Source of the DNA: Clostridia bacterium
Lineage (GTDB): Bacteria; Bacillota; Clostridia; Oscillospirales; Acutalibacteraceae
DNA length: 57,254 nucleotides
NCBI GenBank assembly: GCA_017407755.1
Contig: JAFQVY010000017.1
Span: 1-57,254, forward strand
Direction of reading: 5' to 3'
Positions 1 to 57,254 of the stretch are shown here, piece by piece. Each line of letters begins with the position of its first letter. Position 1 is the stretch's first letter. The notes below the pieces were generated by a model that worked only from the letters and a program-made list of their open reading frames with translations, made no database searches and was not told where the DNA came from. The position numbers and the translations under genes are program-made.

Positions 1-946
<946 letters not shown>

Positions 947-1047
947 CATAACTTTCTAAGTTATCTCTTGGTCTTACCCAATCTCAATTAACGCTTTTTA
1001 GCTAACCTTTATTCAGTTTTCAGGGTGTATACACCCAATAGTAATTT

Positions 1048-1080
1048 AACCTCAGAGTTTATGCTCTGAGGTTTTTTGTT
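1048..1080 (+). terminator. Intrinsic terminator of the rRNA operon
   Basis: A 10-bp perfect stem (AACCTCAGAG / CTCTGAGGTT) with a six-base loop is followed by a T-run. It lies about 100 bp after the 23S end. No 5S-like sequence is visible between 947 and 1047, so the transcript appears to end here after 23S. Confidence 0.85.
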
Positions 1081-1142
1081 TTTTTGAACTTTTTTGTTTT
1101 CTCAGTTGTATATATAGTGAAAGCTTTCGGGAGGGGTTGAGA

Positions 1143-1640
1143 ATGAAAGAAATATTTACACGGTATGTGGAGCTTTACGGCAAGGATTTATCCCGTCTTT
1201 GCCTGTCCCTTTGCTGTAACACTCAGGACGCTGAGGATTTGTTTCAAGACACATGGCACAAGGCAATGAAAAGCTATTATCAGTATAGGAGCGGTTATCC
1301 CTTTGACAAATGGCTTTTTGCGATTTGTGTCAATACATATAAAAACACCTTGAAGCTCAGCTACAACAGAAACAAGCTTGATTTTACGAGTTTTGAAGAA
1401 AAAGAGCATTTTATAAATTCTTTACCCGACAACAGCACCCTGACCCCTGAGGCGTATGTTGAGCTAAAGAAAATTATTTATGATTTGCCCAAAAAGCTGA
1501 GGGTGGTTGTTGTGCTGAAATATTTTAAGGATTACAGCATAAAGGAAATTGCAGATATGCTGAAAATTCCTGAAGGCACAGTAAAGTCACGGCTGCATAC
1601 CGCAACAAGTATTATTAAAAGGAGGCTTGGTGATGAATAA
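1143..1640 (+). CDS. ECF-type RNA polymerase sigma factor
   Basis: This 165-residue protein has the two conserved sigma-70 regions and little else, as is normal for extracytoplasmic-function sigma factors. Region 2 lies at about residues 10-75 (DAEDLFQDTWHKAM, then PFDKWLFAICVNTYKN). Region 4 lies at about 110-160 (LPKKLRVVVVLKYF, then the helix-turn-helix KEIADMLKIPEGTVKSRL). The ATG at 1143 is preferred to the in-frame TTG at 1137 because GGGAGGGG at 1129-1136 abuts the TTG but is well spaced for the ATG. Its last codons overlap the next gene by 8 bp, so the two are translationally coupled; the partner looks like its anti-sigma factor. It should steer RNA polymerase to a small envelope-related regulon, but no target promoter could be assigned. 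Confidence 0.9.
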   Translation: MKEIFTRYVELYGKDLSRLCLSLCCNTQDAEDLFQDTWHKAMKSYYQYRSGYPFDKWLFAICVNTYKNTLKLSYNRNKLDFTSFEEKEHFINSLPDNSTLTPEAYVELKKIIYDLPKKLRVVVVLKYFKDYSIKEIADMLKIPEGTVKSRLHTATSIIKRRLGDE

Positions 1641-2406
1641 AAATTCCTTTGAAAATTTAATGAAGGACTATTGCAGCGTTACCCCGCCATACGAATTTGA
1701 GGCTTCACTGGAGGAAAATACTATGAAAACAAAAACTAAAATATTTATGTCTCTTGCCTGTGCCGCTTTGGTGCTTGTGTGTGCTGTGGCGTTTATTGCA
1801 GGCTTTGGTAAAGATTTTGTGCCTAAGGATAAGATTGAGGACTTCGGTTTTATTGTTAATGCCCACGCAGAAGGAACTGAAAAAGATATTGCGACACTTA
1901 GCGAAGAAAACACAAAAATCTGCAAAGAACACCCCTTGATTAATAAAGATATGGAAAAGGTAAAAGCTTTGTCGGTAGACCACATCGCCCTTGAACTTAC
2001 AGGTGAAGATGTAGCGGGCTATGATGTTAAAGCTCAGTATGGAACCTTGCATTTCAGAGATGAATTACACCGTCTTGGTGCTGAAAATGTAAACGCGGGC
2101 GGCAGAGTTTTTGATTACTTTGTGTGCGGAAGTGAGTTATACAACTTGCCTGTTGACAGTGACGAAACTTACCTTTTCTGGCTACCGGGTTTTGACAGGA
2201 TTGACGCCGATGCCCCAACTTTCAAAAAGCAGTGTGAGATTTTACAGACCGGCGAAGATTACAACAAATATTTCGGCGATATTATTACTATTACCGTTGA
2301 GTACAAAGACGGCACTAAAAAATCAGTTGACATCGAAATAAGCTTTGATGACGAAGCGTATGTATATGCAAAGATGACTGCAAACGAAAATATCACAATG
2401 TACTAA
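1633..2406 (+). CDS. Single-pass membrane protein, probable anti-sigma partner
   Basis: The 257-residue product has a short cytoplasmic segment (about 36 residues), one membrane helix (FMSLACAALVLVCAVAFIAG, about residues 38-58) and a roughly 195-residue extracellular domain I do not recognise. Position and topology match anti-sigma factors encoded with ECF sigma genes. No zinc-type His/Cys anti-sigma motif is visible, and the cytoplasmic part is short for a sigma-binding domain. The ATG at 1633 is chosen because AGGAGG at about 1620-1625 is correctly spaced for it, while TTG at 1627 and GTG at 1630 are too close. The role as anti-sigma is inferred from context. Confidence 0.65.
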   Translation: MNKNSFENLMKDYCSVTPPYEFEASLEENTMKTKTKIFMSLACAALVLVCAVAFIAGFGKDFVPKDKIEDFGFIVNAHAEGTEKDIATLSEENTKICKEHPLINKDMEKVKALSVDHIALELTGEDVAGYDVKAQYGTLHFRDELHRLGAENVNAGGRVFDYFVCGSELYNLPVDSDETYLFWLPGFDRIDADAPTFKKQCEILQTGEDYNKYFGDIITITVEYKDGTKKSVDIEISFDDEAYVYAKMTANENITMY

Positions 2407-2409
2407 TCA

Positions 2410-2437
2410 AAAAGCCTGAGCAAATGCTTAGGCTTTT
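2410..2437 (+). terminator. Intrinsic terminator after the sigma/anti-sigma pair
   Basis: AAGCCTGAGCA pairs with TGCTTAGGCTT (one G-T wobble), with A- and T-rich flanks. It separates the sigma pair from the surface-protein gene. Confidence 0.75.
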
Positions 2438-2462
2438 GCTGTAATTTGTCGAAAGATTTTCC

Positions 2463-2525
2463 TTTATCCCTAAATATGTGAGTTTATCCCTGTTTCTTGA
2501 ATTTGTGATTTTACTGTGATATTAT
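2463..2525 (+). promoter_or_regulatory. Promoter with two phased direct repeats
   Basis: TTTATCCCT occurs at 2463-2471 and again at 2483-2491, exactly 20 bp apart. Just downstream is a possible sigma-A promoter: TTGAAT at 2497-2502, a 17-bp spacer, and TATTAT at 2520-2525. Direct repeats two helical turns apart upstream of the -35 element are typical of an activator binding as a dimer. The protein that would bind is unknown. Confidence 0.5.
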
Positions 2526-2556
2526 AATGACACAGAAATTCAAGGAGGCAAATATT

Positions 2557-5500
2557 ATGAAAAAACTCTTGAAAAAATTATTATCATTGACATTGGCAGT
2601 TATAATGATTGCTTCAATGGCAACAGTAGGCATTACTTCTGTTTCGGCAGAGGGTACATTAACAAATATGATTTCCGTAATAGGCGGACGTGCTTTCAGT
2701 GAGTTTACTTCTTACTGTATAAGCAACCAGGTTCCTTATCTCGGCGGAGCATTTTATTATTTACTTTGCGACCCCGGAACAAGGTCTTCTATTCAAAATT
2801 CAGCAAAGATTAGTGCAATCCTTTCTTCGGTTACTGAAATCCAGAATACCTTGGATGATATGATGAAGGAATTGGACAAAATTGAAGCTGCAGTAAATCA
2901 GGGTAATGCAGAAATCAAGTATATGCTTATTAAGCAAAACCTTGATAAATATGCTATTGATGAACCCGGTACCCACGGATATCAGACAGTTTGGTATTGT
3001 TATGAGGATATGCTTGAATACCTTTCTTTAGCAGACGAAGCAAGAGCTAACGGCAATGATGAATTAGGCGATAGCTACGACGCCAAGGCTAAAGAGGCTC
3101 ACCAGAAGTTTTTAAATGAGTACAGGCTGGCATTCTTAGGAGGACAGGACCTCCCTTATTCTGAGGTGTATTATAACACAGATATGGATAACATCAATAA
3201 TTTGATTTGCGGCGAAGATCCTGACCCTCTTTCCCAGTTCCTTCCTGCACTTGAAAAGATGCTCAGATTATACTACCCTTGTGAGCACCAGATTACAGAG
3301 CAGATGTATTCAGCTTATGAGTACTGCGAGGTTATTCAGACCCGTATGTATCTTATCCACAAGGAATATGCAACCTATACTTATATGAACAGTACAGACG
3401 ATGAAATTCCTCAGGACTTTTTTGCTAAAGAAACAGAAAAGTTAGAAGAAAATCTTAATAATCAGATTATTAATTCCGGTATTAATACATTAATGACAAC
3501 AGAAGATGTTTCTGATGTTGAAGGCTTCGAAATCCCCTATGAGTTCCATACCTCTGTAAAAATCAACGGCAAAGAGTATCCTTGCTACATTGTTCGCGAT
3601 AACGCTGATTTAGAGTACTATTTGATTTTAGAAGATGCAGTCAAAGCATCAGACCTTGTAACCAAGTGGAGAAATCCCATGGGTATAGACGTATACAGAC
3701 CTACAGGAATTATTGATTCAGAGTACACCGATAACGGTGAATTCCAGATGATTTCTTCAGTTGAGAATATTGAGTTTTTACAGGGAAATCCCATAGGAAA
3801 CTTAAATTACGTAATCAACAAAACCGACGAAGACGGTTATGCATACAACGCATTTTCAAAAGATGTAAATTCAATAGCTCTGTTTAGCGGAGAATACTAT
3901 GACGATTGGGATTTACTTGACAGATGTGATGTTGCAGGCTGGAAGGTTAACTTTTTAGATATAAATGAAAAAGAAAATGGCGAAATTGTCACAGCTACAA
4001 ACTCGTACACTACAGAAGATTTAAAAGACGGCAGTGCAAAAGATAAAAAGTGCATCGTTATCTACAAGTGTATTGCAAACGACCTTACTTTTGATAAGAA
4101 TAATACCCTTACAGTAGCTTATGAGGAAAAAATGCCTTCTACTATTGTACTTAAAGATGGCGAAACTCTTAACTATTCTAAGCTTAATAATGATGTAAGC
4201 GGTTGTAAAATTATAATTTCAGGAGAGGCAACTGTTATCGGCAACCCTGAGGTTACATTGAAGGATTCTCAGATTCTTGTATGTACAGACGAGCAGGTAA
4301 CTCTTGATAACGTAAACGTTAAGGCACCGACTCTTGAAAGTGCAATTGTTGTCAACGCTTATAATGCAAAAATCAACTTTAAAAACAACAATACATTTAC
4401 AGGCAACGGAAAGTATATAGACGAATACGGATACCCTGAAAACGACTATAACAACAACCCTGTTGGTGCAGCACACGGTATGCTTATTAACGATAATGCA
4501 AGCGTAACTCTTACAGGCGCTACAGCTACATTCAACGGAAGCTCAGGCGGTGCAGGTATCTGCACATGGGGCGACCTTGTAATTGACAATGCAACAATTA
4601 TTGCAAACGGTTCATATTGTGAAAAGACCTACATTATGGACTATGTCGTTAATCAGTATTTGAGCGATACTATGAAGGTATATGATGTTGGTGCAGGTAT
4701 TGGTGCAAGCTTTACATACACCTATTCAAGACCTATGATTAAAAGCACTTACAATAATTACGGAACAATTACAATTAAAAATAACAGTGACGTAACCGCA
4801 AACGGTTGTACTCCTAAGGGTACATCTAATTGCTACTCTATGGATATCGGCGGCGTAACATATATCAGTAATGCAAAGCACTATAACAACGGTATTCATA
4901 CAGAATCAACCTCAAAATATCTTACAGGTTCTATCGAAAACAGCAAGGTAACAACCGGTAACGGAAGAATTGATAAAGATATCAAAAAGAGCAACGGCAC
5001 ATTTAACAAAGACAGCTTTACTATCACAACCTCTACAGCTGGCAGTGATGGTGTTACAAGCGACAATATTTCCTTCAAGCTTTACGGCACAGTTGGCGGC
5101 AAAGAAGTGTCTACAAACTGGGTGACACAAAAATGCGGCGACGACAAAGGCGAATACACATTTGTTTTCACTGACACTTTCATCGGTTCAGAGATTACAA
5201 GAATTGACGTTAAAATTGACGGAAGCAACGGCTGGTACCCTGAATATGTAAAGGTAACCTCTGACTGCAGTCAGATTAATCAGACCTTCTACGGCGGAAG
5301 ATGGCTTGATAACAGCGAGACCATAACTCTTACACCCGAGGACAACGTGTTTAGGGTTGATATTAAAACAGAAAACGATGATAACGCTGGCACAGATGCA
5401 GCTGTTTATGTTCAGCTTGTAGACGAAAAGGGCAACACTTCCGATACAATTAACGCTTCTGACGTTCACCCTGAGAGCGATGCTTTTGAAAAAGGCGACA

Positions 5501-6726
5501 ATATGAGCCTTTATATGTATGCTCCCGAAAACTTCGAAAAGCTTGAGTATATCAATATTAATACTGATGCAAACGGTACTGCAGCTGCTGATTGGAAGAT
5601 TGAAAGCCTTGGTGCAGAGCAGGTTTCTGGCAAAAATACAGGCGATAAATTCAACATTACAGTAAACCAGTGGGACCCCAACGGCGTTACAATGTCCTTT
5701 GGCAGAGAAACAGGCAAGTCCGGTACCTTTGAATTTGACATCAAAACTCAGAATAAGTCCGGTGCAGGTACCGATGCTACCATTAAGATAAAGCTTATCG
5801 GCGAAAATGGCGAAACAAACCTTGTAAACGTTGAGCCTTTTATCGACAGCTATACACCCGGAGACAATTTTGAAAAGAACAACCACGACAAGGGCAGAAT
5901 TACATTTAAGATGCCTGAAGGCGGTATCGGCGAAATCGAGAAAATATACGTAGAAAGCAGTGGCGGAGCAGCTTCTGCTGACTGGGACCTTGAGTATATT
6001 GATGTTACCGAGATTGTACCCGACGGCACAGGCCAGCACGTTAGATTTGACGCTAAATGTACCATTAAGAAAAACTCAAACAGAACCTTTGATGCTCCTA
6101 TGCCTAAGACTTCTGTTATGATGACTTCTTCTATTGACAGAGAGCTTCTTAAAAAGTATCAGGTCATTGATGAGAATTCCTATCTCTTAAGCGTAAACGA
6201 GCCTGTTGTAATTTCCGCTGACGCTCTTAAGCACCTTAAGGAAAACAACATTACTCTCACAGTTGAGATGAAAGACGGCGAGGATATTCTTTATCAGGTA
6301 ACCTTTGACGGCAGTCAGATTAAAACCTTCAGCGATGTAACCATTAATAAAAGCTATGATATTAAAGATAAAGAAACTTTTATAGAGTTTATCGAAAACA
6401 GCCACATTCCCGAAGGCACAACCCTCACTCTTTATCTTGATAAGCTTGGTTTTACAGAGTATGACAAGGTAATTCTCTTTGTAAAAGATGAAAACGGCAG
6501 AGTATCAGAGCATAGCAACCAGCCTGTTGAGGGTGAGGTATATCACGAGTTCGAAATTTCAAAGGGCTATGAATATATCTTGAAATCTAAAGACGAAAGC
6601 ACTTCTGTTGACAAGGACGTTGTTGCTACATCAGACCCCACAAGCTTTGTTATAATATCACTTATGTCTCTACTTCTTGTTGGCACAGTTCTTACACTTA
6701 GCTTAAAGAAAAAGAAAGAGCAGTAA
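2557..6726 (+). CDS. Large surface protein with beta-helix region and three PLAT-like domains
   Basis: This 1389-residue exported protein starts at ATG 2557 behind AAGGAGG; the upstream in-frame ATG at 2527 lies inside the promoter. Residues 1-31 are a signal peptide. Residues about 83-133 look coiled-coil. Residues about 530-800 are Asn/Thr/Gly-rich short strands as in right-handed beta-helix proteins. Three PLAT/LH2-like beta-sandwiches follow at about 821-902, 931-1020 and 1056-1151; the last two carry AGTDA, and all end with a Trp in the usual place (NGWYPEYVKV, AADWKIESLG, SADWDLEYID). The C-terminus is a hydrophobic helix followed by KKKKEQ. No LPXTG motif is visible, so anchoring is probably by the helix. 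PLAT domains usually bind membranes, lipids or proteins. An adhesin or host/glycan-contact role is an inference. Confidence 0.85.
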   Translation: MKKLLKKLLSLTLAVIMIASMATVGITSVSAEGTLTNMISVIGGRAFSEFTSYCISNQVPYLGGAFYYLLCDPGTRSSIQNSAKISAILSSVTEIQNTLDDMMKELDKIEAAVNQGNAEIKYMLIKQNLDKYAIDEPGTHGYQTVWYCYEDMLEYLSLADEARANGNDELGDSYDAKAKEAHQKFLNEYRLAFLGGQDLPYSEVYYNTDMDNINNLICGEDPDPLSQFLPALEKMLRLYYPCEHQITEQMYSAYEYCEVIQTRMYLIHKEYATYTYMNSTDDEIPQDFFAKETEKLEENLNNQIINSGINTLMTTEDVSDVEGFEIPYEFHTSVKINGKEYPCYIVRDNADLEYYLILEDAVKASDLVTKWRNPMGIDVYRPTGIIDSEYTDNGEFQMISSVENIEFLQGNPIGNLNYVINKTDEDGYAYNAFSKDVNSIALFSGEYYDDWDLLDRCDVAGWKVNFLDINEKENGEIVTATNSYTTEDLKDGSAKDKKCIVIYKCIANDLTFDKNNTLTVAYEEKMPSTIVLKDGETLNYSKLNNDVSGCKIIISGEATVIGNPEVTLKDSQILVCTDEQVTLDNVNVKAPTLESAIVVNAYNAKINFKNNNTFTGNGKYIDEYGYPENDYNNNPVGAAHGMLINDNASVTLTGATATFNGSSGGAGICTWGDLVIDNATIIANGSYCEKTYIMDYVVNQYLSDTMKVYDVGAGIGASFTYTYSRPMIKSTYNNYGTITIKNNSDVTANGCTPKGTSNCYSMDIGGVTYISNAKHYNNGIHTESTSKYLTGSIENSKVTTGNGRIDKDIKKSNGTFNKDSFTITTSTAGSDGVTSDNISFKLYGTVGGKEVSTNWVTQKCGDDKGEYTFVFTDTFIGSEITRIDVKIDGSNGWYPEYVKVTSDCSQINQTFYGGRWLDNSETITLTPEDNVFRVDIKTENDDNAGTDAAVYVQLVDEKGNTSDTINASDVHPESDAFEKGDNMSLYMYAPENFEKLEYININTDANGTAAADWKIESLGAEQVSGKNTGDKFNITVNQWDPNGVTMSFGRETGKSGTFEFDIKTQNKSGAGTDATIKIKLIGENGETNLVNVEPFIDSYTPGDNFEKNNHDKGRITFKMPEGGIGEIEKIYVESSGGAASADWDLEYIDVTEIVPDGTGQHVRFDAKCTIKKNSNRTFDAPMPKTSVMMTSSIDRELLKKYQVIDENSYLLSVNEPVVISADALKHLKENNITLTVEMKDGEDILYQVTFDGSQIKTFSDVTINKSYDIKDKETFIEFIENSHIPEGTTLTLYLDKLGFTEYDKVILFVKDENGRVSEHSNQPVEGEVYHEFEISKGYEYILKSKDESTSVDKDVVATSDPTSFVIISLMSLLLVGTVLTLSLKKKKEQ

Positions 6727-6739
6727 AATCTTAATAATC

Positions 6740-6772
6740 AAAAAAGCCTGAGCGTTTGCTCAGGCTTTTTTC
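6740..6772. terminator. Bidirectional intrinsic terminator
   Basis: A perfect 10-bp stem (AAGCCTGAGC / GCTCAGGCTT) with a GTTT loop is flanked by A-run and T-run, so it can act on both strands. It sits between the convergent surface-protein gene and nth, and the nth stop codon lies inside it. Confidence 0.85.
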
Positions 6773-7386
6773 AAACAGAAGCTATTCAGAGGGCAGGCGT
6801 CGCATTTTGGATTTCTTGCGGTACAGATTTCTCTGCCGAAAAGGACTAAACGGTGGCAAAAATCGTTGCTTTCCTCAGGGGGCAGAAGTCCTTTGAGGAT
6901 TTTTTCGATTTTGCCTGCATCTTTTTCACTGTGAAGTCCCAGTCTTCTTGTAATGCGGATACAATGTGTGTCCACAACCACCGCGGGTTTGCCGAAAACG
7001 TCGCCCACAATAAGGTTGGCAGTTTTTCTGCCGACACCGCTAAGGGTCGTGAGGGCTTCGATTGTGTCGGGCACAGTTGAATTAAAGTTTTCTCTTAGCT
7101 GCTGAGCCATTTTAACGAGGTCTTTTGCCTTGGTTTTATAAAGTCCGCAGCTTTTGATGTACTGACCCACTTCTTCCACGTCTGCCTCGGCGAAGGCATC
7201 GATTCCTTTGAAGCGCTCAAAAAGTGCAGGAGTAACCATATTTACCCTTGCATCGGTGCACTGTGCCGAAAGGCGGGTTGCAACCAAAAGCTCAAAAGGG
7301 TCGGAGTAGGTCAGCGAGCAGATAGCCTCGGGATATTTAATTTTCAAAGCTTCAATAGCTTCAAGAGCGATTTTCTTTGTTGTCAT
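6760..7386 (-). CDS. nth: Endonuclease III
   Basis: The 208-residue protein is a DNA glycosylase/AP-lyase that removes oxidised pyrimidines in base excision repair. The helix-hairpin-helix LSGVGRKTAN carries the catalytic Lys, and VVVDTH carries the catalytic Asp. The C-terminus has the [4Fe-4S] loop with spacing C-X6-C-X2-C-X5-C (CTARNPKCDACPLNSFC). Length and motifs match canonical Nth. AAGGAAG precedes the start on the minus strand. It is divergent from the HAD gene and convergent with the surface-protein gene. Confidence 0.97.
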   Translation of the reverse strand: MTTKKIALEAIEALKIKYPEAICSLTYSDPFELLVATRLSAQCTDARVNMVTPALFERFKGIDAFAEADVEEVGQYIKSCGLYKTKAKDLVKMAQQLRENFNSTVPDTIEALTTLSGVGRKTANLIVGDVFGKPAVVVDTHCIRITRRLGLHSEKDAGKIEKILKGLLPPEESNDFCHRLVLFGREICTARNPKCDACPLNSFCLKKA

Positions 7387-7502
7387 ATATTATCTTCCTT
7401 TGAAATAAGATAAAAAAGGCACATAAAAATAGAAAATAACCACTATATTTTATATTATCTCTGTGCTATACTACTGTTGAATAAAATCTAAGGGGTTATT
7501 TT

Positions 7503-8231
7503 ATGTTCAAAAATTATATTTTTGATTTGTACGGCACGCTTATTGATATAAGAACCGATGAAGACAGCGAAACCTTGTGGCAAAAAATGGTGATGATTTA
7601 CGGGTACAGAAACTGTGAATATTCTATTTTTGAAATCCGCAGAATGTATAAAGAGCTTTGCTCCAAAGAAAAAAGCAAGGTAAAAGCTGAATTTCCTGCC
7701 AGAGTTAATGTTGACATTGATTTAACCAAGGTGTTTAGAGAGCTTTACGAGTATAAGGGTTACACACCAAGCGACGAAGAGGTTGAGTTTACCGCAAGGG
7801 TGTTCCGCTGTATTTCAACCAAGTTTATCAAGCTTTACGACGGTGTTATCGATTTTCTTGACTCTCTTAAAAAGAAGGGCAAAAAGATTTACCTGCTTTC
7901 AAATGCACAGAGAAGCTTTACCGTGCCCGAACTTAAGATGATGGGTCTTTACGACTATTTCGACGGAATTCTCATAAGCTCAGATGAGCGTGTTTCAAAG
8001 CCTGATTTTGACTTTTTTGATGCACTCTTCAAAAAATACAAGCTTAAGAAAATTGAGTCGATTATGATTGGCAACGACTTCCGTTCCGATATCGGCGGCG
8101 CATATAACTTTGGCATACGCAGTCTTTACATTCATCAGGAAATTTCCTCTCCCATTACAGGCGAGCTTTTAAGCGACTTTACCGTAATGGACGGAGATTT
8201 CAGAAAAATCAAGCCCCTTATTTTAAGATAA
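7503..8231 (+). CDS. HAD-superfamily hydrolase (phosphatase-like)
   Basis: The 242-residue protein has the four HAD motifs: the nucleophile Asp in IFDLYGTL, Ser/Asn in YLLSNAQRS, Lys in VSKPDFDFF, and the acidic motif GNDFRSDIGGA. Motif I reads DLYGTL, with Tyr where many phosphatases have the second Asp. This occurs in YjjG-like and dehalogenase-like members, so the chemistry is not certain. An alpha-helical cap lies between motifs I and II. The substrate cannot be assigned. AAGGGG lies a few bases before the ATG. It is monocistronic. Confidence 0.85.
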   Translation: MFKNYIFDLYGTLIDIRTDEDSETLWQKMVMIYGYRNCEYSIFEIRRMYKELCSKEKSKVKAEFPARVNVDIDLTKVFRELYEYKGYTPSDEEVEFTARVFRCISTKFIKLYDGVIDFLDSLKKKGKKIYLLSNAQRSFTVPELKMMGLYDYFDGILISSDERVSKPDFDFFDALFKKYKLKKIESIMIGNDFRSDIGGAYNFGIRSLYIHQEISSPITGELLSDFTVMDGDFRKIKPLILR

Positions 8232-8234
8232 CTT

Positions 8235-9620
8235 TCAGCTCCCTTGCTTTGCAGGGGAGCTTTCGTTTTCCTTGATTTCGATATTATAAATCTTTTTGAC
8301 CGATTTAGAATTTCCCACGATAATCAGGAATAAAGCAATGATATTTATAACGTTAAAGGCAGAAATAATATATCTGCCGTGAATAAATTCTCCTAAAATG
8401 CCCGAAAATATCTGTCCTAAAATATTTCCTCCTGCAAACATCATCTCAAAAAAGCTAACAAATCTTGCACGCTTAGCGTCTGGTACGTAAGCCTGGGTGG
8501 TCGACAGGCGAATATTATAAACGGCAATTGACAATAGTCCCGTTAAAAGACAGCAAAGCATAATAAACCTTGCAGGAAGGTAAAGCATAATCATATCCAG
8601 AAGACCTATAAGCACACAACAGACAACACAAAGGGCAAAGCGCATTTTATGACTGTACTTAAGGCGGTATTGGAAAATTCCGCCCAAAAGCCTGCCTGCC
8701 ACGCCAAAGCCAAGCACAAAGGTATAAAGGGTGGCGGTGTCTGAACAAAGATATTCAAAAATCCCCTGAATCCAAGAGCCGAAAGCCCCCAGATTTTCAC
8801 AAGCAGAAAAAATCAGCGGAAACTGACTTTGCGCGTTTGCGAAATGCTCAGGACTTGATTTAAAAAAGGGCAGTGCAAGGGTTCCGTAAGCACCGGAAGC
8901 AAAGTTCATTATACAAAAATAAAGCGTAATTGCCAAGAGTCCTCTATCCTTGGAGGTGTAGCGAAAGCCCTCTTTGATGTCCTCTTTATAAGAGGCAAGG
9001 GTCAGGGCTTTTTCTTCTGTATTGATGTGGCTTTCAGCGGCGTCGATTTGGGTTTCAAAAATCGCGGCAGTAAGAAAAGCAATTACATTGAAAATAAAAA
9101 GAGGTGCCGCCGAGCCTGCATTGTAGTAAATAAGAGAGGCAACGGGAATCATACAAAGTGCCAAAGGCTGAATCATAGACGAAACGGCATAGGCGCGGGA
9201 ATAAACTTCCTTTGAAACAGTATTGGGGAAAAGCGAATTAAAAGCAACCTCGTAAATACCGTTGATACTTCCCACAATAAGCACAAGAATGAGAAAAAGC
9301 CAGTAATAATTAAGCCCAAACAGAAGAATTAAAAATATAATGCCGTAAAGAAAAGCAGAGGTAAAGTCCAGAGTATATATTACCCTTTTTCGGGAAAACC
9401 TGTCCATATACGCGCCTGCAAACATAGAAAAAAGCATTTTAGGCAGGTAAAAGGATACGGTGAAAACCGAAAAAAGAAACACCGAGCCTGTCATATCAAA
9501 AATCATAAGGCTTATGATATACCCCGACACCGAATTGCCCAGCATAGATACAAAGGAGCCTAAGGTAAGTATGGTGAAATTCTTGCTCCAGAGCTTTGGA
9601 GCTTTGGCTTTAGCTTTCAT
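8235..9620 (-). CDS. MFS transporter (DHA3-like)
   Basis: This 461-residue protein has about 12 hydrophobic helices and the MFS motif A-like loop GAYMDRFSRKRV between helices 2 and 3. Its overall look matches the MFS_3/DHA3 group that includes macrolide-type exporters. The ATG at 9620 is chosen because CGGAG lies seven bases upstream; an upstream in-frame ATG at 9677 would add 19 unlikely residues. The substrate is unknown. It stands alone on the minus strand between the HAD and DegV genes. Confidence 0.85.
   Translation of the reverse strand: MKAKAKAPKLWSKNFTILTLGSFVSMLGNSVSGYIISLMIFDMTGSVFLFSVFTVSFYLPKMLFSMFAGAYMDRFSRKRVIYTLDFTSAFLYGIIFLILLFGLNYYWLFLILVLIVGSINGIYEVAFNSLFPNTVSKEVYSRAYAVSSMIQPLALCMIPVASLIYYNAGSAAPLFIFNVIAFLTAAIFETQIDAAESHINTEEKALTLASYKEDIKEGFRYTSKDRGLLAITLYFCIMNFASGAYGTLALPFFKSSPEHFANAQSQFPLIFSACENLGAFGSWIQGIFEYLCSDTATLYTFVLGFGVAGRLLGGIFQYRLKYSHKMRFALCVVCCVLIGLLDMIMLYLPARFIMLCCLLTGLLSIAVYNIRLSTTQAYVPDAKRARFVSFFEMMFAGGNILGQIFSGILGEFIHGRYIISAFNVINIIALFLIIVGNSKSVKKIYNIEIKENESSPAKQGS
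8237..8270 (+). terminator. Terminator-like hairpin after the HAD gene
   Basis: AGCTCCC pairs with GGGAGCT, extended by TGC/GCA around a short loop, followed by a T-rich stretch. It overlaps the 3' end of the convergent MFS gene. Confidence 0.6.
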
Positions 9621-9716
9621 ATTATTCTCCGATATTTTTAATATACTAATAATATCATAACAGTCGACATATTTCAATACATTAAATCAGTCTCGAAACG
9701 CCGATAAAAACAGGAC

Positions 9717-9822
9717 TTCTACTGTGGGTAGAGTGCAAAAAACCAAATTCTACCCGCCAAAATTTTTGAGAGAATCTAAAAATTGACAGTAGGTTGAGAA
9801 TTCGAGGGGTAAAATGTATAGT
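9717..9822 (+). promoter_or_regulatory. Promoter and shared regulatory element, copy 1 (DegV gene)
   Basis: The promoter reads TTGAGA (9794-9799), 17-bp spacer, TATAGT (9817-9822). Upstream lies TTCTACTGTGGGTAGAG (9717-9733), identical to a box before the second DegV gene. GTAGA-type half-sites are centred at 9730 (plus), 9751 (inverted) and 9791 (GTAGG touching the -35), about 21 and 40 bp apart. The -35 begins 77 bp after the box start, against 79 bp in the second copy. This suggests one regulator controls both genes. Confidence 0.65.
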
Positions 9823-9862
9823 ATAAGCTGGACAATTAAGAATAACTAATTCGGAGGACATT

Positions 9863-10750
9863 ATGAGTGACTTTATTTTAAGCTGCTGCTCTACAGCAGA
9901 CCTTAGTGCACAGAAATTTGAAGAAATCGGCGTAAGCTATATTTGCACAACCTTCAGACTCAACGGCACAACCTACCCCGATGACTTAGGAAAAACAATT
10001 ACTTACAAAGAATTTTATAAGGCAATGGCAGACGGTGCCGATACCTCTACAAGCCAGATTAATCAGGACGAATTCAAGGATTATTTCCGCGAGCTTCTTA
10101 AAAGCGGCAAAGACCTTTTGCACCTCAGCCTTTCTTCGGGCATTTCGGGCACCTATAACTCAGCACGCCTTGCCATTGAAGAAATGAGACAGGAGTTTCC
10201 CGACAGAAAGATTTACCACGTTGACTCACTTGCGGCTTCCTCAGGCTACGGCCTTTTTATGGCAAAGCTTTCCGAGCTTAAGGCACAGGGTATGAGTATT
10301 GAGGAGCTTTACAAGTGGGCAGAGGATAATAAAAACAAGCTTCATCACTGGTTCTTTACAACCGACCTTACCTATTTTGTAAAGGGCGGCAGAGTTTCCA
10401 AGGCTTCCGGATTTATCGGCGGCGTTCTTGGCATTTGCCCCTTACTTAACGTAAACGACGAGGGTAAGCTTATCGCCAGAGAAAAAATCCGCGGCAAAAA
10501 GCGTGTTATTCCCCGCATTGTTGAGATGATGAAGGAGCATGCACAGGGCGGTCTTGAGTACAATGACAGATGCTATATCTGCAATTCAGCCTGCCTTGAA
10601 GATGCTAAAATGGTTGCAGAGCTTGTTGAGGAGGCGTTCCCCAAGCTTACAGGCAAGGTTGAGATTTACGATATAGGCACCACCATCGGTTCACATACAG
10701 GCCCCGGCACAGTTGCCCTCTTCTTCTGGGGCGACGAAAGAGTACGATAA
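9863..10750 (+). CDS. DegV family protein (FakB-like fatty-acid carrier), copy 1
   Basis: The 295-residue protein has the DegV motifs: TSTSQIN, the ligand-binding SLSSGISGTYNSA, VDSLAASSGYG, the GGRVSK loop and GSHTGPGTVALFF. In characterised members (FakB) the protein holds a fatty acid while the kinase FakA phosphorylates it, feeding exogenous fatty acids into phospholipid. No fakA is in the window. CGGAGG precedes the ATG. It has its own promoter with the element it shares with the other DegV gene at 16482. The preferred fatty acid cannot be read from sequence. Confidence 0.92.
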   Translation: MSDFILSCCSTADLSAQKFEEIGVSYICTTFRLNGTTYPDDLGKTITYKEFYKAMADGADTSTSQINQDEFKDYFRELLKSGKDLLHLSLSSGISGTYNSARLAIEEMRQEFPDRKIYHVDSLAASSGYGLFMAKLSELKAQGMSIEELYKWAEDNKNKLHHWFFTTDLTYFVKGGRVSKASGFIGGVLGICPLLNVNDEGKLIAREKIRGKKRVIPRIVEMMKEHAQGGLEYNDRCYICNSACLEDAKMVAELVEEAFPKLTGKVEIYDIGTTIGSHTGPGTVALFFWGDERVR

Positions 10751-10756
10751 TTTAGT

Positions 10757-10887
10757 GCGCCGAGGGACGGAGCCCTTCGATTTACAAATACGAGCGACGA
10801 ATTTTCAGAGAACAAACTTTGTTTGCTCTCTGAAAATTTGCGGAGTATGTAGTAAACTCGAAGGAGGTGCGAAGTCCAACGAGGCGT
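10757..10887. repeat. 131-bp imperfect palindrome
   Basis: The two halves of this intergenic stretch are near inverted copies. The core AATTTTCAGAG (10800-10810) pairs with CTCTGAAAATT (10828-10838), and CAAAC/GTTTG closes a TTT loop. The outer arms also pair with small bulges, for example CCTTCGA with TCGAAGG and GCGCC with GGCGT. RNA from it would fold into one hairpin of about 60 bp. It looks like a small non-autonomous or REP-like element. No second copy was seen in this window. Confidence 0.5.
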
Positions 10888-10920
10888 GATTAATAGTGCC
10901 ATAAGCCACCGAAGCCTTAA

Positions 10921-10958
10921 AAGCCTTTTGAAAGATTATTACTTTCAGAAGGCTTTTT
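10921..10958 (+). terminator. Intrinsic terminator after DegV copy 1
   Basis: AAGCCTTTTGAAAG pairs with CTTTCAGAAGGCTT, with a seven-base loop and a T-run. Confidence 0.85.
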
Positions 10959-10960
10959 TG

Positions 10961-10989
10961 TTTACTTTTTTCTTTATATATGCTATTAT
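10961..10989 (+). promoter_or_regulatory. Putative promoter of the LtaS-like pair
   Basis: TTTACT (10961-10966), a 17-bp spacer and TATTAT (10984-10989) lie about 60 bp before the first LtaS-like gene. The -35 is a 4/6 match. Confidence 0.4.
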
Positions 10990-11049
10990 AAAAATTAATA
11001 TGGGAAAATGTTCCCGAAGGTATATTTCATACGAAAGAGAGATGTAACT

Positions 11050-12792
11050 ATGGCTAAAACTAAGGCAAAAACTGAAGCTAAGAAAAGCACTATGTCAAAG
11101 TCGCAGATTATTATTTCGCTTCTGGCAAGCTTTGCTTTTTCTTTCAGCTTCTTTATCGCAGGTCCTTTAGGCTTCTTCTTTTCAGAGTCTAACCGTGGTT
11201 TTTTTGAAGACAACAACATTTACGCCCACATGCTTATTCCCGTTATGGTAATTGCGGCGGCAGTATTTTTTGTTATACTTTCTGCAATACTTCTGCTTGC
11301 CACAGGCAAAACCCATACGGTTATGATAAGTATAATTACGTGGCTCTTGGTTTGCGGATATTTGCAGACCCTTTTCTTCAACGGCTGGACAGGCGGACTT
11401 ATCGGCGACGGCAATGCAGGCACTCAGATGCCCGCTTTTGGCATACCTAACCTTCTTTTGTGGATTGCTTTAGGCGTTATTATTATCGGAGCACCCTTGC
11501 TTTCAAAGGGCAAGCTTTCTAAAATTGCAGGTATTGCTAAAATGGTTACAGTATACCTTTTGGTGCTTGTGCTTGCTATGCAGGGCGCAGGCTTGCTTGA
11601 GGTAGTTTTAAGTGCGCCTGAGGAAAAAGAAAGCTCTGCATTTTTGTCTTCTGAAAATATGTTTGACATTTCTTCAAACGATAACGTAATTGTTTTTGTT
11701 GTAGACAGATTTGACCAGTCTTACTATAAAGAGCTTTTGGCTTATGACCCCGATTTCTTTGCCGATTTCGACGGCTTCACCTCTTATGTAGACAACATTT
11801 CCCTTTATGCAAGAACATACCCTGCCGTTACCTCTATGCTTACAGGCATGGAAAACGATTTTTCGGGTACCCGCGAAGAATATTTTGAGAAAGCCTACGG
11901 CTCCTCTACCTTTATTAAGGATATGGTTGCAGGCGGTTATGACGTAAATATTTACAGCTCTAACTGGTATGTTTACTCTGACGCCAATGAAATGGGCGAA
12001 ATCCAAAATGCAGTAGATGCAGGTGACACAGCAAAGCTTGATAATCCCATGGGTCTTTTAAGCGCTATGATAAGCTACTCTACCTACAATTACTGCCCCG
12101 ATGTTTTAAAGTATGCTATCGGTGTTTCTACCCGTACCTTTACCGGCTTTGCTTCTCAGGATAGCGAAGAGGCAATGTATGTAATTGACGATGCTAAGGT
12201 TTATTCTGACTTTACTAAGCAGGGTCTTAAAAGTAAGGCTGACAATAACTTTACCTTCCTGCATTTAAGAGGCTGCCATTACCCCTTTAATGTTGACGAA
12301 AACTGTGCTTATGTGGGAGACGGCAACTCAACCTCTTTACAGCAGAGCAGAGGCGTCTTTAAGTTTATAAAGGAATATATTGCAGAGCTTAAGGCTAAGG
12401 GCGTTTATGAGGATGCAACTATTATTATCACAGGCGACCATGCTTCTGCACTTTCTGATGTAGAGGATGTACCTTCTGCAAGAATTACTTCATTGCTTGT
12501 AAAAGAAAAAGGAAGCTTTGGCACACCTCTTAAGATTTCAGAGGCACCTGTTTGCCAGGCTAACTTCATTCCTACAATCATCAAGTTCTCAGGTGTTACT
12601 CCTTCCGTAAATTACGGCAAGGCTTACTCTGAGGTTGATGAAAACGAAATTATTACCCGTAAGTATCTTTTTGAGAAAGATGTAAAAGATGACCTTGACG
12701 AAATCGTCGAGTACGAAATTACAGGAAGCGCAAGAGATTTCTCTAACTGGAAAATCAAGGAGCGTCATCTCATAGAAAACATTTATAAATAA
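11050..12792 (+). CDS. Membrane LtaS-like phosphotransferase (sulfatase fold), copy 1
   Basis: The 580-residue protein has about five N-terminal membrane helices (residues about 15-190) and an extracellular sulfatase-fold domain. Visible catalytic elements are VVDRFD (metal Asp), ARTYPAVTSMLTG with Thr at the place of the sulfatase nucleophile Cys (C-x-P becomes T-Y-P), HLRGCH (His) and IITGDHAS (Asp-His). A Thr nucleophile is the pattern of phosphotransferases such as LtaS rather than of sulfatases. It probably adds glycerol-phosphate or a similar group to a cell-surface polymer. The ATG at 11050 is chosen over 11008 because the upstream extension runs into the promoter. Copy 2 follows after 12 bp. 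Confidence 0.8.
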   Translation: MAKTKAKTEAKKSTMSKSQIIISLLASFAFSFSFFIAGPLGFFFSESNRGFFEDNNIYAHMLIPVMVIAAAVFFVILSAILLLATGKTHTVMISIITWLLVCGYLQTLFFNGWTGGLIGDGNAGTQMPAFGIPNLLLWIALGVIIIGAPLLSKGKLSKIAGIAKMVTVYLLVLVLAMQGAGLLEVVLSAPEEKESSAFLSSENMFDISSNDNVIVFVVDRFDQSYYKELLAYDPDFFADFDGFTSYVDNISLYARTYPAVTSMLTGMENDFSGTREEYFEKAYGSSTFIKDMVAGGYDVNIYSSNWYVYSDANEMGEIQNAVDAGDTAKLDNPMGLLSAMISYSTYNYCPDVLKYAIGVSTRTFTGFASQDSEEAMYVIDDAKVYSDFTKQGLKSKADNNFTFLHLRGCHYPFNVDENCAYVGDGNSTSLQQSRGVFKFIKEYIAELKAKGVYEDATIIITGDHASALSDVEDVPSARITSLLVKEKGSFGTPLKISEAPVCQANFIPTIIKFSGVTPSVNYGKAYSEVDENEIITRKYLFEKDVKDDLDEIVEYEITGSARDFSNWKIKERHLIENIYK

Positions 12793-12804
12793 GGACAAAA
12801 ATTT

Positions 12805-14526
12805 ATGAACACAGAAAAGAAAAAAAGCAAGTATATAACAAAATCCAAGCTCATAATTTCAGCTTTGGCAAGCTTGGCGTTTTCCTTTAGTTTCTTTATT
12901 TTTGCACCTCTTACTTTTTATTTTTCGGAGTCTAACCGAGCTTTTTTCGAGGCAAGTAACCTTTACGACCATATTTTTGTACCCTACGTTGTTTTCGCGG
13001 CGGCGGTGGTTTTTGTTGTTGGTTTTATAGGGCTAATTATATTGCCCCGAAGACTGCACACCCTGGCAATAAGTGTTATAGCGTGGCTTCTTGTTTGCGG
13101 ATATTTGCAGATTCTTTTCCTCAACAGCTGGACAGGCGGTCTTATTGCAGACGGCAACGGCGGCGTAGAAATTCCCGCAGGAGGTATTCCTAATCTTATT
13201 TTGTGGATTTCTTTGGGCGTTATTATTGTTATTATGCCTCAGCTTAATTTCGGCAAGCTTAAAAAGGTTGCAGAGATTGCAAAAATGGTTGTGGTTTATC
13301 TGCTGGTTCTGGTGTTTGTAATGCAGGGCGCAGGCGTGTTAGAGGCAGTAATCACCGCACCTGAAGAATCAAAACACAAAGACGTGCTTTCCTATGATAA
13401 TATTTTCGAGGCTTCAAAAAATCATAACGTAATCGTTTTTTTGCTTGATAAATTTGATATTAAATATTATTACGAGCTAAAGGACTATGACCCTGACTTT
13501 TTTGCAGAATTAGACGGTTTTACCGCATATACCGACCATATATCTATGTATGCAAAAACATATCCGTCTATTGCTTATATGCTTACAGGCATTGAGCAGG
13601 ATTATGAAAACGGCAGAGAGGAATATTTCAGACAAGCCTATACAAACACAACCGCTTTGCCAAGCTTAAAGGAAGCAGGCTATGACATAAACCTTTATAT
13701 GGACGACTACTATGCCTGCTCTGATGCAAGCGTTTTAAAGGATTATGTTGACAATGTTGTTGAGTTTGACGGCGACGTTAAAATGTCACAGCCTAAGATT
13801 TTTTACAAGCACATTGTCAGATACTCCTTATATGCATATTCTCCCGACATATTTAAGAAAAAAATCGACATATCATCTTCTAATTTTGCATCAAGTGCCA
13901 CTAACAATATTTCCTATTCGGTAAATGATGCAAGGCTTTACAAAATGTGGCAAAAAGCCGAAGGGGTAACTCTTAAAGAAGACAACAATTTTACCTTTAT
14001 TCACTTAAGAGGCTGCCATAATCCTTTTAATCTTGACGAAAACTGCAAAAATATAGGAGGAGGCAACTCCACCTCGCTTAAGCAGTCAAGAGGTGTGTTT
14101 AAATTTATTAAAGAGTATATTGCAGACCTTAAGGCTAAAGGCGTTTATGAAGATGCTACCATTATAATTACAGGCGACCACGCCGACGGACTTTCAGATT
14201 CCGCAGAGCTTGACTCACCCAAAATTACAGGTCTTTTGGTAAAAGAAAGAGGTTCTTTCGGTACACCTATGACGGAATCTTCGGCACAGCTTTGCCACGC
14301 TAATTTTCTTCCTTCGGTGCTTAAAGATGCAAAAATGGAAAATTACGCCGACTACGGCAAAGCCTATAGCGATATTAAAGAAGGCGAAAATGTAGTTCGC
14401 ACATATTCTTTGCAAAGGCTTCTGCGCGAAGAATATGACGAAAGCATCGAATACCGCATAGAAGGCGACGGGCGTGATTTTGAAAACTGGGAAATTGTGG
14501 ACCGCCACGACGTAAGTTACCGATAA
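12805..14526 (+). CDS. Membrane LtaS-like phosphotransferase (sulfatase fold), copy 2
   Basis: This 573-residue tandem paralogue of the preceding gene has the same order: five membrane helices, then a sulfatase-fold domain. All catalytic positions are kept: LLDKFD, AKTYPSIAYMLTG (Thr-Tyr-Pro), HLRGCH and IITGDHAD. Long stretches match copy 1, for example NSTSL.QSRGVFKFIKEYIA and the SWTGGLI.DG loop, while the middle of the extracellular domain differs. The conserved active site suggests both are enzymes with different acceptors or conditions. AAGGAC is a modest ribosome binding site. The real substrate is unknown. Confidence 0.8.
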   Translation: MNTEKKKSKYITKSKLIISALASLAFSFSFFIFAPLTFYFSESNRAFFEASNLYDHIFVPYVVFAAAVVFVVGFIGLIILPRRLHTLAISVIAWLLVCGYLQILFLNSWTGGLIADGNGGVEIPAGGIPNLILWISLGVIIVIMPQLNFGKLKKVAEIAKMVVVYLLVLVFVMQGAGVLEAVITAPEESKHKDVLSYDNIFEASKNHNVIVFLLDKFDIKYYYELKDYDPDFFAELDGFTAYTDHISMYAKTYPSIAYMLTGIEQDYENGREEYFRQAYTNTTALPSLKEAGYDINLYMDDYYACSDASVLKDYVDNVVEFDGDVKMSQPKIFYKHIVRYSLYAYSPDIFKKKIDISSSNFASSATNNISYSVNDARLYKMWQKAEGVTLKEDNNFTFIHLRGCHNPFNLDENCKNIGGGNSTSLKQSRGVFKFIKEYIADLKAKGVYEDATIIITGDHADGLSDSAELDSPKITGLLVKERGSFGTPMTESSAQLCHANFLPSVLKDAKMENYADYGKAYSDIKEGENVVRTYSLQRLLREEYDESIEYRIEGDGRDFENWEIVDRHDVSYR

Positions 14527-14587
14527 ATATTATGCAAAGAGGACAGTTTTTCCTTTTAAAATCCGAGTTTTTTTACTTTTAAATGAC

Positions 14588-14616
14588 TTGACTTTTCGAT
14601 AAATTTATCGTATCAT
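14588..14616 (+). promoter_or_regulatory. guaB promoter with a palindromic operator in the spacer
   Basis: TTGACT (14588-14593), a 17-bp spacer and TATCAT (14611-14616). The spacer contains the perfect 14-bp palindrome CGATAAATTTATCG (14597-14610). A dimeric repressor bound there would block RNA polymerase. The regulator is not known. Confidence 0.6.
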
Positions 14617-14654
14617 AATTCAAATATTCAAATTTAGTTAAAGGAGAGAGAAAT

Positions 14655-16157
14655 ATGGCTTTTTATTATCAGGAGCCCTCAAGAACATTCAGCGAGTACC
14701 TGCTTATTCCCGGTTATACTTCGGAGGAGTGTATCCCTGCAAATGTTAACCTCAGCACACCCCTTGTAAAGTTTAAAAAAGGCGAAGAGAGTGCTATTAA
14801 GCTGAACATTCCTATGGTGTCTGCAATTATGCAGTCCGTTTCTAACGACACTATGGCAATTGCTCTTGCTAAGGAAGGCGGTATTTCCTTTATTTACGGC
14901 TCTCAGTCCATTGAGGACGAGGCTGCTATGGTAGCTCGTGTTAAGAATTATAAGGCCGGCTTTGTTGTAAGTGACTCTAACTTAAAGCCCGACGACACAC
15001 TTGCAGATGTTCTTAACCTTTATGAGCTTTCAGGTCACAACACAATGGCTGTTACCGAAGACGGCACAGCAAACGGCAAGCTTTTGGGTATCGTTACAGG
15101 CAGAGACTACAGAGTAAGCCGTATGGAGGCTGACCTTAAGGTTTCTGAATTTATGACTCCTTTAGAGAAGCTTATCGTTGCACCTGAGACAACAACTCTT
15201 AAAGAAGCTAACGACATTATCTGGGAGCATAAGTTAAACTCACTTCCCATTGTTGATAAAGACGGCAGACTTATGTACCTTGTATTCCGTAAGGACTACT
15301 CTCAGCATAAGGAGAATCCCCACGAGGTTTTAGACGCCAACAAGCGTTATGTTGTAGGTGCAGGTATCAATACTCTTGACTATGAAAAGAGAGTTCCTGC
15401 TCTTATCGAGGCTGGTGCCGACGTGCTTTGCATCGACTCTTCCGAGGGTTACACATGCTGGCAGGCAAAGACTCTTAAGTTTATCAGAGATAACTACGGC
15501 GACTCTGTTAAGGTTGGTGCAGGTAACGTAGTTGACAGAGAAGGCTTTATGTTCCTCGCTGAGGCTGGTGCTGACTTTATCAAGGTTGGTATCGGCGGCG
15601 GTTCCATTTGTATCACTCGTGAGACAAAGGGTATCGGCAGAGGTCAGGCTACAGCTCTTATTGAGGTTGCAGCAGCAAGAGACGAGTACTTCGAGAAAAC
15701 AGGTATCTATATTCCCATTTGTTCTGACGGCGGTATCGTTCACGATTACCACATGACTTTAGCTCTTGCTATGGGTGCTGACTTTATGATGCTTGGCAGA
15801 TATTTTGCTCGTTTTGACGAGTCTCCCACAAACAAGCTCATCATCAACGGCCAGTACGTTAAGGAGTATTGGGGCGAAGGCTCAAACAGAGCAAGAAACT
15901 GGCAGAGATACGACCTCGGCGGCAAGACAAAATTAAGCTTTGAAGAGGGCGTTGACTCTTATGTAACTTATGCAGGTCCCTTAAAGGACAACGTTGCAAA
16001 GAGCCTTTACAAGGTTAAGTCCACAATGTGCAACTGCGGTGTTATCAATATCCCCGATTTACAGAAAAATGCAAAGCTTACTGTTGTTTCCTCTACTTCT
16101 ATTGTTGAGGGCGGTTATCACGACGTAACCCTTAAAACAGCAGGCCAGACAAACTAA
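14655..16157 (+). CDS. guaB: IMP dehydrogenase
   Basis: The 500-residue enzyme oxidises IMP to XMP with NAD+, the committed step to GMP. The TIM-barrel catalytic domain is interrupted by a CBS pair at about residues 100-215. The catalytic Cys is C319 in [18 protein letters not shown], the IMP-binding Asp is D358 in CSDGGI, and the flap [18 protein letters not shown] carries the Arg-Tyr dyad at R418-Y419. By eye, these positions and the flap resemble the Tritrichomonas foetus-type enzyme rather than the Escherichia coli type. It is monocistronic with its own promoter and terminator. AAAGGAGAG precedes the ATG. Confidence 0.97.
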
Positions 16158-16168
16158 ATTTTAAGTTT

Positions 16169-16197
16169 AAAGGCTTCCCTTGGGGGGAGCCTTTTTG
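16169..16197 (+). terminator. Intrinsic terminator of guaB
   Basis: AAAGGCT pairs with AGCCTTT, strengthened by CCC/GGG inside, followed by a T-run. Confidence 0.8.
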
Positions 16198-16297
16198 TTA
16201 TAGTAAAATGTGCCAATTTTTAAGGTGCATTTTTTCCGTCTTTGTTTATTGACGGAGGGTGTATATAGATTTATTATTTATATATCAATTTAAAAGA

Positions 16298-16326
16298 AAG
16301 ACCGTGAGCTTAAGGCTCACGGTCTT
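16298..16326. other. Perfect 12-bp inverted repeat
   Basis: AAGACCGTGAGC and GCTCACGGTCTT flank the five-base loop TTAAG. There is no T-run on the plus strand; on the minus strand it is followed by TTCTTTTA. It lies between the guaB terminator and the DegV copy 2 regulatory element. It may be a further terminator or a processing site. Confidence 0.5.
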
Positions 16327-16341
16327 AGTGTTTATGGGGAT

Positions 16342-16449
16342 TTCTACTGTGGGTAGAGACAAAAATTTTGGCGGTAGACAGGGGAGTGCTTTCAGGTAGA
16401 TATAAAAAGGCAGGGGTAGGTTGCCGACAAAAAATTACGGTCTTATAAT
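16342..16449 (+). promoter_or_regulatory. Promoter and shared regulatory element, copy 2 (DegV-trhA operon)
   Basis: The promoter reads TTGCCG (16421-16426), 17-bp spacer, TATAAT (16444-16449). The 17-bp box TTCTACTGTGGGTAGAG lies at 16342-16358. GTAGA/G half-sites start at 16353, 16374, 16396 and 16416, that is 21, 22 and 20 bp apart, and the last touches the -35. CAAAAATTTTGGCGG (16360-16374) is the inverted form of a stretch at 9754-9768 in copy 1. Confidence 0.7.
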
Positions 16450-16481
16450 TGCTCTTGTAATTTTTTCAGGAGGTCAGCAAT

Positions 16482-17354
16482 ATGAGTTTTGCAGTCATTA
16501 CAGACAGCACCGCCAATCTTAAAAAAAGCTTTTTAAGCCTTAACGGAATAAAAGTTATTGAGATGCCCTATTTTATAAATGGCAAGGAGTATACCTGTAC
16601 AGAGCTTGAAAGCTTTGATGACTCAGATTACTACGGAAAAATTCGACAGGGAACCCTCGTTAACACTTCGCAGATTAATCCTCAGCAAATAGAAGATGTT
16701 TTTGAGTGTGAGCTTAAGGCGGGCAAGGATTTGATTTTTATCGGACTTTCCTCAGGAGTCAGCGGTTCATTTAAAAGTGCACAGATAGCAAAATCTGAAC
16801 TTGAAGAAAAATATCCTAACCGAAAAATATTGCTTATAGACAGTCTCGGTGCTGCTTTGGGCATAGGACTTTGTGTATATTTTGCCAATCATTACCGCAA
16901 AAAAGGCCTGTCGGTTGAGGAAACTTTCGAAAAAGTCAGCGACATAAGAGACAGAATGTATCAGGTGTTTATTGTCGATGACCTTATGCACCTTAAAAGA
17001 ACAGGCAGACTGTCTAATGTAGGTGCGGCGGTGGGCTGTGTCTTGGGAATAAAGCCGTTGCTCAAAGGCAGCCGCGAAGGGAAAATTGTGGCTACCGCAA
17101 AAATCCGCGGCCGAAAGCAAGCGATTTCTGCTTTAGCCGATAAATGCATAAATCTAATAAAGGACACTAAAATAATCGGCATAACTTATGCAGACTGCAA
17201 GGAAGATGCACTTTTGCTTAAATCGCTTATAGAAAGCAAAGTAAAGCCCCATAAATTTATCATAGAAAAACACGAGCCGGTAACAGGTGCTCATATAGGC
17301 CCCGGTGCATTGGCGCTTTATTTTGTAGGTGACAGCGATGTCAGAGATATGTAG
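16482..17354 (+). CDS. DegV family protein (FakB-like fatty-acid carrier), copy 2
   Basis: The 290-residue paralogue of the DegV gene at 9863 has the motifs VNTSQINPQQ, GLSSGVSGSFKSA, IDSLGAALGIG, RTGRLSN and TGAHIGPGALALYF. As a FakB-like protein it would bind a fatty acid for phosphorylation by FakA. It is followed after 12 bp by trhA, so the two are one operon. Having two DegV proteins is common in Firmicutes, where copies prefer different fatty acids; which prefers what is not visible. TCAGGAGG precedes the ATG. Confidence 0.92.
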   Translation: MSFAVITDSTANLKKSFLSLNGIKVIEMPYFINGKEYTCTELESFDDSDYYGKIRQGTLVNTSQINPQQIEDVFECELKAGKDLIFIGLSSGVSGSFKSAQIAKSELEEKYPNRKILLIDSLGAALGIGLCVYFANHYRKKGLSVEETFEKVSDIRDRMYQVFIVDDLMHLKRTGRLSNVGAAVGCVLGIKPLLKGSREGKIVATAKIRGRKQAISALADKCINLIKDTKIIGITYADCKEDALLLKSLIESKVKPHKFIIEKHEPVTGAHIGPGALALYFVGDSDVRDM

Positions 17355-17366
17355 GGAGGTATAATT

Positions 17367-18050
17367 ATGACAAAAACAGTAAAAAGAACAAAACTTTGTG
17401 ACAGGGTTTTGCCCAATTACACCAAGGCTGAAGAAATCTTTAATATGGTTTCGCACATTGCAGGAGCTGTTTTCGGCGTGGCGGCATTGGTGATATGTGT
17501 GGTTTATTCGGCACTAAAAGCTGACCCGTGGGCTGTGGTGGGAAGCTCAATTTACGGAGCGTCTTTGGTGCTCCTTTATACAATGTCAAGCGTTTATCAC
17601 GGCTTGCCCGTGAATATGGGCAAAAAGGTTATGCAAATTATGGACCATTGCACAATCTATTTTCTTATAGGCGGCACCTATACCCCTATACTTTTGTGCT
17701 CAATCCGTAAGGTGTCAGCTCCTTGGGCGTGGACGCTTTTTGGTATAGTATGGGGATTTGCATCGCTTGCCACGGTTTTTACCGCTATTGACCTTAAAAA
17801 GTACTCAAAGCTTTCTATGGCCTGCTATATCGGAATGGGCTGGTGTATTGTAATTGCAGGCAAGGTAGCCTTAGAGGCAATTCCCTTTGAGGGTTTGATG
17901 TGGCTTTTATTAGGCGGTGTTGCCTATACCGTAGGGGCAGGACTTTACGCCATTGGCAAAAAGCGAAAGTTCTTTCACTCTATCTTTCACATCTTCTGTG
18001 TGCTGGGCAGTTTTTGCCACTTCATCTGTATTTTGTTTTATGTTATCTAA
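17367..18050 (+). CDS. trhA: Hemolysin III / TrhA family membrane protein
   Basis: The 227-residue protein has seven hydrophobic helices and the hemolysin III (PAQR-like) marks: SSVYHG after helix 2, MDHCTIYFLIGGTYTP, and HSIFHIFCVLGSFCHF near the C-terminus, whose His residues with the early His are the probable metal site. Members have been linked to membrane-fluidity and energetic homeostasis and, in old work, to haemolysis. Being cotranscribed with a fatty-acid carrier fits a membrane-lipid role. AGGGAGG lies right after the DegV stop codon. Confidence 0.9.
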   Translation: MTKTVKRTKLCDRVLPNYTKAEEIFNMVSHIAGAVFGVAALVICVVYSALKADPWAVVGSSIYGASLVLLYTMSSVYHGLPVNMGKKVMQIMDHCTIYFLIGGTYTPILLCSIRKVSAPWAWTLFGIVWGFASLATVFTAIDLKKYSKLSMACYIGMGWCIVIAGKVALEAIPFEGLMWLLLGGVAYTVGAGLYAIGKKRKFFHSIFHIFCVLGSFCHFICILFYVI

Positions 18051-18076
18051 AATTCTTCAAAAATTTTTGCCAAAGC

Positions 18077-18110
18077 CCGACAAAAGGGAACACTGCAGAG
18101 GACTTATAAT
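18077..18110 (+). promoter_or_regulatory. spoIIE promoter with possible Spo0A box
   Basis: TATAAT lies at 18105-18110, with no good -35 17 bp upstream. CCGACAAA at 18077-18084 sits at that place and partly matches an inverted Spo0A box (reverse strand TTTGTCGG against TTGTCGAA). Spo0A control of spoIIE is established in Bacillus; the match here is imperfect. Confidence 0.35.
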
Positions 18111-18143
18111 TTATGCATAACTCTCAGAGAGGAAGTTTAAATT

Positions 18144-20477
18144 ATGCAGTCAGCTAAAGAAATAAAAAAGAAAAAATCTCAGGACCTGAGCGTAAAAGAT
18201 GTTTTTCGCCTTGCAGCAGTGCAAGGGGTGTATTTTCTCTTGGGGCTTCTGGTTTCAAAAGGAGCTGTGCTGGGCACGCTTTCCCCCTTTGGGGCGGCGT
18301 TTGCGGCGGCAGTTCCTTTTTCTTATGTGCCTGCGGCAAGCCTTGGGGCAGGCTTGGGATACATACTTTTAGGCTCCAATGACACCTTTCGCTACGTGGC
18401 GGTGGTTGCCTCTATTGCCGCCCTTCGCTGGCTTTTAAATGACATTAAAAAGCTTTCCTCAAGTGTCCTTTTTGCCCCCTTGGTTGCCTTTGTGCCAATG
18501 CTCGCAACAGGAGTCACTCTGCTTTTTGTCAGCACAAGCAAGATAACGGATTTTTCAATGAGCTTAATGGAAGCGGTCGCATCGGGTGCAGGCGCATATT
18601 TTTTATGCCGAAGTGCAAACCTTATGACCTCCTTTCGTGCTTTGGGTTCTTTTTCAAAGCAAGAGCTGGCGGTGCTTTCCTTTTCGGGGTGCATATTGGT
18701 GCTTTCCTTAGGAAGCGTTTCAATTTTCGGTGTATCGGTGGGCAGAATTTTTGCAGTGCTTATAATTTTGCTTGCGGCACGCTTTGGGGGAGTTTCGGGC
18801 GGCAGTATTTTCGGTACGGCAACAGGTGTTATGTTTTCTCTTGCGTCAACAGATATGGCGTTTTTGGGAGCAGGCTATGCCTTTGGCGGACTTATGGGCG
18901 GACTTTTCGCTTCCGTAGGCAAAATCGCCGTGGCAATAGCCTTTACAGTGTGCAATACGGTGCTTTCTTTTGCCGGCGAAAACCCTCAGCTTGTGCTCAG
19001 GCTTTTTGCCGAAAGTGCCTTTGCGGTGGGTGTTTTTATGCTTATTCCCAAAGAAGCGGGTTTGCATCTTAAGGCGGCGTTTGAGCCAAAGGACGAACAC
19101 ATTGGAAGCGATGCCGTTAAAGAAAACGTTATAGCAAGGCTTTCCTTTGCCTCAAAGGCACTTGACGGAGTAAAAGACTGTGTGCAAAATGTTGCCCAAA
19201 GGCTTAAGGAAAGAAGCGGTGACGGCTTTGACTCCGTCTATGTTTCTGCCATAGACACTACCTGCAAAAGCTGCGGACTAAAAAGCTACTGCTGGCAAAA
19301 TCAGAGTGGTGTCACCAAAGACGATTTTTATCGCTTGGGGGAGGTTTTGAAGGAAGAAGGCTTTGTTACAGACAAAACCGTTGACGATAAATTTACAAAA
19401 AAATGCTGTAAAAGCCGTGAAATCGCAAAAAGCATCAACGAGGCGTACAGGGACTATCTTTCGGCATTAGAAGCCGACAGGCGGATTACTCAGGTGCGAA
19501 GTGCCACTGCAGGTCAGCTTATGGGAGTGTCACGGCTGCTTTCGGACCTTTGTGACGAGTTTGACACCTTTGAGCGTTACGATTCAGCCGCCGCCGACAG
19601 GTTAAGCGAAAGGCTCAGGCGTGAGGGGTTCATAGTCCTTGACTGTGCCTGTAAGTTTGAGCAGGGCAAGGGTATGAGCGTTGAGCTTCAGATAAAATTG
19701 AGCAGTAAAAAAGAGATTAATAAAAGCGAATTAAGGCGGATTGTAGGAGCTTGCTGTGGCAGAGTTTTTGACACACCCTGTATAAGCGAAACCGAGGAAA
19801 GCCTTCGCCTTGTTTTTTCCGAGCTTGCCCGCTTTGATGCAGACATAGCCTCCTCTCAGCATATTGCAGGGGGCAAGGGACTTTGCGGCGACTGTGCAAA
19901 TTATTTTTCCTCAGGAACAGGTGAAATGATAGCCGTTATAAGCGACGGAATGGGCACAGGCGGCAGGGCGGCAGTGGACTCCAATATGGCGGTGAGTATC
20001 CTCAAAAAGCTCACTCAGGCAGGACTTTCCTTTGACAGTGCCCTGTCGGTTATTAATTCTTCCTTAATGGTTAAATCCGAAGACGAGTCCTTGGCTACCC
20101 TTGACGTTGTAAACATCAACCTTTTCAGCGGAAAAACCACATTTTTCAAAGCAGGTGCCCCCCTTACCTTTGTAAAGCGGGGCGGAAGAATTTTAAAGCG
20201 TGAAAACGCCTCTTTACCTGCGGGAATTTTAAACGACATAAAGTTTGCCAAAGATAGCCTTAATCTTCACCACGGCGACAGAGTGCTTATGGTTTCCGAC
20301 GGTGCACTTTTTGCCGACGACGCTTGGCTTTGCGATATGCTTAAAAGTTGGAATGAGGCAAGTGCCAAAGATTTTGCTTCTTTGGTTATAAATGAAGCAA
20401 TAAAACGCCGCAATGACGGCTATGACGACGACATTACGGCGATTGCGATTAATATTATAGATTTAAGTGCGGCTTAG
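18144..20477 (+). CDS. spoIIE: Stage II sporulation protein E
   Basis: The 777-residue protein has an N-terminal block of about ten membrane helices (residues about 25-310), a central regulatory region and a C-terminal PP2C phosphatase domain (about 565-775). The signature SDGMGTG and the metal-binding segments VSDGALF and DDDITAI are present. SpoIIE dephosphorylates SpoIIAA to release sigma-F in the forespore and works with FtsZ at the polar septum. Length and layout match the family. GAGAGGAAG precedes the ATG. The stop overlaps the convergent serpin gene by 4 bp, with no terminator visible between them. This is the best evidence that the host forms spores. Confidence 0.96.
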   Translation: MQSAKEIKKKKSQDLSVKDVFRLAAVQGVYFLLGLLVSKGAVLGTLSPFGAAFAAAVPFSYVPAASLGAGLGYILLGSNDTFRYVAVVASIAALRWLLNDIKKLSSSVLFAPLVAFVPMLATGVTLLFVSTSKITDFSMSLMEAVASGAGAYFLCRSANLMTSFRALGSFSKQELAVLSFSGCILVLSLGSVSIFGVSVGRIFAVLIILLAARFGGVSGGSIFGTATGVMFSLASTDMAFLGAGYAFGGLMGGLFASVGKIAVAIAFTVCNTVLSFAGENPQLVLRLFAESAFAVGVFMLIPKEAGLHLKAAFEPKDEHIGSDAVKENVIARLSFASKALDGVKDCVQNVAQRLKERSGDGFDSVYVSAIDTTCKSCGLKSYCWQNQSGVTKDDFYRLGEVLKEEGFVTDKTVDDKFTKKCCKSREIAKSINEAYRDYLSALEADRRITQVRSATAGQLMGVSRLLSDLCDEFDTFERYDSAAADRLSERLRREGFIVLDCACKFEQGKGMSVELQIKLSSKKEINKSELRRIVGACCGRVFDTPCISETEESLRLVFSELARFDADIASSQHIAGGKGLCGDCANYFSSGTGEMIAVISDGMGTGGRAAVDSNMAVSILKKLTQAGLSFDSALSVINSSLMVKSEDESLATLDVVNINLFSGKTTFFKAGAPLTFVKRGGRILKRENASLPAGILNDIKFAKDSLNLHHGDRVLMVSDGALFADDAWLCDMLKSWNEASAKDFASLVINEAIKRRNDGYDDDITAIAINIIDLSAA

Positions 20478-21724
20478 CCGATACTTTTTACTGTGCCTAT
20501 AAACAAGGGCAGGTTAGACTCATTTTCGACTATCATAAATACAAAGGGTCGGTCTAATTTAACCTCTTCAAAGCTTTGAGTATCAGGGGCGGAGTCTTCC
20601 ATAACAACAGCAGACGACGACCCTGCTTTGGTGCCCTTTGTGGTTACTTCAATAAAGCTTTCCTGCACAACGTCAGAAACATACAGTCCGTCGCTCATTG
20701 AAAGGGAGTCAAAGTTTGCTTTTTCTGTAAACATAAGCTCCATACCCATTTTCTTTGCGGTGTCATTAAGGCTTAAGCTTTTGCGAAGCTCAAATTGAGG
20801 AATATGGGCCACACAGCGTTTTACTCCGCTTAAAGACTGAAAAAGTGTATCAAGTTTTGAGCCTGAAAGGGAATTCACATATTCATCAAGGCTTACGTTT
20901 TCGTTTGGAAGAATTGCCACAAATTTACAGGGAGTGTTTTTGTAGCTCTTTACAAAGCCTTTGGCGTCTTTGGACTCAATCAGCATCTCGTTTGATACCA
21001 TAAAGTCTGCCGATTCTTCGCCATTTGTGCCCTTGAAGCTGCCTTGGTAAACGTCATTTTCGTTGTAGGGTGTTACCCACTCATCGTCAAAAAGCAGGGC
21101 GTTTACCAAAACCAGTGCGGTATCTTTATCAAGGTCTGAGAGCATATCGGTTATTTCGCCGTCGGTTTTGTCGCTTATCCAGTTGTTGATTTTATCAGCA
21201 CTGAGGTCAGTTCTGAAAACCTCGGCATCAAAGTAGTTTACGGTTGTTTGCAAAAATTGAGCCTTAACGGAAAAATCGTCTCTCAGCCATAAAGAGTTTG
21301 CAGAGTTTACAAAGCCCTCGTCGTTGTTAAGTGCCTTTACTCTTTCGTTAAGGTAATGAATAAAGGTGTCGATTTCAGAAATGCTCAAATCACCCCCAAG
21401 TGCTTTTTCAAGCTCTTTAAGGGTTTTGCCGCTTGCACCGTTTGCTGTCATAGAAAGGGCAGTGTAAAGCGAAAGGGGAGAAAGCACCACGCTTTCGTCC
21501 GCACTTGCATCTTTAAGCATATTTGCCGCGAAATCCATATAAGCTTTTGAGAATTCTTCGTAGTTTTCGGGGGTAACGGCTTCTTCTGAAAAAAAGTCAT
21601 ATTGAGCAACAGCATCAGAGCGTGTATATTCGTGAGTAAGGCTTTCGCTTTTTTTGCCGCAGGAGCAAAGGCTCAGGCACAAAGCAAAAAGCAGTAAGCA
21701 GGCTAAAGCTTTTGTTAATTTCAT
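20474..21724 (-). CDS. Serpin lipoprotein (serine protease inhibitor)
   Basis: The 416-residue protein starts with a lipoprotein signal (LCSCGKK at about residues 19-25), so it should be anchored outside the membrane. The serpin core is complete: LSPLSLYTALSMTANGA, ANSLWLRDDF, LVLVNALLF, the hinge KGTKAGSSSAV and the C-terminal LDRPFVFMI. The small-residue hinge is that of inhibitory serpins. By counting from the hinge, the scissile region falls around EDSAPDT, and the loop is about four residues longer than in human alpha-1-antitrypsin. Gut Clostridia serpins are known to inhibit neutrophil-type proteases. The target here is not predictable. Confidence 0.94.
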   Translation of the reverse strand: MKLTKALACLLLFALCLSLCSCGKKSESLTHEYTRSDAVAQYDFFSEEAVTPENYEEFSKAYMDFAANMLKDASADESVVLSPLSLYTALSMTANGASGKTLKELEKALGGDLSISEIDTFIHYLNERVKALNNDEGFVNSANSLWLRDDFSVKAQFLQTTVNYFDAEVFRTDLSADKINNWISDKTDGEITDMLSDLDKDTALVLVNALLFDDEWVTPYNENDVYQGSFKGTNGEESADFMVSNEMLIESKDAKGFVKSYKNTPCKFVAILPNENVSLDEYVNSLSGSKLDTLFQSLSGVKRCVAHIPQFELRKSLSLNDTAKKMGMELMFTEKANFDSLSMSDGLYVSDVVQESFIEVTTKGTKAGSSSAVVMEDSAPDTQSFEEVKLDRPFVFMIVENESNLPLFIGTVKSIG

Positions 21725-21751
21725 AAAAGACCTCCATAAAGTTATGGCTTT

Positions 21752-21780
21752 ATTATAATCTAAAAATGCCGCTATTTCAA
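21752..21780 (-). promoter_or_regulatory. Serpin promoter
   Basis: On the minus strand, TTGAAA (21780-21775), a 17-bp spacer and TATAAT (21757-21752) lie about 30 bp upstream of the start codon. This is a near-consensus sigma-A promoter. Confidence 0.65.
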
Positions 21781-21935
21781 TGAAATTTATGTGAAAACAG
21801 AGTTTTGCGGTGTTTTTACTTATAACTTGGGCATAAATAGTGTTTAATTTGTTAGGTTTACCACTTTATTTTTTTAAATTAATATTGTATTATATCCTTG
21901 TTTCACTTTGTATTTTTATTTTTAGGTGAGGATAT

Positions 21936-23486
21936 ATGAAATTTTTTAACAAGGAAAACGGCATAAAGCGTACGGTTGCTTTAACGCTTGCATTAGTTGT
22001 TCTTTTGTCACTTGTGCTCAGTGCCTGTGATAAGGATAAAAACGAAGGCGGTGCTACGGCTGACAGCGTGGCAACAAGTATTCAGGATTACGTTTTCCCT
22101 GAAGGTATTGTTATAGGCAACACCGACATAAGCGGTATGAGCTATAGCGAAGCTTATAAAGTTATTGAAGAAAGCAATGCTATGGCAGTAAGCGATTTTA
22201 CGCTTAAGGTTACTGCTGAGGAAAAAGAGTTTGAATATAAGAAATCCGATTTTCAGTGGAGTCTCGGTATAGAAGAAGCCCTTGAGAGTGCGGTGGATTT
22301 CTTAAAAAGCGAGGATTATAAAGAAGACACCTCCACAGGCAACACTACACTTTACAGTGCAGACATAAGCGTTGACGTAAAAGCGGATTCAGTAGAATCA
22401 GTAGTTGACGGTATTGCAAAAGAGGTTGATATTGCGGCAGTTGACTCTACTTTTTCCGTTGACGGCGACACTGTAAATGTTTCAAGGGAAAAAGCAGGCA
22501 GACAGCTTGACAAGGAGTATCTTACAGAGGAAATCAAAGAGGCTCTTCCCGAGCTTGCTACAGGAAGCAAAAAGACTGCTACAGTTAAAGCAATTGTAAA
22601 CGAAGTTGCACCAAAATATAAATTTGAAAGCTTAAACGGCGAAATTAAGCTGATTTCTACATATTCCACCTGGTCTACAAATACCGAAAACGGCAACAAC
22701 AATATGAGAGTTGCCCTTGAGGCTTGTAACGGTTCTATAATTAATCCCGGCGAGGTGTGGTCTTTTAACGAGTGCACAGGTAACTCAAACCTTACTTCTT
22801 TGGGTTATCTTCCTGCAACCGTTATCGTTAACGGCAAGTTTGAAGAGGGTATCGGCGGCGGACTTTGTCAGTCAAGCTCAACCATTTACAATGCCGCAAT
22901 TTTAGCTAATATGGAAATCGAAGAAAGATACTGCCACCAGTTCCAGTCTTCTTATGTTCCTGCAGGCAGAGACGCTACTATCGACTATCCCGGCCTTGAC
23001 TTAAAGCTTTCAAATCCCACCGACTATCCTATGTATATGCAGTGCTATATGGAAGGCACTCAGCTTACCGTAAACATCTACGGTTGGGACGACCCTTCAT
23101 TTGACTATATCGAAATTGAAAGCTATGTGCATAGTGCTACCGACGAAGGCTATCGTGCTTCTGCACAAAGGGTTTATTACCTTGACGACGAGGAAGTAGG
23201 CAGAGAGGATTTGCCTAATTCCTGGTACGATTACCCCGAAAAGGACGAACCCGAAACCACAAAGCCCAAAGCAACTAAGCCTGCCGCAAAGCCTAAGGAA
23301 ACTAAGCCTAAAGAGACTAAGCCCAAGGCAACACAGGCTCCTCAGACAAAGCCTGAGGCGACAAAACCTGTAGAGACTCTGCCTTCAGACCCTGTAGAGG
23401 TGACAACTGCTCCCATTAATACAGAGGCAACGGAGGCAACCTCTAAAAACGACGAACAAATTGAAACTGCAACAGTAAATTACTAA
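21936..23486 (+). CDS. VanW-domain lipoprotein
   Basis: The 516-residue protein has a lipoprotein signal (LVLSACDK, Cys near residue 31), a region like the peptidoglycan-binding domain found before VanW domains (residues about 45-230), and a VanW domain at about 240-400 with the signature EGIGGGLCQSSSTIYNAA. The last 90 residues are a Lys/Pro/Thr-rich low-complexity tail with repeated KPKETKPK-type units, probably lying in the cell wall. VanW proteins are common in Firmicutes, and their biochemical role is not settled. Monocistronic. Confidence 0.88.
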   Translation: MKFFNKENGIKRTVALTLALVVLLSLVLSACDKDKNEGGATADSVATSIQDYVFPEGIVIGNTDISGMSYSEAYKVIEESNAMAVSDFTLKVTAEEKEFEYKKSDFQWSLGIEEALESAVDFLKSEDYKEDTSTGNTTLYSADISVDVKADSVESVVDGIAKEVDIAAVDSTFSVDGDTVNVSREKAGRQLDKEYLTEEIKEALPELATGSKKTATVKAIVNEVAPKYKFESLNGEIKLISTYSTWSTNTENGNNNMRVALEACNGSIINPGEVWSFNECTGNSNLTSLGYLPATVIVNGKFEEGIGGGLCQSSSTIYNAAILANMEIEERYCHQFQSSYVPAGRDATIDYPGLDLKLSNPTDYPMYMQCYMEGTQLTVNIYGWDDPSFDYIEIESYVHSATDEGYRASAQRVYYLDDEEVGREDLPNSWYDYPEKDEPETTKPKATKPAAKPKETKPKETKPKATQAPQTKPEATKPVETLPSDPVEVTTAPINTEATEATSKNDEQIETATVNY

Positions 23487-23488
23487 TA

Positions 23489-23515
23489 AAAAGCCGCCTT
23501 CGGGCGGCTTTCTTT
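23489..23515 (+). terminator. Intrinsic terminator after the VanW gene
   Basis: AAGCCGCC-TTCG-GGCGGCTT is a perfect 8-bp stem with a stable tetraloop, followed by TTCTTT. The patatin gene starts 16 bp later, so it may depend on read-through. Confidence 0.8.
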
Positions 23516-23530
23516 GCAAAGGGTGATATT

Positions 23531-24313
23531 ATGAGCAAAAAATTAGGTTTGGTGTTAGGCTCAGGCGGTGCCAGAGGTGTTGCCCACGTTGGTTTTATAA
23601 AGGCTTTAGAAGAAGCCGACATAAAACCTCAGTGCATTTCGGGCAGCTCTGCAGGCTCAATTGTGGGTGCCTCTTTGGCAATGGGCTTAACTGCCGACGA
23701 AATTATGAGCGGAATCAAAAGTCTTAAGGTAAATGAGGTGCTTTACGGTGTGCCTAATTTCAGCCGAAGCGGACTTTTTTCTACCCGCGGAATTCACAGA
23801 AAGCTGAACTCCTTTTTCAAAAGAAAGCGTATCTCTGACCTTGATATAGAATTTTGCTGTGTTGCCACAAACCTTGCAAAGGGCGAAAGCAAAACCTTTA
23901 CAGGCAGAAGCTTTGTGGTGCCCTCAATTGTGGCAAGCTCCTGTATTCCTGCACTTTTTGAGCCTGAGGTAATAGGCGGCGTGCAGTATATTGACGGCGG
24001 AGTAACCTTACGTCTTCCCATTGAAGCCATAAGGCGTTTTGAGCCCGATGTGGTGGTAGCCGTTGACGTTTTTGCCGAAAGCGGTGAAATTACCGAATAC
24101 CCCAACGCTTTAAGTGTTCTCAGCCGTGCAATTGATATTATGGACAGAAACTACACCAAAGCAAAAACAAAGGAGGATACCCCCGATTTGCTAATTGCTC
24201 CTGAGCTTGGCAATATGTCGCAGTACACCTTTAAGGAGCTTGACTTTGCCTTTGAGCAAGGCTATAAAGCAGGCACTGAAAATATAGAAAAAATAAAAGA
24301 GCTTATAAAATAA
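23531..24313 (+). CDS. Patatin-like phospholipase (RssA/NTE family)
   Basis: The 260-residue protein has the patatin catalytic dyad and oxyanion hole: GSGGARGVAHVG near the start, the nucleophile elbow GSSAGS (about residues 38-43) and the Asp in DGGVTLRLP. It is probably a cytoplasmic or membrane-associated lipid acyl hydrolase. No signal peptide is present. Substrates of bacterial members are mostly unknown. It closely follows the VanW terminator. Confidence 0.9.
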   Translation: MSKKLGLVLGSGGARGVAHVGFIKALEEADIKPQCISGSSAGSIVGASLAMGLTADEIMSGIKSLKVNEVLYGVPNFSRSGLFSTRGIHRKLNSFFKRKRISDLDIEFCCVATNLAKGESKTFTGRSFVVPSIVASSCIPALFEPEVIGGVQYIDGGVTLRLPIEAIRRFEPDVVVAVDVFAESGEITEYPNALSVLSRAIDIMDRNYTKAKTKEDTPDLLIAPELGNMSQYTFKELDFAFEQGYKAGTENIEKIKELIK

Positions 24314-24316
24314 GTT

Positions 24317-24360
24317 TTGGGCGGTGACTCCAAGGGGTAGGAGAGTCACCGCCCTTTTTA
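24317..24360. terminator. Strong terminator between convergent genes
   Basis: A perfect 12-bp stem (GGGCGGTGACTC / GAGTCACCGCCC) has a 12-base loop and is followed on the plus strand by T5. It may also serve the minus-strand dockerin operon. Confidence 0.8.
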
Positions 24361-24388
24361 TGAAAAAGCCTTATGACTATAAGGTAAG

Positions 24389-26791
24389 TTAATAGCAGAT
24401 TAGTGCATAGGTGTCTTCTGCCTTAATTTCTAAGGCAAAGTCTACGCTTTCCTTGTCAACCTCAATAAGCAGACATTGATAAAAGGTTGCCTCTTCGTGA
24501 GTGTCCACATAGCGGTGAACTGTAACAGTTGGGCCAATAAGGCTTACGTTATCAACCACCTGAGGTTGAGCTGTTTTGTCGGCAATGATGATAACAGAGT
24601 TTTGCTCGAAATATTCATCGGTAAATTTTGTGTCAAGGGTGTAGTCGGGCTCTATGATTTGTGAGGTCATAGTTTCAAACTGAGCCTTGGTTTTTGCGAT
24701 GTTTTTCACCTCTTTAAAATCTGCCGATGTAAAAACTTCGCTTGTGTCAAGGACTGTGTATTCAAGCGACTTTTTGTCAAGCTTAGCAAGGCGTTTCTGA
24801 ATTGCAGTAGCATCGCGGATATTAAGCTTGCCGTCACAGTTAAAGTCGGCAACAGGCAAGGTATAGCCGCCGTGCACAGACTCTATATTCATATCGTCGT
24901 AGCCTGCCAAGTGGTGCTGAATCATAGTGGCGTCGCGGATGTTAAGCTTGTTGTCGTAGTTAACGTCGCCTAAAAGCTCGCCGATATAGCCTTCAGTAAA
25001 TACGTTGTAAACGCCCTCAATGCCTTTTTCAAAAGCCTTAGTCAAGGTGTAGATTTCGTTTTTATTTGGCAGGTAAATGTAATAGCCGAATTCCCCGTCG
25101 GGGTATTTAAGGTCAGGGGAATAAAGCACGTAGTCGCCAAAAATTTTGGTAATTTCCATATCGGCAGGTTCACCGCCAAAAGCAGTAATCAGCACGAAGT
25201 CGGGAATAGCCTCTTTGGGGCTTGAATAATACTCATAGCTTTCGTGGTAAATGCTGATTTCGGGGTTTTCTAAAAGCTTTATAACCTTGTCTTTATACTT
25301 GTACTCTTCAGAGGTGGAAAGGTTTTTAAAGCTTAGGTCGTTTTCAAAGGCGTATTTTTCTGCTTTTGTGCCTGTAAATCCTGCAATGGTAAGGTTTGCG
25401 GCAGATTCAGCCTTTTTAAACCCTGAGGGAATATCAAAATCTTTTTCATAACCGATAGAGTAGGGGGCGATTTTTACTACCGATGCAGGAATGCTGATGT
25501 AGGAAAGAGCATCGCAATCTAAAAATGCATTTTCAGCAATTTCTGTTGTGCCGTCGGGGATATTGACGTTTGAAAGCTTGGTGCAACCACCGAAAGCATA
25601 TTTGCCGATTACGGTTAAGTTTTTAGGAAGCCTTACGGTTTCAAGGTTGTCACACCATGAGAAGAAGTTGTCGCCGATACCCTCAATGTCGTCAGGGAAA
25701 ATTACCGATGTAACTGTGTCGCAGCTTGCAAAAAATCTGTCGGCAATTATCTTGGTGCCTTCTTTAATTTTGCAGGTGCCGCCAAAATCCTCGGAATAAT
25801 CTAAAAGATACTTGCCGTAGTAAAGCAAATCGTCCTCATAGTTTTTGGGGTTGTTGGCATAAGCTGTGGCGTGAAAAGCGTCTCTGCCGATAAACTCAAG
25901 AGTATCGGGAAGATTTACTTCGCTTAAATTTTCACAGAAGGAAAATGCACTGCCTAAGTGGGTAACACTTGGGGGGATTGTTATGCTTTTAAGGTTTTCG
26001 CAGGAGCTGAATGCTTCGTTTTCAATAACTTTAAGGGTAGAGGGAAACGATATTTTTTCAAGTCCGCATTCAGAAAAAGTGCCGTACCCGATTTTGGCAA
26101 GTCCCTCAGGCAGGGCGATTTCCTTAAGGCCTTTGCAACCCTCGAAAGCATAATCACCGATATATTCAAGACCTTTCCCGAAGGTTACTTTATTTAAAGC
26201 AGTAGAGCTAACAAAAGCACCGCTTTCAATTCTTACAAGGGAATCGGGCAAAATTACCTCGGTAAGTTTTTCGTTGTCAGCTAAAGCACCGCGTGAGATG
26301 TACTTTGTGCCGTCTTTTACCTTAAAAGCGCCCGAAACTTTGGTTGTGTCGGTGTCAAGCAAGCGGTTGCCAAGGTAAAGAGCGCCGTTTTCCCAGTTTT
26401 TGGGGTTTTTGTAAAATTCGGTTTGCCAGATACAGTAGGCATCGAATTCCTCAAGGCTTTCGGGTAAAGAAAGCTTTTCCATATTATTCGCACCGAAGAT
26501 GTAAGCTTTTTTGATACTCTCAGGAACGGTTACACTTTTAATGGTTTCATTTTGGTAGAAAGGGTTATATATTTCCGTTACCTTGAAGCCGTCAATTTCT
26601 GTGGGGAAGGTCAGGTGGGCTTTGGTTCCCTCATAGGCAACAATTGAAGCGGTGCCGTCTTCAAGAATTTCGTATTTATAATCTCCCGACTGTATGCCGT
26701 CAATGGGGTCCCTCTCGGCACTTACAGGCAAAACAAAAGCTATGCTTAAAAGTAAAGCCAAAGTTAAGCTTAGTGATATAATTTTTTTCAT
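24389..26791 (-). CDS. Secreted BspA-like leucine-rich repeat protein with dockerin, A
   Basis: The 800-residue protein has a signal peptide (1-25), then about 450 residues of BspA/Treponema-type leucine-rich repeats (units such as L..V.LP..L..IG..AF..C). At about 525-605 lies a module shared with the next two proteins. A type I dockerin follows at about 608-671, with two Ca-binding loops (GDVNYDNKLNIRDAT and ADFNCDGKLNIRDAT). The C-terminal 130 residues vaguely recall protease-inhibitor-like PrcB domains (KFTDEYFEQNSVIII), which is tentative. The dockerin predicts docking to a cohesin on the cell or in a complex. It is last in a three-gene operon; AAGGAGG precedes the ATG, 2 bp after the upstream stop. 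Confidence 0.9.
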   Translation of the reverse strand: MKKIISLSLTLALLLSIAFVLPVSAERDPIDGIQSGDYKYEILEDGTASIVAYEGTKAHLTFPTEIDGFKVTEIYNPFYQNETIKSVTVPESIKKAYIFGANNMEKLSLPESLEEFDAYCIWQTEFYKNPKNWENGALYLGNRLLDTDTTKVSGAFKVKDGTKYISRGALADNEKLTEVILPDSLVRIESGAFVSSTALNKVTFGKGLEYIGDYAFEGCKGLKEIALPEGLAKIGYGTFSECGLEKISFPSTLKVIENEAFSSCENLKSITIPPSVTHLGSAFSFCENLSEVNLPDTLEFIGRDAFHATAYANNPKNYEDDLLYYGKYLLDYSEDFGGTCKIKEGTKIIADRFFASCDTVTSVIFPDDIEGIGDNFFSWCDNLETVRLPKNLTVIGKYAFGGCTKLSNVNIPDGTTEIAENAFLDCDALSYISIPASVVKIAPYSIGYEKDFDIPSGFKKAESAANLTIAGFTGTKAEKYAFENDLSFKNLSTSEEYKYKDKVIKLLENPEISIYHESYEYYSSPKEAIPDFVLITAFGGEPADMEITKIFGDYVLYSPDLKYPDGEFGYYIYLPNKNEIYTLTKAFEKGIEGVYNVFTEGYIGELLGDVNYDNKLNIRDATMIQHHLAGYDDMNIESVHGGYTLPVADFNCDGKLNIRDATAIQKRLAKLDKKSLEYTVLDTSEVFTSADFKEVKNIAKTKAQFETMTSQIIEPDYTLDTKFTDEYFEQNSVIIIADKTAQPQVVDNVSLIGPTVTVHRYVDTHEEATFYQCLLIEVDKESVDFALEIKAEDTYALICY

Positions 26792-26793
26792 AG

Positions 26794-28851
26794 TTACTGG
26801 GCCTCCTTGTAGCCTGCAATCCTTTTCTGAATTGCTGTGGCATCACGGACATTTACTTTGCCGTCTTTGTTAAAGTCGGCAATTTTGTCGGCGTGGGTGG
26901 TGTTTAAATCTTTTTTGGCAATGTTGTAGTTTTCATAGTAGCTTTCTAAGCCTGCAATATGCTTTTGCAGTAAGGTAGCATCGCGAACATTTAGCTTTAA
27001 GTCAAAGTTAACGTCGCCTGTAAGGTTACCTAAAATTCCTGCTTTAAAAACAGCGTCAAGACCTTGAACATTTTGCTCGTAAGCCTCAACAAGGGAGTAA
27101 AGTTTATTTTCTTTTGGAATATAAACCACATAGCCAAATCGTGCAGGAGCAGAGGTGTTTTCTTCGTACATTGTATAGTCACCGAAATAATAAGTGAAAT
27201 CTGCTTCTAAAAACATATTGCTGTATACTTTTATGAGTGCAAAGTCCTCGTTTTCATATTCTTCATTGTAATGAGCAAGATGGATACTGTCGTTTTCGTT
27301 TTCGGAAATTTCTAAGAGTTCAAGTACCCTGTCTTTGTATTTATAAACCGTAGGAGCAGATAAATCTTCAAAGGTAAAGCCGTGCTCTTTTGCGTATTTT
27401 TCGGCGGCAGTGCCCTTATAGCCTGCAATCACAAGGTCTTCAACCTTGCTGTATTCTAACGGAATCGCGGACCCATCGCCGTAGTAAGGGTTGTAGTAGC
27501 CAACGGAATCTGTGCCGAAGTTTTCTACAGATTCGGGAATTACAATATATTTAAGGTTCAAGCAATTAAAAAATGCATTGTCGCCGATGGCTTTTACATT
27601 TTCGGGAATAGTAAAGTTTTCAAGCCCTAAGCATCCGCTGAAAAGCCTTGAGGGGATTTCGGTAATATTATTGCTGAGCTTTACGCTCTTAAGGTTTTCG
27701 CAGGCAGAAAAACAGCCTCTGCCTATAATTTCAACGCTTTGTGAAATATTTACTGAATCAATATTATCGTTGTCCCCAAAAGCGTTTGCGGCAATAATCC
27801 GTGTGCCGTCTTTTATATTTACATTACCTGAAATTTCGCCTTTGCTGTCAAGCAGCATATCTTTGTAGTAAAGAAGACCGTCTTCCCAATTGTTTTCATC
27901 ATTTGCATAGGCGGTGCCGCTGAATACAGCGTAACCTAAGTTATCAAGGCTTTCAGGAAGAGTTACGGAAGCTAAATTTTCGCAGTTAAGAAATGCATAG
28001 TCATCAATAACTTTAACAGTTTCGGGAATGGTAATTTCTGTCAGACCGTCACAGTTCTGAAAAACCGAATCGCCGATGCGCTCAACGCTTGTCGGAATGG
28101 TGATTTCTGTAATCAGTGTACCGCGGAAAGCACCACCCTCAATGGTTGTAATTCCATTGGGAATATGGATTTCTGTTAAAGGACAATTTGAAAATGCATA
28201 TCTGTCGATAAGTGTAATATTATCGTGAAGATTTATTTTGGTAAGGGTGTCGCAATCTCTGAAAGCGGAGCCGCCGATATATTTTAAAGAGTCGGGAAGG
28301 ACTACCTCGGTTAAATCTTTGCAACCGTCAAAGGCAAGCATAGTAATAGAAACAGTGCCTTCCTTTACTTCAAATGTGCCCGAAATCTTTTTAGGGTCGG
28401 TGTCTACGAGGTGGTTGCTTACATAAAGCACTCCATTTTCCCAGTTGTCGGGATTTCTGTAGTATGCACTCTGGTCAATATACATATAGTGCATATTCTG
28501 CAAAGAGTCGGGCAGGTTGATTTCTTCGAGGTTTGTACAGCCTGCAAAAGCATCAAAGCCTATGTAGGTAACACCCTCAGGTATGGTAACGCTTTTAAGG
28601 TTTTTCTTTTCAGCAAAGGCGAGGCGGTGGATTTTGGTTACCTTTAAGCCTTCGATTTCTTCGGGTACTGTAAATTTCTCGTGAATACCAATGTAGCCAT
28701 TAAAGGCGGCGGTGCCGTCTTCAAGAATTTCGTATTTATAATCTCCCGACACAAGGTTGTCAGAAGGGTCATATTCAGCACTGACGGAAATAATGCTGAT
28801 TGCAGAAAAAAGCAGAGAAAGCGTCAGCGCCAGTGCTAACAGTTTTTTCAT
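26794..28851 (-). CDS. Secreted BspA-like leucine-rich repeat protein with C-terminal dockerin, B
   Basis: The 685-residue paralogue of A has a signal peptide and the same N-terminal start (SGDYKYEILEDGTA). LRR_5-type repeats run to about 510, then come the shared module (about 525-610) and a terminal dockerin with loops GDVNFDLKLNVRDAT and ADFNKDGKVNVRDAT. It lacks the extra C-terminal domain of A. The ATG at 28851 is chosen over 28857 because GGAAGGGG lies one base before the latter and seven before the former. It is the middle gene of the operon. LRR proteins of this kind often bind host or bacterial surfaces; the ligand is unknown. Confidence 0.9.
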   Translation of the reverse strand: MKKLLALALTLSLLFSAISIISVSAEYDPSDNLVSGDYKYEILEDGTAAFNGYIGIHEKFTVPEEIEGLKVTKIHRLAFAEKKNLKSVTIPEGVTYIGFDAFAGCTNLEEINLPDSLQNMHYMYIDQSAYYRNPDNWENGVLYVSNHLVDTDPKKISGTFEVKEGTVSITMLAFDGCKDLTEVVLPDSLKYIGGSAFRDCDTLTKINLHDNITLIDRYAFSNCPLTEIHIPNGITTIEGGAFRGTLITEITIPTSVERIGDSVFQNCDGLTEITIPETVKVIDDYAFLNCENLASVTLPESLDNLGYAVFSGTAYANDENNWEDGLLYYKDMLLDSKGEISGNVNIKDGTRIIAANAFGDNDNIDSVNISQSVEIIGRGCFSACENLKSVKLSNNITEIPSRLFSGCLGLENFTIPENVKAIGDNAFFNCLNLKYIVIPESVENFGTDSVGYYNPYYGDGSAIPLEYSKVEDLVIAGYKGTAAEKYAKEHGFTFEDLSAPTVYKYKDRVLELLEISENENDSIHLAHYNEEYENEDFALIKVYSNMFLEADFTYYFGDYTMYEENTSAPARFGYVVYIPKENKLYSLVEAYEQNVQGLDAVFKAGILGNLTGDVNFDLKLNVRDATLLQKHIAGLESYYENYNIAKKDLNTTHADKIADFNKDGKVNVRDATAIQKRIAGYKEAQ

Positions 28852-28869
28852 ATTCATACCCCTTCCGAT

Positions 28870-30522
28870 TTATTTAACTGCGGTTTCTAAAACGGTTAAG
28901 TAGCTGAAAATTTCAACCTCGGCACCGTTTTTTTCTTCGCCGTATTCATAAAGCGGCTTTTGCTCAGGATAAACTCCTGCAATGGACAAGTTTCTAAGGT
29001 TTATTTCGCCGTCGCCGTGTCGGAGTACCTCAAACTCAAAGGTAGCAAGTACCTTGTTCTCCTTAAAATTGTAGCCGTTGTAGTCGTGAGTCTGTACCTG
29101 AACATAGCCTCCGTCGTAGTGATAGTCGTCCCAGCCGTAAAGAGTAACCGAGGGTATAAGGTTGGGGCACATCTCGGCGATAAATGCATTGACATCATCG
29201 GCGGGTTTTTTGGAAACATTAATTAAAGAATCGTGGTCAAATCTCAGGTTGATGCTTCCAATGGTTTCGCTGCAGGAAAGCTCGGTGGTGATTCTGAATT
29301 TGTCACCGGGCAGGAATTTATAGGTTTCGCCTTCAAAAGTGATGTTGGCGTATCTTACGGGAACATCGGGAAGCTCAGCTTCAAAATCTTTAAAGTCGGG
29401 GTCGTCTCTGTCAACCTTTGCAAGGTGTTTCTGAATATCCGTAGCATCTCTGATGTTTACAACGCCGTCACAGTTAAAGTCAGAAACTCTTTCAGAAAAG
29501 TCAGAACCGCCGCCCTCGTGAAAGCCTGAGGCATATTCTCTGTCGGTAAAGTTTTCGATTGTGGCAAGGCACTTCTGAATTTTTGTAACGTCTCTTATGG
29601 TGATTTTGCCGTCAAAGTTAGAGTCGCCTCTTAAAGTGCCCAAGCCGTATTCGGTAAAAACGTCCATAATGCCGTCAAGCTTTGCATTGTAGGCTTCTGT
29701 TAAGGTGTGCACCTTCATATCCTTGGTGGTAATAATGTGGTAGCCGTAGATGTAGGGGTAGTAGATGTTTGATACCTGCAAAAGGTAGTCGCCAAACTCC
29801 CCTGCAGAAAGAGCAGGTGAGCACATTGTTTCGCCTGCAAAAATCAGTACGAAGTCCGGTGTAGCTGAGGCTTCTGTGTTATGGGAGTAAAGATTATGGT
29901 ACATATAATAGTAGTCGTCCCACCGTGAAATAAGTGCGGGCTCATAGTCTTCATAAAAATGCAGGGCGTACACGAGTTCATAGGGCTCAGGGGTGTAGTT
30001 TTCAATATTAAAGTAGGGACTGCCCTCTTCTTTAATACGCCACTCTACCTGCGACCAGTTGTTGCCGTGGTAATTAACCCAAGCGTTTTCAAGGGCGTCT
30101 GCCTTTAATGCCTCGGCTTTGGTGGCGTAAATAATTATATATCCTCTGTCGATTGCTGAGAAAATAAGGTGGTCTTTCTTTGATGTAAAGTTTTCATTAA
30201 AGAAAGCGTTGCTTATATCCTGCACCTTTTGGTGCTGAGCGTAAACGTATTCTTTATACTGGGCAAAAAGTGCTTCGTCAACACTTGCCGAGTATTTTGA
30301 AACGTCAGGCAAAAGGTTGTTTACCTTTACCCAAGAGGGGTAGTTGTAGATGTCGGGATACTCCTCTGAGCTTATATGTATGGTGTAATAGGAGCCGTCA
30401 TCGTCATTAAGGTGAGCGGTTTCTTCTTCAAGGGTGGGATATGTGTAAGCCGAAACCGTGGTGCCAAGGGGAATTGAAAGTATTAATGTAAGTATAAGAA
30501 TAGTTGATAACAGTTTTTTCAT
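28870..30522 (-). CDS. Secreted protein with internal dockerin and cohesin-like C-terminal domain, C
   Basis: The 550-residue product is the first gene of the operon. After a signal peptide comes an unrecognised region (about 25-215), the module shared with A and B (about 220-297), and a dockerin (about 298-370; loops GDSNFDGKITIRDVT and SDFNCDGVVNIRDAT). A beta-sandwich follows at about 385-530, with features of cohesins: LPGDKFRITTEL, INLRFDHDSL and KVLATFEFEV. If it is a cohesin, this protein carries both halves of a docking pair and could act as an adaptor. The cohesin call rests on pattern only. AAAGGAG precedes the ATG. Confidence 0.8.
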   Translation of the reverse strand: MKKLLSTILILTLILSIPLGTTVSAYTYPTLEEETAHLNDDDGSYYTIHISSEEYPDIYNYPSWVKVNNLLPDVSKYSASVDEALFAQYKEYVYAQHQKVQDISNAFFNENFTSKKDHLIFSAIDRGYIIIYATKAEALKADALENAWVNYHGNNWSQVEWRIKEEGSPYFNIENYTPEPYELVYALHFYEDYEPALISRWDDYYYMYHNLYSHNTEASATPDFVLIFAGETMCSPALSAGEFGDYLLQVSNIYYPYIYGYHIITTKDMKVHTLTEAYNAKLDGIMDVFTEYGLGTLRGDSNFDGKITIRDVTKIQKCLATIENFTDREYASGFHEGGGSDFSERVSDFNCDGVVNIRDATDIQKHLAKVDRDDPDFKDFEAELPDVPVRYANITFEGETYKFLPGDKFRITTELSCSETIGSINLRFDHDSLINVSKKPADDVNAFIAEMCPNLIPSVTLYGWDDYHYDGGYVQVQTHDYNGYNFKENKVLATFEFEVLRHGDGEINLRNLSIAGVYPEQKPLYEYGEEKNGAEVEIFSYLTVLETAVK

Positions 30523-30664
30523 ATTAATTCTCCTTTCGGGTTTTGCCTTTCACCTATTAGACGTAATTTTTTAAAAATCCTCACACTTAAATTATAAGCT
30601 TTTTGGAAAACTTTGAATATTTGGGTAAGTGAACAAATTTTGGGGCGGTTGTTTGTTTAAATCA

Positions 30665-30692
30665 ACAAAAAAGGGAAGCCGAAGCTTCCCGA
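30665..30692 (-). terminator. Intrinsic terminator of the DtxR-type gene
   Basis: GGGAAGC-CGAA-GCTTCCC is a 7-bp perfect stem followed, on the minus strand, by T6. It lies directly downstream of the repressor gene. Confidence 0.8.
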
Positions 30693-30694
30693 TT

Positions 30695-31057
30695 TTACTT
30701 ATTGACAAAGTTTTTAATAGCCTCAAAGCTTTTGTCTGAGATGTCGTGCTCGATTTTGCAGGCGTCCTCAGTGGCGGTTTCTTCGTCAACACCTAAGTTT
30801 ACAAAAAACCGAGTAAGCAAGGTGTGGCGCTCGTACATTTTTTCGGCAACTCTTTTACCCTCATCGGTAAGAGAGAGAAAGCCGTCATTGTCAGACATTA
30901 CATATCCGCCTTGCTTTAAAAGTCCTACTGCACGGCTGACACTGGGTTTTGAATACCCCATATATTCGCCTACGTCAATAGAGCGTACCGCCTTGCCTTT
31001 TTTAGAAAGTATGTAAATGGTCTCAAGGTACATTTCGCCCGATTCCTGCAAATGCAT
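30695..31057 (-). CDS. DtxR-family iron-dependent repressor, short form
   Basis: The 120-residue protein has a winged-helix DNA-binding domain (VGEYMGYSKPSVSRAVGLLK) and the dimerisation/metal domain. Likely ligands match the iron-type DtxR/IdeR primary set: M9 in GEMYLE, C100, E103 and H104 in ACKIEHDIS, with H78 in YERHTLL. MntR has Asp at the Met position and no Cys. The SH3-like third domain is absent, giving a MntR-like length. The ATG at 31057 has GGGAGGAAG upstream; longer in-frame starts are not supported. Divergent from feoA, it is the likely reader of the two inverted repeats at 31225 and 31518. Confidence 0.88.
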   Translation of the reverse strand: MHLQESGEMYLETIYILSKKGKAVRSIDVGEYMGYSKPSVSRAVGLLKQGGYVMSDNDGFLSLTDEGKRVAEKMYERHTLLTRFFVNLGVDEETATEDACKIEHDISDKSFEAIKNFVNK

Positions 31058-31188
31058 AAATTCTTCCTCCCATAAATATAGTGTATGGAGATATATTGAG
31101 TATACCACAATCTGCACAATTTGTAAATGACGGACTTTTATATGTGTGGCTTTAATTACAAAAAATGTAAAATTTTGGCTGAAAGCCC

Positions 31189-31242
31189 TTGACAATTACC
31201 TTTATTTGCATTATTATATGATGTAGTTAGCAAAGGCTAACT
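31189..31242 (+). promoter_or_regulatory. feoA promoter with DtxR-type operator
   Basis: TTGACA (31189-31194), a 17-bp spacer and TATTAT (31212-31217). The 18-bp inverted repeat AGTTAGC-AAAG-GCTAACT at 31225-31242 starts just after the -10. It resembles iron-repressor boxes built from TTAGxTTAGxCTAA-like half-sites. Repressor bound here would cover the transcription start. Confidence 0.75.
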
Positions 31243-31257
31243 GATAGGAGAGTTGTA

Positions 31258-31479
31258 ATGAATACATTAAAAGATACAAAAATCGGCCACACCGCAAGGG
31301 TGGTTAAGCTTCACGGGGAAGGCCCTGTAAAGCGCCGGATTATGGATATGGGTATTACCAAAGGCGTTGAGATTTACGTAAGAAAAGTAGCACCCTTGGG
31401 CGACCCTATGGAGCTTAATGTCAGAGGCTATGCACTTTCGCTGAGAAAGGCTGATGCTGAAATGATAGAGGTAGAGTGA
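31258..31479 (+). CDS. feoA: Ferrous iron transport protein A
   Basis: The 73-residue SH3-like protein fits FeoA in length and motifs: GHTARVVKL, RRIMDMGITKGVEI, DPMELNVRGYALSLRKADAEMI. FeoA is a small cytoplasmic partner needed for FeoB function. It is first in the feo operon, directly behind the iron-repressor operator. TAGGAGAG precedes the ATG. Confidence 0.94.
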   Translation: MNTLKDTKIGHTARVVKLHGEGPVKRRIMDMGITKGVEIYVRKVAPLGDPMELNVRGYALSLRKADAEMIEVE

Positions 31480-31517
31480 TTTTTCGGGGGACTTGGTCCC
31501 CTTGCTTAATAAGGCTT

Positions 31518-31535
31518 AGTTAGCATAGGCTAATT
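31518..31535 (+). promoter_or_regulatory. Second DtxR-type operator, between feoA and feoB
   Basis: AGTTAGC-ATAG-GCTAATT has the same half-sites and 4-bp spacer as the operator before feoA (AGTTAGCxxAGGCTAAYT in common). It lies 19 bp before feoB. No clear promoter was seen next to it, so it may block elongation or serve a weak internal promoter. Confidence 0.65.
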
Positions 31536-31553
31536 AAAGAAAAGAGGTACTGT

Positions 31554-33737
31554 ATGCAGATAAAAATTGCCCTTGCGGGCAATCCCAATTCGGGCAAAAC
31601 CACCCTGTTTAATACCCTGACAGGCTCAAATCAGTATGTTGGCAACTGGCCGGGAGTTACTGTTGAGAAAAAAGAGGGCAAATTAAAGAAGCACGAGGAC
31701 ATAGTAGTTACCGACCTTCCCGGTATTTACAGCCTTTCGCCTTATACTCTGGAAGAGGTGGTTGCAAGAAACTATCTTATTGAGGAGCGTCCCGATGTAA
31801 TACTCAATATTGTAGACGGCACAAATTTAGAGCGTAACCTTTACCTTACAACTCAGCTTATGGAAATCGGCATTCCCGTGGTGGTTGCCATCAATATGAT
31901 GGACGTTGTAAGAAAACAAGGGGACAAAATCGACACCGAGCTTTTAGGCAAAAGGCTTAAGTGCCCTGTGGTGGAAATTTCCGCACTTAAAAGCGAGGGC
32001 ATAGAAGAAGCCGCCGAGCTTGCTATTACATACGCGAAAAACGGCAATCCTATGCCTAAGCATATTTTTTCGGGCACAGTTGAACACGCCATAGCTCATA
32101 TTGAAGAAGCGGCAATTCACAATATGCCCGAAGAACAGCAGAGGTTCTTTGCCATAAAGCTTTTTGAGCGTGACCGCCATGTGCTTTGCAAATTAAAGCT
32201 TGACGAAAAAATCGTCAAGCACATGGAAAACGACATCAAAGCAGTTGAAATTGAGCTTGATGACGATGCCGAGGCAATTATTATTAACGAGCGTTACCTG
32301 TATATTGACAAAATACTTAAGGGTTGTTACATAAAGAAAAGTATAGGCAGGCTTACTCTTTCTGATAAAATCGACAGAATCGTCACCAACCGTATACTTG
32401 CAATCCCGATTTTTATTCTTGCAATGCTTTTGGTTTATGCAATTTCAATCGGCACAGTAGGTAACTGGACAGTTCTGTTTATGAACGACGGCCTTTTCGG
32501 CTCTTTTTCTGAATGTGTTGCGGCAGGGGACTTGCCCTCCTTTATGGGTTCTTGGGTAAGCGTTCCCGAATTTCTGGACACACTTTTGCTTGATGCAAGC
32601 GGCAGTCCCATAATTGCTCCTTGGCTTTACAGCCTTGTGCAGGAGGGTATCGTTGCAGGTGTTGGTGCAATTTTAGGCTTTGTGCCTCAGATGCTTATTC
32701 TTTTCCTGCTTTTATCTCTTCTTGAAGATTGCGGCTATATGGCACGAGTTGCCTTTATTATGGACAGAGTTTTCAGACGCTTCGGTCTTTCGGGCAAGTC
32801 CTTTATTCCTATGCTTGTTGCTTCAGGCTGCGGTGTGCCGGGAATTATGGCAAGCCGTACCATTGAAAGCGAGAGGGATAGAAAAATTACGGTTATGACC
32901 ACAGGTTTTATTCCCTGCGGCGCAAAGATGCCTATTGTGGGACTTATTGCAGGTGCCCTTTTTGGCGGCAGTGCATGGATTGCAACGGCGGCTTATTTTA
33001 TAGGCATCGGTGCAGTTGTGGTTTCGGGCGTTATTCTTAAAAAGCTTAAGGCTTTTGCAGGAAATCCCGCTCCCTTTGTTATGGAGCTTCCCTCTTACCA
33101 CGCTCCTGTTCCCAAAAATTTTCTCAGAGCAACCTGGGAAAGAGGCTGGTCCTTTATCAAGCGTGCAGGTACGGTTATTTTTGCCGCAAGTGTGATTATC
33201 TGGGTGCTTAATTCCCTTAGCTTTGACGGCGGTTTTCATTATATAACCGATGAAACAGGCGGTGCTTCTATTCTTGAATTAATCGGAAACGCTATTTCAT
33301 GGCTCTTCATTCCTTTGGGCTTTGGCAACTGGCAGTCAGCCGTTGCTACCATTATGGGACTAATGGCTAAGGAAGAGGTTGTAAGCGTTCTTGAAGAGCT
33401 TGCTACAATGAGCGGCGAAGGTGCAACCGTTGCCGATGCAATCTTTGGCGGTTCTGCCTTGGCGGGATTTAGCTTCCTTGTGTTTAACCTTCTTTGTGCT
33501 CCTTGCTTTGCCGCAATGGGTGCCATTAAGAGAGAGATGAACAACTGGAAGTGGACTGCTTTTGCAATCGGTTATATGTGTGTATTTGCTTATATGATTT
33601 CGCTTATTATTTATCAGTTCGGACTTCTCTTTACGGGAAACATAAACGTAGCGGGACTTATCTTTGCCGTTGCGGCACTTGCATTTCTTGTGTTTATGGT
33701 GGTTCGCCCCAATAAATTTAAAGAAATCAAAATTTAA
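31554..33737 (+). CDS. feoB: Ferrous iron transport protein B
   Basis: The 727-residue inner-membrane Fe(II) importer has an N-terminal G domain: G1 GNPNSGKTT, G3 DLPGIYS, G4 NMMD and G5-like ISALKSEG. A helical region and the membrane core with two Gate motifs (LEDCGYMARVAF and CGVPGIMASR) follow. Length is near typical. It is cotranscribed with feoA and the small peptide gene behind it. Confidence 0.97.
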   Translation: MQIKIALAGNPNSGKTTLFNTLTGSNQYVGNWPGVTVEKKEGKLKKHEDIVVTDLPGIYSLSPYTLEEVVARNYLIEERPDVILNIVDGTNLERNLYLTTQLMEIGIPVVVAINMMDVVRKQGDKIDTELLGKRLKCPVVEISALKSEGIEEAAELAITYAKNGNPMPKHIFSGTVEHAIAHIEEAAIHNMPEEQQRFFAIKLFERDRHVLCKLKLDEKIVKHMENDIKAVEIELDDDAEAIIINERYLYIDKILKGCYIKKSIGRLTLSDKIDRIVTNRILAIPIFILAMLLVYAISIGTVGNWTVLFMNDGLFGSFSECVAAGDLPSFMGSWVSVPEFLDTLLLDASGSPIIAPWLYSLVQEGIVAGVGAILGFVPQMLILFLLLSLLEDCGYMARVAFIMDRVFRRFGLSGKSFIPMLVASGCGVPGIMASRTIESERDRKITVMTTGFIPCGAKMPIVGLIAGALFGGSAWIATAAYFIGIGAVVVSGVILKKLKAFAGNPAPFVMELPSYHAPVPKNFLRATWERGWSFIKRAGTVIFAASVIIWVLNSLSFDGGFHYITDETGGASILELIGNAISWLFIPLGFGNWQSAVATIMGLMAKEEVVSVLEELATMSGEGATVADAIFGGSALAGFSFLVFNLLCAPCFAAMGAIKREMNNWKWTAFAIGYMCVFAYMISLIIYQFGLLFTGNINVAGLIFAVAALAFLVFMVVRPNKFKEIKI

Positions 33738-33755
33738 AAATAAGGAGGCTTTCTG

Positions 33756-33914
33756 ATGAATTGGCAGACATGGTTGGTTTTAGGCATAATTGCTGTGATT
33801 TTTGCGGCAATTGTGGTAGTTTCGCTTATTAACAAGAAAAAAGGCAAGACTTCTTGCTCTTGCGGATGCTCAGGCTGTGCAATGAAGGATGCCTGTCATA
33901 AAGCCAAACAATAA
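33756..33914 (+). CDS. FeoB-associated Cys-rich membrane peptide
   Basis: This 52-residue protein has one N-terminal membrane helix (residues about 5-25), a KKKGK stop-transfer patch and a Cys-rich tail with Cys at 34, 36, 38, 41 and 47. Short peptides of this layout often follow feoB in Clostridia (FeoB-associated Cys-rich family). Their role is probably to assist iron transfer through FeoB, like FeoC. AAGGAGG sits at the right distance, 18 bp after feoB. Confidence 0.85.
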   Translation: MNWQTWLVLGIIAVIFAAIVVVSLINKKKGKTSCSCGCSGCAMKDACHKAKQ

Positions 33915-33919
33915 ATTAC

Positions 33920-33967
33920 TGTTCCACATCTGAAACGTAAGTTTTGGGTGTGGAACTATATTTTTTT
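33920..33967 (+). terminator. Intrinsic terminator of the feo operon
   Basis: GTTCCACA pairs with TGTGGAAC, with further pairing (GAAAC/GTTTT) inside, followed by a T7 run. Confidence 0.85.
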
Positions 33968-33978
33968 GACGAAATCTA

Positions 33979-34007
33979 TTGACAATGTTCCAAAAATGTT
34001 GTAATAT
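33979..34007 (+). promoter_or_regulatory. Promoter of the HTH-nucleotidyltransferase/transporter operon
   Basis: TTGACA (33979-33984), a 17-bp spacer and TAATAT (34002-34007). Transcription would begin near 34014, leaving a leader of about 80 nt. Confidence 0.7.
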
Positions 34008-34026
34008 TTTAAAAAATGAACGCAAA

Positions 34027-34063
34027 GCCCTGTTTTTATCCATAAAATACAGGGCGTTTTTAT
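34027..34063 (+). terminator. Attenuator-like terminator in the operon leader
   Basis: GCCCTGT pairs with ACAGGGC and TTTTAT with ATAAAA (one bulge), followed by GTTTTTATTT. It lies between the promoter and the first gene, so some control must allow read-through. No alternative antiterminator pairing was evident by eye. Confidence 0.65.
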
Positions 34064-34096
34064 TTCATTAAAGGTTTTTTAGGAAAGGAAATGAAA

Positions 34097-34993
34097 ATGA
34101 GTACATTCGAGCTGAGTCGCAAGCAGTTTGCTCTGCTTACATATCTGGAACGAATAAACGCCAAAAAAAGCCAACGTGAAATTTCTGAGGAAACAGGCTT
34201 TTCTCTTGGTTCTGTCAGCCGCCACCTTGAGGCTTTAAGAAACGAAGGTCTTATTGACGGCACAGTTGTTACTAAAAAAGGCTACGAAGTTTTAGAGCCT
34301 TACAGAGTAAAGCGAGCGGTTTTTATTGCCGCAGGCTTTGGTTCACGACTTGTTCCCATTACCCTTAACACTCCCAAGCCTCTTGTTCGTGTTAACGGCA
34401 CAAGAATGATTGACACCTTGCTTGATGCAGTTGTTAATGCAGGCATTGAGGAAATTTATATTGTAAGAGGTTATCTGGGCGAGCAGTTTGACCAGCTTCT
34501 TTATAAATATCCCAACATCAAGTTTATTGAAAATCCCATTTACAACGAGGCAAACAACATTTCTTCTGCTTATATCGCCAGAGAGCTTTTGCAGAACGCT
34601 TATGTTTTTGAGGCGGACCTGGTGCTTTATAACCCCAATCTTATTACAAAGTATCAGTACACATCAAACTACTTGGGTGTTCCTACTCCCAAAACCGATG
34701 ACTGGTGCTTCGAGGTTAAAAACCACGTTATCACCAAGCTTTGTATCGGCGGCACTGATTGCTACCACATGTTTGGTATTTCTTACTGGAATGCCGAGGA
34801 CGGCAAAAAGCTCGAAAGCGACATCGAAAAGGTGTTTAAGCTTCCCGGCGGCAAAGAAAGGTATTGGGACCAGGTTTCCCTTGAATACTGTATAAAGAAC
34901 TATCAGGTTGAGGTAAGACCCTGCAGCTTTGAGGATATTATCGAAATTGATACCTACAACGACCTGAAAAACTTAGACCACACTTATATTTAA
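34097..34993 (+). CDS. HTH-nucleotidyltransferase fusion (LicC/PntC-like)
   Basis: The 298-residue protein joins a winged HTH (residues about 5-65; REISEETGFSLGSVSRHLEALRN) to a sugar-nucleotidyltransferase-fold domain (about 75-298). The latter has the NTP-binding signature AAGFGSRLVPITLNTPKPLV, an Asp in FEADLVLY and EIDTYNDL near the end. The domain resembles choline-phosphate or phosphonate cytidylyltransferases. The ATG at 34097 is preferred to 34091, which lies too close to AGGAAAGGA. Fusion to an HTH and position before an ABC importer suggest that it activates the imported compound with CTP and also regulates uptake. The substrate is inferred, not shown. Confidence 0.8.
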   Translation: MSTFELSRKQFALLTYLERINAKKSQREISEETGFSLGSVSRHLEALRNEGLIDGTVVTKKGYEVLEPYRVKRAVFIAAGFGSRLVPITLNTPKPLVRVNGTRMIDTLLDAVVNAGIEEIYIVRGYLGEQFDQLLYKYPNIKFIENPIYNEANNISSAYIARELLQNAYVFEADLVLYNPNLITKYQYTSNYLGVPTPKTDDWCFEVKNHVITKLCIGGTDCYHMFGISYWNAEDGKKLESDIEKVFKLPGGKERYWDQVSLEYCIKNYQVEVRPCSFEDIIEIDTYNDLKNLDHTYI

Positions 34994-35003
34994 GAGGTAT
35001 GTT

Positions 35004-35984
35004 ATGAAAAAAGGACTTATTGTGTTGCTTCTGGTTACGCTTGTGTTTACCTTTTTTGCTGATTTCGGCTCAAAGGAAACAATCGTTGTCTGTGCATCAA
35101 GCGAGCAGTTTCGTAACGACGAGCTGCAGGCACAGCTTTCAGAAGAATTCCCGAATTATAATGTAGTTGTTACCTATATGTCCACAGGTAAATCTGCCGC
35201 TAAGATTTACGCCGAGGGCGAGGGTACCGAGGTTGACATTCTCGTAGGCCTTGAGACAGGCTATATGAATAAGATTAAAAATGAGCTTGCAAATATCGAG
35301 GGCAAAAGCCGAATTCCTTATTTAGAGGGTCTTACTCCCGCCGACAACGGCAACCTCTGGGTTACTTGGGAAAAGCAGGCAGGCGGTATTATTGTAAACA
35401 CCGAGATTTTAGAGAAGCACGGCTTAGAAGCTCCCAAAACCTATGATGATTTACTTAAGCCGGAATATCAGGGTCTTGTTGCTATGCCCGACCCAAAATC
35501 CTCAGGTACAGGCTACTTCTTCTACAAAAACTGGGTTAACCTCTGGGGCGAAGAGGGTGCTTTGGAGTATGTTGACAAGCTTTATCCCAACTTAAAGCAG
35601 TTTACAGAGTCCGGCTCAGGCCCCATTAAGCTTTTAAAGCAGGGCGAAATTGCCGTTGGTCTTGCGCTTACCTTCCAGGGCATTACCGAGAAAAACGACG
35701 GTCAGCCCTTTGAGGTTATTTTCCCGCCTGAGGGCTCACCCTACTCCCTTACAGGCTCTGCCATTGTTAAGGGTCACGAAAACAAAAAAGGTGTAGACGA
35801 AGTGTTCGACTACATCGCAAACGTTTTCCTTAAGTACGACAAAGAGTATTTCTGCCCCGAAACAGTTTATGAGGGTCAGAAGAATTACATTGAAAATTAT
35901 CCCACTGATATACCTTATGCAGATATGACAGGTATTCAGGATTATGCTCAGAAAGAGAGGCTGCTGTCAATATGGAAGTATTAA
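35004..35984 (+). CDS. ABC transporter substrate-binding protein (AfuA/PhnS-like)
   Basis: The 326-residue exported binding protein (signal or anchor helix at 5-22, no lipobox Cys) belongs to the ferric-iron/spermidine/2-aminoethylphosphonate cluster: ETIVVCASSEQF, EVDILVGLETGY, YDDLLKPEYQGLVAMPDP and PEGSPYSLTGSAIVKG. The paired Tyr of iron-binding relatives is not seen, so a small organic ligand such as an aminophosphonate is more likely. It is second in the operon; the ATPase start overlaps its end by 13 bp. Confidence 0.85.
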   Translation: MKKGLIVLLLVTLVFTFFADFGSKETIVVCASSEQFRNDELQAQLSEEFPNYNVVVTYMSTGKSAAKIYAEGEGTEVDILVGLETGYMNKIKNELANIEGKSRIPYLEGLTPADNGNLWVTWEKQAGGIIVNTEILEKHGLEAPKTYDDLLKPEYQGLVAMPDPKSSGTGYFFYKNWVNLWGEEGALEYVDKLYPNLKQFTESGSGPIKLLKQGEIAVGLALTFQGITEKNDGQPFEVIFPPEGSPYSLTGSAIVKGHENKKGVDEVFDYIANVFLKYDKEYFCPETVYEGQKNYIENYPTDIPYADMTGIQDYAQKERLLSIWKY

Positions 35985-36754
35985 ACACAAAATTATCCGT
36001 AAAAAACATTACAAAAACTTATGGTGGAAAAACAGTTTTAAATAACGTAAGCTTTGACCTTATGGAGGGCGAGTTCCTTTCAATCTTAGGCCCCTCAGGC
36101 TGCGGTAAGACTACACTTCTTAGAATTCTTATCGGTCTTGAGAAAGCCGACAGCGGCGAAATTATCAAAGGCGGCAAGGATATTTCAAACCTTGCAAGCT
36201 TTGACAGAGGCATGGGTATTGTTTTCCAGAACTATGCACTTTTCCCAAATATGACAGTGCTTCAGAACGTTATGTATGCTCTGACACTTCGCAAGGACAC
36301 CAAAAAGCAGGCTAAGGAAATTGCAACTAAAACTTTAGAGCAGGTTGGTCTTACTGACCAGATGCACAAGCGTCCTCACCAGCTTTCAGGCGGTCAGCAG
36401 CAGAGAGTTGCCATTGCAAGAACTCTTGCTATGAACCCCGACGTAATCTTACTTGACGAGCCTATTTCTGCTCTTGACGTTACAAACCGCGAGATTATGA
36501 AGGCAGAGCTTAAGTCTTTACAGAAAAAGTTCAATGCAACAATGCTTTTTATTACCCACGACCAGGAAGAAGCCTTCTTCCTTTCTGACAGAATTATGGT
36601 TATGAGCGAAGGTAACATTGAGCAGATGGCTACCCCCAAGGAGCTTTACACAAATCCCGCCAGCGATTATATCAAAGAATTCGTTGTAGAACAGCTTGAT
36701 AAAAAGTATCAGGATCTTTCCCGCTATACAGGACGAGGTAAATATGAAGATTAA
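35972..36754 (+). CDS. ABC transporter ATP-binding protein (PotA/PhnT-like)
   Basis: The 260-residue ATPase has all motifs: Walker A GPSGCGKTT, Q-loop VFQNYALF, signature LSGGQQQR, Walker B VILLDEP and H-loop ITHD. The short C-terminus lacks a full regulatory TOBE domain. It overlaps the binding-protein gene upstream and the permease gene downstream, so the three are cotranslated. Confidence 0.93.
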   Translation: MEVLNTKLSVKNITKTYGGKTVLNNVSFDLMEGEFLSILGPSGCGKTTLLRILIGLEKADSGEIIKGGKDISNLASFDRGMGIVFQNYALFPNMTVLQNVMYALTLRKDTKKQAKEIATKTLEQVGLTDQMHKRPHQLSGGQQQRVAIARTLAMNPDVILLDEPISALDVTNREIMKAELKSLQKKFNATMLFITHDQEEAFFLSDRIMVMSEGNIEQMATPKELYTNPASDYIKEFVVEQLDKKYQDLSRYTGRGKYED

Positions 36755-38372
36755 TAAAAACAAAGGCTATTTCGGCTTAAAGTATTTATTGCTTATATAC
36801 CTTTTGATTTCTGTTGTGCTTCCTATAATCTATCTGTTCAGCAGTATCAGAGGCCAGCATATAAGCGACGTTGTCACTTCGGCTCAGTTTTTGCCGATGC
36901 TCAAAAATTCTGTTATAACAACAGTTATTGCAACGGTTATTTCCATTGTGCTTTCCTTTTTCCTTGCATATATGCTTAACCGTTCCAACATAAAGTTCAA
37001 AGCGTTTTTCGTTGTGCTTTTCACAATTCCTATGCTTATTCCCAGTATTTCCCACGGTATGGGTCTTGTGTTCCTTTTTGGCGACAACGGCATTGTAACT
37101 AACCTTTTGGGTCTTAACATCGGTCTTTACGGTTATAAGGGTATTGTTATGGGCTCTGTGCTTTATTCTTTCCCTGTTTCCTTCTTGATGTTCAACGACT
37201 CCTTCCAGTACGAGGACTTTACAATCTACGAGGCTGCAAGCGTACTTGGTATGAGCAAAACAAGACAGTTTCTCTCAATTACACTGCCCTCTATGAGACG
37301 CACCATTGTTTCTGCGGTTCTTGCAGTATTTACAATGATTTTCACCGACTACGGTGTTTCTCTTATGACAGGCGGCACAGATATGACCCTGCCCGTATAT
37401 ATGTACCGCGAAGTTATCGGTATGATGAACTTCTCAGGCGGTGCGGTTGTTGGCGTTGTGCTCCTTTTGCCTGCTATGGTTGCATTTATTATGGACCTTA
37501 AAAACAGCGGCATAAATGCTTCTGGCAGTACCGTTACAAAGGCTTATCTTATTGAAGACAACAAGGTAAGAGATATAATTGTTTACGTTGTATTTGCAAT
37601 TGTAATCTTTCTTTTGTGCCTGCCTATTGTAGCTTTCGTGCTTTTAAGCTTTGTTAAGCAGTATCCTATAGATATGTCCTTTAGCTTAGAGACCGCCAAG
37701 AAGCTTCTTAGTAGCGGCATCGGTCAGTATTTTATAAACTCTGTTGCAATTGCACTTTTATCCTCTCTGGTGGGTACATGCCTTTCATATTTTTCGGCAT
37801 ACATTACCTCCAGAAGCCAGAAGGCAATCTCAAACGGAGCTCTGCACTTTATCAGTATGCTTTCCCTTGCGGTGCCCGGTATCGTTTTGGGTCTTTCCTA
37901 TGTTCTTACATTTAAAAACGTTCCCATTTACGGCACAATTTTCATTCTTGTGGTTGTAAATATTGCCCACTTCTTCTCCTCTCCCTACCTCTTGGCGTAT
38001 AACTCGCTTTCAAAGTTTAACCCCAACCTTGAAGACGTGGCAGACACCTTGGGTATAAGCCGAATGAAGCTTCTTTTCTCGGTATATATTCCCAGCACAA
38101 GGGCAACAATCGTTGAGATGTACAGCTATTTCTTTGTAAATGCTATGATTACAATTTCTGCTGTATCCTTCCTTATGAACTTCAGAACAATGCCCCTGTC
38201 ACTTCTTATTCCTCAGCTTGAGTCCCAGTCCTTTATCGAGGGTACTGCTATGGTATCTCTCCTTATTCTGGTTATTAACTTGGTTGAAAAAGGAATTGCC
38301 TTTGCGGTTAAGAAGAAAGTATCAAAAGAAGAGGAAAAAATCCTCGCCGCACCCTTAGAGGTAGCAGAATAA
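36744..38372 (+). CDS. Fused ABC permease (two transmembrane domains)
   Basis: The 542-residue membrane protein has two permease domains in one chain and about 12 helices. Each half has an EAA-like loop: EAASVLGMSKTRQFLSITLP and DVADTLGISRMKLLFSVYIP. The fused form is typical of iron (FbpB) and 2-aminoethylphosphonate (PhnU2-like) importers. The ATG at 36744 lies behind GAGG and overlaps the ATPase stop; the longer frame from 36696 would run inside the ATPase gene. Confidence 0.9.
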   Translation: MKINKNKGYFGLKYLLLIYLLISVVLPIIYLFSSIRGQHISDVVTSAQFLPMLKNSVITTVIATVISIVLSFFLAYMLNRSNIKFKAFFVVLFTIPMLIPSISHGMGLVFLFGDNGIVTNLLGLNIGLYGYKGIVMGSVLYSFPVSFLMFNDSFQYEDFTIYEAASVLGMSKTRQFLSITLPSMRRTIVSAVLAVFTMIFTDYGVSLMTGGTDMTLPVYMYREVIGMMNFSGGAVVGVVLLLPAMVAFIMDLKNSGINASGSTVTKAYLIEDNKVRDIIVYVVFAIVIFLLCLPIVAFVLLSFVKQYPIDMSFSLETAKKLLSSGIGQYFINSVAIALLSSLVGTCLSYFSAYITSRSQKAISNGALHFISMLSLAVPGIVLGLSYVLTFKNVPIYGTIFILVVVNIAHFFSSPYLLAYNSLSKFNPNLEDVADTLGISRMKLLFSVYIPSTRATIVEMYSYFFVNAMITISAVSFLMNFRTMPLSLLIPQLESQSFIEGTAMVSLLILVINLVEKGIAFAVKKKVSKEEEKILAAPLEVAE

Positions 38373-38377
38373 AACTT

Positions 38378-38409
38378 AACGCCTGACGGTTAGCCGTCAG
38401 GCGTTTTTG
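38378..38409. terminator. Intrinsic terminator of the transporter operon
   Basis: A perfect 10-bp stem (CGCCTGACGG / CCGTCAGGCG) is followed by TTTTT. murE converges on it from the other side. Confidence 0.85.
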
Positions 38410-38428
38410 TATGGATAATATAGAGAGG

Positions 38429-39916
38429 TTAATCCTCTATTGGCAAAGTGTCTTCTTCTGTACGAGGATTTAATATATCCGCAATAACTTCTCTTTCGTC
38501 AAGGTGGTATTTAACACCCTTGATTTCCTGATAATCCTCATGACCCTTACCGGCTAAAACGATAATATCGCCTGCCTGAGCGTTTTCAATGCAGTAGCGT
38601 ATTGCATCTACGCGGTTGGGAACGATAACGTATTTGCCGTCGGTTTTGTCAATGCCCACCTTGATGTCAGCGATAATGTCATTTACGTCCTCAAAGCGGG
38701 AGTTATCCTCGGTAATAACCGAAAGGTCAGAAAGCCTTCCCGAAACCTCGCCCATTTCATAACGGCGTGCTTTAGGACGGTTGCCGCCGGCGCCGAACAT
38801 TGTAATAAGTCTGTGCGGCTTATATTCTCTGAGGGTTTTCAGCACGTTTTCCATAGAAACGGCATTGTGAGCGTAGTCGATAAGCAAGGTGTAATTGCTC
38901 TTAACGGGATAAACCTCAACCCTGCCCTTAACCTTAACGGTTTCAAGACCTTTGAGGATATGCTCGTCGGCAATTCCCATATCAGAGCAAAGTGCAATTG
39001 CCGCCAAAGCGTTGTAAACGCTGAATCTGCCGGGAATTGCAACGTCTGAGGAAAGCTCTTTTTTGCCCTTTACTTCAAAGTGGACGCCGATAAAGCCCTG
39101 ACGCGCCAAAAGCTTGTCGCCAAAAGCGGTGTAGTCGGCGCTGTTTTCAAAGCCGTAGGTGATTTTTTCGCAAAGGCTGTCTTTTAAAAGTGCTGTGTGA
39201 GCCTCGTCGTCGATATTAATAATGGCTTTTTTGCAGTTTTTAAAGAGGATAGCCTTGCTCTCTAAGTAATCCTGCATGTCTTTGTGTTCGCTTTCGCCGA
39301 TATGGTCGTTTGAAAAGTTTGTGAAAATGCCGTAATCAAAGGTAATGCAGTCGGTGCGGTGGTGCTTAAGACCAAGGGAAGAAGCTTCAATAACCATAGC
39401 CTTGCAACCCTTTGTTACCATTTTTCGCATAGCCTGCTGGATTTCGTAACTTTCGGGAGTGGTGTTGGCGGTTTTGTAGATTTTATCGCCGATAACAATG
39501 CCAAGGGTGCCGATTGTACCCGTTTTTATTCCTGCACACTCAAGAATTGAGCGAATCATTGCAACGGTTGTGGTTTTGCCCTTGGTGCCTGTAATGGCAA
39601 TTGTGGTAAGCCCCTTTGAAGGATTTTGGAAAAATTCGGTGCTCATAACCGCCAAAGCGGCACGGGTATTTTCTACTTTTATAATTGTAATGTCAGAGTC
39701 AGTCTCTACGTCGTCGCTGACAATAAGAGCCGAAGCTCCTTTTTCTATGGCATCCTGTGCATATTTATGTCCGTCGGTGTTAAAACCTTTAAGGCACACA
39801 AAGGCGGTGCCCTTAACCACCTTTCGAGAGTCGTAGATAATATCGCTTATGTCTGTGTCTGTGCTTCCTTTAATAAGAGTGTAGGAAAGGGAAGAAAGTA
39901 TGTCTTTAAGTTTCAT
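38429..39916 (-). CDS. murE: UDP-N-acetylmuramyl-tripeptide synthetase
   Basis: The 495-residue Mur ligase adds the third residue of the peptidoglycan stem peptide. The P-loop is ITGTKGKTTT, the carbamylated-Lys region is around YLESKAILF, and FGAGGNRPKARR is present. The motif that selects diaminopimelate reads EDNSR here, against DNPR in the classic enzyme; the Arg is kept, so meso-diaminopimelate remains likely. The ATG at 39916 is preferred to a GTG at 39928, because GGAGG overlaps the GTG. The gene stands alone, away from any mur cluster. Confidence 0.93.
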   Translation of the reverse strand: MKLKDILSSLSYTLIKGSTDTDISDIIYDSRKVVKGTAFVCLKGFNTDGHKYAQDAIEKGASALIVSDDVETDSDITIIKVENTRAALAVMSTEFFQNPSKGLTTIAITGTKGKTTTVAMIRSILECAGIKTGTIGTLGIVIGDKIYKTANTTPESYEIQQAMRKMVTKGCKAMVIEASSLGLKHHRTDCITFDYGIFTNFSNDHIGESEHKDMQDYLESKAILFKNCKKAIINIDDEAHTALLKDSLCEKITYGFENSADYTAFGDKLLARQGFIGVHFEVKGKKELSSDVAIPGRFSVYNALAAIALCSDMGIADEHILKGLETVKVKGRVEVYPVKSNYTLLIDYAHNAVSMENVLKTLREYKPHRLITMFGAGGNRPKARRYEMGEVSGRLSDLSVITEDNSRFEDVNDIIADIKVGIDKTDGKYVIVPNRVDAIRYCIENAQAGDIIVLAGKGHEDYQEIKGVKYHLDEREVIADILNPRTEEDTLPIED

Positions 39917-39928
39917 AAGCAAAAGCAC

Positions 39929-40414
39929 CTCCGTATATATTATAATGGAAAGATTAATTTCATATTCTAAAGGTACAACTTTTTTGGCAGGTTGTCAATG
40001 AATTTGTGCAGAGAAAATCCTCTATTTTGTGGTGAAAAAGGGGGATTTTGTCAAATGTACACTACAGAAAGTAATTTTGACGAAAAAACCCTTCAAAAAA
40101 GCAAAAACAGACGGGTCAGATGGAAGGTATATGTCAAATTGCCGTTATTTGGTATGCCGAGGTTGGCAAGGTGCACAAAAATGCTTTTGACATAAGATAC
40201 AAAACAATAGCAGGACATTTGTACAAAGTGTTGAATTGTTTAAAAAGCGGTCGTTAAAATGACCAAATTTAAGCCTCGGATTTATTATTTTAGATAAAAA
40301 GTACAAAGGTAGTTGAAATTGTGGTCTAATTTATGCTATTATTACTACAGTGAAACAGTGCCCTCTTATGGGTACTTCACAAGAAAAATTTTTATAAAAA
40401 GGAGTTATCCGAAC
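39929..40414. other. Intergenic region, no convincing gene
   Basis: This AT-rich stretch separates murE from the maltodextrin operon. A 67-codon frame at 39992-40195 has no ribosome binding site or recognisable content. Short TGTACA/GTACAA motifs recur at about 39973, 40054, 40218 and 40302, including the palindrome TTTGTACAAA near 40217. A promoter for the downstream operon lies at 40313-40342. Confidence 0.5.
40313..40342 (+). promoter_or_regulatory. Promoter of the maltodextrin operon
   Basis: TTGAAA (40313-40318), an 18-bp spacer and TATTAT (40337-40342), about 70 bp before the binding-protein gene. Confidence 0.55.
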
Positions 40415-41758
40415 ATGAAAGCAAAGAGAATTCTTGCTATGTTGTTTGCTGTTCTCATGTTAGCAGGTTGCCTCGCAGCTTGTGACAACAGCAACACACC
40501 CGCAACTACTGACCCCGCTGGCACACAGGGCGCAACAGGCGGTCAGACAGCATTCGTTCCTTGGTCTGCAGAAGATATTGCTGACCTCGGCGCAAACATT
40601 CAGAAAGAAGCCGCAGGCAACAAGGTTACACTTAAAGTATGGCAGCCTGAGGCAGCTCAGGACGTATTCAAGGCTCAGGTAGCTGACTTCATCGAGATCT
40701 TCAAGGATTATGCAGATATCGAAATCGAAGTTGCAATCCAGGGCGAAGGCGATGCAGCTGCTAACGTACTTTCTGACCCCAACACAGCCGCTGACGTATT
40801 CGGTTTCGCAAGTGACCAGATCATGAAGCTTGCAAAGCCCGGTGCTGTTGCTGAGGTTATGTTCCCCAACGAAGTTAAGTCTATGAACGACGAGCTTTCT
40901 ATCAATGCAGCAACTTATGACGGCAAGCTTTGTGCTTACCCCGAGGTTGGCGACAACTCTTACTTCCTCTGCTATGATAAGACAGCAGTTACAGCTGACC
41001 AGGCTAAGACCCTTGAGGGCGTATTCGAGGCTTGTAAGGCAGCTAACAAGAGATTCATCATGAACAACGGCGACGGTTACTTCGCATGTATGTTCCTCTT
41101 CACCGGCGGTCTTGAGACAAACGGTCTTGAGGACGACGGCGAGACACAGAAGTTCAACGATTATGACATTGATCAGGTTACAGCTTCCGTAAAGGCATTT
41201 GCTGACCTCTTCAAGGCAAACGCTAACTACTTCGAGTCCAACAAGACAAGCGCAGTTGTTGACGGTTTCAAGAACGGCACAACAGCAGCTGGTGTTATCG
41301 GCTCTTGGGACGTAGCTTCCGCTAAGGCAGCTCTCGGCGACAATGCTGGTTTCGCAATTCTTCCCACAATCAACATCAATGGCGTTGATACACCTATCAA
41401 GAACATGTTCGGTTACAAGTTCATCGGTGTTAACAGCCAGTCTAAGTTCCCCTACACAGCTCAGGCTCTTGCTTACTACCTCTCTAACGAGGAGTGCCAG
41501 CAGGAGAGAGCAGAGCAGCTCGAGTGGGGTCCCTCCAACATCAACGTAGCAAACAGCGATTTCGTTAAGAACAACGAGTCTATGTCCGCTATTCTCGCAC
41601 AGGCAGCTAACTCTGTTCCCCAGACAATCATCGTTGGTACATTCTGGGATCCTTGTGCAGCTCTCGGCGGCTATGTTGGCGAGACAAACAACGACTTCTC
41701 TGAGGCAGCTATTAAGGCTGAGGTTGAGAAGTGCATCAACAACATCCTTGACCTTTAA
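40415..41758 (+). CDS. Maltodextrin-type ABC substrate-binding lipoprotein
   Basis: The 447-residue lipoprotein has a signal with lipobox LMLAGC or LAAC in the first 26 residues and a Thr/Gly-rich linker. A type 2 carbohydrate-binding-protein domain follows (LKVWQPEAAQDV, SDPNTAADVFGFASDQI, LCAYPEVGDNSYFLCYDK). Its neighbours (two permeases and a GH13 enzyme) point to malto-oligosaccharides. C-ending codons are more frequent than in its neighbours, suggesting high expression. The start at 40415 lies behind AAAAAGGAG. Confidence 0.88.
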   Translation: MKAKRILAMLFAVLMLAGCLAACDNSNTPATTDPAGTQGATGGQTAFVPWSAEDIADLGANIQKEAAGNKVTLKVWQPEAAQDVFKAQVADFIEIFKDYADIEIEVAIQGEGDAAANVLSDPNTAADVFGFASDQIMKLAKPGAVAEVMFPNEVKSMNDELSINAATYDGKLCAYPEVGDNSYFLCYDKTAVTADQAKTLEGVFEACKAANKRFIMNNGDGYFACMFLFTGGLETNGLEDDGETQKFNDYDIDQVTASVKAFADLFKANANYFESNKTSAVVDGFKNGTTAAGVIGSWDVASAKAALGDNAGFAILPTININGVDTPIKNMFGYKFIGVNSQSKFPYTAQALAYYLSNEECQQERAEQLEWGPSNINVANSDFVKNNESMSAILAQAANSVPQTIIVGTFWDPCAALGGYVGETNNDFSEAAIKAEVEKCINNILDL

Positions 41759-41808
41759 TTTTTAAAGTCGGGAAAGTTGGATTTTTGAAATTAACTTAGT
41801 CTGATTTT

Positions 41809-41848
41809 TACACAGCCCGAGGCAGGGCTTCGGGCTGTGTACATTTTA
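41809..41848 (+). terminator. Intercistronic hairpin after the binding-protein gene
   Basis: A perfect 11-bp stem (ACACAGCCCGA / TCGGGCTGTGT) is followed by ACATTTTATT. It probably acts as a partial terminator or 3' stabiliser, giving more binding protein than permease, as is usual in sugar ABC operons. Confidence 0.7.
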
Positions 41849-41903
41849 TTACGCAAAAGGATTTTTTATTCTGCAAACGTAGGATAAAGGGGAGTGAACA
41901 AGA

Positions 41904-43424
41904 GTGAAATATATCGATTATATGCAGTTGAACCCCTTAGAGCGTTTTTGGTATAAGTTCAAGGAATTTTTCAAGAACTTACCTGCAACCCTTAAGGCTT
42001 TCTTCTGTGCTGTCGGTAAAGCTATCAAAAACTTTGCGCTTAAATTTGCAAAGGGCGTAAAGGATTTTGCAGTGGGTTTTGCTCAGGGTGATATCATTAC
42101 CAAGCTTTCATATTTCATTATGGGTCTTGGCAATGCAACAAGAGGACAGGTTATTAAGGGCATTATATTCTTTACTATCGAAGTTGCATACATAGCCTTT
42201 ATGGTATTCTTCGGCGGTGCATATTTAAGCCAGTTCTTTACTCTTGAGGCAGCTACTCACTATGAAACCATAAGCGGCGGCCGTGGTGGCGCATCACAGA
42301 AGCTCGTTTATGACACTTACAGTAACCAGATTCTCATTTACGGTATTCTGGCAATTATGGCTACAATTGCTTTTGTAGCAGTTTATCTTGCAAGCACAAA
42401 GTCTGCAAGAAAGTGCGAAGAAATTAAGAAAGCAGGCAAAAAACCTGCAACATTCATCGAAGAAATCAAGGAGCTCCTTGATTCCAAGTTCCACATTACA
42501 TTACTTTCAGTTCCTGTTATTCTTATTTGTGTGTTTGTTCTCTTGCCTCTTATCTTTATGATTTTGATGGCATTTACAAACTACGATGACAAGAACTACT
42601 TCTCCTTCCAATGGGTAGGATTTGCTAACTTCGCTGAAATCTTCAGCGGCAGCACAACAGGCGGTGCTTCCATGGGTTACACCTTTGGTAACATCGTGCT
42701 TTGGACACTCATCTGGGCAATTGCAGCTACATTCTCTAACTATATCTTAGGTATGGTTGTAGCCCTTATGATTAATAAAAAAGGAATTAAGCTTAAGAAG
42801 TTGTGGAGAACACTTTTCGTTATGACAATTGCTGTTCCCCAGTTCGTTACACTTCTTCTTGTTTCTCAGATGATAGGCTCATCTCCCGATAGCCCTCTCA
42901 ATCTGATTATATCAATGTTCACAGGTGCACCCTCACAGTTTGACGTTCAGACGCCTCTCTATGATGGCTGGATTGCAAGAGCCGTTGTTATTATTATTAA
43001 CATCTGGATTGGTATTCCTTACACAATCCTTATGACAACAGGTATCCTTATGAACATTCCTGAGGACCTTTACGAAAGTGCCCGTATCGACGGCGCAGGT
43101 CCTGTTAAGAGCTTTACTAAGATTACATTACCTTACATGCTCTTCGTTACAACACCCCACCTGATTACAACCTTTATCGGTAACGTAAATAACTTTAACG
43201 TTATTTACCTGCTTACAGGCGGCGGTCCCAAAACAAACGACTACAAGTACGGTGCAGGTAAGACAGACCTCCTTATTACACTTCTCTATAAGCTGTCTGT
43301 TGACCAGCAGAAGTACGGCTTAGGTGCGGCAATCGGTATTCTTGTATTTATCGTTTGTGCTACACTTTCGCTCATTACATTTAATATGACCAAGTCTGCT
43401 AAGGATGAGGAGGCGTTCTCATGA
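41904..43424 (+). CDS. malF: Maltodextrin ABC permease, MalF-like
   Basis: The 506-residue permease is near the length of MalF (about 514) and has the family's long N-terminal part: an amphipathic region, two helices and a periplasmic segment. The permease domain has the EAA loop ESARIDGAGPVKSFTKITLP. The start is GTG at 41904 behind GGGGAG. It overlaps the next gene by 4 bp (ATGA). Confidence 0.9.
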   Translation: MKYIDYMQLNPLERFWYKFKEFFKNLPATLKAFFCAVGKAIKNFALKFAKGVKDFAVGFAQGDIITKLSYFIMGLGNATRGQVIKGIIFFTIEVAYIAFMVFFGGAYLSQFFTLEAATHYETISGGRGGASQKLVYDTYSNQILIYGILAIMATIAFVAVYLASTKSARKCEEIKKAGKKPATFIEEIKELLDSKFHITLLSVPVILICVFVLLPLIFMILMAFTNYDDKNYFSFQWVGFANFAEIFSGSTTGGASMGYTFGNIVLWTLIWAIAATFSNYILGMVVALMINKKGIKLKKLWRTLFVMTIAVPQFVTLLLVSQMIGSSPDSPLNLIISMFTGAPSQFDVQTPLYDGWIARAVVIIINIWIGIPYTILMTTGILMNIPEDLYESARIDGAGPVKSFTKITLPYMLFVTTPHLITTFIGNVNNFNVIYLLTGGGPKTNDYKYGAGKTDLLITLLYKLSVDQQKYGLGAAIGILVFIVCATLSLITFNMTKSAKDEEAFS

Positions 43425-44290
43425 TAAAAAGTTATAAATTGAGAAGAGGCCTTGCCAACACCTTTATTTACATCTTGTTGGCAGTATTGGGCCTTATATG
43501 GATTTTCCCCCTTGTATGGCTTGTTCTTCACTCTTTCAGAGTTGACCCTGCAGGCGGCGTTCCTGCAGCAGCAGTTGACCACCTTTTCCCCACATTAGAG
43601 GAATTAGGTTTTGACAACTACGTTGGTCTTTTCAAGGACACAATGTTCTTAAGATGGTTCGGCAACACATTCTTTATTGCTGTTATTTGCTGTATCATTT
43701 CTACTCTTTCAGTATTGGTTGTTGCTTATGCATTCAGCCGCTTAAGATTTAAGTCAAGAAAGCCTCTTATCAATGTTGGTATGATTATGGGTATGTTCCC
43801 CGGCTTTATGACAATGATCGCTCTTTACTACATCTTAAAGATGATGGGCTTAGACCAGACTCTTCTCGGTCTTATCCTTTGCTACAGTGCAGGTTCAGGT
43901 CTTGGTTACCTTGTTATGAAGGGTTACCTCGATACAATTCCTCATGCTCTTGATGAGGCGGCTACTATCGACGGTGCTAACCAGTTCCAGGTATTCTACA
44001 AGATTATCCTTCCCATGGCAAAGCCCATGATTATTTATCAGATTCTTACATCTTTCATCGGCCCCTGGTGTGACTTTATTCTTGTTCGTCTTATTATGCA
44101 GGACAACGTTGATAACTACACCGTTTCAAGAGGTCTCTGGATGTGGACAGAGCAGGAATACGTGGCAAACGGATATTTCAGATACTTCCTGTCCGGTGCC
44201 GTTGTTGTTTCAATCCCCATTACAGCTCTCTTCCTCTATATGCAGAAGTACTACGTTGAAGGCGTAACCGCCGGCGGCGTAAAGGGCTAA
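43421..44290 (+). CDS. malG: Maltodextrin ABC permease, MalG-like
   Basis: The 289-residue second permease has about six helices and the EAA loop DEAATIDGANQFQVFYKIILP. Its length matches MalG. It is translationally coupled to malF. No ATPase gene is present in the operon, so a shared MsmK/MalK-type ATPase elsewhere is expected. Confidence 0.92.
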   Translation: MIKSYKLRRGLANTFIYILLAVLGLIWIFPLVWLVLHSFRVDPAGGVPAAAVDHLFPTLEELGFDNYVGLFKDTMFLRWFGNTFFIAVICCIISTLSVLVVAYAFSRLRFKSRKPLINVGMIMGMFPGFMTMIALYYILKMMGLDQTLLGLILCYSAGSGLGYLVMKGYLDTIPHALDEAATIDGANQFQVFYKIILPMAKPMIIYQILTSFIGPWCDFILVRLIMQDNVDNYTVSRGLWMWTEQEYVANGYFRYFLSGAVVVSIPITALFLYMQKYYVEGVTAGGVKG

Positions 44291-44303
44291 TAACTCCTAT
44301 TAT

Positions 44304-44338
44304 TTGGGCGGCTGCCGTTTTGACAGCCGCCCTTTTTA
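44304..44338 (+). terminator. Intrinsic terminator after malG
   Basis: GGGCGGCTG pairs with CAGCCGCCC, with a nine-base loop and a T5 run. The GH13 gene begins 25 bp later and may depend on read-through. Confidence 0.75.
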
Positions 44339-44362
44339 AAGTAAATCCAAGGAGAAATAAAT

Positions 44363-46063
44363 ATGAAAAAAATCATCGCTTTATTCCTTGTGCTTACCCT
44401 TGGGGTAGGCTGTGTTTTCCTTGCAGGCTGCGAAAAGTCCGAGGAAACTCCTGCTGAATACGTTGACCCTGTAAAAGCAAGACAAATTGCCGACACAGAC
44501 GACAAATACCGCAACTATTACCACATCTGGGTATGTGCCTTTGCTGACAGCAACGGTGACGAAACAGGTGACTTGCAGGGTATTATAGATAACCTTGACT
44601 ACATTAACGACGGAAACCCCGAAACCGACACAGACCTTGGTATGACAGGCATCTGGCTGTCTCCCATAATGCCGTCGGATTCTTATCATAAATACGATGT
44701 TGACGATTATATGGATATCGACCCTGAATTCGGCGACCTCGAAACCTTTGACAAGCTTATTGAAGAATGCGACAAGCGTGGTATTGACGTAATTCTTGAC
44801 TTGGTGTTAAATCACTGCGGCACAGGTCACGAGTTTTATCAGAATGCCCTCAAAGAAGCAAAAGACGGCAACCTTGACGGCTATGCAAAGTATTACCGCT
44901 TTAAAGCCGCAGGCTTTAATAGCCCCGGCGAAGGCTGGCGTCAGGTTATAGGTGCATCGGGAGTTTGGTACGAAGGACAGTTTTCCACCGAAATGCCTGA
45001 GTGGAACCTTGAATATGAAGGCACAAGAACATATTTTGAAGAAATTGCGAAGTTCTGGCTTGAGCGTGGCGTTGCAGGCTTCAGACTTGATGCAGTTAAG
45101 TATATGACAGACGAAACTACCGACGGTGCTGAATTCCTTAAGTGGTTCTATGAAACTGCTCAGAAATACAACCCCGATGTTTATATGGTAGGCGAAAACT
45201 GGCAGTCTAACTCTTACCTTTATGATATTTACGAGTCGGGTATAGACAGTCAGTTTGCATTCTCCTTTGCAGGCTCTACAGGCCAGTTTATCATTGCCGC
45301 AAATTCAGGCGACGGCGACAGTCTTGCTTCTCAGCTTTATAAGTTTGACAAGGGTTCTGCTGAGGCAAATCCCAATGTAATCAATGCAATGTTCCTTTCA
45401 AACCACGACCAGGTAAGAAGCGGCTCGTACTTTAGCAAGGGACTTAACGTTATGAAAAACGCCGCCGCACTTTATATTCTTACACCGGGCAACTCCTTTA
45501 CCTATTACGGCGAAGAAATCGGTATGAAAACCCCCGGCAACTATCATCAGAACGACGCTTATTACCGCTCACCCATGATTTGGGACAGTGACGTTGAGCC
45601 CGACATCTGGTGCACAGCCGATGCTTTCTGCGACCTTGATTTCGGCGGAGTTAAACAGCAGTCTGAGGACGAAAATTCCCTTCTTAACTTCTATAAGAGA
45701 GCCATAAGAATCAAGAGCCAGAACCCCGAAATTGCCCGTGGCAGAATTACTGAGGTTTACGAGGCAGAAGACGATATCGGCGTCTGTGCCTTTAAGATTG
45801 AAACCGAGGACAGTGCCGTAATTGTTGTGCACAACGTAAACGGTACAAAGGCAAGCGAGCTTGAAATTACCGACGAAATGCTTAAAAATGCCCGGATTGT
45901 GGGCGACCTTTATGCAGGTGTTGACCAGATAAGCAGTACTCCTGCCGTAAGAGGTGAAACTCAGCCTGTCGCTGATGAGGAGCTTCCCGAATTTGCTTAT
46001 ATTGCAAACGGCAAGCTGGTGCTTCCTCCCAGAGCTTCGGTTGTATTAAAAACTGCTGAATAA
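44363..46063 (+). CDS. GH13 alpha-amylase-family lipoprotein
   Basis: The 566-residue enzyme has a lipobox (VFLAGC) and a GH13 barrel with all catalytic residues: nucleophile Asp in GFRLDAVKY, acid/base Glu in VGENW and Asp in LSNHDQV. Early motifs DVILDLVLNHCG and GIWLSPIMP are present. It is anchored outside the cell, where it would cut starch or maltodextrin before uptake by the adjoining transporter. The exact specificity within GH13 is not clear. Confidence 0.93.
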   Translation: MKKIIALFLVLTLGVGCVFLAGCEKSEETPAEYVDPVKARQIADTDDKYRNYYHIWVCAFADSNGDETGDLQGIIDNLDYINDGNPETDTDLGMTGIWLSPIMPSDSYHKYDVDDYMDIDPEFGDLETFDKLIEECDKRGIDVILDLVLNHCGTGHEFYQNALKEAKDGNLDGYAKYYRFKAAGFNSPGEGWRQVIGASGVWYEGQFSTEMPEWNLEYEGTRTYFEEIAKFWLERGVAGFRLDAVKYMTDETTDGAEFLKWFYETAQKYNPDVYMVGENWQSNSYLYDIYESGIDSQFAFSFAGSTGQFIIAANSGDGDSLASQLYKFDKGSAEANPNVINAMFLSNHDQVRSGSYFSKGLNVMKNAAALYILTPGNSFTYYGEEIGMKTPGNYHQNDAYYRSPMIWDSDVEPDIWCTADAFCDLDFGGVKQQSEDENSLLNFYKRAIRIKSQNPEIARGRITEVYEAEDDIGVCAFKIETEDSAVIVVHNVNGTKASELEITDEMLKNARIVGDLYAGVDQISSTPAVRGETQPVADEELPEFAYIANGKLVLPPRASVVLKTAE

Positions 46064-46068
46064 ACACA

Positions 46069-46098
46069 AAACGCTTCCTTTTTAAGGAGGCGTTTTTT
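46069..46098 (+). terminator. Intrinsic terminator after the GH13 gene
   Basis: AACGCTTCCTT pairs with AAGGAGGCGTT (one G-T wobble), followed by T6. Confidence 0.8.
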
Positions 46099-46109
46099 CT
46101 ATGAAAATA

Positions 46110-46138
46110 TTGAAATTTAAAATTAGCAGGCTTATAAT
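46110..46138 (+). promoter_or_regulatory. Promoter of the two-headed regulator gene
   Basis: TTGAAA (46110-46115), a 17-bp spacer and TATAAT (46133-46138), about 35 bp before the GTG start. Confidence 0.65.
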
Positions 46139-46172
46139 TGAGTTATCTTAAGAATTCAAAGGAGTCCTTTTC

Positions 46173-47339
46173 GTGGAGTATGAATCCGCAAAACAAGCCG
46201 CCCAGCGTTTAGGTGTTACTGTTCGTGCGGTGCAAAAATGGGCAAATGAGGGCAGACTTAAGGGTGCCTACAGGTTAGGCAGGGAATGGCTTATTCCTTT
46301 AAATGCTTTTCCCTCTGATAAGCCAATAGAAGAAAAACCGACTGCTCATCAGCTTATGCCCTTGCTTACATTAAGCTTTGTACCGGGTTACTGTAAAGAG
46401 CTTATCGAAAGCATTGAAGACAGCGACGACAGAGCTATTGCCGTTGCCGAATATAATTACTATAAAGGCAGACCTCAAAGTGCCATTGAGGTTGCCGAGC
46501 TTTACCTTAATCACTCTGACATTGCCCTTTCGCTTTCGGCGAATTTTATATATTCCTTTGCAAATCTTAATTCAGGCAAATCCCAACTTGCACGGTTAGG
46601 TCTTGAAAACATCAGTAGGCTGGTTAACAGAACCCTTAAAAATGAAAGTGACAAAAAGCTTAGAGCCTATGCGGTTTTAATAGGTTGTTCGGTTTCTACT
46701 TTGTTGCATCAGAACGTGCAGGATTTGCCGGATATTGAAAGCGTAGTTTCTGACCTGCCAAAGGGTCTTAAGGTTTTTGCGGCATATATTATGGTACACA
46801 ACGCCTACCTTAATAAGGAATTTGGCCGCGGAGTAGGAATTGCAGACGGAGTGCTTGCTATAAAGGACTCCGATTACCCTGTGCCGTCCTTGTATTTAAA
46901 GCTTATGAAATGTGTTTGCCTTATGAATCTTAAGGATTCTCAAGGTGCAAAAGAGGCATTTAATCAGATAAACCGCCTTGCTCTCAGTGAAAAGTTTTAC
47001 CAGCCCTTTGTAGAGCATCACGGACTTTTGCAGGGTATAGTTGAGGCTGAAATCAAAAAAAGCCACGCTGAGGCTTATAAGGAAATTGTCCAGATGGTTA
47101 AGGATTTCAGCAAAGGTTGGCGAACAATCCACAACGAGCTTACCGAAAGCTCGGTTACAGTGTACCTTACCACCACCGAATTTGCCATTGCAATGCTTTT
47201 CAACCGCAATTGGTCGGTTAAAGAGATTTCTTCTCACATGGGTATTTCTCCCCGAATGGTAAAGCATCACCTCTCAATAATTTACGAAAAATTAGATGTT
47301 TCCAACCGCGAGGAGTTAGGCCGATTCCTACTAAAATAA
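46173..47339 (+). CDS. Regulator with N-terminal excisionase-type HTH and C-terminal LuxR HTH
   Basis: The 388-residue protein has two DNA-binding domains. The first (residues 1-45; SAKQAAQRLGVTVRAVQKWANEGRLKGAYRLGREWLI is its span, with the Trp/Gly pattern of excisionase or MerR-like HTH) is followed by about 270 residues of TPR-like helices. A LuxR/GerE HTH closes the protein (SVKEISSHMGISPRMVKHHL). MalT, a LuxR-type regulator of maltose genes in enterobacteria, also pairs a helical repeat region with a C-terminal LuxR domain. The gene directly follows the maltodextrin operon, so control of it is plausible but unproven. The GTG start lies behind AAAGGAG. Confidence 0.75.
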   Translation: MEYESAKQAAQRLGVTVRAVQKWANEGRLKGAYRLGREWLIPLNAFPSDKPIEEKPTAHQLMPLLTLSFVPGYCKELIESIEDSDDRAIAVAEYNYYKGRPQSAIEVAELYLNHSDIALSLSANFIYSFANLNSGKSQLARLGLENISRLVNRTLKNESDKKLRAYAVLIGCSVSTLLHQNVQDLPDIESVVSDLPKGLKVFAAYIMVHNAYLNKEFGRGVGIADGVLAIKDSDYPVPSLYLKLMKCVCLMNLKDSQGAKEAFNQINRLALSEKFYQPFVEHHGLLQGIVEAEIKKSHAEAYKEIVQMVKDFSKGWRTIHNELTESSVTVYLTTTEFAIAMLFNRNWSVKEISSHMGISPRMVKHHLSIIYEKLDVSNREELGRFLLK

Positions 47340-47341
47340 AT

Positions 47342-47375
47342 AAACGCCTTCCAAAAGGAAGGCGTTTGCTTATTT
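47342..47375. terminator. Bidirectional terminator between regulator and metA
   Basis: A perfect 11-bp stem (AAACGCCTTCC / GGAAGGCGTTT) with an AAAA loop, followed by a T-rich stretch. Confidence 0.8.
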
Positions 47376-48296
47376 TATAGACTCGATTTCGTCGATATTG
47401 TAGGGAGTTGTCTGGTAAACAAAGTAGTTAAGCCAGTTTGAGTAAAGCAGGCTTGAATGGCTTCGCCACTTGATAACGGGGTCTTTGGTTTCGTCGTCAT
47501 TGGGAAAGTAGTTTTTAGGAAGCTCAATTTCCTTGCCTGAATTTTTGTCTCTCAGATACTCCTTTTTAAGGGTATCGCGGTCATATTCGGAGTGACCTGT
47601 AATGAAAATCTGTCTGCCCTTTTTGGTAGAAATGGCATAAACGCCTGTTTCTTCGGAAGATGAAAGGATTTTAAGCTGGGGGATTTTCTCAATATCTTCC
47701 CGTCTTACTGTGGTGTGGCGTGACTGAGGCACCCAGAATTCGTCGTCGGAGCCCCTGAAAAGCATTGAGCGCTTATAGTCGAGGGTATGCTTGAATATAC
47801 CGAAAAGCTTCTTGGGAAGGGGGTACTTTTTAATGCCGTAATGGTAGTAAAGTCCCGCCTGTGCACCCCAGCAAATATGAAATGTGGAGGTAACGTTTGT
47901 CTTTGTCCATTCCATAATTTCGCAAAGCTCGTCCCAATACTCAACCTCTTCAAACTCAAGATGCTCAACAGGAGCACCCGTGATTATCATACCGTCAAAC
48001 TTTCTGTGCTTTATTTCGTCAAAGGTTTTGTAAAAGCTTAAAAGGTGCTCGTAGTCAACGTTTTTTGACTTGTGAGTAGCGGTGTGAATAAGCTCAACGT
48101 CCACCTGCAAGGGGGTATTTCCCAAAAGCCTTGCAAGCTGAGTTTCGGTTTCAATCTTTGTGGGCATCAAGTTGAGAATAACAATCTGCAAAGGGCGGAT
48201 ATCCTGAGTAAGAGCCCTTGTTTCGGTAATGGCAAAGATGTTTTCCTCATATAAAGTTTTAGTAGCAGGAAGCTCGTTAGGAATTTTAATTGGCAC
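47370..48296 (-). CDS. metA: Homoserine O-acetyltransferase (MetA family)
   Basis: The 308-residue enzyme activates homoserine for methionine synthesis. The catalytic Cys is C142 in HICWGAQAG, with H235 and E237 in TGHSEYD. Residue 111 is Glu (GAPVEHLEF). In this family Glu111 goes with acetyl-CoA and Gly with succinyl-CoA, so acetylation is predicted despite the family name homoserine O-succinyltransferase. It fits the adjacent metY, which uses O-acetylhomoserine. It is second in the metY-metA operon, 17 bp behind metY. Confidence 0.95.
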
Positions 48297-48313
48297 GAAA
48301 CCACCTCTTGAAA

Positions 48314-49597
48314 TCAGATTTGTGCTAATGCGTTTTCAATATCAGCAATAAGGTCTTCTGCACCCTCAATACCGCAGGAAAAACGAACCAAATCGGGAGA
48401 AATGCCTGCGGCGGCAAGCTCTTCGTCGTTCATCTGTCTGTGGGTAGCACTTGCAGGGTGCAAACAGCAGGTACGTGCATCTGCAACGTGGGTTTCAATA
48501 GCGGCAATTTTAAGGTTCTTCATAAATGTTTCGGCAGCGGCTCTTCCGCCTTTAACGCCGAAAGATACTACGCCGCAACCGCCATTAGGCATATATTTTT
48601 TGGCAAGTTCAAAAGACTCGTCGCCCTCTAAATGGGGGAAGCGTACCCAAGCAACCTTGGGGTGGTTTTTAAGATATGTTGCAACTGCAAGACCGTTTTG
48701 GCAGTGCTGGCGCATTCTTACGTGCAGGCTCTCTAAGCCCATATTGATGTAAAAAGCGTGCTGAGGCGACTGGATACAGCCAAAGTCTCTCATAAGCTGA
48801 GCAGTTGCCTTTGTGATGTAAGCACCCTCTAAGCCAAATCTTTCTGTGTATGTCACGCCGTGATAGCTTTCGTCGGGAGTGCAAAGACCGGGGAATTTGT
48901 CGGGGTATTTTGTCCAGTCAAATTTTCCTGAGTCAACAATACAACCGCCAACGGAAACGCCGTGGCCGTCGATATACTTTGTGGTGGAGTGAATAACAAT
49001 ATCAGCACCCCATTCAATAGGACGGCAGTTAACGGGAGTAGCAAAGGTGTTGTCAATAATAAGGGGAACGCCGTGGCTGTGAGCAGCATTGGCAAACTTC
49101 TCGATATCAAGGACAACTAAAGCAGGGTTTGCAATAGTTTCGCCGAAAAGTGCCTTTGTGTTAGGCTTGAATGCGGCGTTAAGCTCACCTTCAGAGCAGT
49201 CGGGAGCAACAAAAGTAAAGTCGATACCCATTCTTTTCATGGTAACGGCAAAAAGGTTATATGTGCCGCCGTAAATTGCAGAGGAAGCAACAATGTGGTC
49301 TCCTGCACTTGCAATATTAAAAATGCTGAAAAAGCTTGCAGCCTGACCGGAGGAAGTAAGCATTGCGGCACTTCCGCCCTCAAGCTCGCAAATCTTCTTT
49401 GCAACCAAGTCGTTGGTGGGGTTTTGGAGCCTTGTATAAAAATAACCCTCTGCCTCTAAGTCGAAAAGCTTGCCCATTGCTTCGCTCGTTGCATATTTAA
49501 AGGTTGTGCTCTGCACAATTGGAATCTGGCGGGGTTCGCCGCTTTCAGGTGTATAACCGCCCTGAACGCATTTGGTGTCGATACTGAAGTTACTCAT
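48314..49597 (-). CDS. metY: O-acetylhomoserine sulfhydrylase
   Basis: The 427-residue PLP enzyme of the Cys/Met metabolism family makes homocysteine from O-acetylhomoserine and sulfide. The PLP-binding Lys lies in [11 protein letters not shown], and [13 protein letters not shown] and IDNTFATP are the usual cofactor contacts. Length and motifs fit MetY rather than the shorter cystathionine enzymes. TAAGGAGG precedes the ATG. Upstream lies a leader with a Met/Cys-rich short ORF and a terminator. Confidence 0.95.
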
Positions 49598-49615
49598 AAG
49601 TATCCTCCTTAGTTT

Positions 49616-49655
49616 AAAATAAGAAAAGGCAGAAACCCAAATGGGTATCTGCCCT
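49616..49655 (-). terminator. Intrinsic terminator (attenuator) in the metY leader
   Basis: On the minus strand GGCAGATACCC pairs with GGGTTTCTGCC (one mismatch, ATTT loop), followed by TTTTCTTATTTT. It lies between the leader peptide and metY, so transcription must read through it for methionine genes to be made. An upstream hairpin (about 49654-49698) pairs the end of the leader ORF with a GTTTTTTGAGG stretch that abuts this stem. Confidence 0.8.
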
Positions 49656-49681
49656 CAAAAAACAGCCTAATCCGAAGATTA

Positions 49682-49741
49682 TCAGTTTTTGAAGGCACAG
49701 GTGCACATCATCATATTGTAGTTTAAATATAAACTTTTCAT
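49682..49741 (-). CDS. Leader peptide of the metY-metA operon
   Basis: A 20-codon frame encodes MKSLYLNYNMMMCTCAFKN. It has AGGAGG (49754-49749) seven bases before its ATG and lies just behind a consensus promoter. Three Met codons in a row followed by Cys-Thr-Cys, before an intrinsic terminator and a methionine biosynthesis operon, is the classic layout of amino-acid attenuation by ribosome stalling. Stalling at these codons would leave the later CTTCAAAAAC free to pair downstream and weaken the terminator; finishing translation would allow termination. Expression of the peptide is inferred. Confidence 0.75.
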   Translation of the reverse strand: MKSLYLNYNMMMCTCAFKN

Positions 49742-49769
49742 AAAAATGCCTCCTGCCTAAATTAAACTA

Positions 49770-49798
49770 ATTATAATGCAATAACCTGTCTGTGTCAA
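49770..49798 (-). promoter_or_regulatory. Promoter of the metY-metA operon
   Basis: On the minus strand, TTGACA (49798-49793), a 17-bp spacer and TATAAT (49775-49770), a full consensus match. The leader peptide start is about 29 bp downstream of the -10. Confidence 0.85.
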
Positions 49799-49867
49799 CT
49801 TTTTTATTTATGTAAAGCGTTGGCAGGGATTTTTTGCAAATTTATGTCTGAAATATGACGAAAATAC

Positions 49868-49896
49868 TTGTGCTTAATTGGCGTTTTTGGTATAAT
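49868..49896 (+). promoter_or_regulatory. Promoter of the aryl-keto-acid operon
   Basis: TTGTGC (49868-49873), a 17-bp spacer and TATAAT (49891-49896), about 30 bp before the symporter gene. It is divergent from the metY promoter. Confidence 0.6.
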
Positions 49897-49927
49897 ATAA
49901 TATCATTTTTGAAAGAAGAGGATATTT

Positions 49928-51475
49928 ATGTTTGTTAAAATCCTTTTTATCCTGCTTTTTTTGGTGCTTACCATCGGAATCGGTATATATAGCCGAAAAA
50001 AAGCAACTGATGTAAACGGATTTGTTTTAGGCGGCAGAGCAGTAGGCCCTTGGCTTACGGCGTTTTCTTTCGGTACATCTTACTTTTCTGCCGTTATTTT
50101 TGTAGGCTATGCAGGTCAGTTTGGCTGGAACTTCGGTCTTGCCTCTACTTGGATAGGTCTTGGTAATGCCCTTATCGGCTCCTATCTTGCTTGGAAGGTT
50201 TTAGGAAGACGTACAAGGGTTATGACTCAGCACTTAGGAAGTGCTACAATGCCCGACTTTTTTGAAAAGCGCTATGACTCAAAGGCTCTTAAAATTGTTG
50301 CCTCGGCTATTGTGTTTATTTTTATGATACCTTACACTGCCTCTCTTTACAATGGACTTTCAAGGCTTTTTGAAATGAGCTTTAACGTTCCTTACTGGGT
50401 TTGTGTTGTGGTTATGGCGTTGGTTACGGCAATGTATGTTGTGCTTTCGGGCTATATGGGCACAGCCTTAAACAGTGCGGTGCAGGGCGTTATAATGCTT
50501 GTGGGCATAGTTGTAGTTGTTTTCTCTGTACTTAATGTAAACGGCGGCTTTAAGGAAAGCGTAAGACTTCTTTCTGAGGTTACTACAGACACCGTATCTC
50601 AAGGCGGATTTACCTCCTTCTTCGGACCTGACCCCGTGGCACTTATAGGCGTTGTGCTGCTTACTTCCTTGGGTACGTGGGGACTTCCTCAGATGATTGG
50701 TAAGTTTTACGCCATTAAAGACGAAAAAGCCATTAAGACAGGCACAATCGTTTCTACAGTATTTGCAGTTATCGTTGCAGGCGGTTGTTACTTCTTAGGC
50801 GGATTTGGCAGAATTTTTATGACACCCGAAGAAGTTGCAGAAGGCGGCTTTGACTCAATTGTTCCTTCAATGCTTTCTCAATTAGGCGACGTAGTAATTG
50901 CCCTTGTAATTATGCTTGTGCTTGCGGCTTCTATGTCAACACTTTCTTCTTTGGTGCTTACATCAAGCTCCACCCTTACTCTTGACTTTTTAAATCCCAT
51001 TCGCGGCGGCAAAATGAAGGAAGAAAGCAAAATGCGTTTTATGCGTTTGTTTATTATTTTCTTTATTGTTGTTTCTGCTTTGATTGCAATTGTGCAGGCA
51101 AACTCAAAGGTTGCATTTATTACCGACCTTATGGGTATTTCTTGGGGAACAATGAGCGGTGCTTTTTTAGGCCCCTTTATGCTTGGCCTTTACTTCAGGC
51201 GTGCCACAAAGCCTGCTGTGTGGGCAAGCTTTGTTTTCAGCGTACTCTTTAATGTTACATTTATGGTTTTCAAGCTTTCAGGCAACATTTCTGTTTTGCC
51301 CAAGCTTTTACAGGCTTCTTCAAACGTAGGTGTTATAGCAATGATTATGGGAATTGTGCTTGTAATTATTATTAGCCTTTTTACTAAGAAGCCTGATGAA
51401 GATGCAGTCAATGCAAAGTTTGCCTGCTACGATAAAAAGGTTACGGTTTCGGCTAAAACCAGCCTTGAAGATTAA
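49928..51475 (+). CDS. Sodium:solute symporter family transporter
   Basis: The 515-residue protein has about 13 helices and the look of the SSS family (GFVLGGRAVGPWLTAFSFGTSYFSAV at the first helices, the SGYMGTALNSAVQG loop, MSTLSSLVLTSSSTL near the Na site). It is first in an operon with iorAB, paaK and an ACT protein, 14 bp before iorA. It therefore probably moves an aromatic amino acid, keto acid or aryl acid with sodium. The substrate is inferred from context only. GAAAGAAGAGG is the ribosome binding site. Confidence 0.85.
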   Translation: MFVKILFILLFLVLTIGIGIYSRKKATDVNGFVLGGRAVGPWLTAFSFGTSYFSAVIFVGYAGQFGWNFGLASTWIGLGNALIGSYLAWKVLGRRTRVMTQHLGSATMPDFFEKRYDSKALKIVASAIVFIFMIPYTASLYNGLSRLFEMSFNVPYWVCVVVMALVTAMYVVLSGYMGTALNSAVQGVIMLVGIVVVVFSVLNVNGGFKESVRLLSEVTTDTVSQGGFTSFFGPDPVALIGVVLLTSLGTWGLPQMIGKFYAIKDEKAIKTGTIVSTVFAVIVAGGCYFLGGFGRIFMTPEEVAEGGFDSIVPSMLSQLGDVVIALVIMLVLAASMSTLSSLVLTSSSTLTLDFLNPIRGGKMKEESKMRFMRLFIIFFIVVSALIAIVQANSKVAFITDLMGISWGTMSGAFLGPFMLGLYFRRATKPAVWASFVFSVLFNVTFMVFKLSGNISVLPKLLQASSNVGVIAMIMGIVLVIIISLFTKKPDEDAVNAKFACYDKKVTVSAKTSLED

Positions 51476-51489
51476 AAGGAGAATTTAAA

Positions 51490-53229
51490 ATGAAAGAATT
51501 ACTTATCGGCAACGGTGCTATTGCCAGAGGCCTTTATGAGGCAGGTTGCGAAATTGTGTCCTCATATCCCGGCACTCCCAGCACAGAAATTACTGAGCTT
51601 GCCGCAAAATTTGACGATATTTACTGCGAGTGGGCACCTAACGAAAAGGTTGCTATGGAGGTTGCCTTTGGTGCATCTTTAAGAGGCAAAAGAGCTTGCT
51701 GTGCAATGAAGCACGTTGGTTTAAACGTAGCCGCTGACCCATTGTTTACACTTTCGTATACAGGCGTTACAGGAGGACTTGTAATCTGCGTTGCAGACGA
51801 CCCCGGTATGCACTCCTCTCAGAACGAGCAGGACTCCCGCCACTATGCAATTGCGGCAAAGGTTCCTATGCTTGAGCCTTCTGACTCTAAAGAAGCTCTT
51901 GAGTTTACAAAGAAGGCTTTTGAGCTTTCAGAGGAGTATGATACTCCCGTTATTATCAAAATGTGCACCCGTGTTGCCCATTCCCAGAGCGTTGTAGAGC
52001 TTTCAGAGCGTGTTGTTCCCGAAATGAAGCCCTACGAAAAGAATATGCAGAAGTACATAATGATGCCTGCAATGGCAAAGAAGCGTCACCCCTTTGTTGA
52101 GGAGCGTACACAGAAGCTCACTGCTTTGGCAGAAACAAGCGACCTTAACCGCGAGGAGTGGGGCACAGGTGAAATTGGTATTATCACAAGCTCCACATCA
52201 TATCAGTATGTTAAGGAAGTTTTTGGCAACGAGGCAAGCGTTTTAAAGCTTGGTATGATTAATCCCCTTCCTGTAGAGAGAATCAAGAATTTTGCAAGTA
52301 AGGTAAAGAAGCTTTATATTGTTGAGGAGCTTGACGGAATTATTGAGGCTCACGTTAAGAACTTAGGTCTTCAGGTTGAGGGCAAAGAGATGTTCTCTAA
52401 TATCGGCGAGTTTTCTCAGAGCATTGTGGCAGAGGCTTTCGGTAAAGAGATTCCTGCTTTTGATTCTATCGAAACTGCCGTTCCTATGCGTCCTCCGGTT
52501 ATGTGTGCAGGTTGTCCTCACAGAGGAATGTACTATGTGCTTTCTAAAAATAAGATTACAGTGCTGGGCGACATCGGCTGTTATACACTTGGCGCTCAGG
52601 CTCCTTTAAGTGCTTTGGACTCCACACTTTGTATGGGTGCCTCCGTTTCAGGTCTTCACGGCTTTAACAAGGCAGGCGGTAAGGAAACCGAAGGCAAAAG
52701 CGTTTGTGTAATCGGCGACTCTACCTTTATGCACTCAGGTGTTACAGGTCTTATTAATATCGCATATAACGGTTCAAATTCCACCGTTATTATCCTTGAT
52801 AATTCCATTACGGGTATGACAGGCCATCAGCAGAACCCCACAACAGGCTACAATATCAAGGGTGACCCTGCTGCAAAGATTGACCTTGAAACCCTTTGTA
52901 AGGCAGTTGGTATTAACAGAGTTAGGGTTGTTGACCCCTATAATTTAGCAGAATGTGAAGCGGCAGTTAAAGAGGAGCTTAGCGTAGATGAGCCTTCTGT
53001 TATTATTTCCCGCAGACCCTGTGTTCTTTTAAAGAGCGTTAAGCTTAATCCCCCCGTGAAAGTGGATAGGGACAAGTGCAAATCCTGCAAAATGTGTATG
53101 AAGCTTGGTTGTCCTGCAATCAGTATGCACGGCGGCAAGGCTGAGATTGACAAAACTCTTTGTGTTGGTTGCGGCGTTTGTGAGCAGCTTTGCAAATTTG
53201 ATGCGATTCTTGAGGGAGGTGCCCTTTAA
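51490..53229 (+). CDS. iorA: Indolepyruvate ferredoxin oxidoreductase, alpha subunit
   Basis: The 579-residue subunit carries the pyrimidine-binding domain (SSYPGTPSTEI, KHVGLNVAADPL), the thiamine-pyrophosphate domain (GDSTFMHSGVTGLIN followed by IILDNSITGM) and a C-terminal two-cluster ferredoxin domain (CKSCKMCMKLGCP and CVGCGVCEQLCKF). With IorB it oxidatively decarboxylates arylpyruvates to aryl-acetyl-CoA, passing electrons to ferredoxin. Its stop overlaps the iorB start (TAATG). Confidence 0.97.
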   Translation: MKELLIGNGAIARGLYEAGCEIVSSYPGTPSTEITELAAKFDDIYCEWAPNEKVAMEVAFGASLRGKRACCAMKHVGLNVAADPLFTLSYTGVTGGLVICVADDPGMHSSQNEQDSRHYAIAAKVPMLEPSDSKEALEFTKKAFELSEEYDTPVIIKMCTRVAHSQSVVELSERVVPEMKPYEKNMQKYIMMPAMAKKRHPFVEERTQKLTALAETSDLNREEWGTGEIGIITSSTSYQYVKEVFGNEASVLKLGMINPLPVERIKNFASKVKKLYIVEELDGIIEAHVKNLGLQVEGKEMFSNIGEFSQSIVAEAFGKEIPAFDSIETAVPMRPPVMCAGCPHRGMYYVLSKNKITVLGDIGCYTLGAQAPLSALDSTLCMGASVSGLHGFNKAGGKETEGKSVCVIGDSTFMHSGVTGLINIAYNGSNSTVIILDNSITGMTGHQQNPTTGYNIKGDPAAKIDLETLCKAVGINRVRVVDPYNLAECEAAVKEELSVDEPSVIISRRPCVLLKSVKLNPPVKVDRDKCKSCKMCMKLGCPAISMHGGKAEIDKTLCVGCGVCEQLCKFDAILEGGAL

Positions 53230-53795
53230 TGAATAAAAGTATTATGATTGTGGGCGTTGGCGGACAGGGCTCGCTTTTGGCAAGTAAGCTTTTAGGTAAG
53301 CTGCTTTTAAGCGAAGGCTTAGACGTTAAGGTTAGCGAAGTTCACGGTATGAGCCAGCGCGGCGGCTCGGTTGTTACTTACGTAAGATGCGGTCAGAAGG
53401 TTTACTCTCCCGTTATTGACAAGGGCGGTGCAGACTGCATTGTTTCTTTTGAAAAATTAGAGGCTGCAAGATGGATAGAGTATCTTAAAAAAGACGGCGT
53501 AATTATTACAAACACCCAGCAGATTGACCCTATGCCCGTTATTACAGGTGCTGCAGAGTATCCCGAAAATATCCTTGACGAGTTAAGCTCTAAGGTTAAG
53601 GTAGATGCTCTTGATGCTCTTTCTTTAGCCACCGAGGCAGGCTCTGCTAAGGCTGTTAACATTGTGCTTATGGGCAGACTTGCAAAGTATTTTGACATTT
53701 CCTACGACAAGTGGATTAGTGCAATCGAAACCACAGTTGCAGAGAGATTTGTGGAGCTTAACAAAAAGGCTTTTGAGTTAGGATATAACTATTAA
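53229..53795 (+). CDS. iorB: Indolepyruvate ferredoxin oxidoreductase, beta subunit
   Basis: The 188-residue gamma-type subunit has GVGGQGSLLASKLLG, EVHGMSQRGGSV and a C-terminal helical end, as in IorB. It is translationally coupled to iorA and completes the enzyme. Confidence 0.95.
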   Translation: MNKSIMIVGVGGQGSLLASKLLGKLLLSEGLDVKVSEVHGMSQRGGSVVTYVRCGQKVYSPVIDKGGADCIVSFEKLEAARWIEYLKKDGVIITNTQQIDPMPVITGAAEYPENILDELSSKVKVDALDALSLATEAGSAKAVNIVLMGRLAKYFDISYDKWISAIETTVAERFVELNKKAFELGYNY

Positions 53796-53813
53796 TAAAG
53801 AAGGTGCTTTAAA

Positions 53814-55133
53814 ATGGCAGAAAAGTATTGGCAAAAGGAGATTGAAACCGCCTCGCGGGAGGAAATCAAGGCAATTCAGAGTGAACGTCTTAAGAAAACA
53901 GTTAAGCACGTTTTCGAAAATGTTGAGCCTTACAGAAAAAGAATGGAAGAAGCAGGTCTTACACCGGACGACATTCAGGGTGTTGAAGATTTATATAAGC
54001 TTCCCTTTACCGTAAAGCAGGATTTGAGAGACTACTATCCCTACGGACTTTTTGCGGTTCCTACTAAAGACGTTGTAAGACTTCACGCTTCAAGTGGTAC
54101 TACAGGCAAGCAGATTGTAGTAGGCTACACTCAAAACGACCTTGACGTATGGGACGACATCGCCGCCCGTCAGCTTTGTGCAGTTGGTGCAGATGAAAAC
54201 GACTTCGTTCACGTTTCCTACGGTTATGGCCTTTTCACAGGCGGCTTCGGACTTCACGGCGGTGCCACAAAGCTTGGTGCAACAGCGATTCCCGTTTCTT
54301 CGGGTAACACCGACAGACAGGTAACAATTCTTCAGGACTTCGGCTCAACGGTTCTTTGTTGCACACCCTCTTATGCAATGTATATCGGCGAAACACTCAA
54401 GAAAAAGGGTGTTGACCCCAAAACTCTTTCTCTTAAAGCAGGTATCTTCGGTGCTGAGCCTTGGACAGAGGAAATGCGCCAGCAGATAGAGGAGCTTTTA
54501 GATATCAAGGCTTACGATGTTTACGGCCTTACCGAGATTATGGGTCCCTGTGTTTCTTACGAATGCAGTCAGCAGGCAGGTATGCATGTAAACGAGGACC
54601 ACTTTATTATTGAAACCATTAACCCCGACACAGGCGAGGTTATTCCCAACGGCGAAGTGGGCGAGCTTGTATTCACCTGTATTACAAAAGAGTGCTGTCC
54701 CTTTATCCGTTACCGCACAAGAGATATCGGCGTAGTTAACACCGAGCCCTGTGCCTGCGGCAGAACCTTTGTAAGAATGTCTAAGCCTATGGGAAGATCA
54801 GACGATATGCTCATTATCCGCGGCGTTAACGTGTTCCCCTCTCAGATTGAGACAGTTTTACTTAAAATGGGTTACTCTCCCAACTACAAGATTTACGTTG
54901 ACAGAGTTAATAATACCGACACTCTTGACGTTCACGTTGAGATGAACGAGGATATGTTCTCTGACACAATCGGCGTTATTAAGGCAAACGAAGAAAAGCT
55001 TGAAGCTGAGCTTCGTTCCCTCCTTGGTATTTCCGCCAATGTTAAGCTGGTTGCCCCTAATTCTATCGAAAGAAGTATGGGCAAGGCAGTGAGAGTTGAA
55101 GATAAAAGAAAATTATTAGGGGGTAAGAAATAA
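53814..55133 (+). CDS. paaK: Phenylacetate-CoA ligase
   Basis: The 439-residue AMP-forming ligase has the P-loop LHASSGTTGKQIVVGYT, the YGLTEIMGP motif, RTRDIG and the C-terminal GRSDDMLIIRGVNVFPSQIE hinge. It interconverts aryl acids and their CoA esters. Next to iorAB it may activate imported aryl acids or handle aryl-acetyl-CoA from IorAB. The stop overlaps the ACT gene (TAATG). Confidence 0.94.
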   Translation: MAEKYWQKEIETASREEIKAIQSERLKKTVKHVFENVEPYRKRMEEAGLTPDDIQGVEDLYKLPFTVKQDLRDYYPYGLFAVPTKDVVRLHASSGTTGKQIVVGYTQNDLDVWDDIAARQLCAVGADENDFVHVSYGYGLFTGGFGLHGGATKLGATAIPVSSGNTDRQVTILQDFGSTVLCCTPSYAMYIGETLKKKGVDPKTLSLKAGIFGAEPWTEEMRQQIEELLDIKAYDVYGLTEIMGPCVSYECSQQAGMHVNEDHFIIETINPDTGEVIPNGEVGELVFTCITKECCPFIRYRTRDIGVVNTEPCACGRTFVRMSKPMGRSDDMLIIRGVNVFPSQIETVLLKMGYSPNYKIYVDRVNNTDTLDVHVEMNEDMFSDTIGVIKANEEKLEAELRSLLGISANVKLVAPNSIERSMGKAVRVEDKRKLLGGKK

Positions 55134-55564
55134 TGTCTATCCGCCAGATTTCAGTTTTCGTAGAAAATAAAAAGGGTTCTTTAGTTGAAATTACAGACAC
55201 CCTTGCAAAAGAAAATATTGACCTTCGCGCTATGTCAATTGCCGACACCCAGGATTTCGGCATTTTACGCCTTATTGTTTCTGATACCGACAAGGCACTT
55301 GCCGTCTTGAGAAGCAAAAACTGCATTGTTACCGAAACAGCAGTTGTAGGTGCAAGGCTGAGAAACGAGCCCGGTGCACTGGCTTCGGTAATCAGAGTGC
55401 TTTCAGAAGGCGGTATTAATGTGGAGTATATGTACGCTTTTAATGGTGCTACCCCTCACCACGCTTACGTTGTGCTTCGTGTTGACGACAATGATAAGGT
55501 TGCTGAGCTCCTTCTTAACGAGGGTATCAAGTGCATTACTCAGGAGCAGGTTTCTGAGATTTAA
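55133..55564 (+). CDS. Tandem ACT-domain protein
   Basis: The 143-residue protein consists of two ACT domains (ISVFVENKKGSLVEITDTLA and ARLRNEPGALASVIRVLSEG). ACT proteins bind amino acids and adjust enzymes; this type is often found behind paaK/iorAB genes. It may sense an aromatic amino acid and act on PaaK or IorAB. It is last in the operon. Confidence 0.9.
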   Translation: MSIRQISVFVENKKGSLVEITDTLAKENIDLRAMSIADTQDFGILRLIVSDTDKALAVLRSKNCIVTETAVVGARLRNEPGALASVIRVLSEGGINVEYMYAFNGATPHHAYVVLRVDDNDKVAELLLNEGIKCITQEQVSEI

Positions 55565-55572
55565 GATTTTTA

Positions 55573-55602
55573 TTGACGAAGTATTGCATTTTGTGATATA
55601 TT
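55573..55602 (+). promoter_or_regulatory. glnA promoter
   Basis: TTGACG (55573-55578), an 18-bp spacer and TATATT (55597-55602) in the gap between the ACT gene and glnA. No riboswitch-like structure was recognised in the short leader. Confidence 0.6.
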
Positions 55603-55638
55603 CGTCTTGTAACCCCAATTAATTTAGGAGGAATATAT

Positions 55639-57075
55639 ATGTTTAAAACAGTAGCAGAGGTTCAGGCTTTCTGTAAAGACAACGGCATCAAGATGATCGA
55701 CTTCAAAATGATCGACATCAACGGCCGTTGGAGACACATCACTATCCCTACAGCACGTCTTACCGAGGATACCATGACTTACGGTATCGGCTTTGACGGC
55801 TCTAACTACGGCTTTGCTGCAGTTGAGAAGAGCGATATGGTGTTCATTCCTAACCTTGCATCTGCAAAGGTTGACCCCTTCGTTGAAGACACACTTACAA
55901 TGACAGGTGACGTTTGCATCATCGGTAACGTAGGTGAGCCTAACCGCCCCTTCGACCAGTACCCCAGAAACGTTGCTATCCGTGCACAGGAGTATATGAA
56001 GGAAACAGGCATTGCTGATGAGATGATTATCGGCCCTGAGTTCGAGTTCCATCTTCTTGACCACGTTAGCTACGAGTGCAAGTCAAACAAGGTAGCTTAT
56101 GAGGTAGACACAGATCAGGCTCAGTGGAACACAGGCGAGAACGAGGTTCAGAACTTCGGCTATCAGGTTCCCCAGCACGGCGGTTACCACATTGCTGCTC
56201 CTCAGGATATTACATACGACCTCAGAAGCAAGATGTGCTTACTCTTAGAGGAGTGGGGCGTTAAGGTTAAGTACCACCACCACGAGGTTGGCGGTTCAGG
56301 TCAGGTTGAAATCGAGGTTGAGCTTGGCGATATGCTGGAAATGGCTGACAAGACCATGATTATCAAGTATGTTGTTAAGAACGAAGCTGTTAAGAATGGC
56401 AAAACCGCTACATTTATGCCCAAGCCCATTTTCGGCGAGGCAGGCAACGGTATGCACGTTCACATGCTCCTCTTCAAAGACGGCAAGCCTTTATTCTTTG
56501 ACGAAAAAGGTTACTCAGGTCTTTCCGAAACAGCTCACTGGTTTATGGGCGGCCTCTTAAAGCACGCCGCATCTCTTTGTGCTATTACTAACCCCTCCAC
56601 AAACTCTTACAAGCGTCTTGTTCCCGGTTACGAGGCTCCTGTTACTATCGGCTACGCTACATCTAACAGAAGCGCGGTTATCCGTATTCCTGCTTATGCA
56701 AAGAGCCCTGAGACAAAGCGTTTTGAGCTTAGAAACCCCGACGCAACCTGCAACCCCTACTACGCTTATGCTGCAATTCTTATGGCAGGTCTTGACGGTA
56801 TTAAGAATAAGATTGACCCCGAAAAGAACGGCTGGGGTCCCTACGACTACAACCTTTATAACCTCTCTGACGAGGAAAAGGCAAAGCTTCAGGGTCTTCC
56901 CAAGACTTTGGACGAGGCTTTAGATGCTCTTGAGGCAGACTACGAGTACCTTACAGCAGGCGGCGTATTCCCCGAAAGACTTCTTAAGCTCTGGATTAAA
57001 AATAAGCGTGCTGAGGCTTCTAAGATTAACCAGATTCCTCACCCCGCAGAGTTTTCACAGTATTACGACCTTTAA
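55639..57075 (+). CDS. glnA: Glutamine synthetase, type I
   Basis: The 478-residue enzyme makes glutamine from glutamate, ammonia and ATP. It has the N-terminal beta-grasp domain (FDGSNYGF), the metal-binding GPEFEFHLLD, the GNGMHVHM loop, NPSTNSYKRLVPGYEAP for ATP and glutamate, and RNPDATCNPYYAY. A Tyr occupies the adenylylation-loop position (YNLYNLS). Codon choice suggests high expression. TAGGAGG precedes the ATG. Confidence 0.96.
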   Translation: MFKTVAEVQAFCKDNGIKMIDFKMIDINGRWRHITIPTARLTEDTMTYGIGFDGSNYGFAAVEKSDMVFIPNLASAKVDPFVEDTLTMTGDVCIIGNVGEPNRPFDQYPRNVAIRAQEYMKETGIADEMIIGPEFEFHLLDHVSYECKSNKVAYEVDTDQAQWNTGENEVQNFGYQVPQHGGYHIAAPQDITYDLRSKMCLLLEEWGVKVKYHHHEVGGSGQVEIEVELGDMLEMADKTMIIKYVVKNEAVKNGKTATFMPKPIFGEAGNGMHVHMLLFKDGKPLFFDEKGYSGLSETAHWFMGGLLKHAASLCAITNPSTNSYKRLVPGYEAPVTIGYATSNRSAVIRIPAYAKSPETKRFELRNPDATCNPYYAYAAILMAGLDGIKNKIDPEKNGWGPYDYNLYNLSDEEKAKLQGLPKTLDEALDALEADYEYLTAGGVFPERLLKLWIKNKRAEASKINQIPHPAEFSQYYDL

Positions 57076-57087
57076 TAAAAAGTCCTC

Positions 57088-57123
57088 CCTTGAGGCACCC
57101 TCCGTAAGGAAGGTGCCTCAAGG
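57088..57123 (+). terminator. Hairpin after glnA
   Basis: A perfect 12-bp stem (CCTTGAGGCACC / GGTGCCTCAAGG) with a 12-base loop. No T-run follows directly; a second hairpin with a T-run lies at 57166-57196. Confidence 0.65.
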
Positions 57124-57165
57124 TGTGGATCTTGTATCAAAATTAAATAATTGATATGCGTTTGA

Positions 57166-57196
57166 GCGGTGTAGCTGTTTGCTATGCCGTTTTTTG
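57166..57196 (+). terminator. Second terminator after glnA
   Basis: CGGTGTAGC pairs with GCTATGCCG (two wobble positions), followed by a T-run. The remaining bases to 57254 hold no visible gene. Confidence 0.6.
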
Positions 57197-57254
57197 TTAC
57201 ACATCTTTTTAAAGCGTGTAACCCACTATGACACTTTCTCAGATAATCTGAGCA

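Follow-up and report, generated by a model that had tools for sequence, protein, structure and literature searches.

The region upstream of metY in the window (the whole stretch of DNA that was analysed, 57,254 nt) raises the question of how transcription of a methionine operon is controlled in this bacterium. The genes metY (48314–49597, encoding O-acetylhomoserine aminocarboxypropyltransferase; TIGR01326, 558.9 bits, cut-off 495.1) and metA (47370–48296, encoding homoserine O-acetyltransferase; NF047918, 503.1 bits, cut-off 460.5) are located on the minus strand, preceded on that strand by elements which an earlier note had recognised as a consensus promoter, a short open reading frame (ORF) with a good ribosome binding site and a terminator. 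All three were confirmed. The promoter (TTGACA-N17-TATAAT, 49770–49798) matches the σ70-type consensus at 12/12 positions, and a Shine-Dalgarno sequence (AGGAGG, 49749–49754) is located 7 nt ahead of the ATG of the leader ORF (MKSLYLNYNMMMCTCAFKN and stop codon, 49682–49741), which contains three Met codons (codons 10–12, 49706–49714) that we propose as the sensing codons. The predicted intrinsic terminator (AGGGCAGATACCC-ATTT-GGGTTTCTGCCTT with a U-rich tail, 49621–49655) was defined from the sequence and by pairing count, with the AGGGCAGATACCC/GGGTTTCTGCCTT hairpin at 49655–49626 consisting of 12 pairs with one internal U-U mismatch, followed by TTCTT; this hairpin was not listed by a simple consensus terminator scan. 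The leader peptide was also compared with NCBIfam, and matched 0 families.

A search of the leader with Rfam showed no family reaching its gathering score, and the seven matches obtained at a relaxed E-value were all far below the cut-offs. Covariance models of the SAM-I riboswitch (RF00162) and the T-box (RF00230) gave no credible match at the metY-metA leader, as the earlier note had anticipated from the sequence, and Rfam detected nothing in 39 further stretches upstream of metY. Both sensors are present elsewhere in the same genome, with one SAM-I match on contig C16 just before metK (TIGR01034, 574.6 bits), and seven T-box matches, five above cut-off and none at metY. These T-boxes precede pheS, cysE, trpB and thrS (each over its NCBIfam cut-off), as well as a 2-isopropylmalate-synthase-like and two acyl-CoA-ligase-like genes, for which the best matches were below cut-off. 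Among this and related genomes, SAM-I was found in 13 of 14. The cell thus contains other sensing systems, which are not located at metY.

The alignment of regions upstream of metY homologues, proposed as a check in the earlier note, did yield a conserved short ORF with Met codons in 12 genomes of the genus. Across 161 genomes of the genus, a DNA search detected 15 matches, of which 12 (that of the window included) were leaders directly before metY, and the remaining three (L045, L046 and L048) look like chance matches. Promoter, ORF and hairpin are kept in 12/12 leaders, along with a run of two or three Met codons, and each leader has TTGACA and TATAAT separated by 17–18 nt, a purine-rich Shine-Dalgarno sequence, and an open frame with ATG start and putative ribosome binding site between promoter and metY. 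A covariance model built from the 12 leaders (R1) found the same 12 genomes of the genus (E 3.3e-20 or better) plus three marginal matches, while the only strong match was the genome's own both in 320 genomes sampled from the family (four marginal) and in 394 genomes sampled from the order (one marginal). In these searches, which for family and order covered samples and applied stricter filters at the expense of weak matches, the leader turned up in a single genus. The seven marginal matches in genus and family (E 0.005 to 0.025) were loci lacking a leader before metY, and none of the ATGATG sites displayed for the marginal match in the order (L262) extended to three consecutive Met codons. 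In pattern searches, ATGATGTGYACNTGY was present in 3/100 genomes of the genus and ATGATGATGTGYACNTGY in the own genome alone among 398 in the family; a scan of genome contigs with ATGATGATGTGYACNTGY returned 100 stretches with the leader motif in four (L066, L116, L122 and L126), which are identical in sequence to L039, L036, L038 and L037, respectively. The leader is carried by a small group of gut Clostridia.

As a control, the regions upstream of metY at 69 loci were searched for ORFs of 6–40 codons within 250 nt, with two loci (L185 and L206) dropped for being too short. A short ORF with two adjacent internal Met codons was present in 0/67 of these other regions, which include two from close relatives without the Met ORF (L169 and L170). 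Judged by sequence, the conservation of the leader before metY therefore exceeds chance (12 species versus 0/67 control regions). The claim that the Met and Cys codons are beyond chance hence stood for the Met run; the Cys-Thr-Cys sequence, which includes a second Cys at codon 15, occurs in 5/12 leaders and was rejected as a conserved motif.

Eleven of the leaders have three adjacent Met codons and one (L047) has two, so that codons for the product amino acid of the operon form a run before metY-metA. The distance from the last Met codon to a downstream GCC is 12 nt in 12/12 leaders, whereas start codon and GCC are separated by 45 nt in 11 leaders and by 42 nt in one, which has one Met codon fewer. 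Apart from this Met codon missing in L047, neither the Met run nor GCCTTCA[AG]A varies among the 12. The peptides are of three types: MKSLY[LV]NYNMMMCTCAFKN (five leaders), an MY-type with MMMC.S, MMMLCS or MMCRS (five leaders) and an MY-type with MMMRRS (two leaders). Residues 2–9 differ between these sub-groups (for example MKSLYVNYN, MYINYEKTH and MYAIFTNSY); codons 2–9 keep frame and length with a variable sequence, and the differences per codon position (232, 212 and 280) suggest a weak third-position excess. A Cys codon is located between the Met run and GCC in 10/12 leaders, directly after the last Met codon in nine of these and one codon later in L049, and is absent from L041 and L042 (MMMRRSAF). 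Met codons are therefore the constant part of the peptide and Cys the less constant part, suggesting that cysteine is secondary at most as a signal.

The presence of a Met run within a short conserved peptide could also be accounted for by nascent-peptide arrest, in which the ribosome would be stalled by the peptide it is making, in combination with SAM or a different ligand. Ligand-sensing stalling in a methionine-pathway gene is exemplified by plant CGS1, which counts in favour of such arrest. However, the variation of residues 2–9 between sub-groups argues against a role for the peptide sequence, and pairing of GCCUUCA could account for the AF[KR] conserved after the Met run; we regard arrest as the least probable of the explanations considered and as very improbable.

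The pairing partner of the ORF end became apparent when the leader was examined for alternative hairpins, a further check proposed by the earlier note; this analysis identified an antiterminator competing for the 5′ arm of the terminator. The sequence GCCUUCA[AG]AA at the end of the ORF is complementary to UU[UC]UGAGGGC, the last bases of which belong to the terminator 5′ arm. From alignment columns and pairing counts, the 5′ strand of this antiterminator (GCCUUCAAAA, 49687–49696, minus strand) is located within the end of the ORF, and its 3′ strand (UUUUGAGGGC, 49651–49660, minus strand) overlaps the terminator 5′ arm, and as predicted from these positions the antiterminator and the terminator cannot form fully together. 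Over the 12 leaders, 119 of 120 antiterminator cells are paired, versus 31.6–75.2% when the partner is slid by 1–3 columns, and 140 of 144 cells are paired in the terminator, which is followed by the U-rich tail. When each leader was shuffled 500 times at the dinucleotide level, 0–21 of the shuffles reached the observed length of complementarity between ORF and arm. Covariation was not significant, with one antiterminator pair changing on both sides, as in 302/500 shuffles, and no terminator pairs doing so among the 12 leaders, and was set aside as proof of the helices.

Several stretches of the leader are invariant at the nucleotide level, which would also be expected of a metabolite riboswitch (for SAM, methionine or homocysteine) with the ORF being incidental, and SAM riboswitches do control methionine metabolism in several Firmicutes lineages according to the available text of a survey (PMC3766115). 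The invariant blocks, however, correspond to the Met codons and to both of the competing helices, the frame and length of codons 2–9 are maintained, and the sole change in length among the leaders removes one Met codon. As no Rfam family matches the leader of the window or those of nine relatives (L037 and L043 being outside the scan), we consider a riboswitch highly unlikely at this position.

The geometry of the leader was assessed by folding the transcript up to the terminator 5′ arm with the ribosome footprint kept unpaired. With the A-site at any internal Met codon, the antiterminator was complete in 12/12 leaders (10 pairs; nine in L049), whereas a ribosome at the stop codon left 0 antiterminator pairs in 12/12. 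When the ribosome was moved codon by codon with the footprint edge at +12, the last Met codon was the last to leave the full antiterminator in 12/12 leaders, with 5–7 pairs left at the codon that follows. The position of this limit depends on the edge, as +9 shifts it one codon on and +15 one codon back. In these modelled pre-terminator footprint scans, the availability of the antiterminator thus appears to depend on the position of the ribosome.

The same scans bear on whether the leader senses cysteine besides or instead of methionine, via the Cys codon after the Met run. In the nine leaders with Cys directly after the last Met, a stall at that codon leaves 6–7 antiterminator pairs with the +12 edge and all 10 with +9, and a cysteine signal would make sense for MetY, which requires reduced sulfur. 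Conversely, stalling at the later Cys of L049 leaves 0 pairs with +12, as does stalling at codon 15 in the five leaders with a second Cys, where the ribosome covers the antiterminator; two leaders lack a Cys codon at this position altogether, and cysE of the same genome is located behind a T-box match. Cysteine sensing is thus improbable to our judgement, if somewhat less so than the two preceding alternatives. Of the attenuation by methionine and/or cysteine put forward in the earlier note, the methionine part stood, being represented in every leader, while the cysteine part held only partially, for the 10/12 leaders with a Cys codon between the Met run and GCC, and did not extend to the second Cys.

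Equilibrium folds of the complete leader gave a mixed prediction. When the ribosome was placed at the last Met codon, the antiterminator was complete in 8/12 leaders and 4/12 were hybrids, whereas a stall at the first Met codon resulted in the terminator only in 7/12, hybrids in three and the antiterminator in two. Free full-length RNA showed a complete antiterminator in 1/12, a hybrid in 7/12 and the full terminator alone in 4/12, while free pre-terminator RNA contained the antiterminator in 12/12 minimum free energy folds. Because of these mixed full-length folds, the model requires that the antiterminator forms first, which the order of transcription allows. A protector hairpin of the trp type, a feature that attenuators need not all possess, was not seen in folds of the 12 leaders.

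Comparison of the leader sequences gives good support to attenuation through a translated leader, and it is likely that the element is a ribosome-mediated transcription attenuator of metY-metA, which reads the supply of charged Met-tRNA. From the observed parts, their conservation, the helix competition and the fold geometry, we infer that the leader is translated, that ribosomes stall within it, that transcription terminates in vivo and that methionine is the signal. When methionine is plentiful, the ribosome would reach the stop codon and mask GCCUUCAAAA, allowing the terminator to form. When methionine is scarce, the ribosome would stall at codons 10–12 with its leading edge just short of GCC, leaving GCCUUCAAAA free to pair with UUUUGAGGGC and so remove the terminator 5′ arm, and with this arm sequestered RNA polymerase would continue into metY-metA, the methionine-making genes downstream of the leader. 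Transcription-translation coupling is considered weak in Bacillus subtilis, which counts against the attenuation model; a Met attenuator offers a way to test whether the coupling between ribosome and RNA polymerase in these Clostridia is close enough to permit control by a leader peptide.

Methionine is a special case among amino acids, as a lack of it should already prevent translation of the leader from starting. The leader may perhaps read both methionine tRNA pools, with either a stall at an internal Met codon (elongator) or a failed start (initiator) leaving the antiterminator free, although we put this forward tentatively and regard it as doubtful. Only a ribosome completing the peptide would then shut the operon, and the lack of a trp-type protector hairpin could be an adaptation to an amino acid that is needed for initiation. 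This is supported by the folding of free pre-terminator RNA into the antiterminator in all leaders, and opposed by the terminator alone or the hybrids that predominate in free full-length RNA.

Leader-peptide attenuators of amino acid operons are represented by trpL, hisL, leuL and thrL. The metY leader is similar to these in having a short ORF with tandem codons for the product amino acid, a terminator and an antiterminator before a biosynthetic operon (as described for His in the available text of PMC9413887), and differs in using Met codons, in the direct pairing of the ORF end with the terminator arm, and in that no protector of the trp type, which would cause termination when the leader is untranslated, was seen. 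Within the Firmicutes, leader-peptide attenuators have been reported in separate lineages for His (PMC2965389, PMC9413887) and for Leu (PMC5794164); these share mechanism class and phylum with the metY leader but concern different amino acids and different operons. In Streptomyces lividans, the metL leader proposed upstream of the methionine operon metNIQ likewise has Met and Cys codons in a short ORF, and is called an attenuator by its authors; in the text available from that report, metL differs by belonging to an actinobacterium and a transporter operon, by its leaderless transcript, and by the lack of a typical Rho-independent terminator noted by the authors (PMC8079986). Short ORFs with sulfur amino acid codons also precede sulfur-metabolism operons in Mycobacterium and other bacteria, as the Cys leader peptides of cys operons, but these have Cys runs and no conserved terminator, and the same source, as available, reports no conserved RNA structure upstream of methionine operons in Actinobacteria (PMC1262725). 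The SAM-I riboswitch and the Met T-box also control methionine genes by early termination, and neither matches metY-metA. In the portion available of a 2013 survey of Rfam motifs, the amino acid attenuators covered were His, Leu, Thr and Trp only, with Firmicutes methionine metabolism assigned to SAM riboswitches and, in Lactobacillales, Met T-boxes (PMC3766115), and the available text of a paper on methionine regulation in Proteobacteria contains neither "leader peptide" nor "attenuat" (PMC4239095). There was no Met leader-peptide attenuator in Firmicutes among the literature matches listed, which were restricted to open-licence papers and do not establish absence from print. The attenuator class is classical, while the combination of Met specificity with a terminator and an antiterminator, for this lineage and operon, appears to be new.

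Relatives without the leader allow for an estimate of its history. MetY was present at E 1e-100 or better in 158/161 genomes of the genus, and among the matches listed it was at least 84% identical in 14 genomes (the identity for G227 resting on a partial match), 12 of which have the leader. Two genomes, G263 and G275 (loci L169 and L170), retained promoter and hairpin upstream of metY while the Met ORF is gone. In a tree of MetY and MetA with 13 rows and two outgroups, in which G227 was not included, G263 and G275 are sisters (92/90) and belong to a five-member group (97/97), itself part of one with eight members (100/98). As they are nested inside the leader-bearing group, one loss of the leader is the simplest account, and would fit this tree. 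At L169, an ATGTTCT could by eye pair with AGAACAT around the terminator 5′ arm, as a possible different switch.

In a related genus, a T-box precedes metY (L003, 2851–3098, minus strand; Rfam 103.8 bits), so sensors at metY have differed between lineages. Locus L013 resembles this T-box case by eye, and is below the reporting cut-off. Given that the genome contains SAM-I and T-boxes as well, a full attenuator based on Met codons suggests that the sensor was exchanged at this one operon.

The gene order metY-metA was kept in 12/12 fetched relatives (ten with and two without the leader). Divergent from the leader is a sodium/solute symporter gene (49928–51475, plus strand), which is adjacent in 11/12 fetched relatives, the twelfth (L250) stopping at a contig edge, and genes downstream of it resemble by eye indolepyruvate oxidoreductase subunits and phenylacetate-CoA ligase. 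The window itself starts inside a 23S rRNA gene (RF02541, 1–947, plus strand). On the other side of the operon, a gene running towards metA (46173–47339, plus strand) has an excisionase-like N-terminal domain and LuxR-type C-terminal matches, and homologues of this gene (58–68% identical) follow metA in 4/12 fetched relatives (L243–L246).
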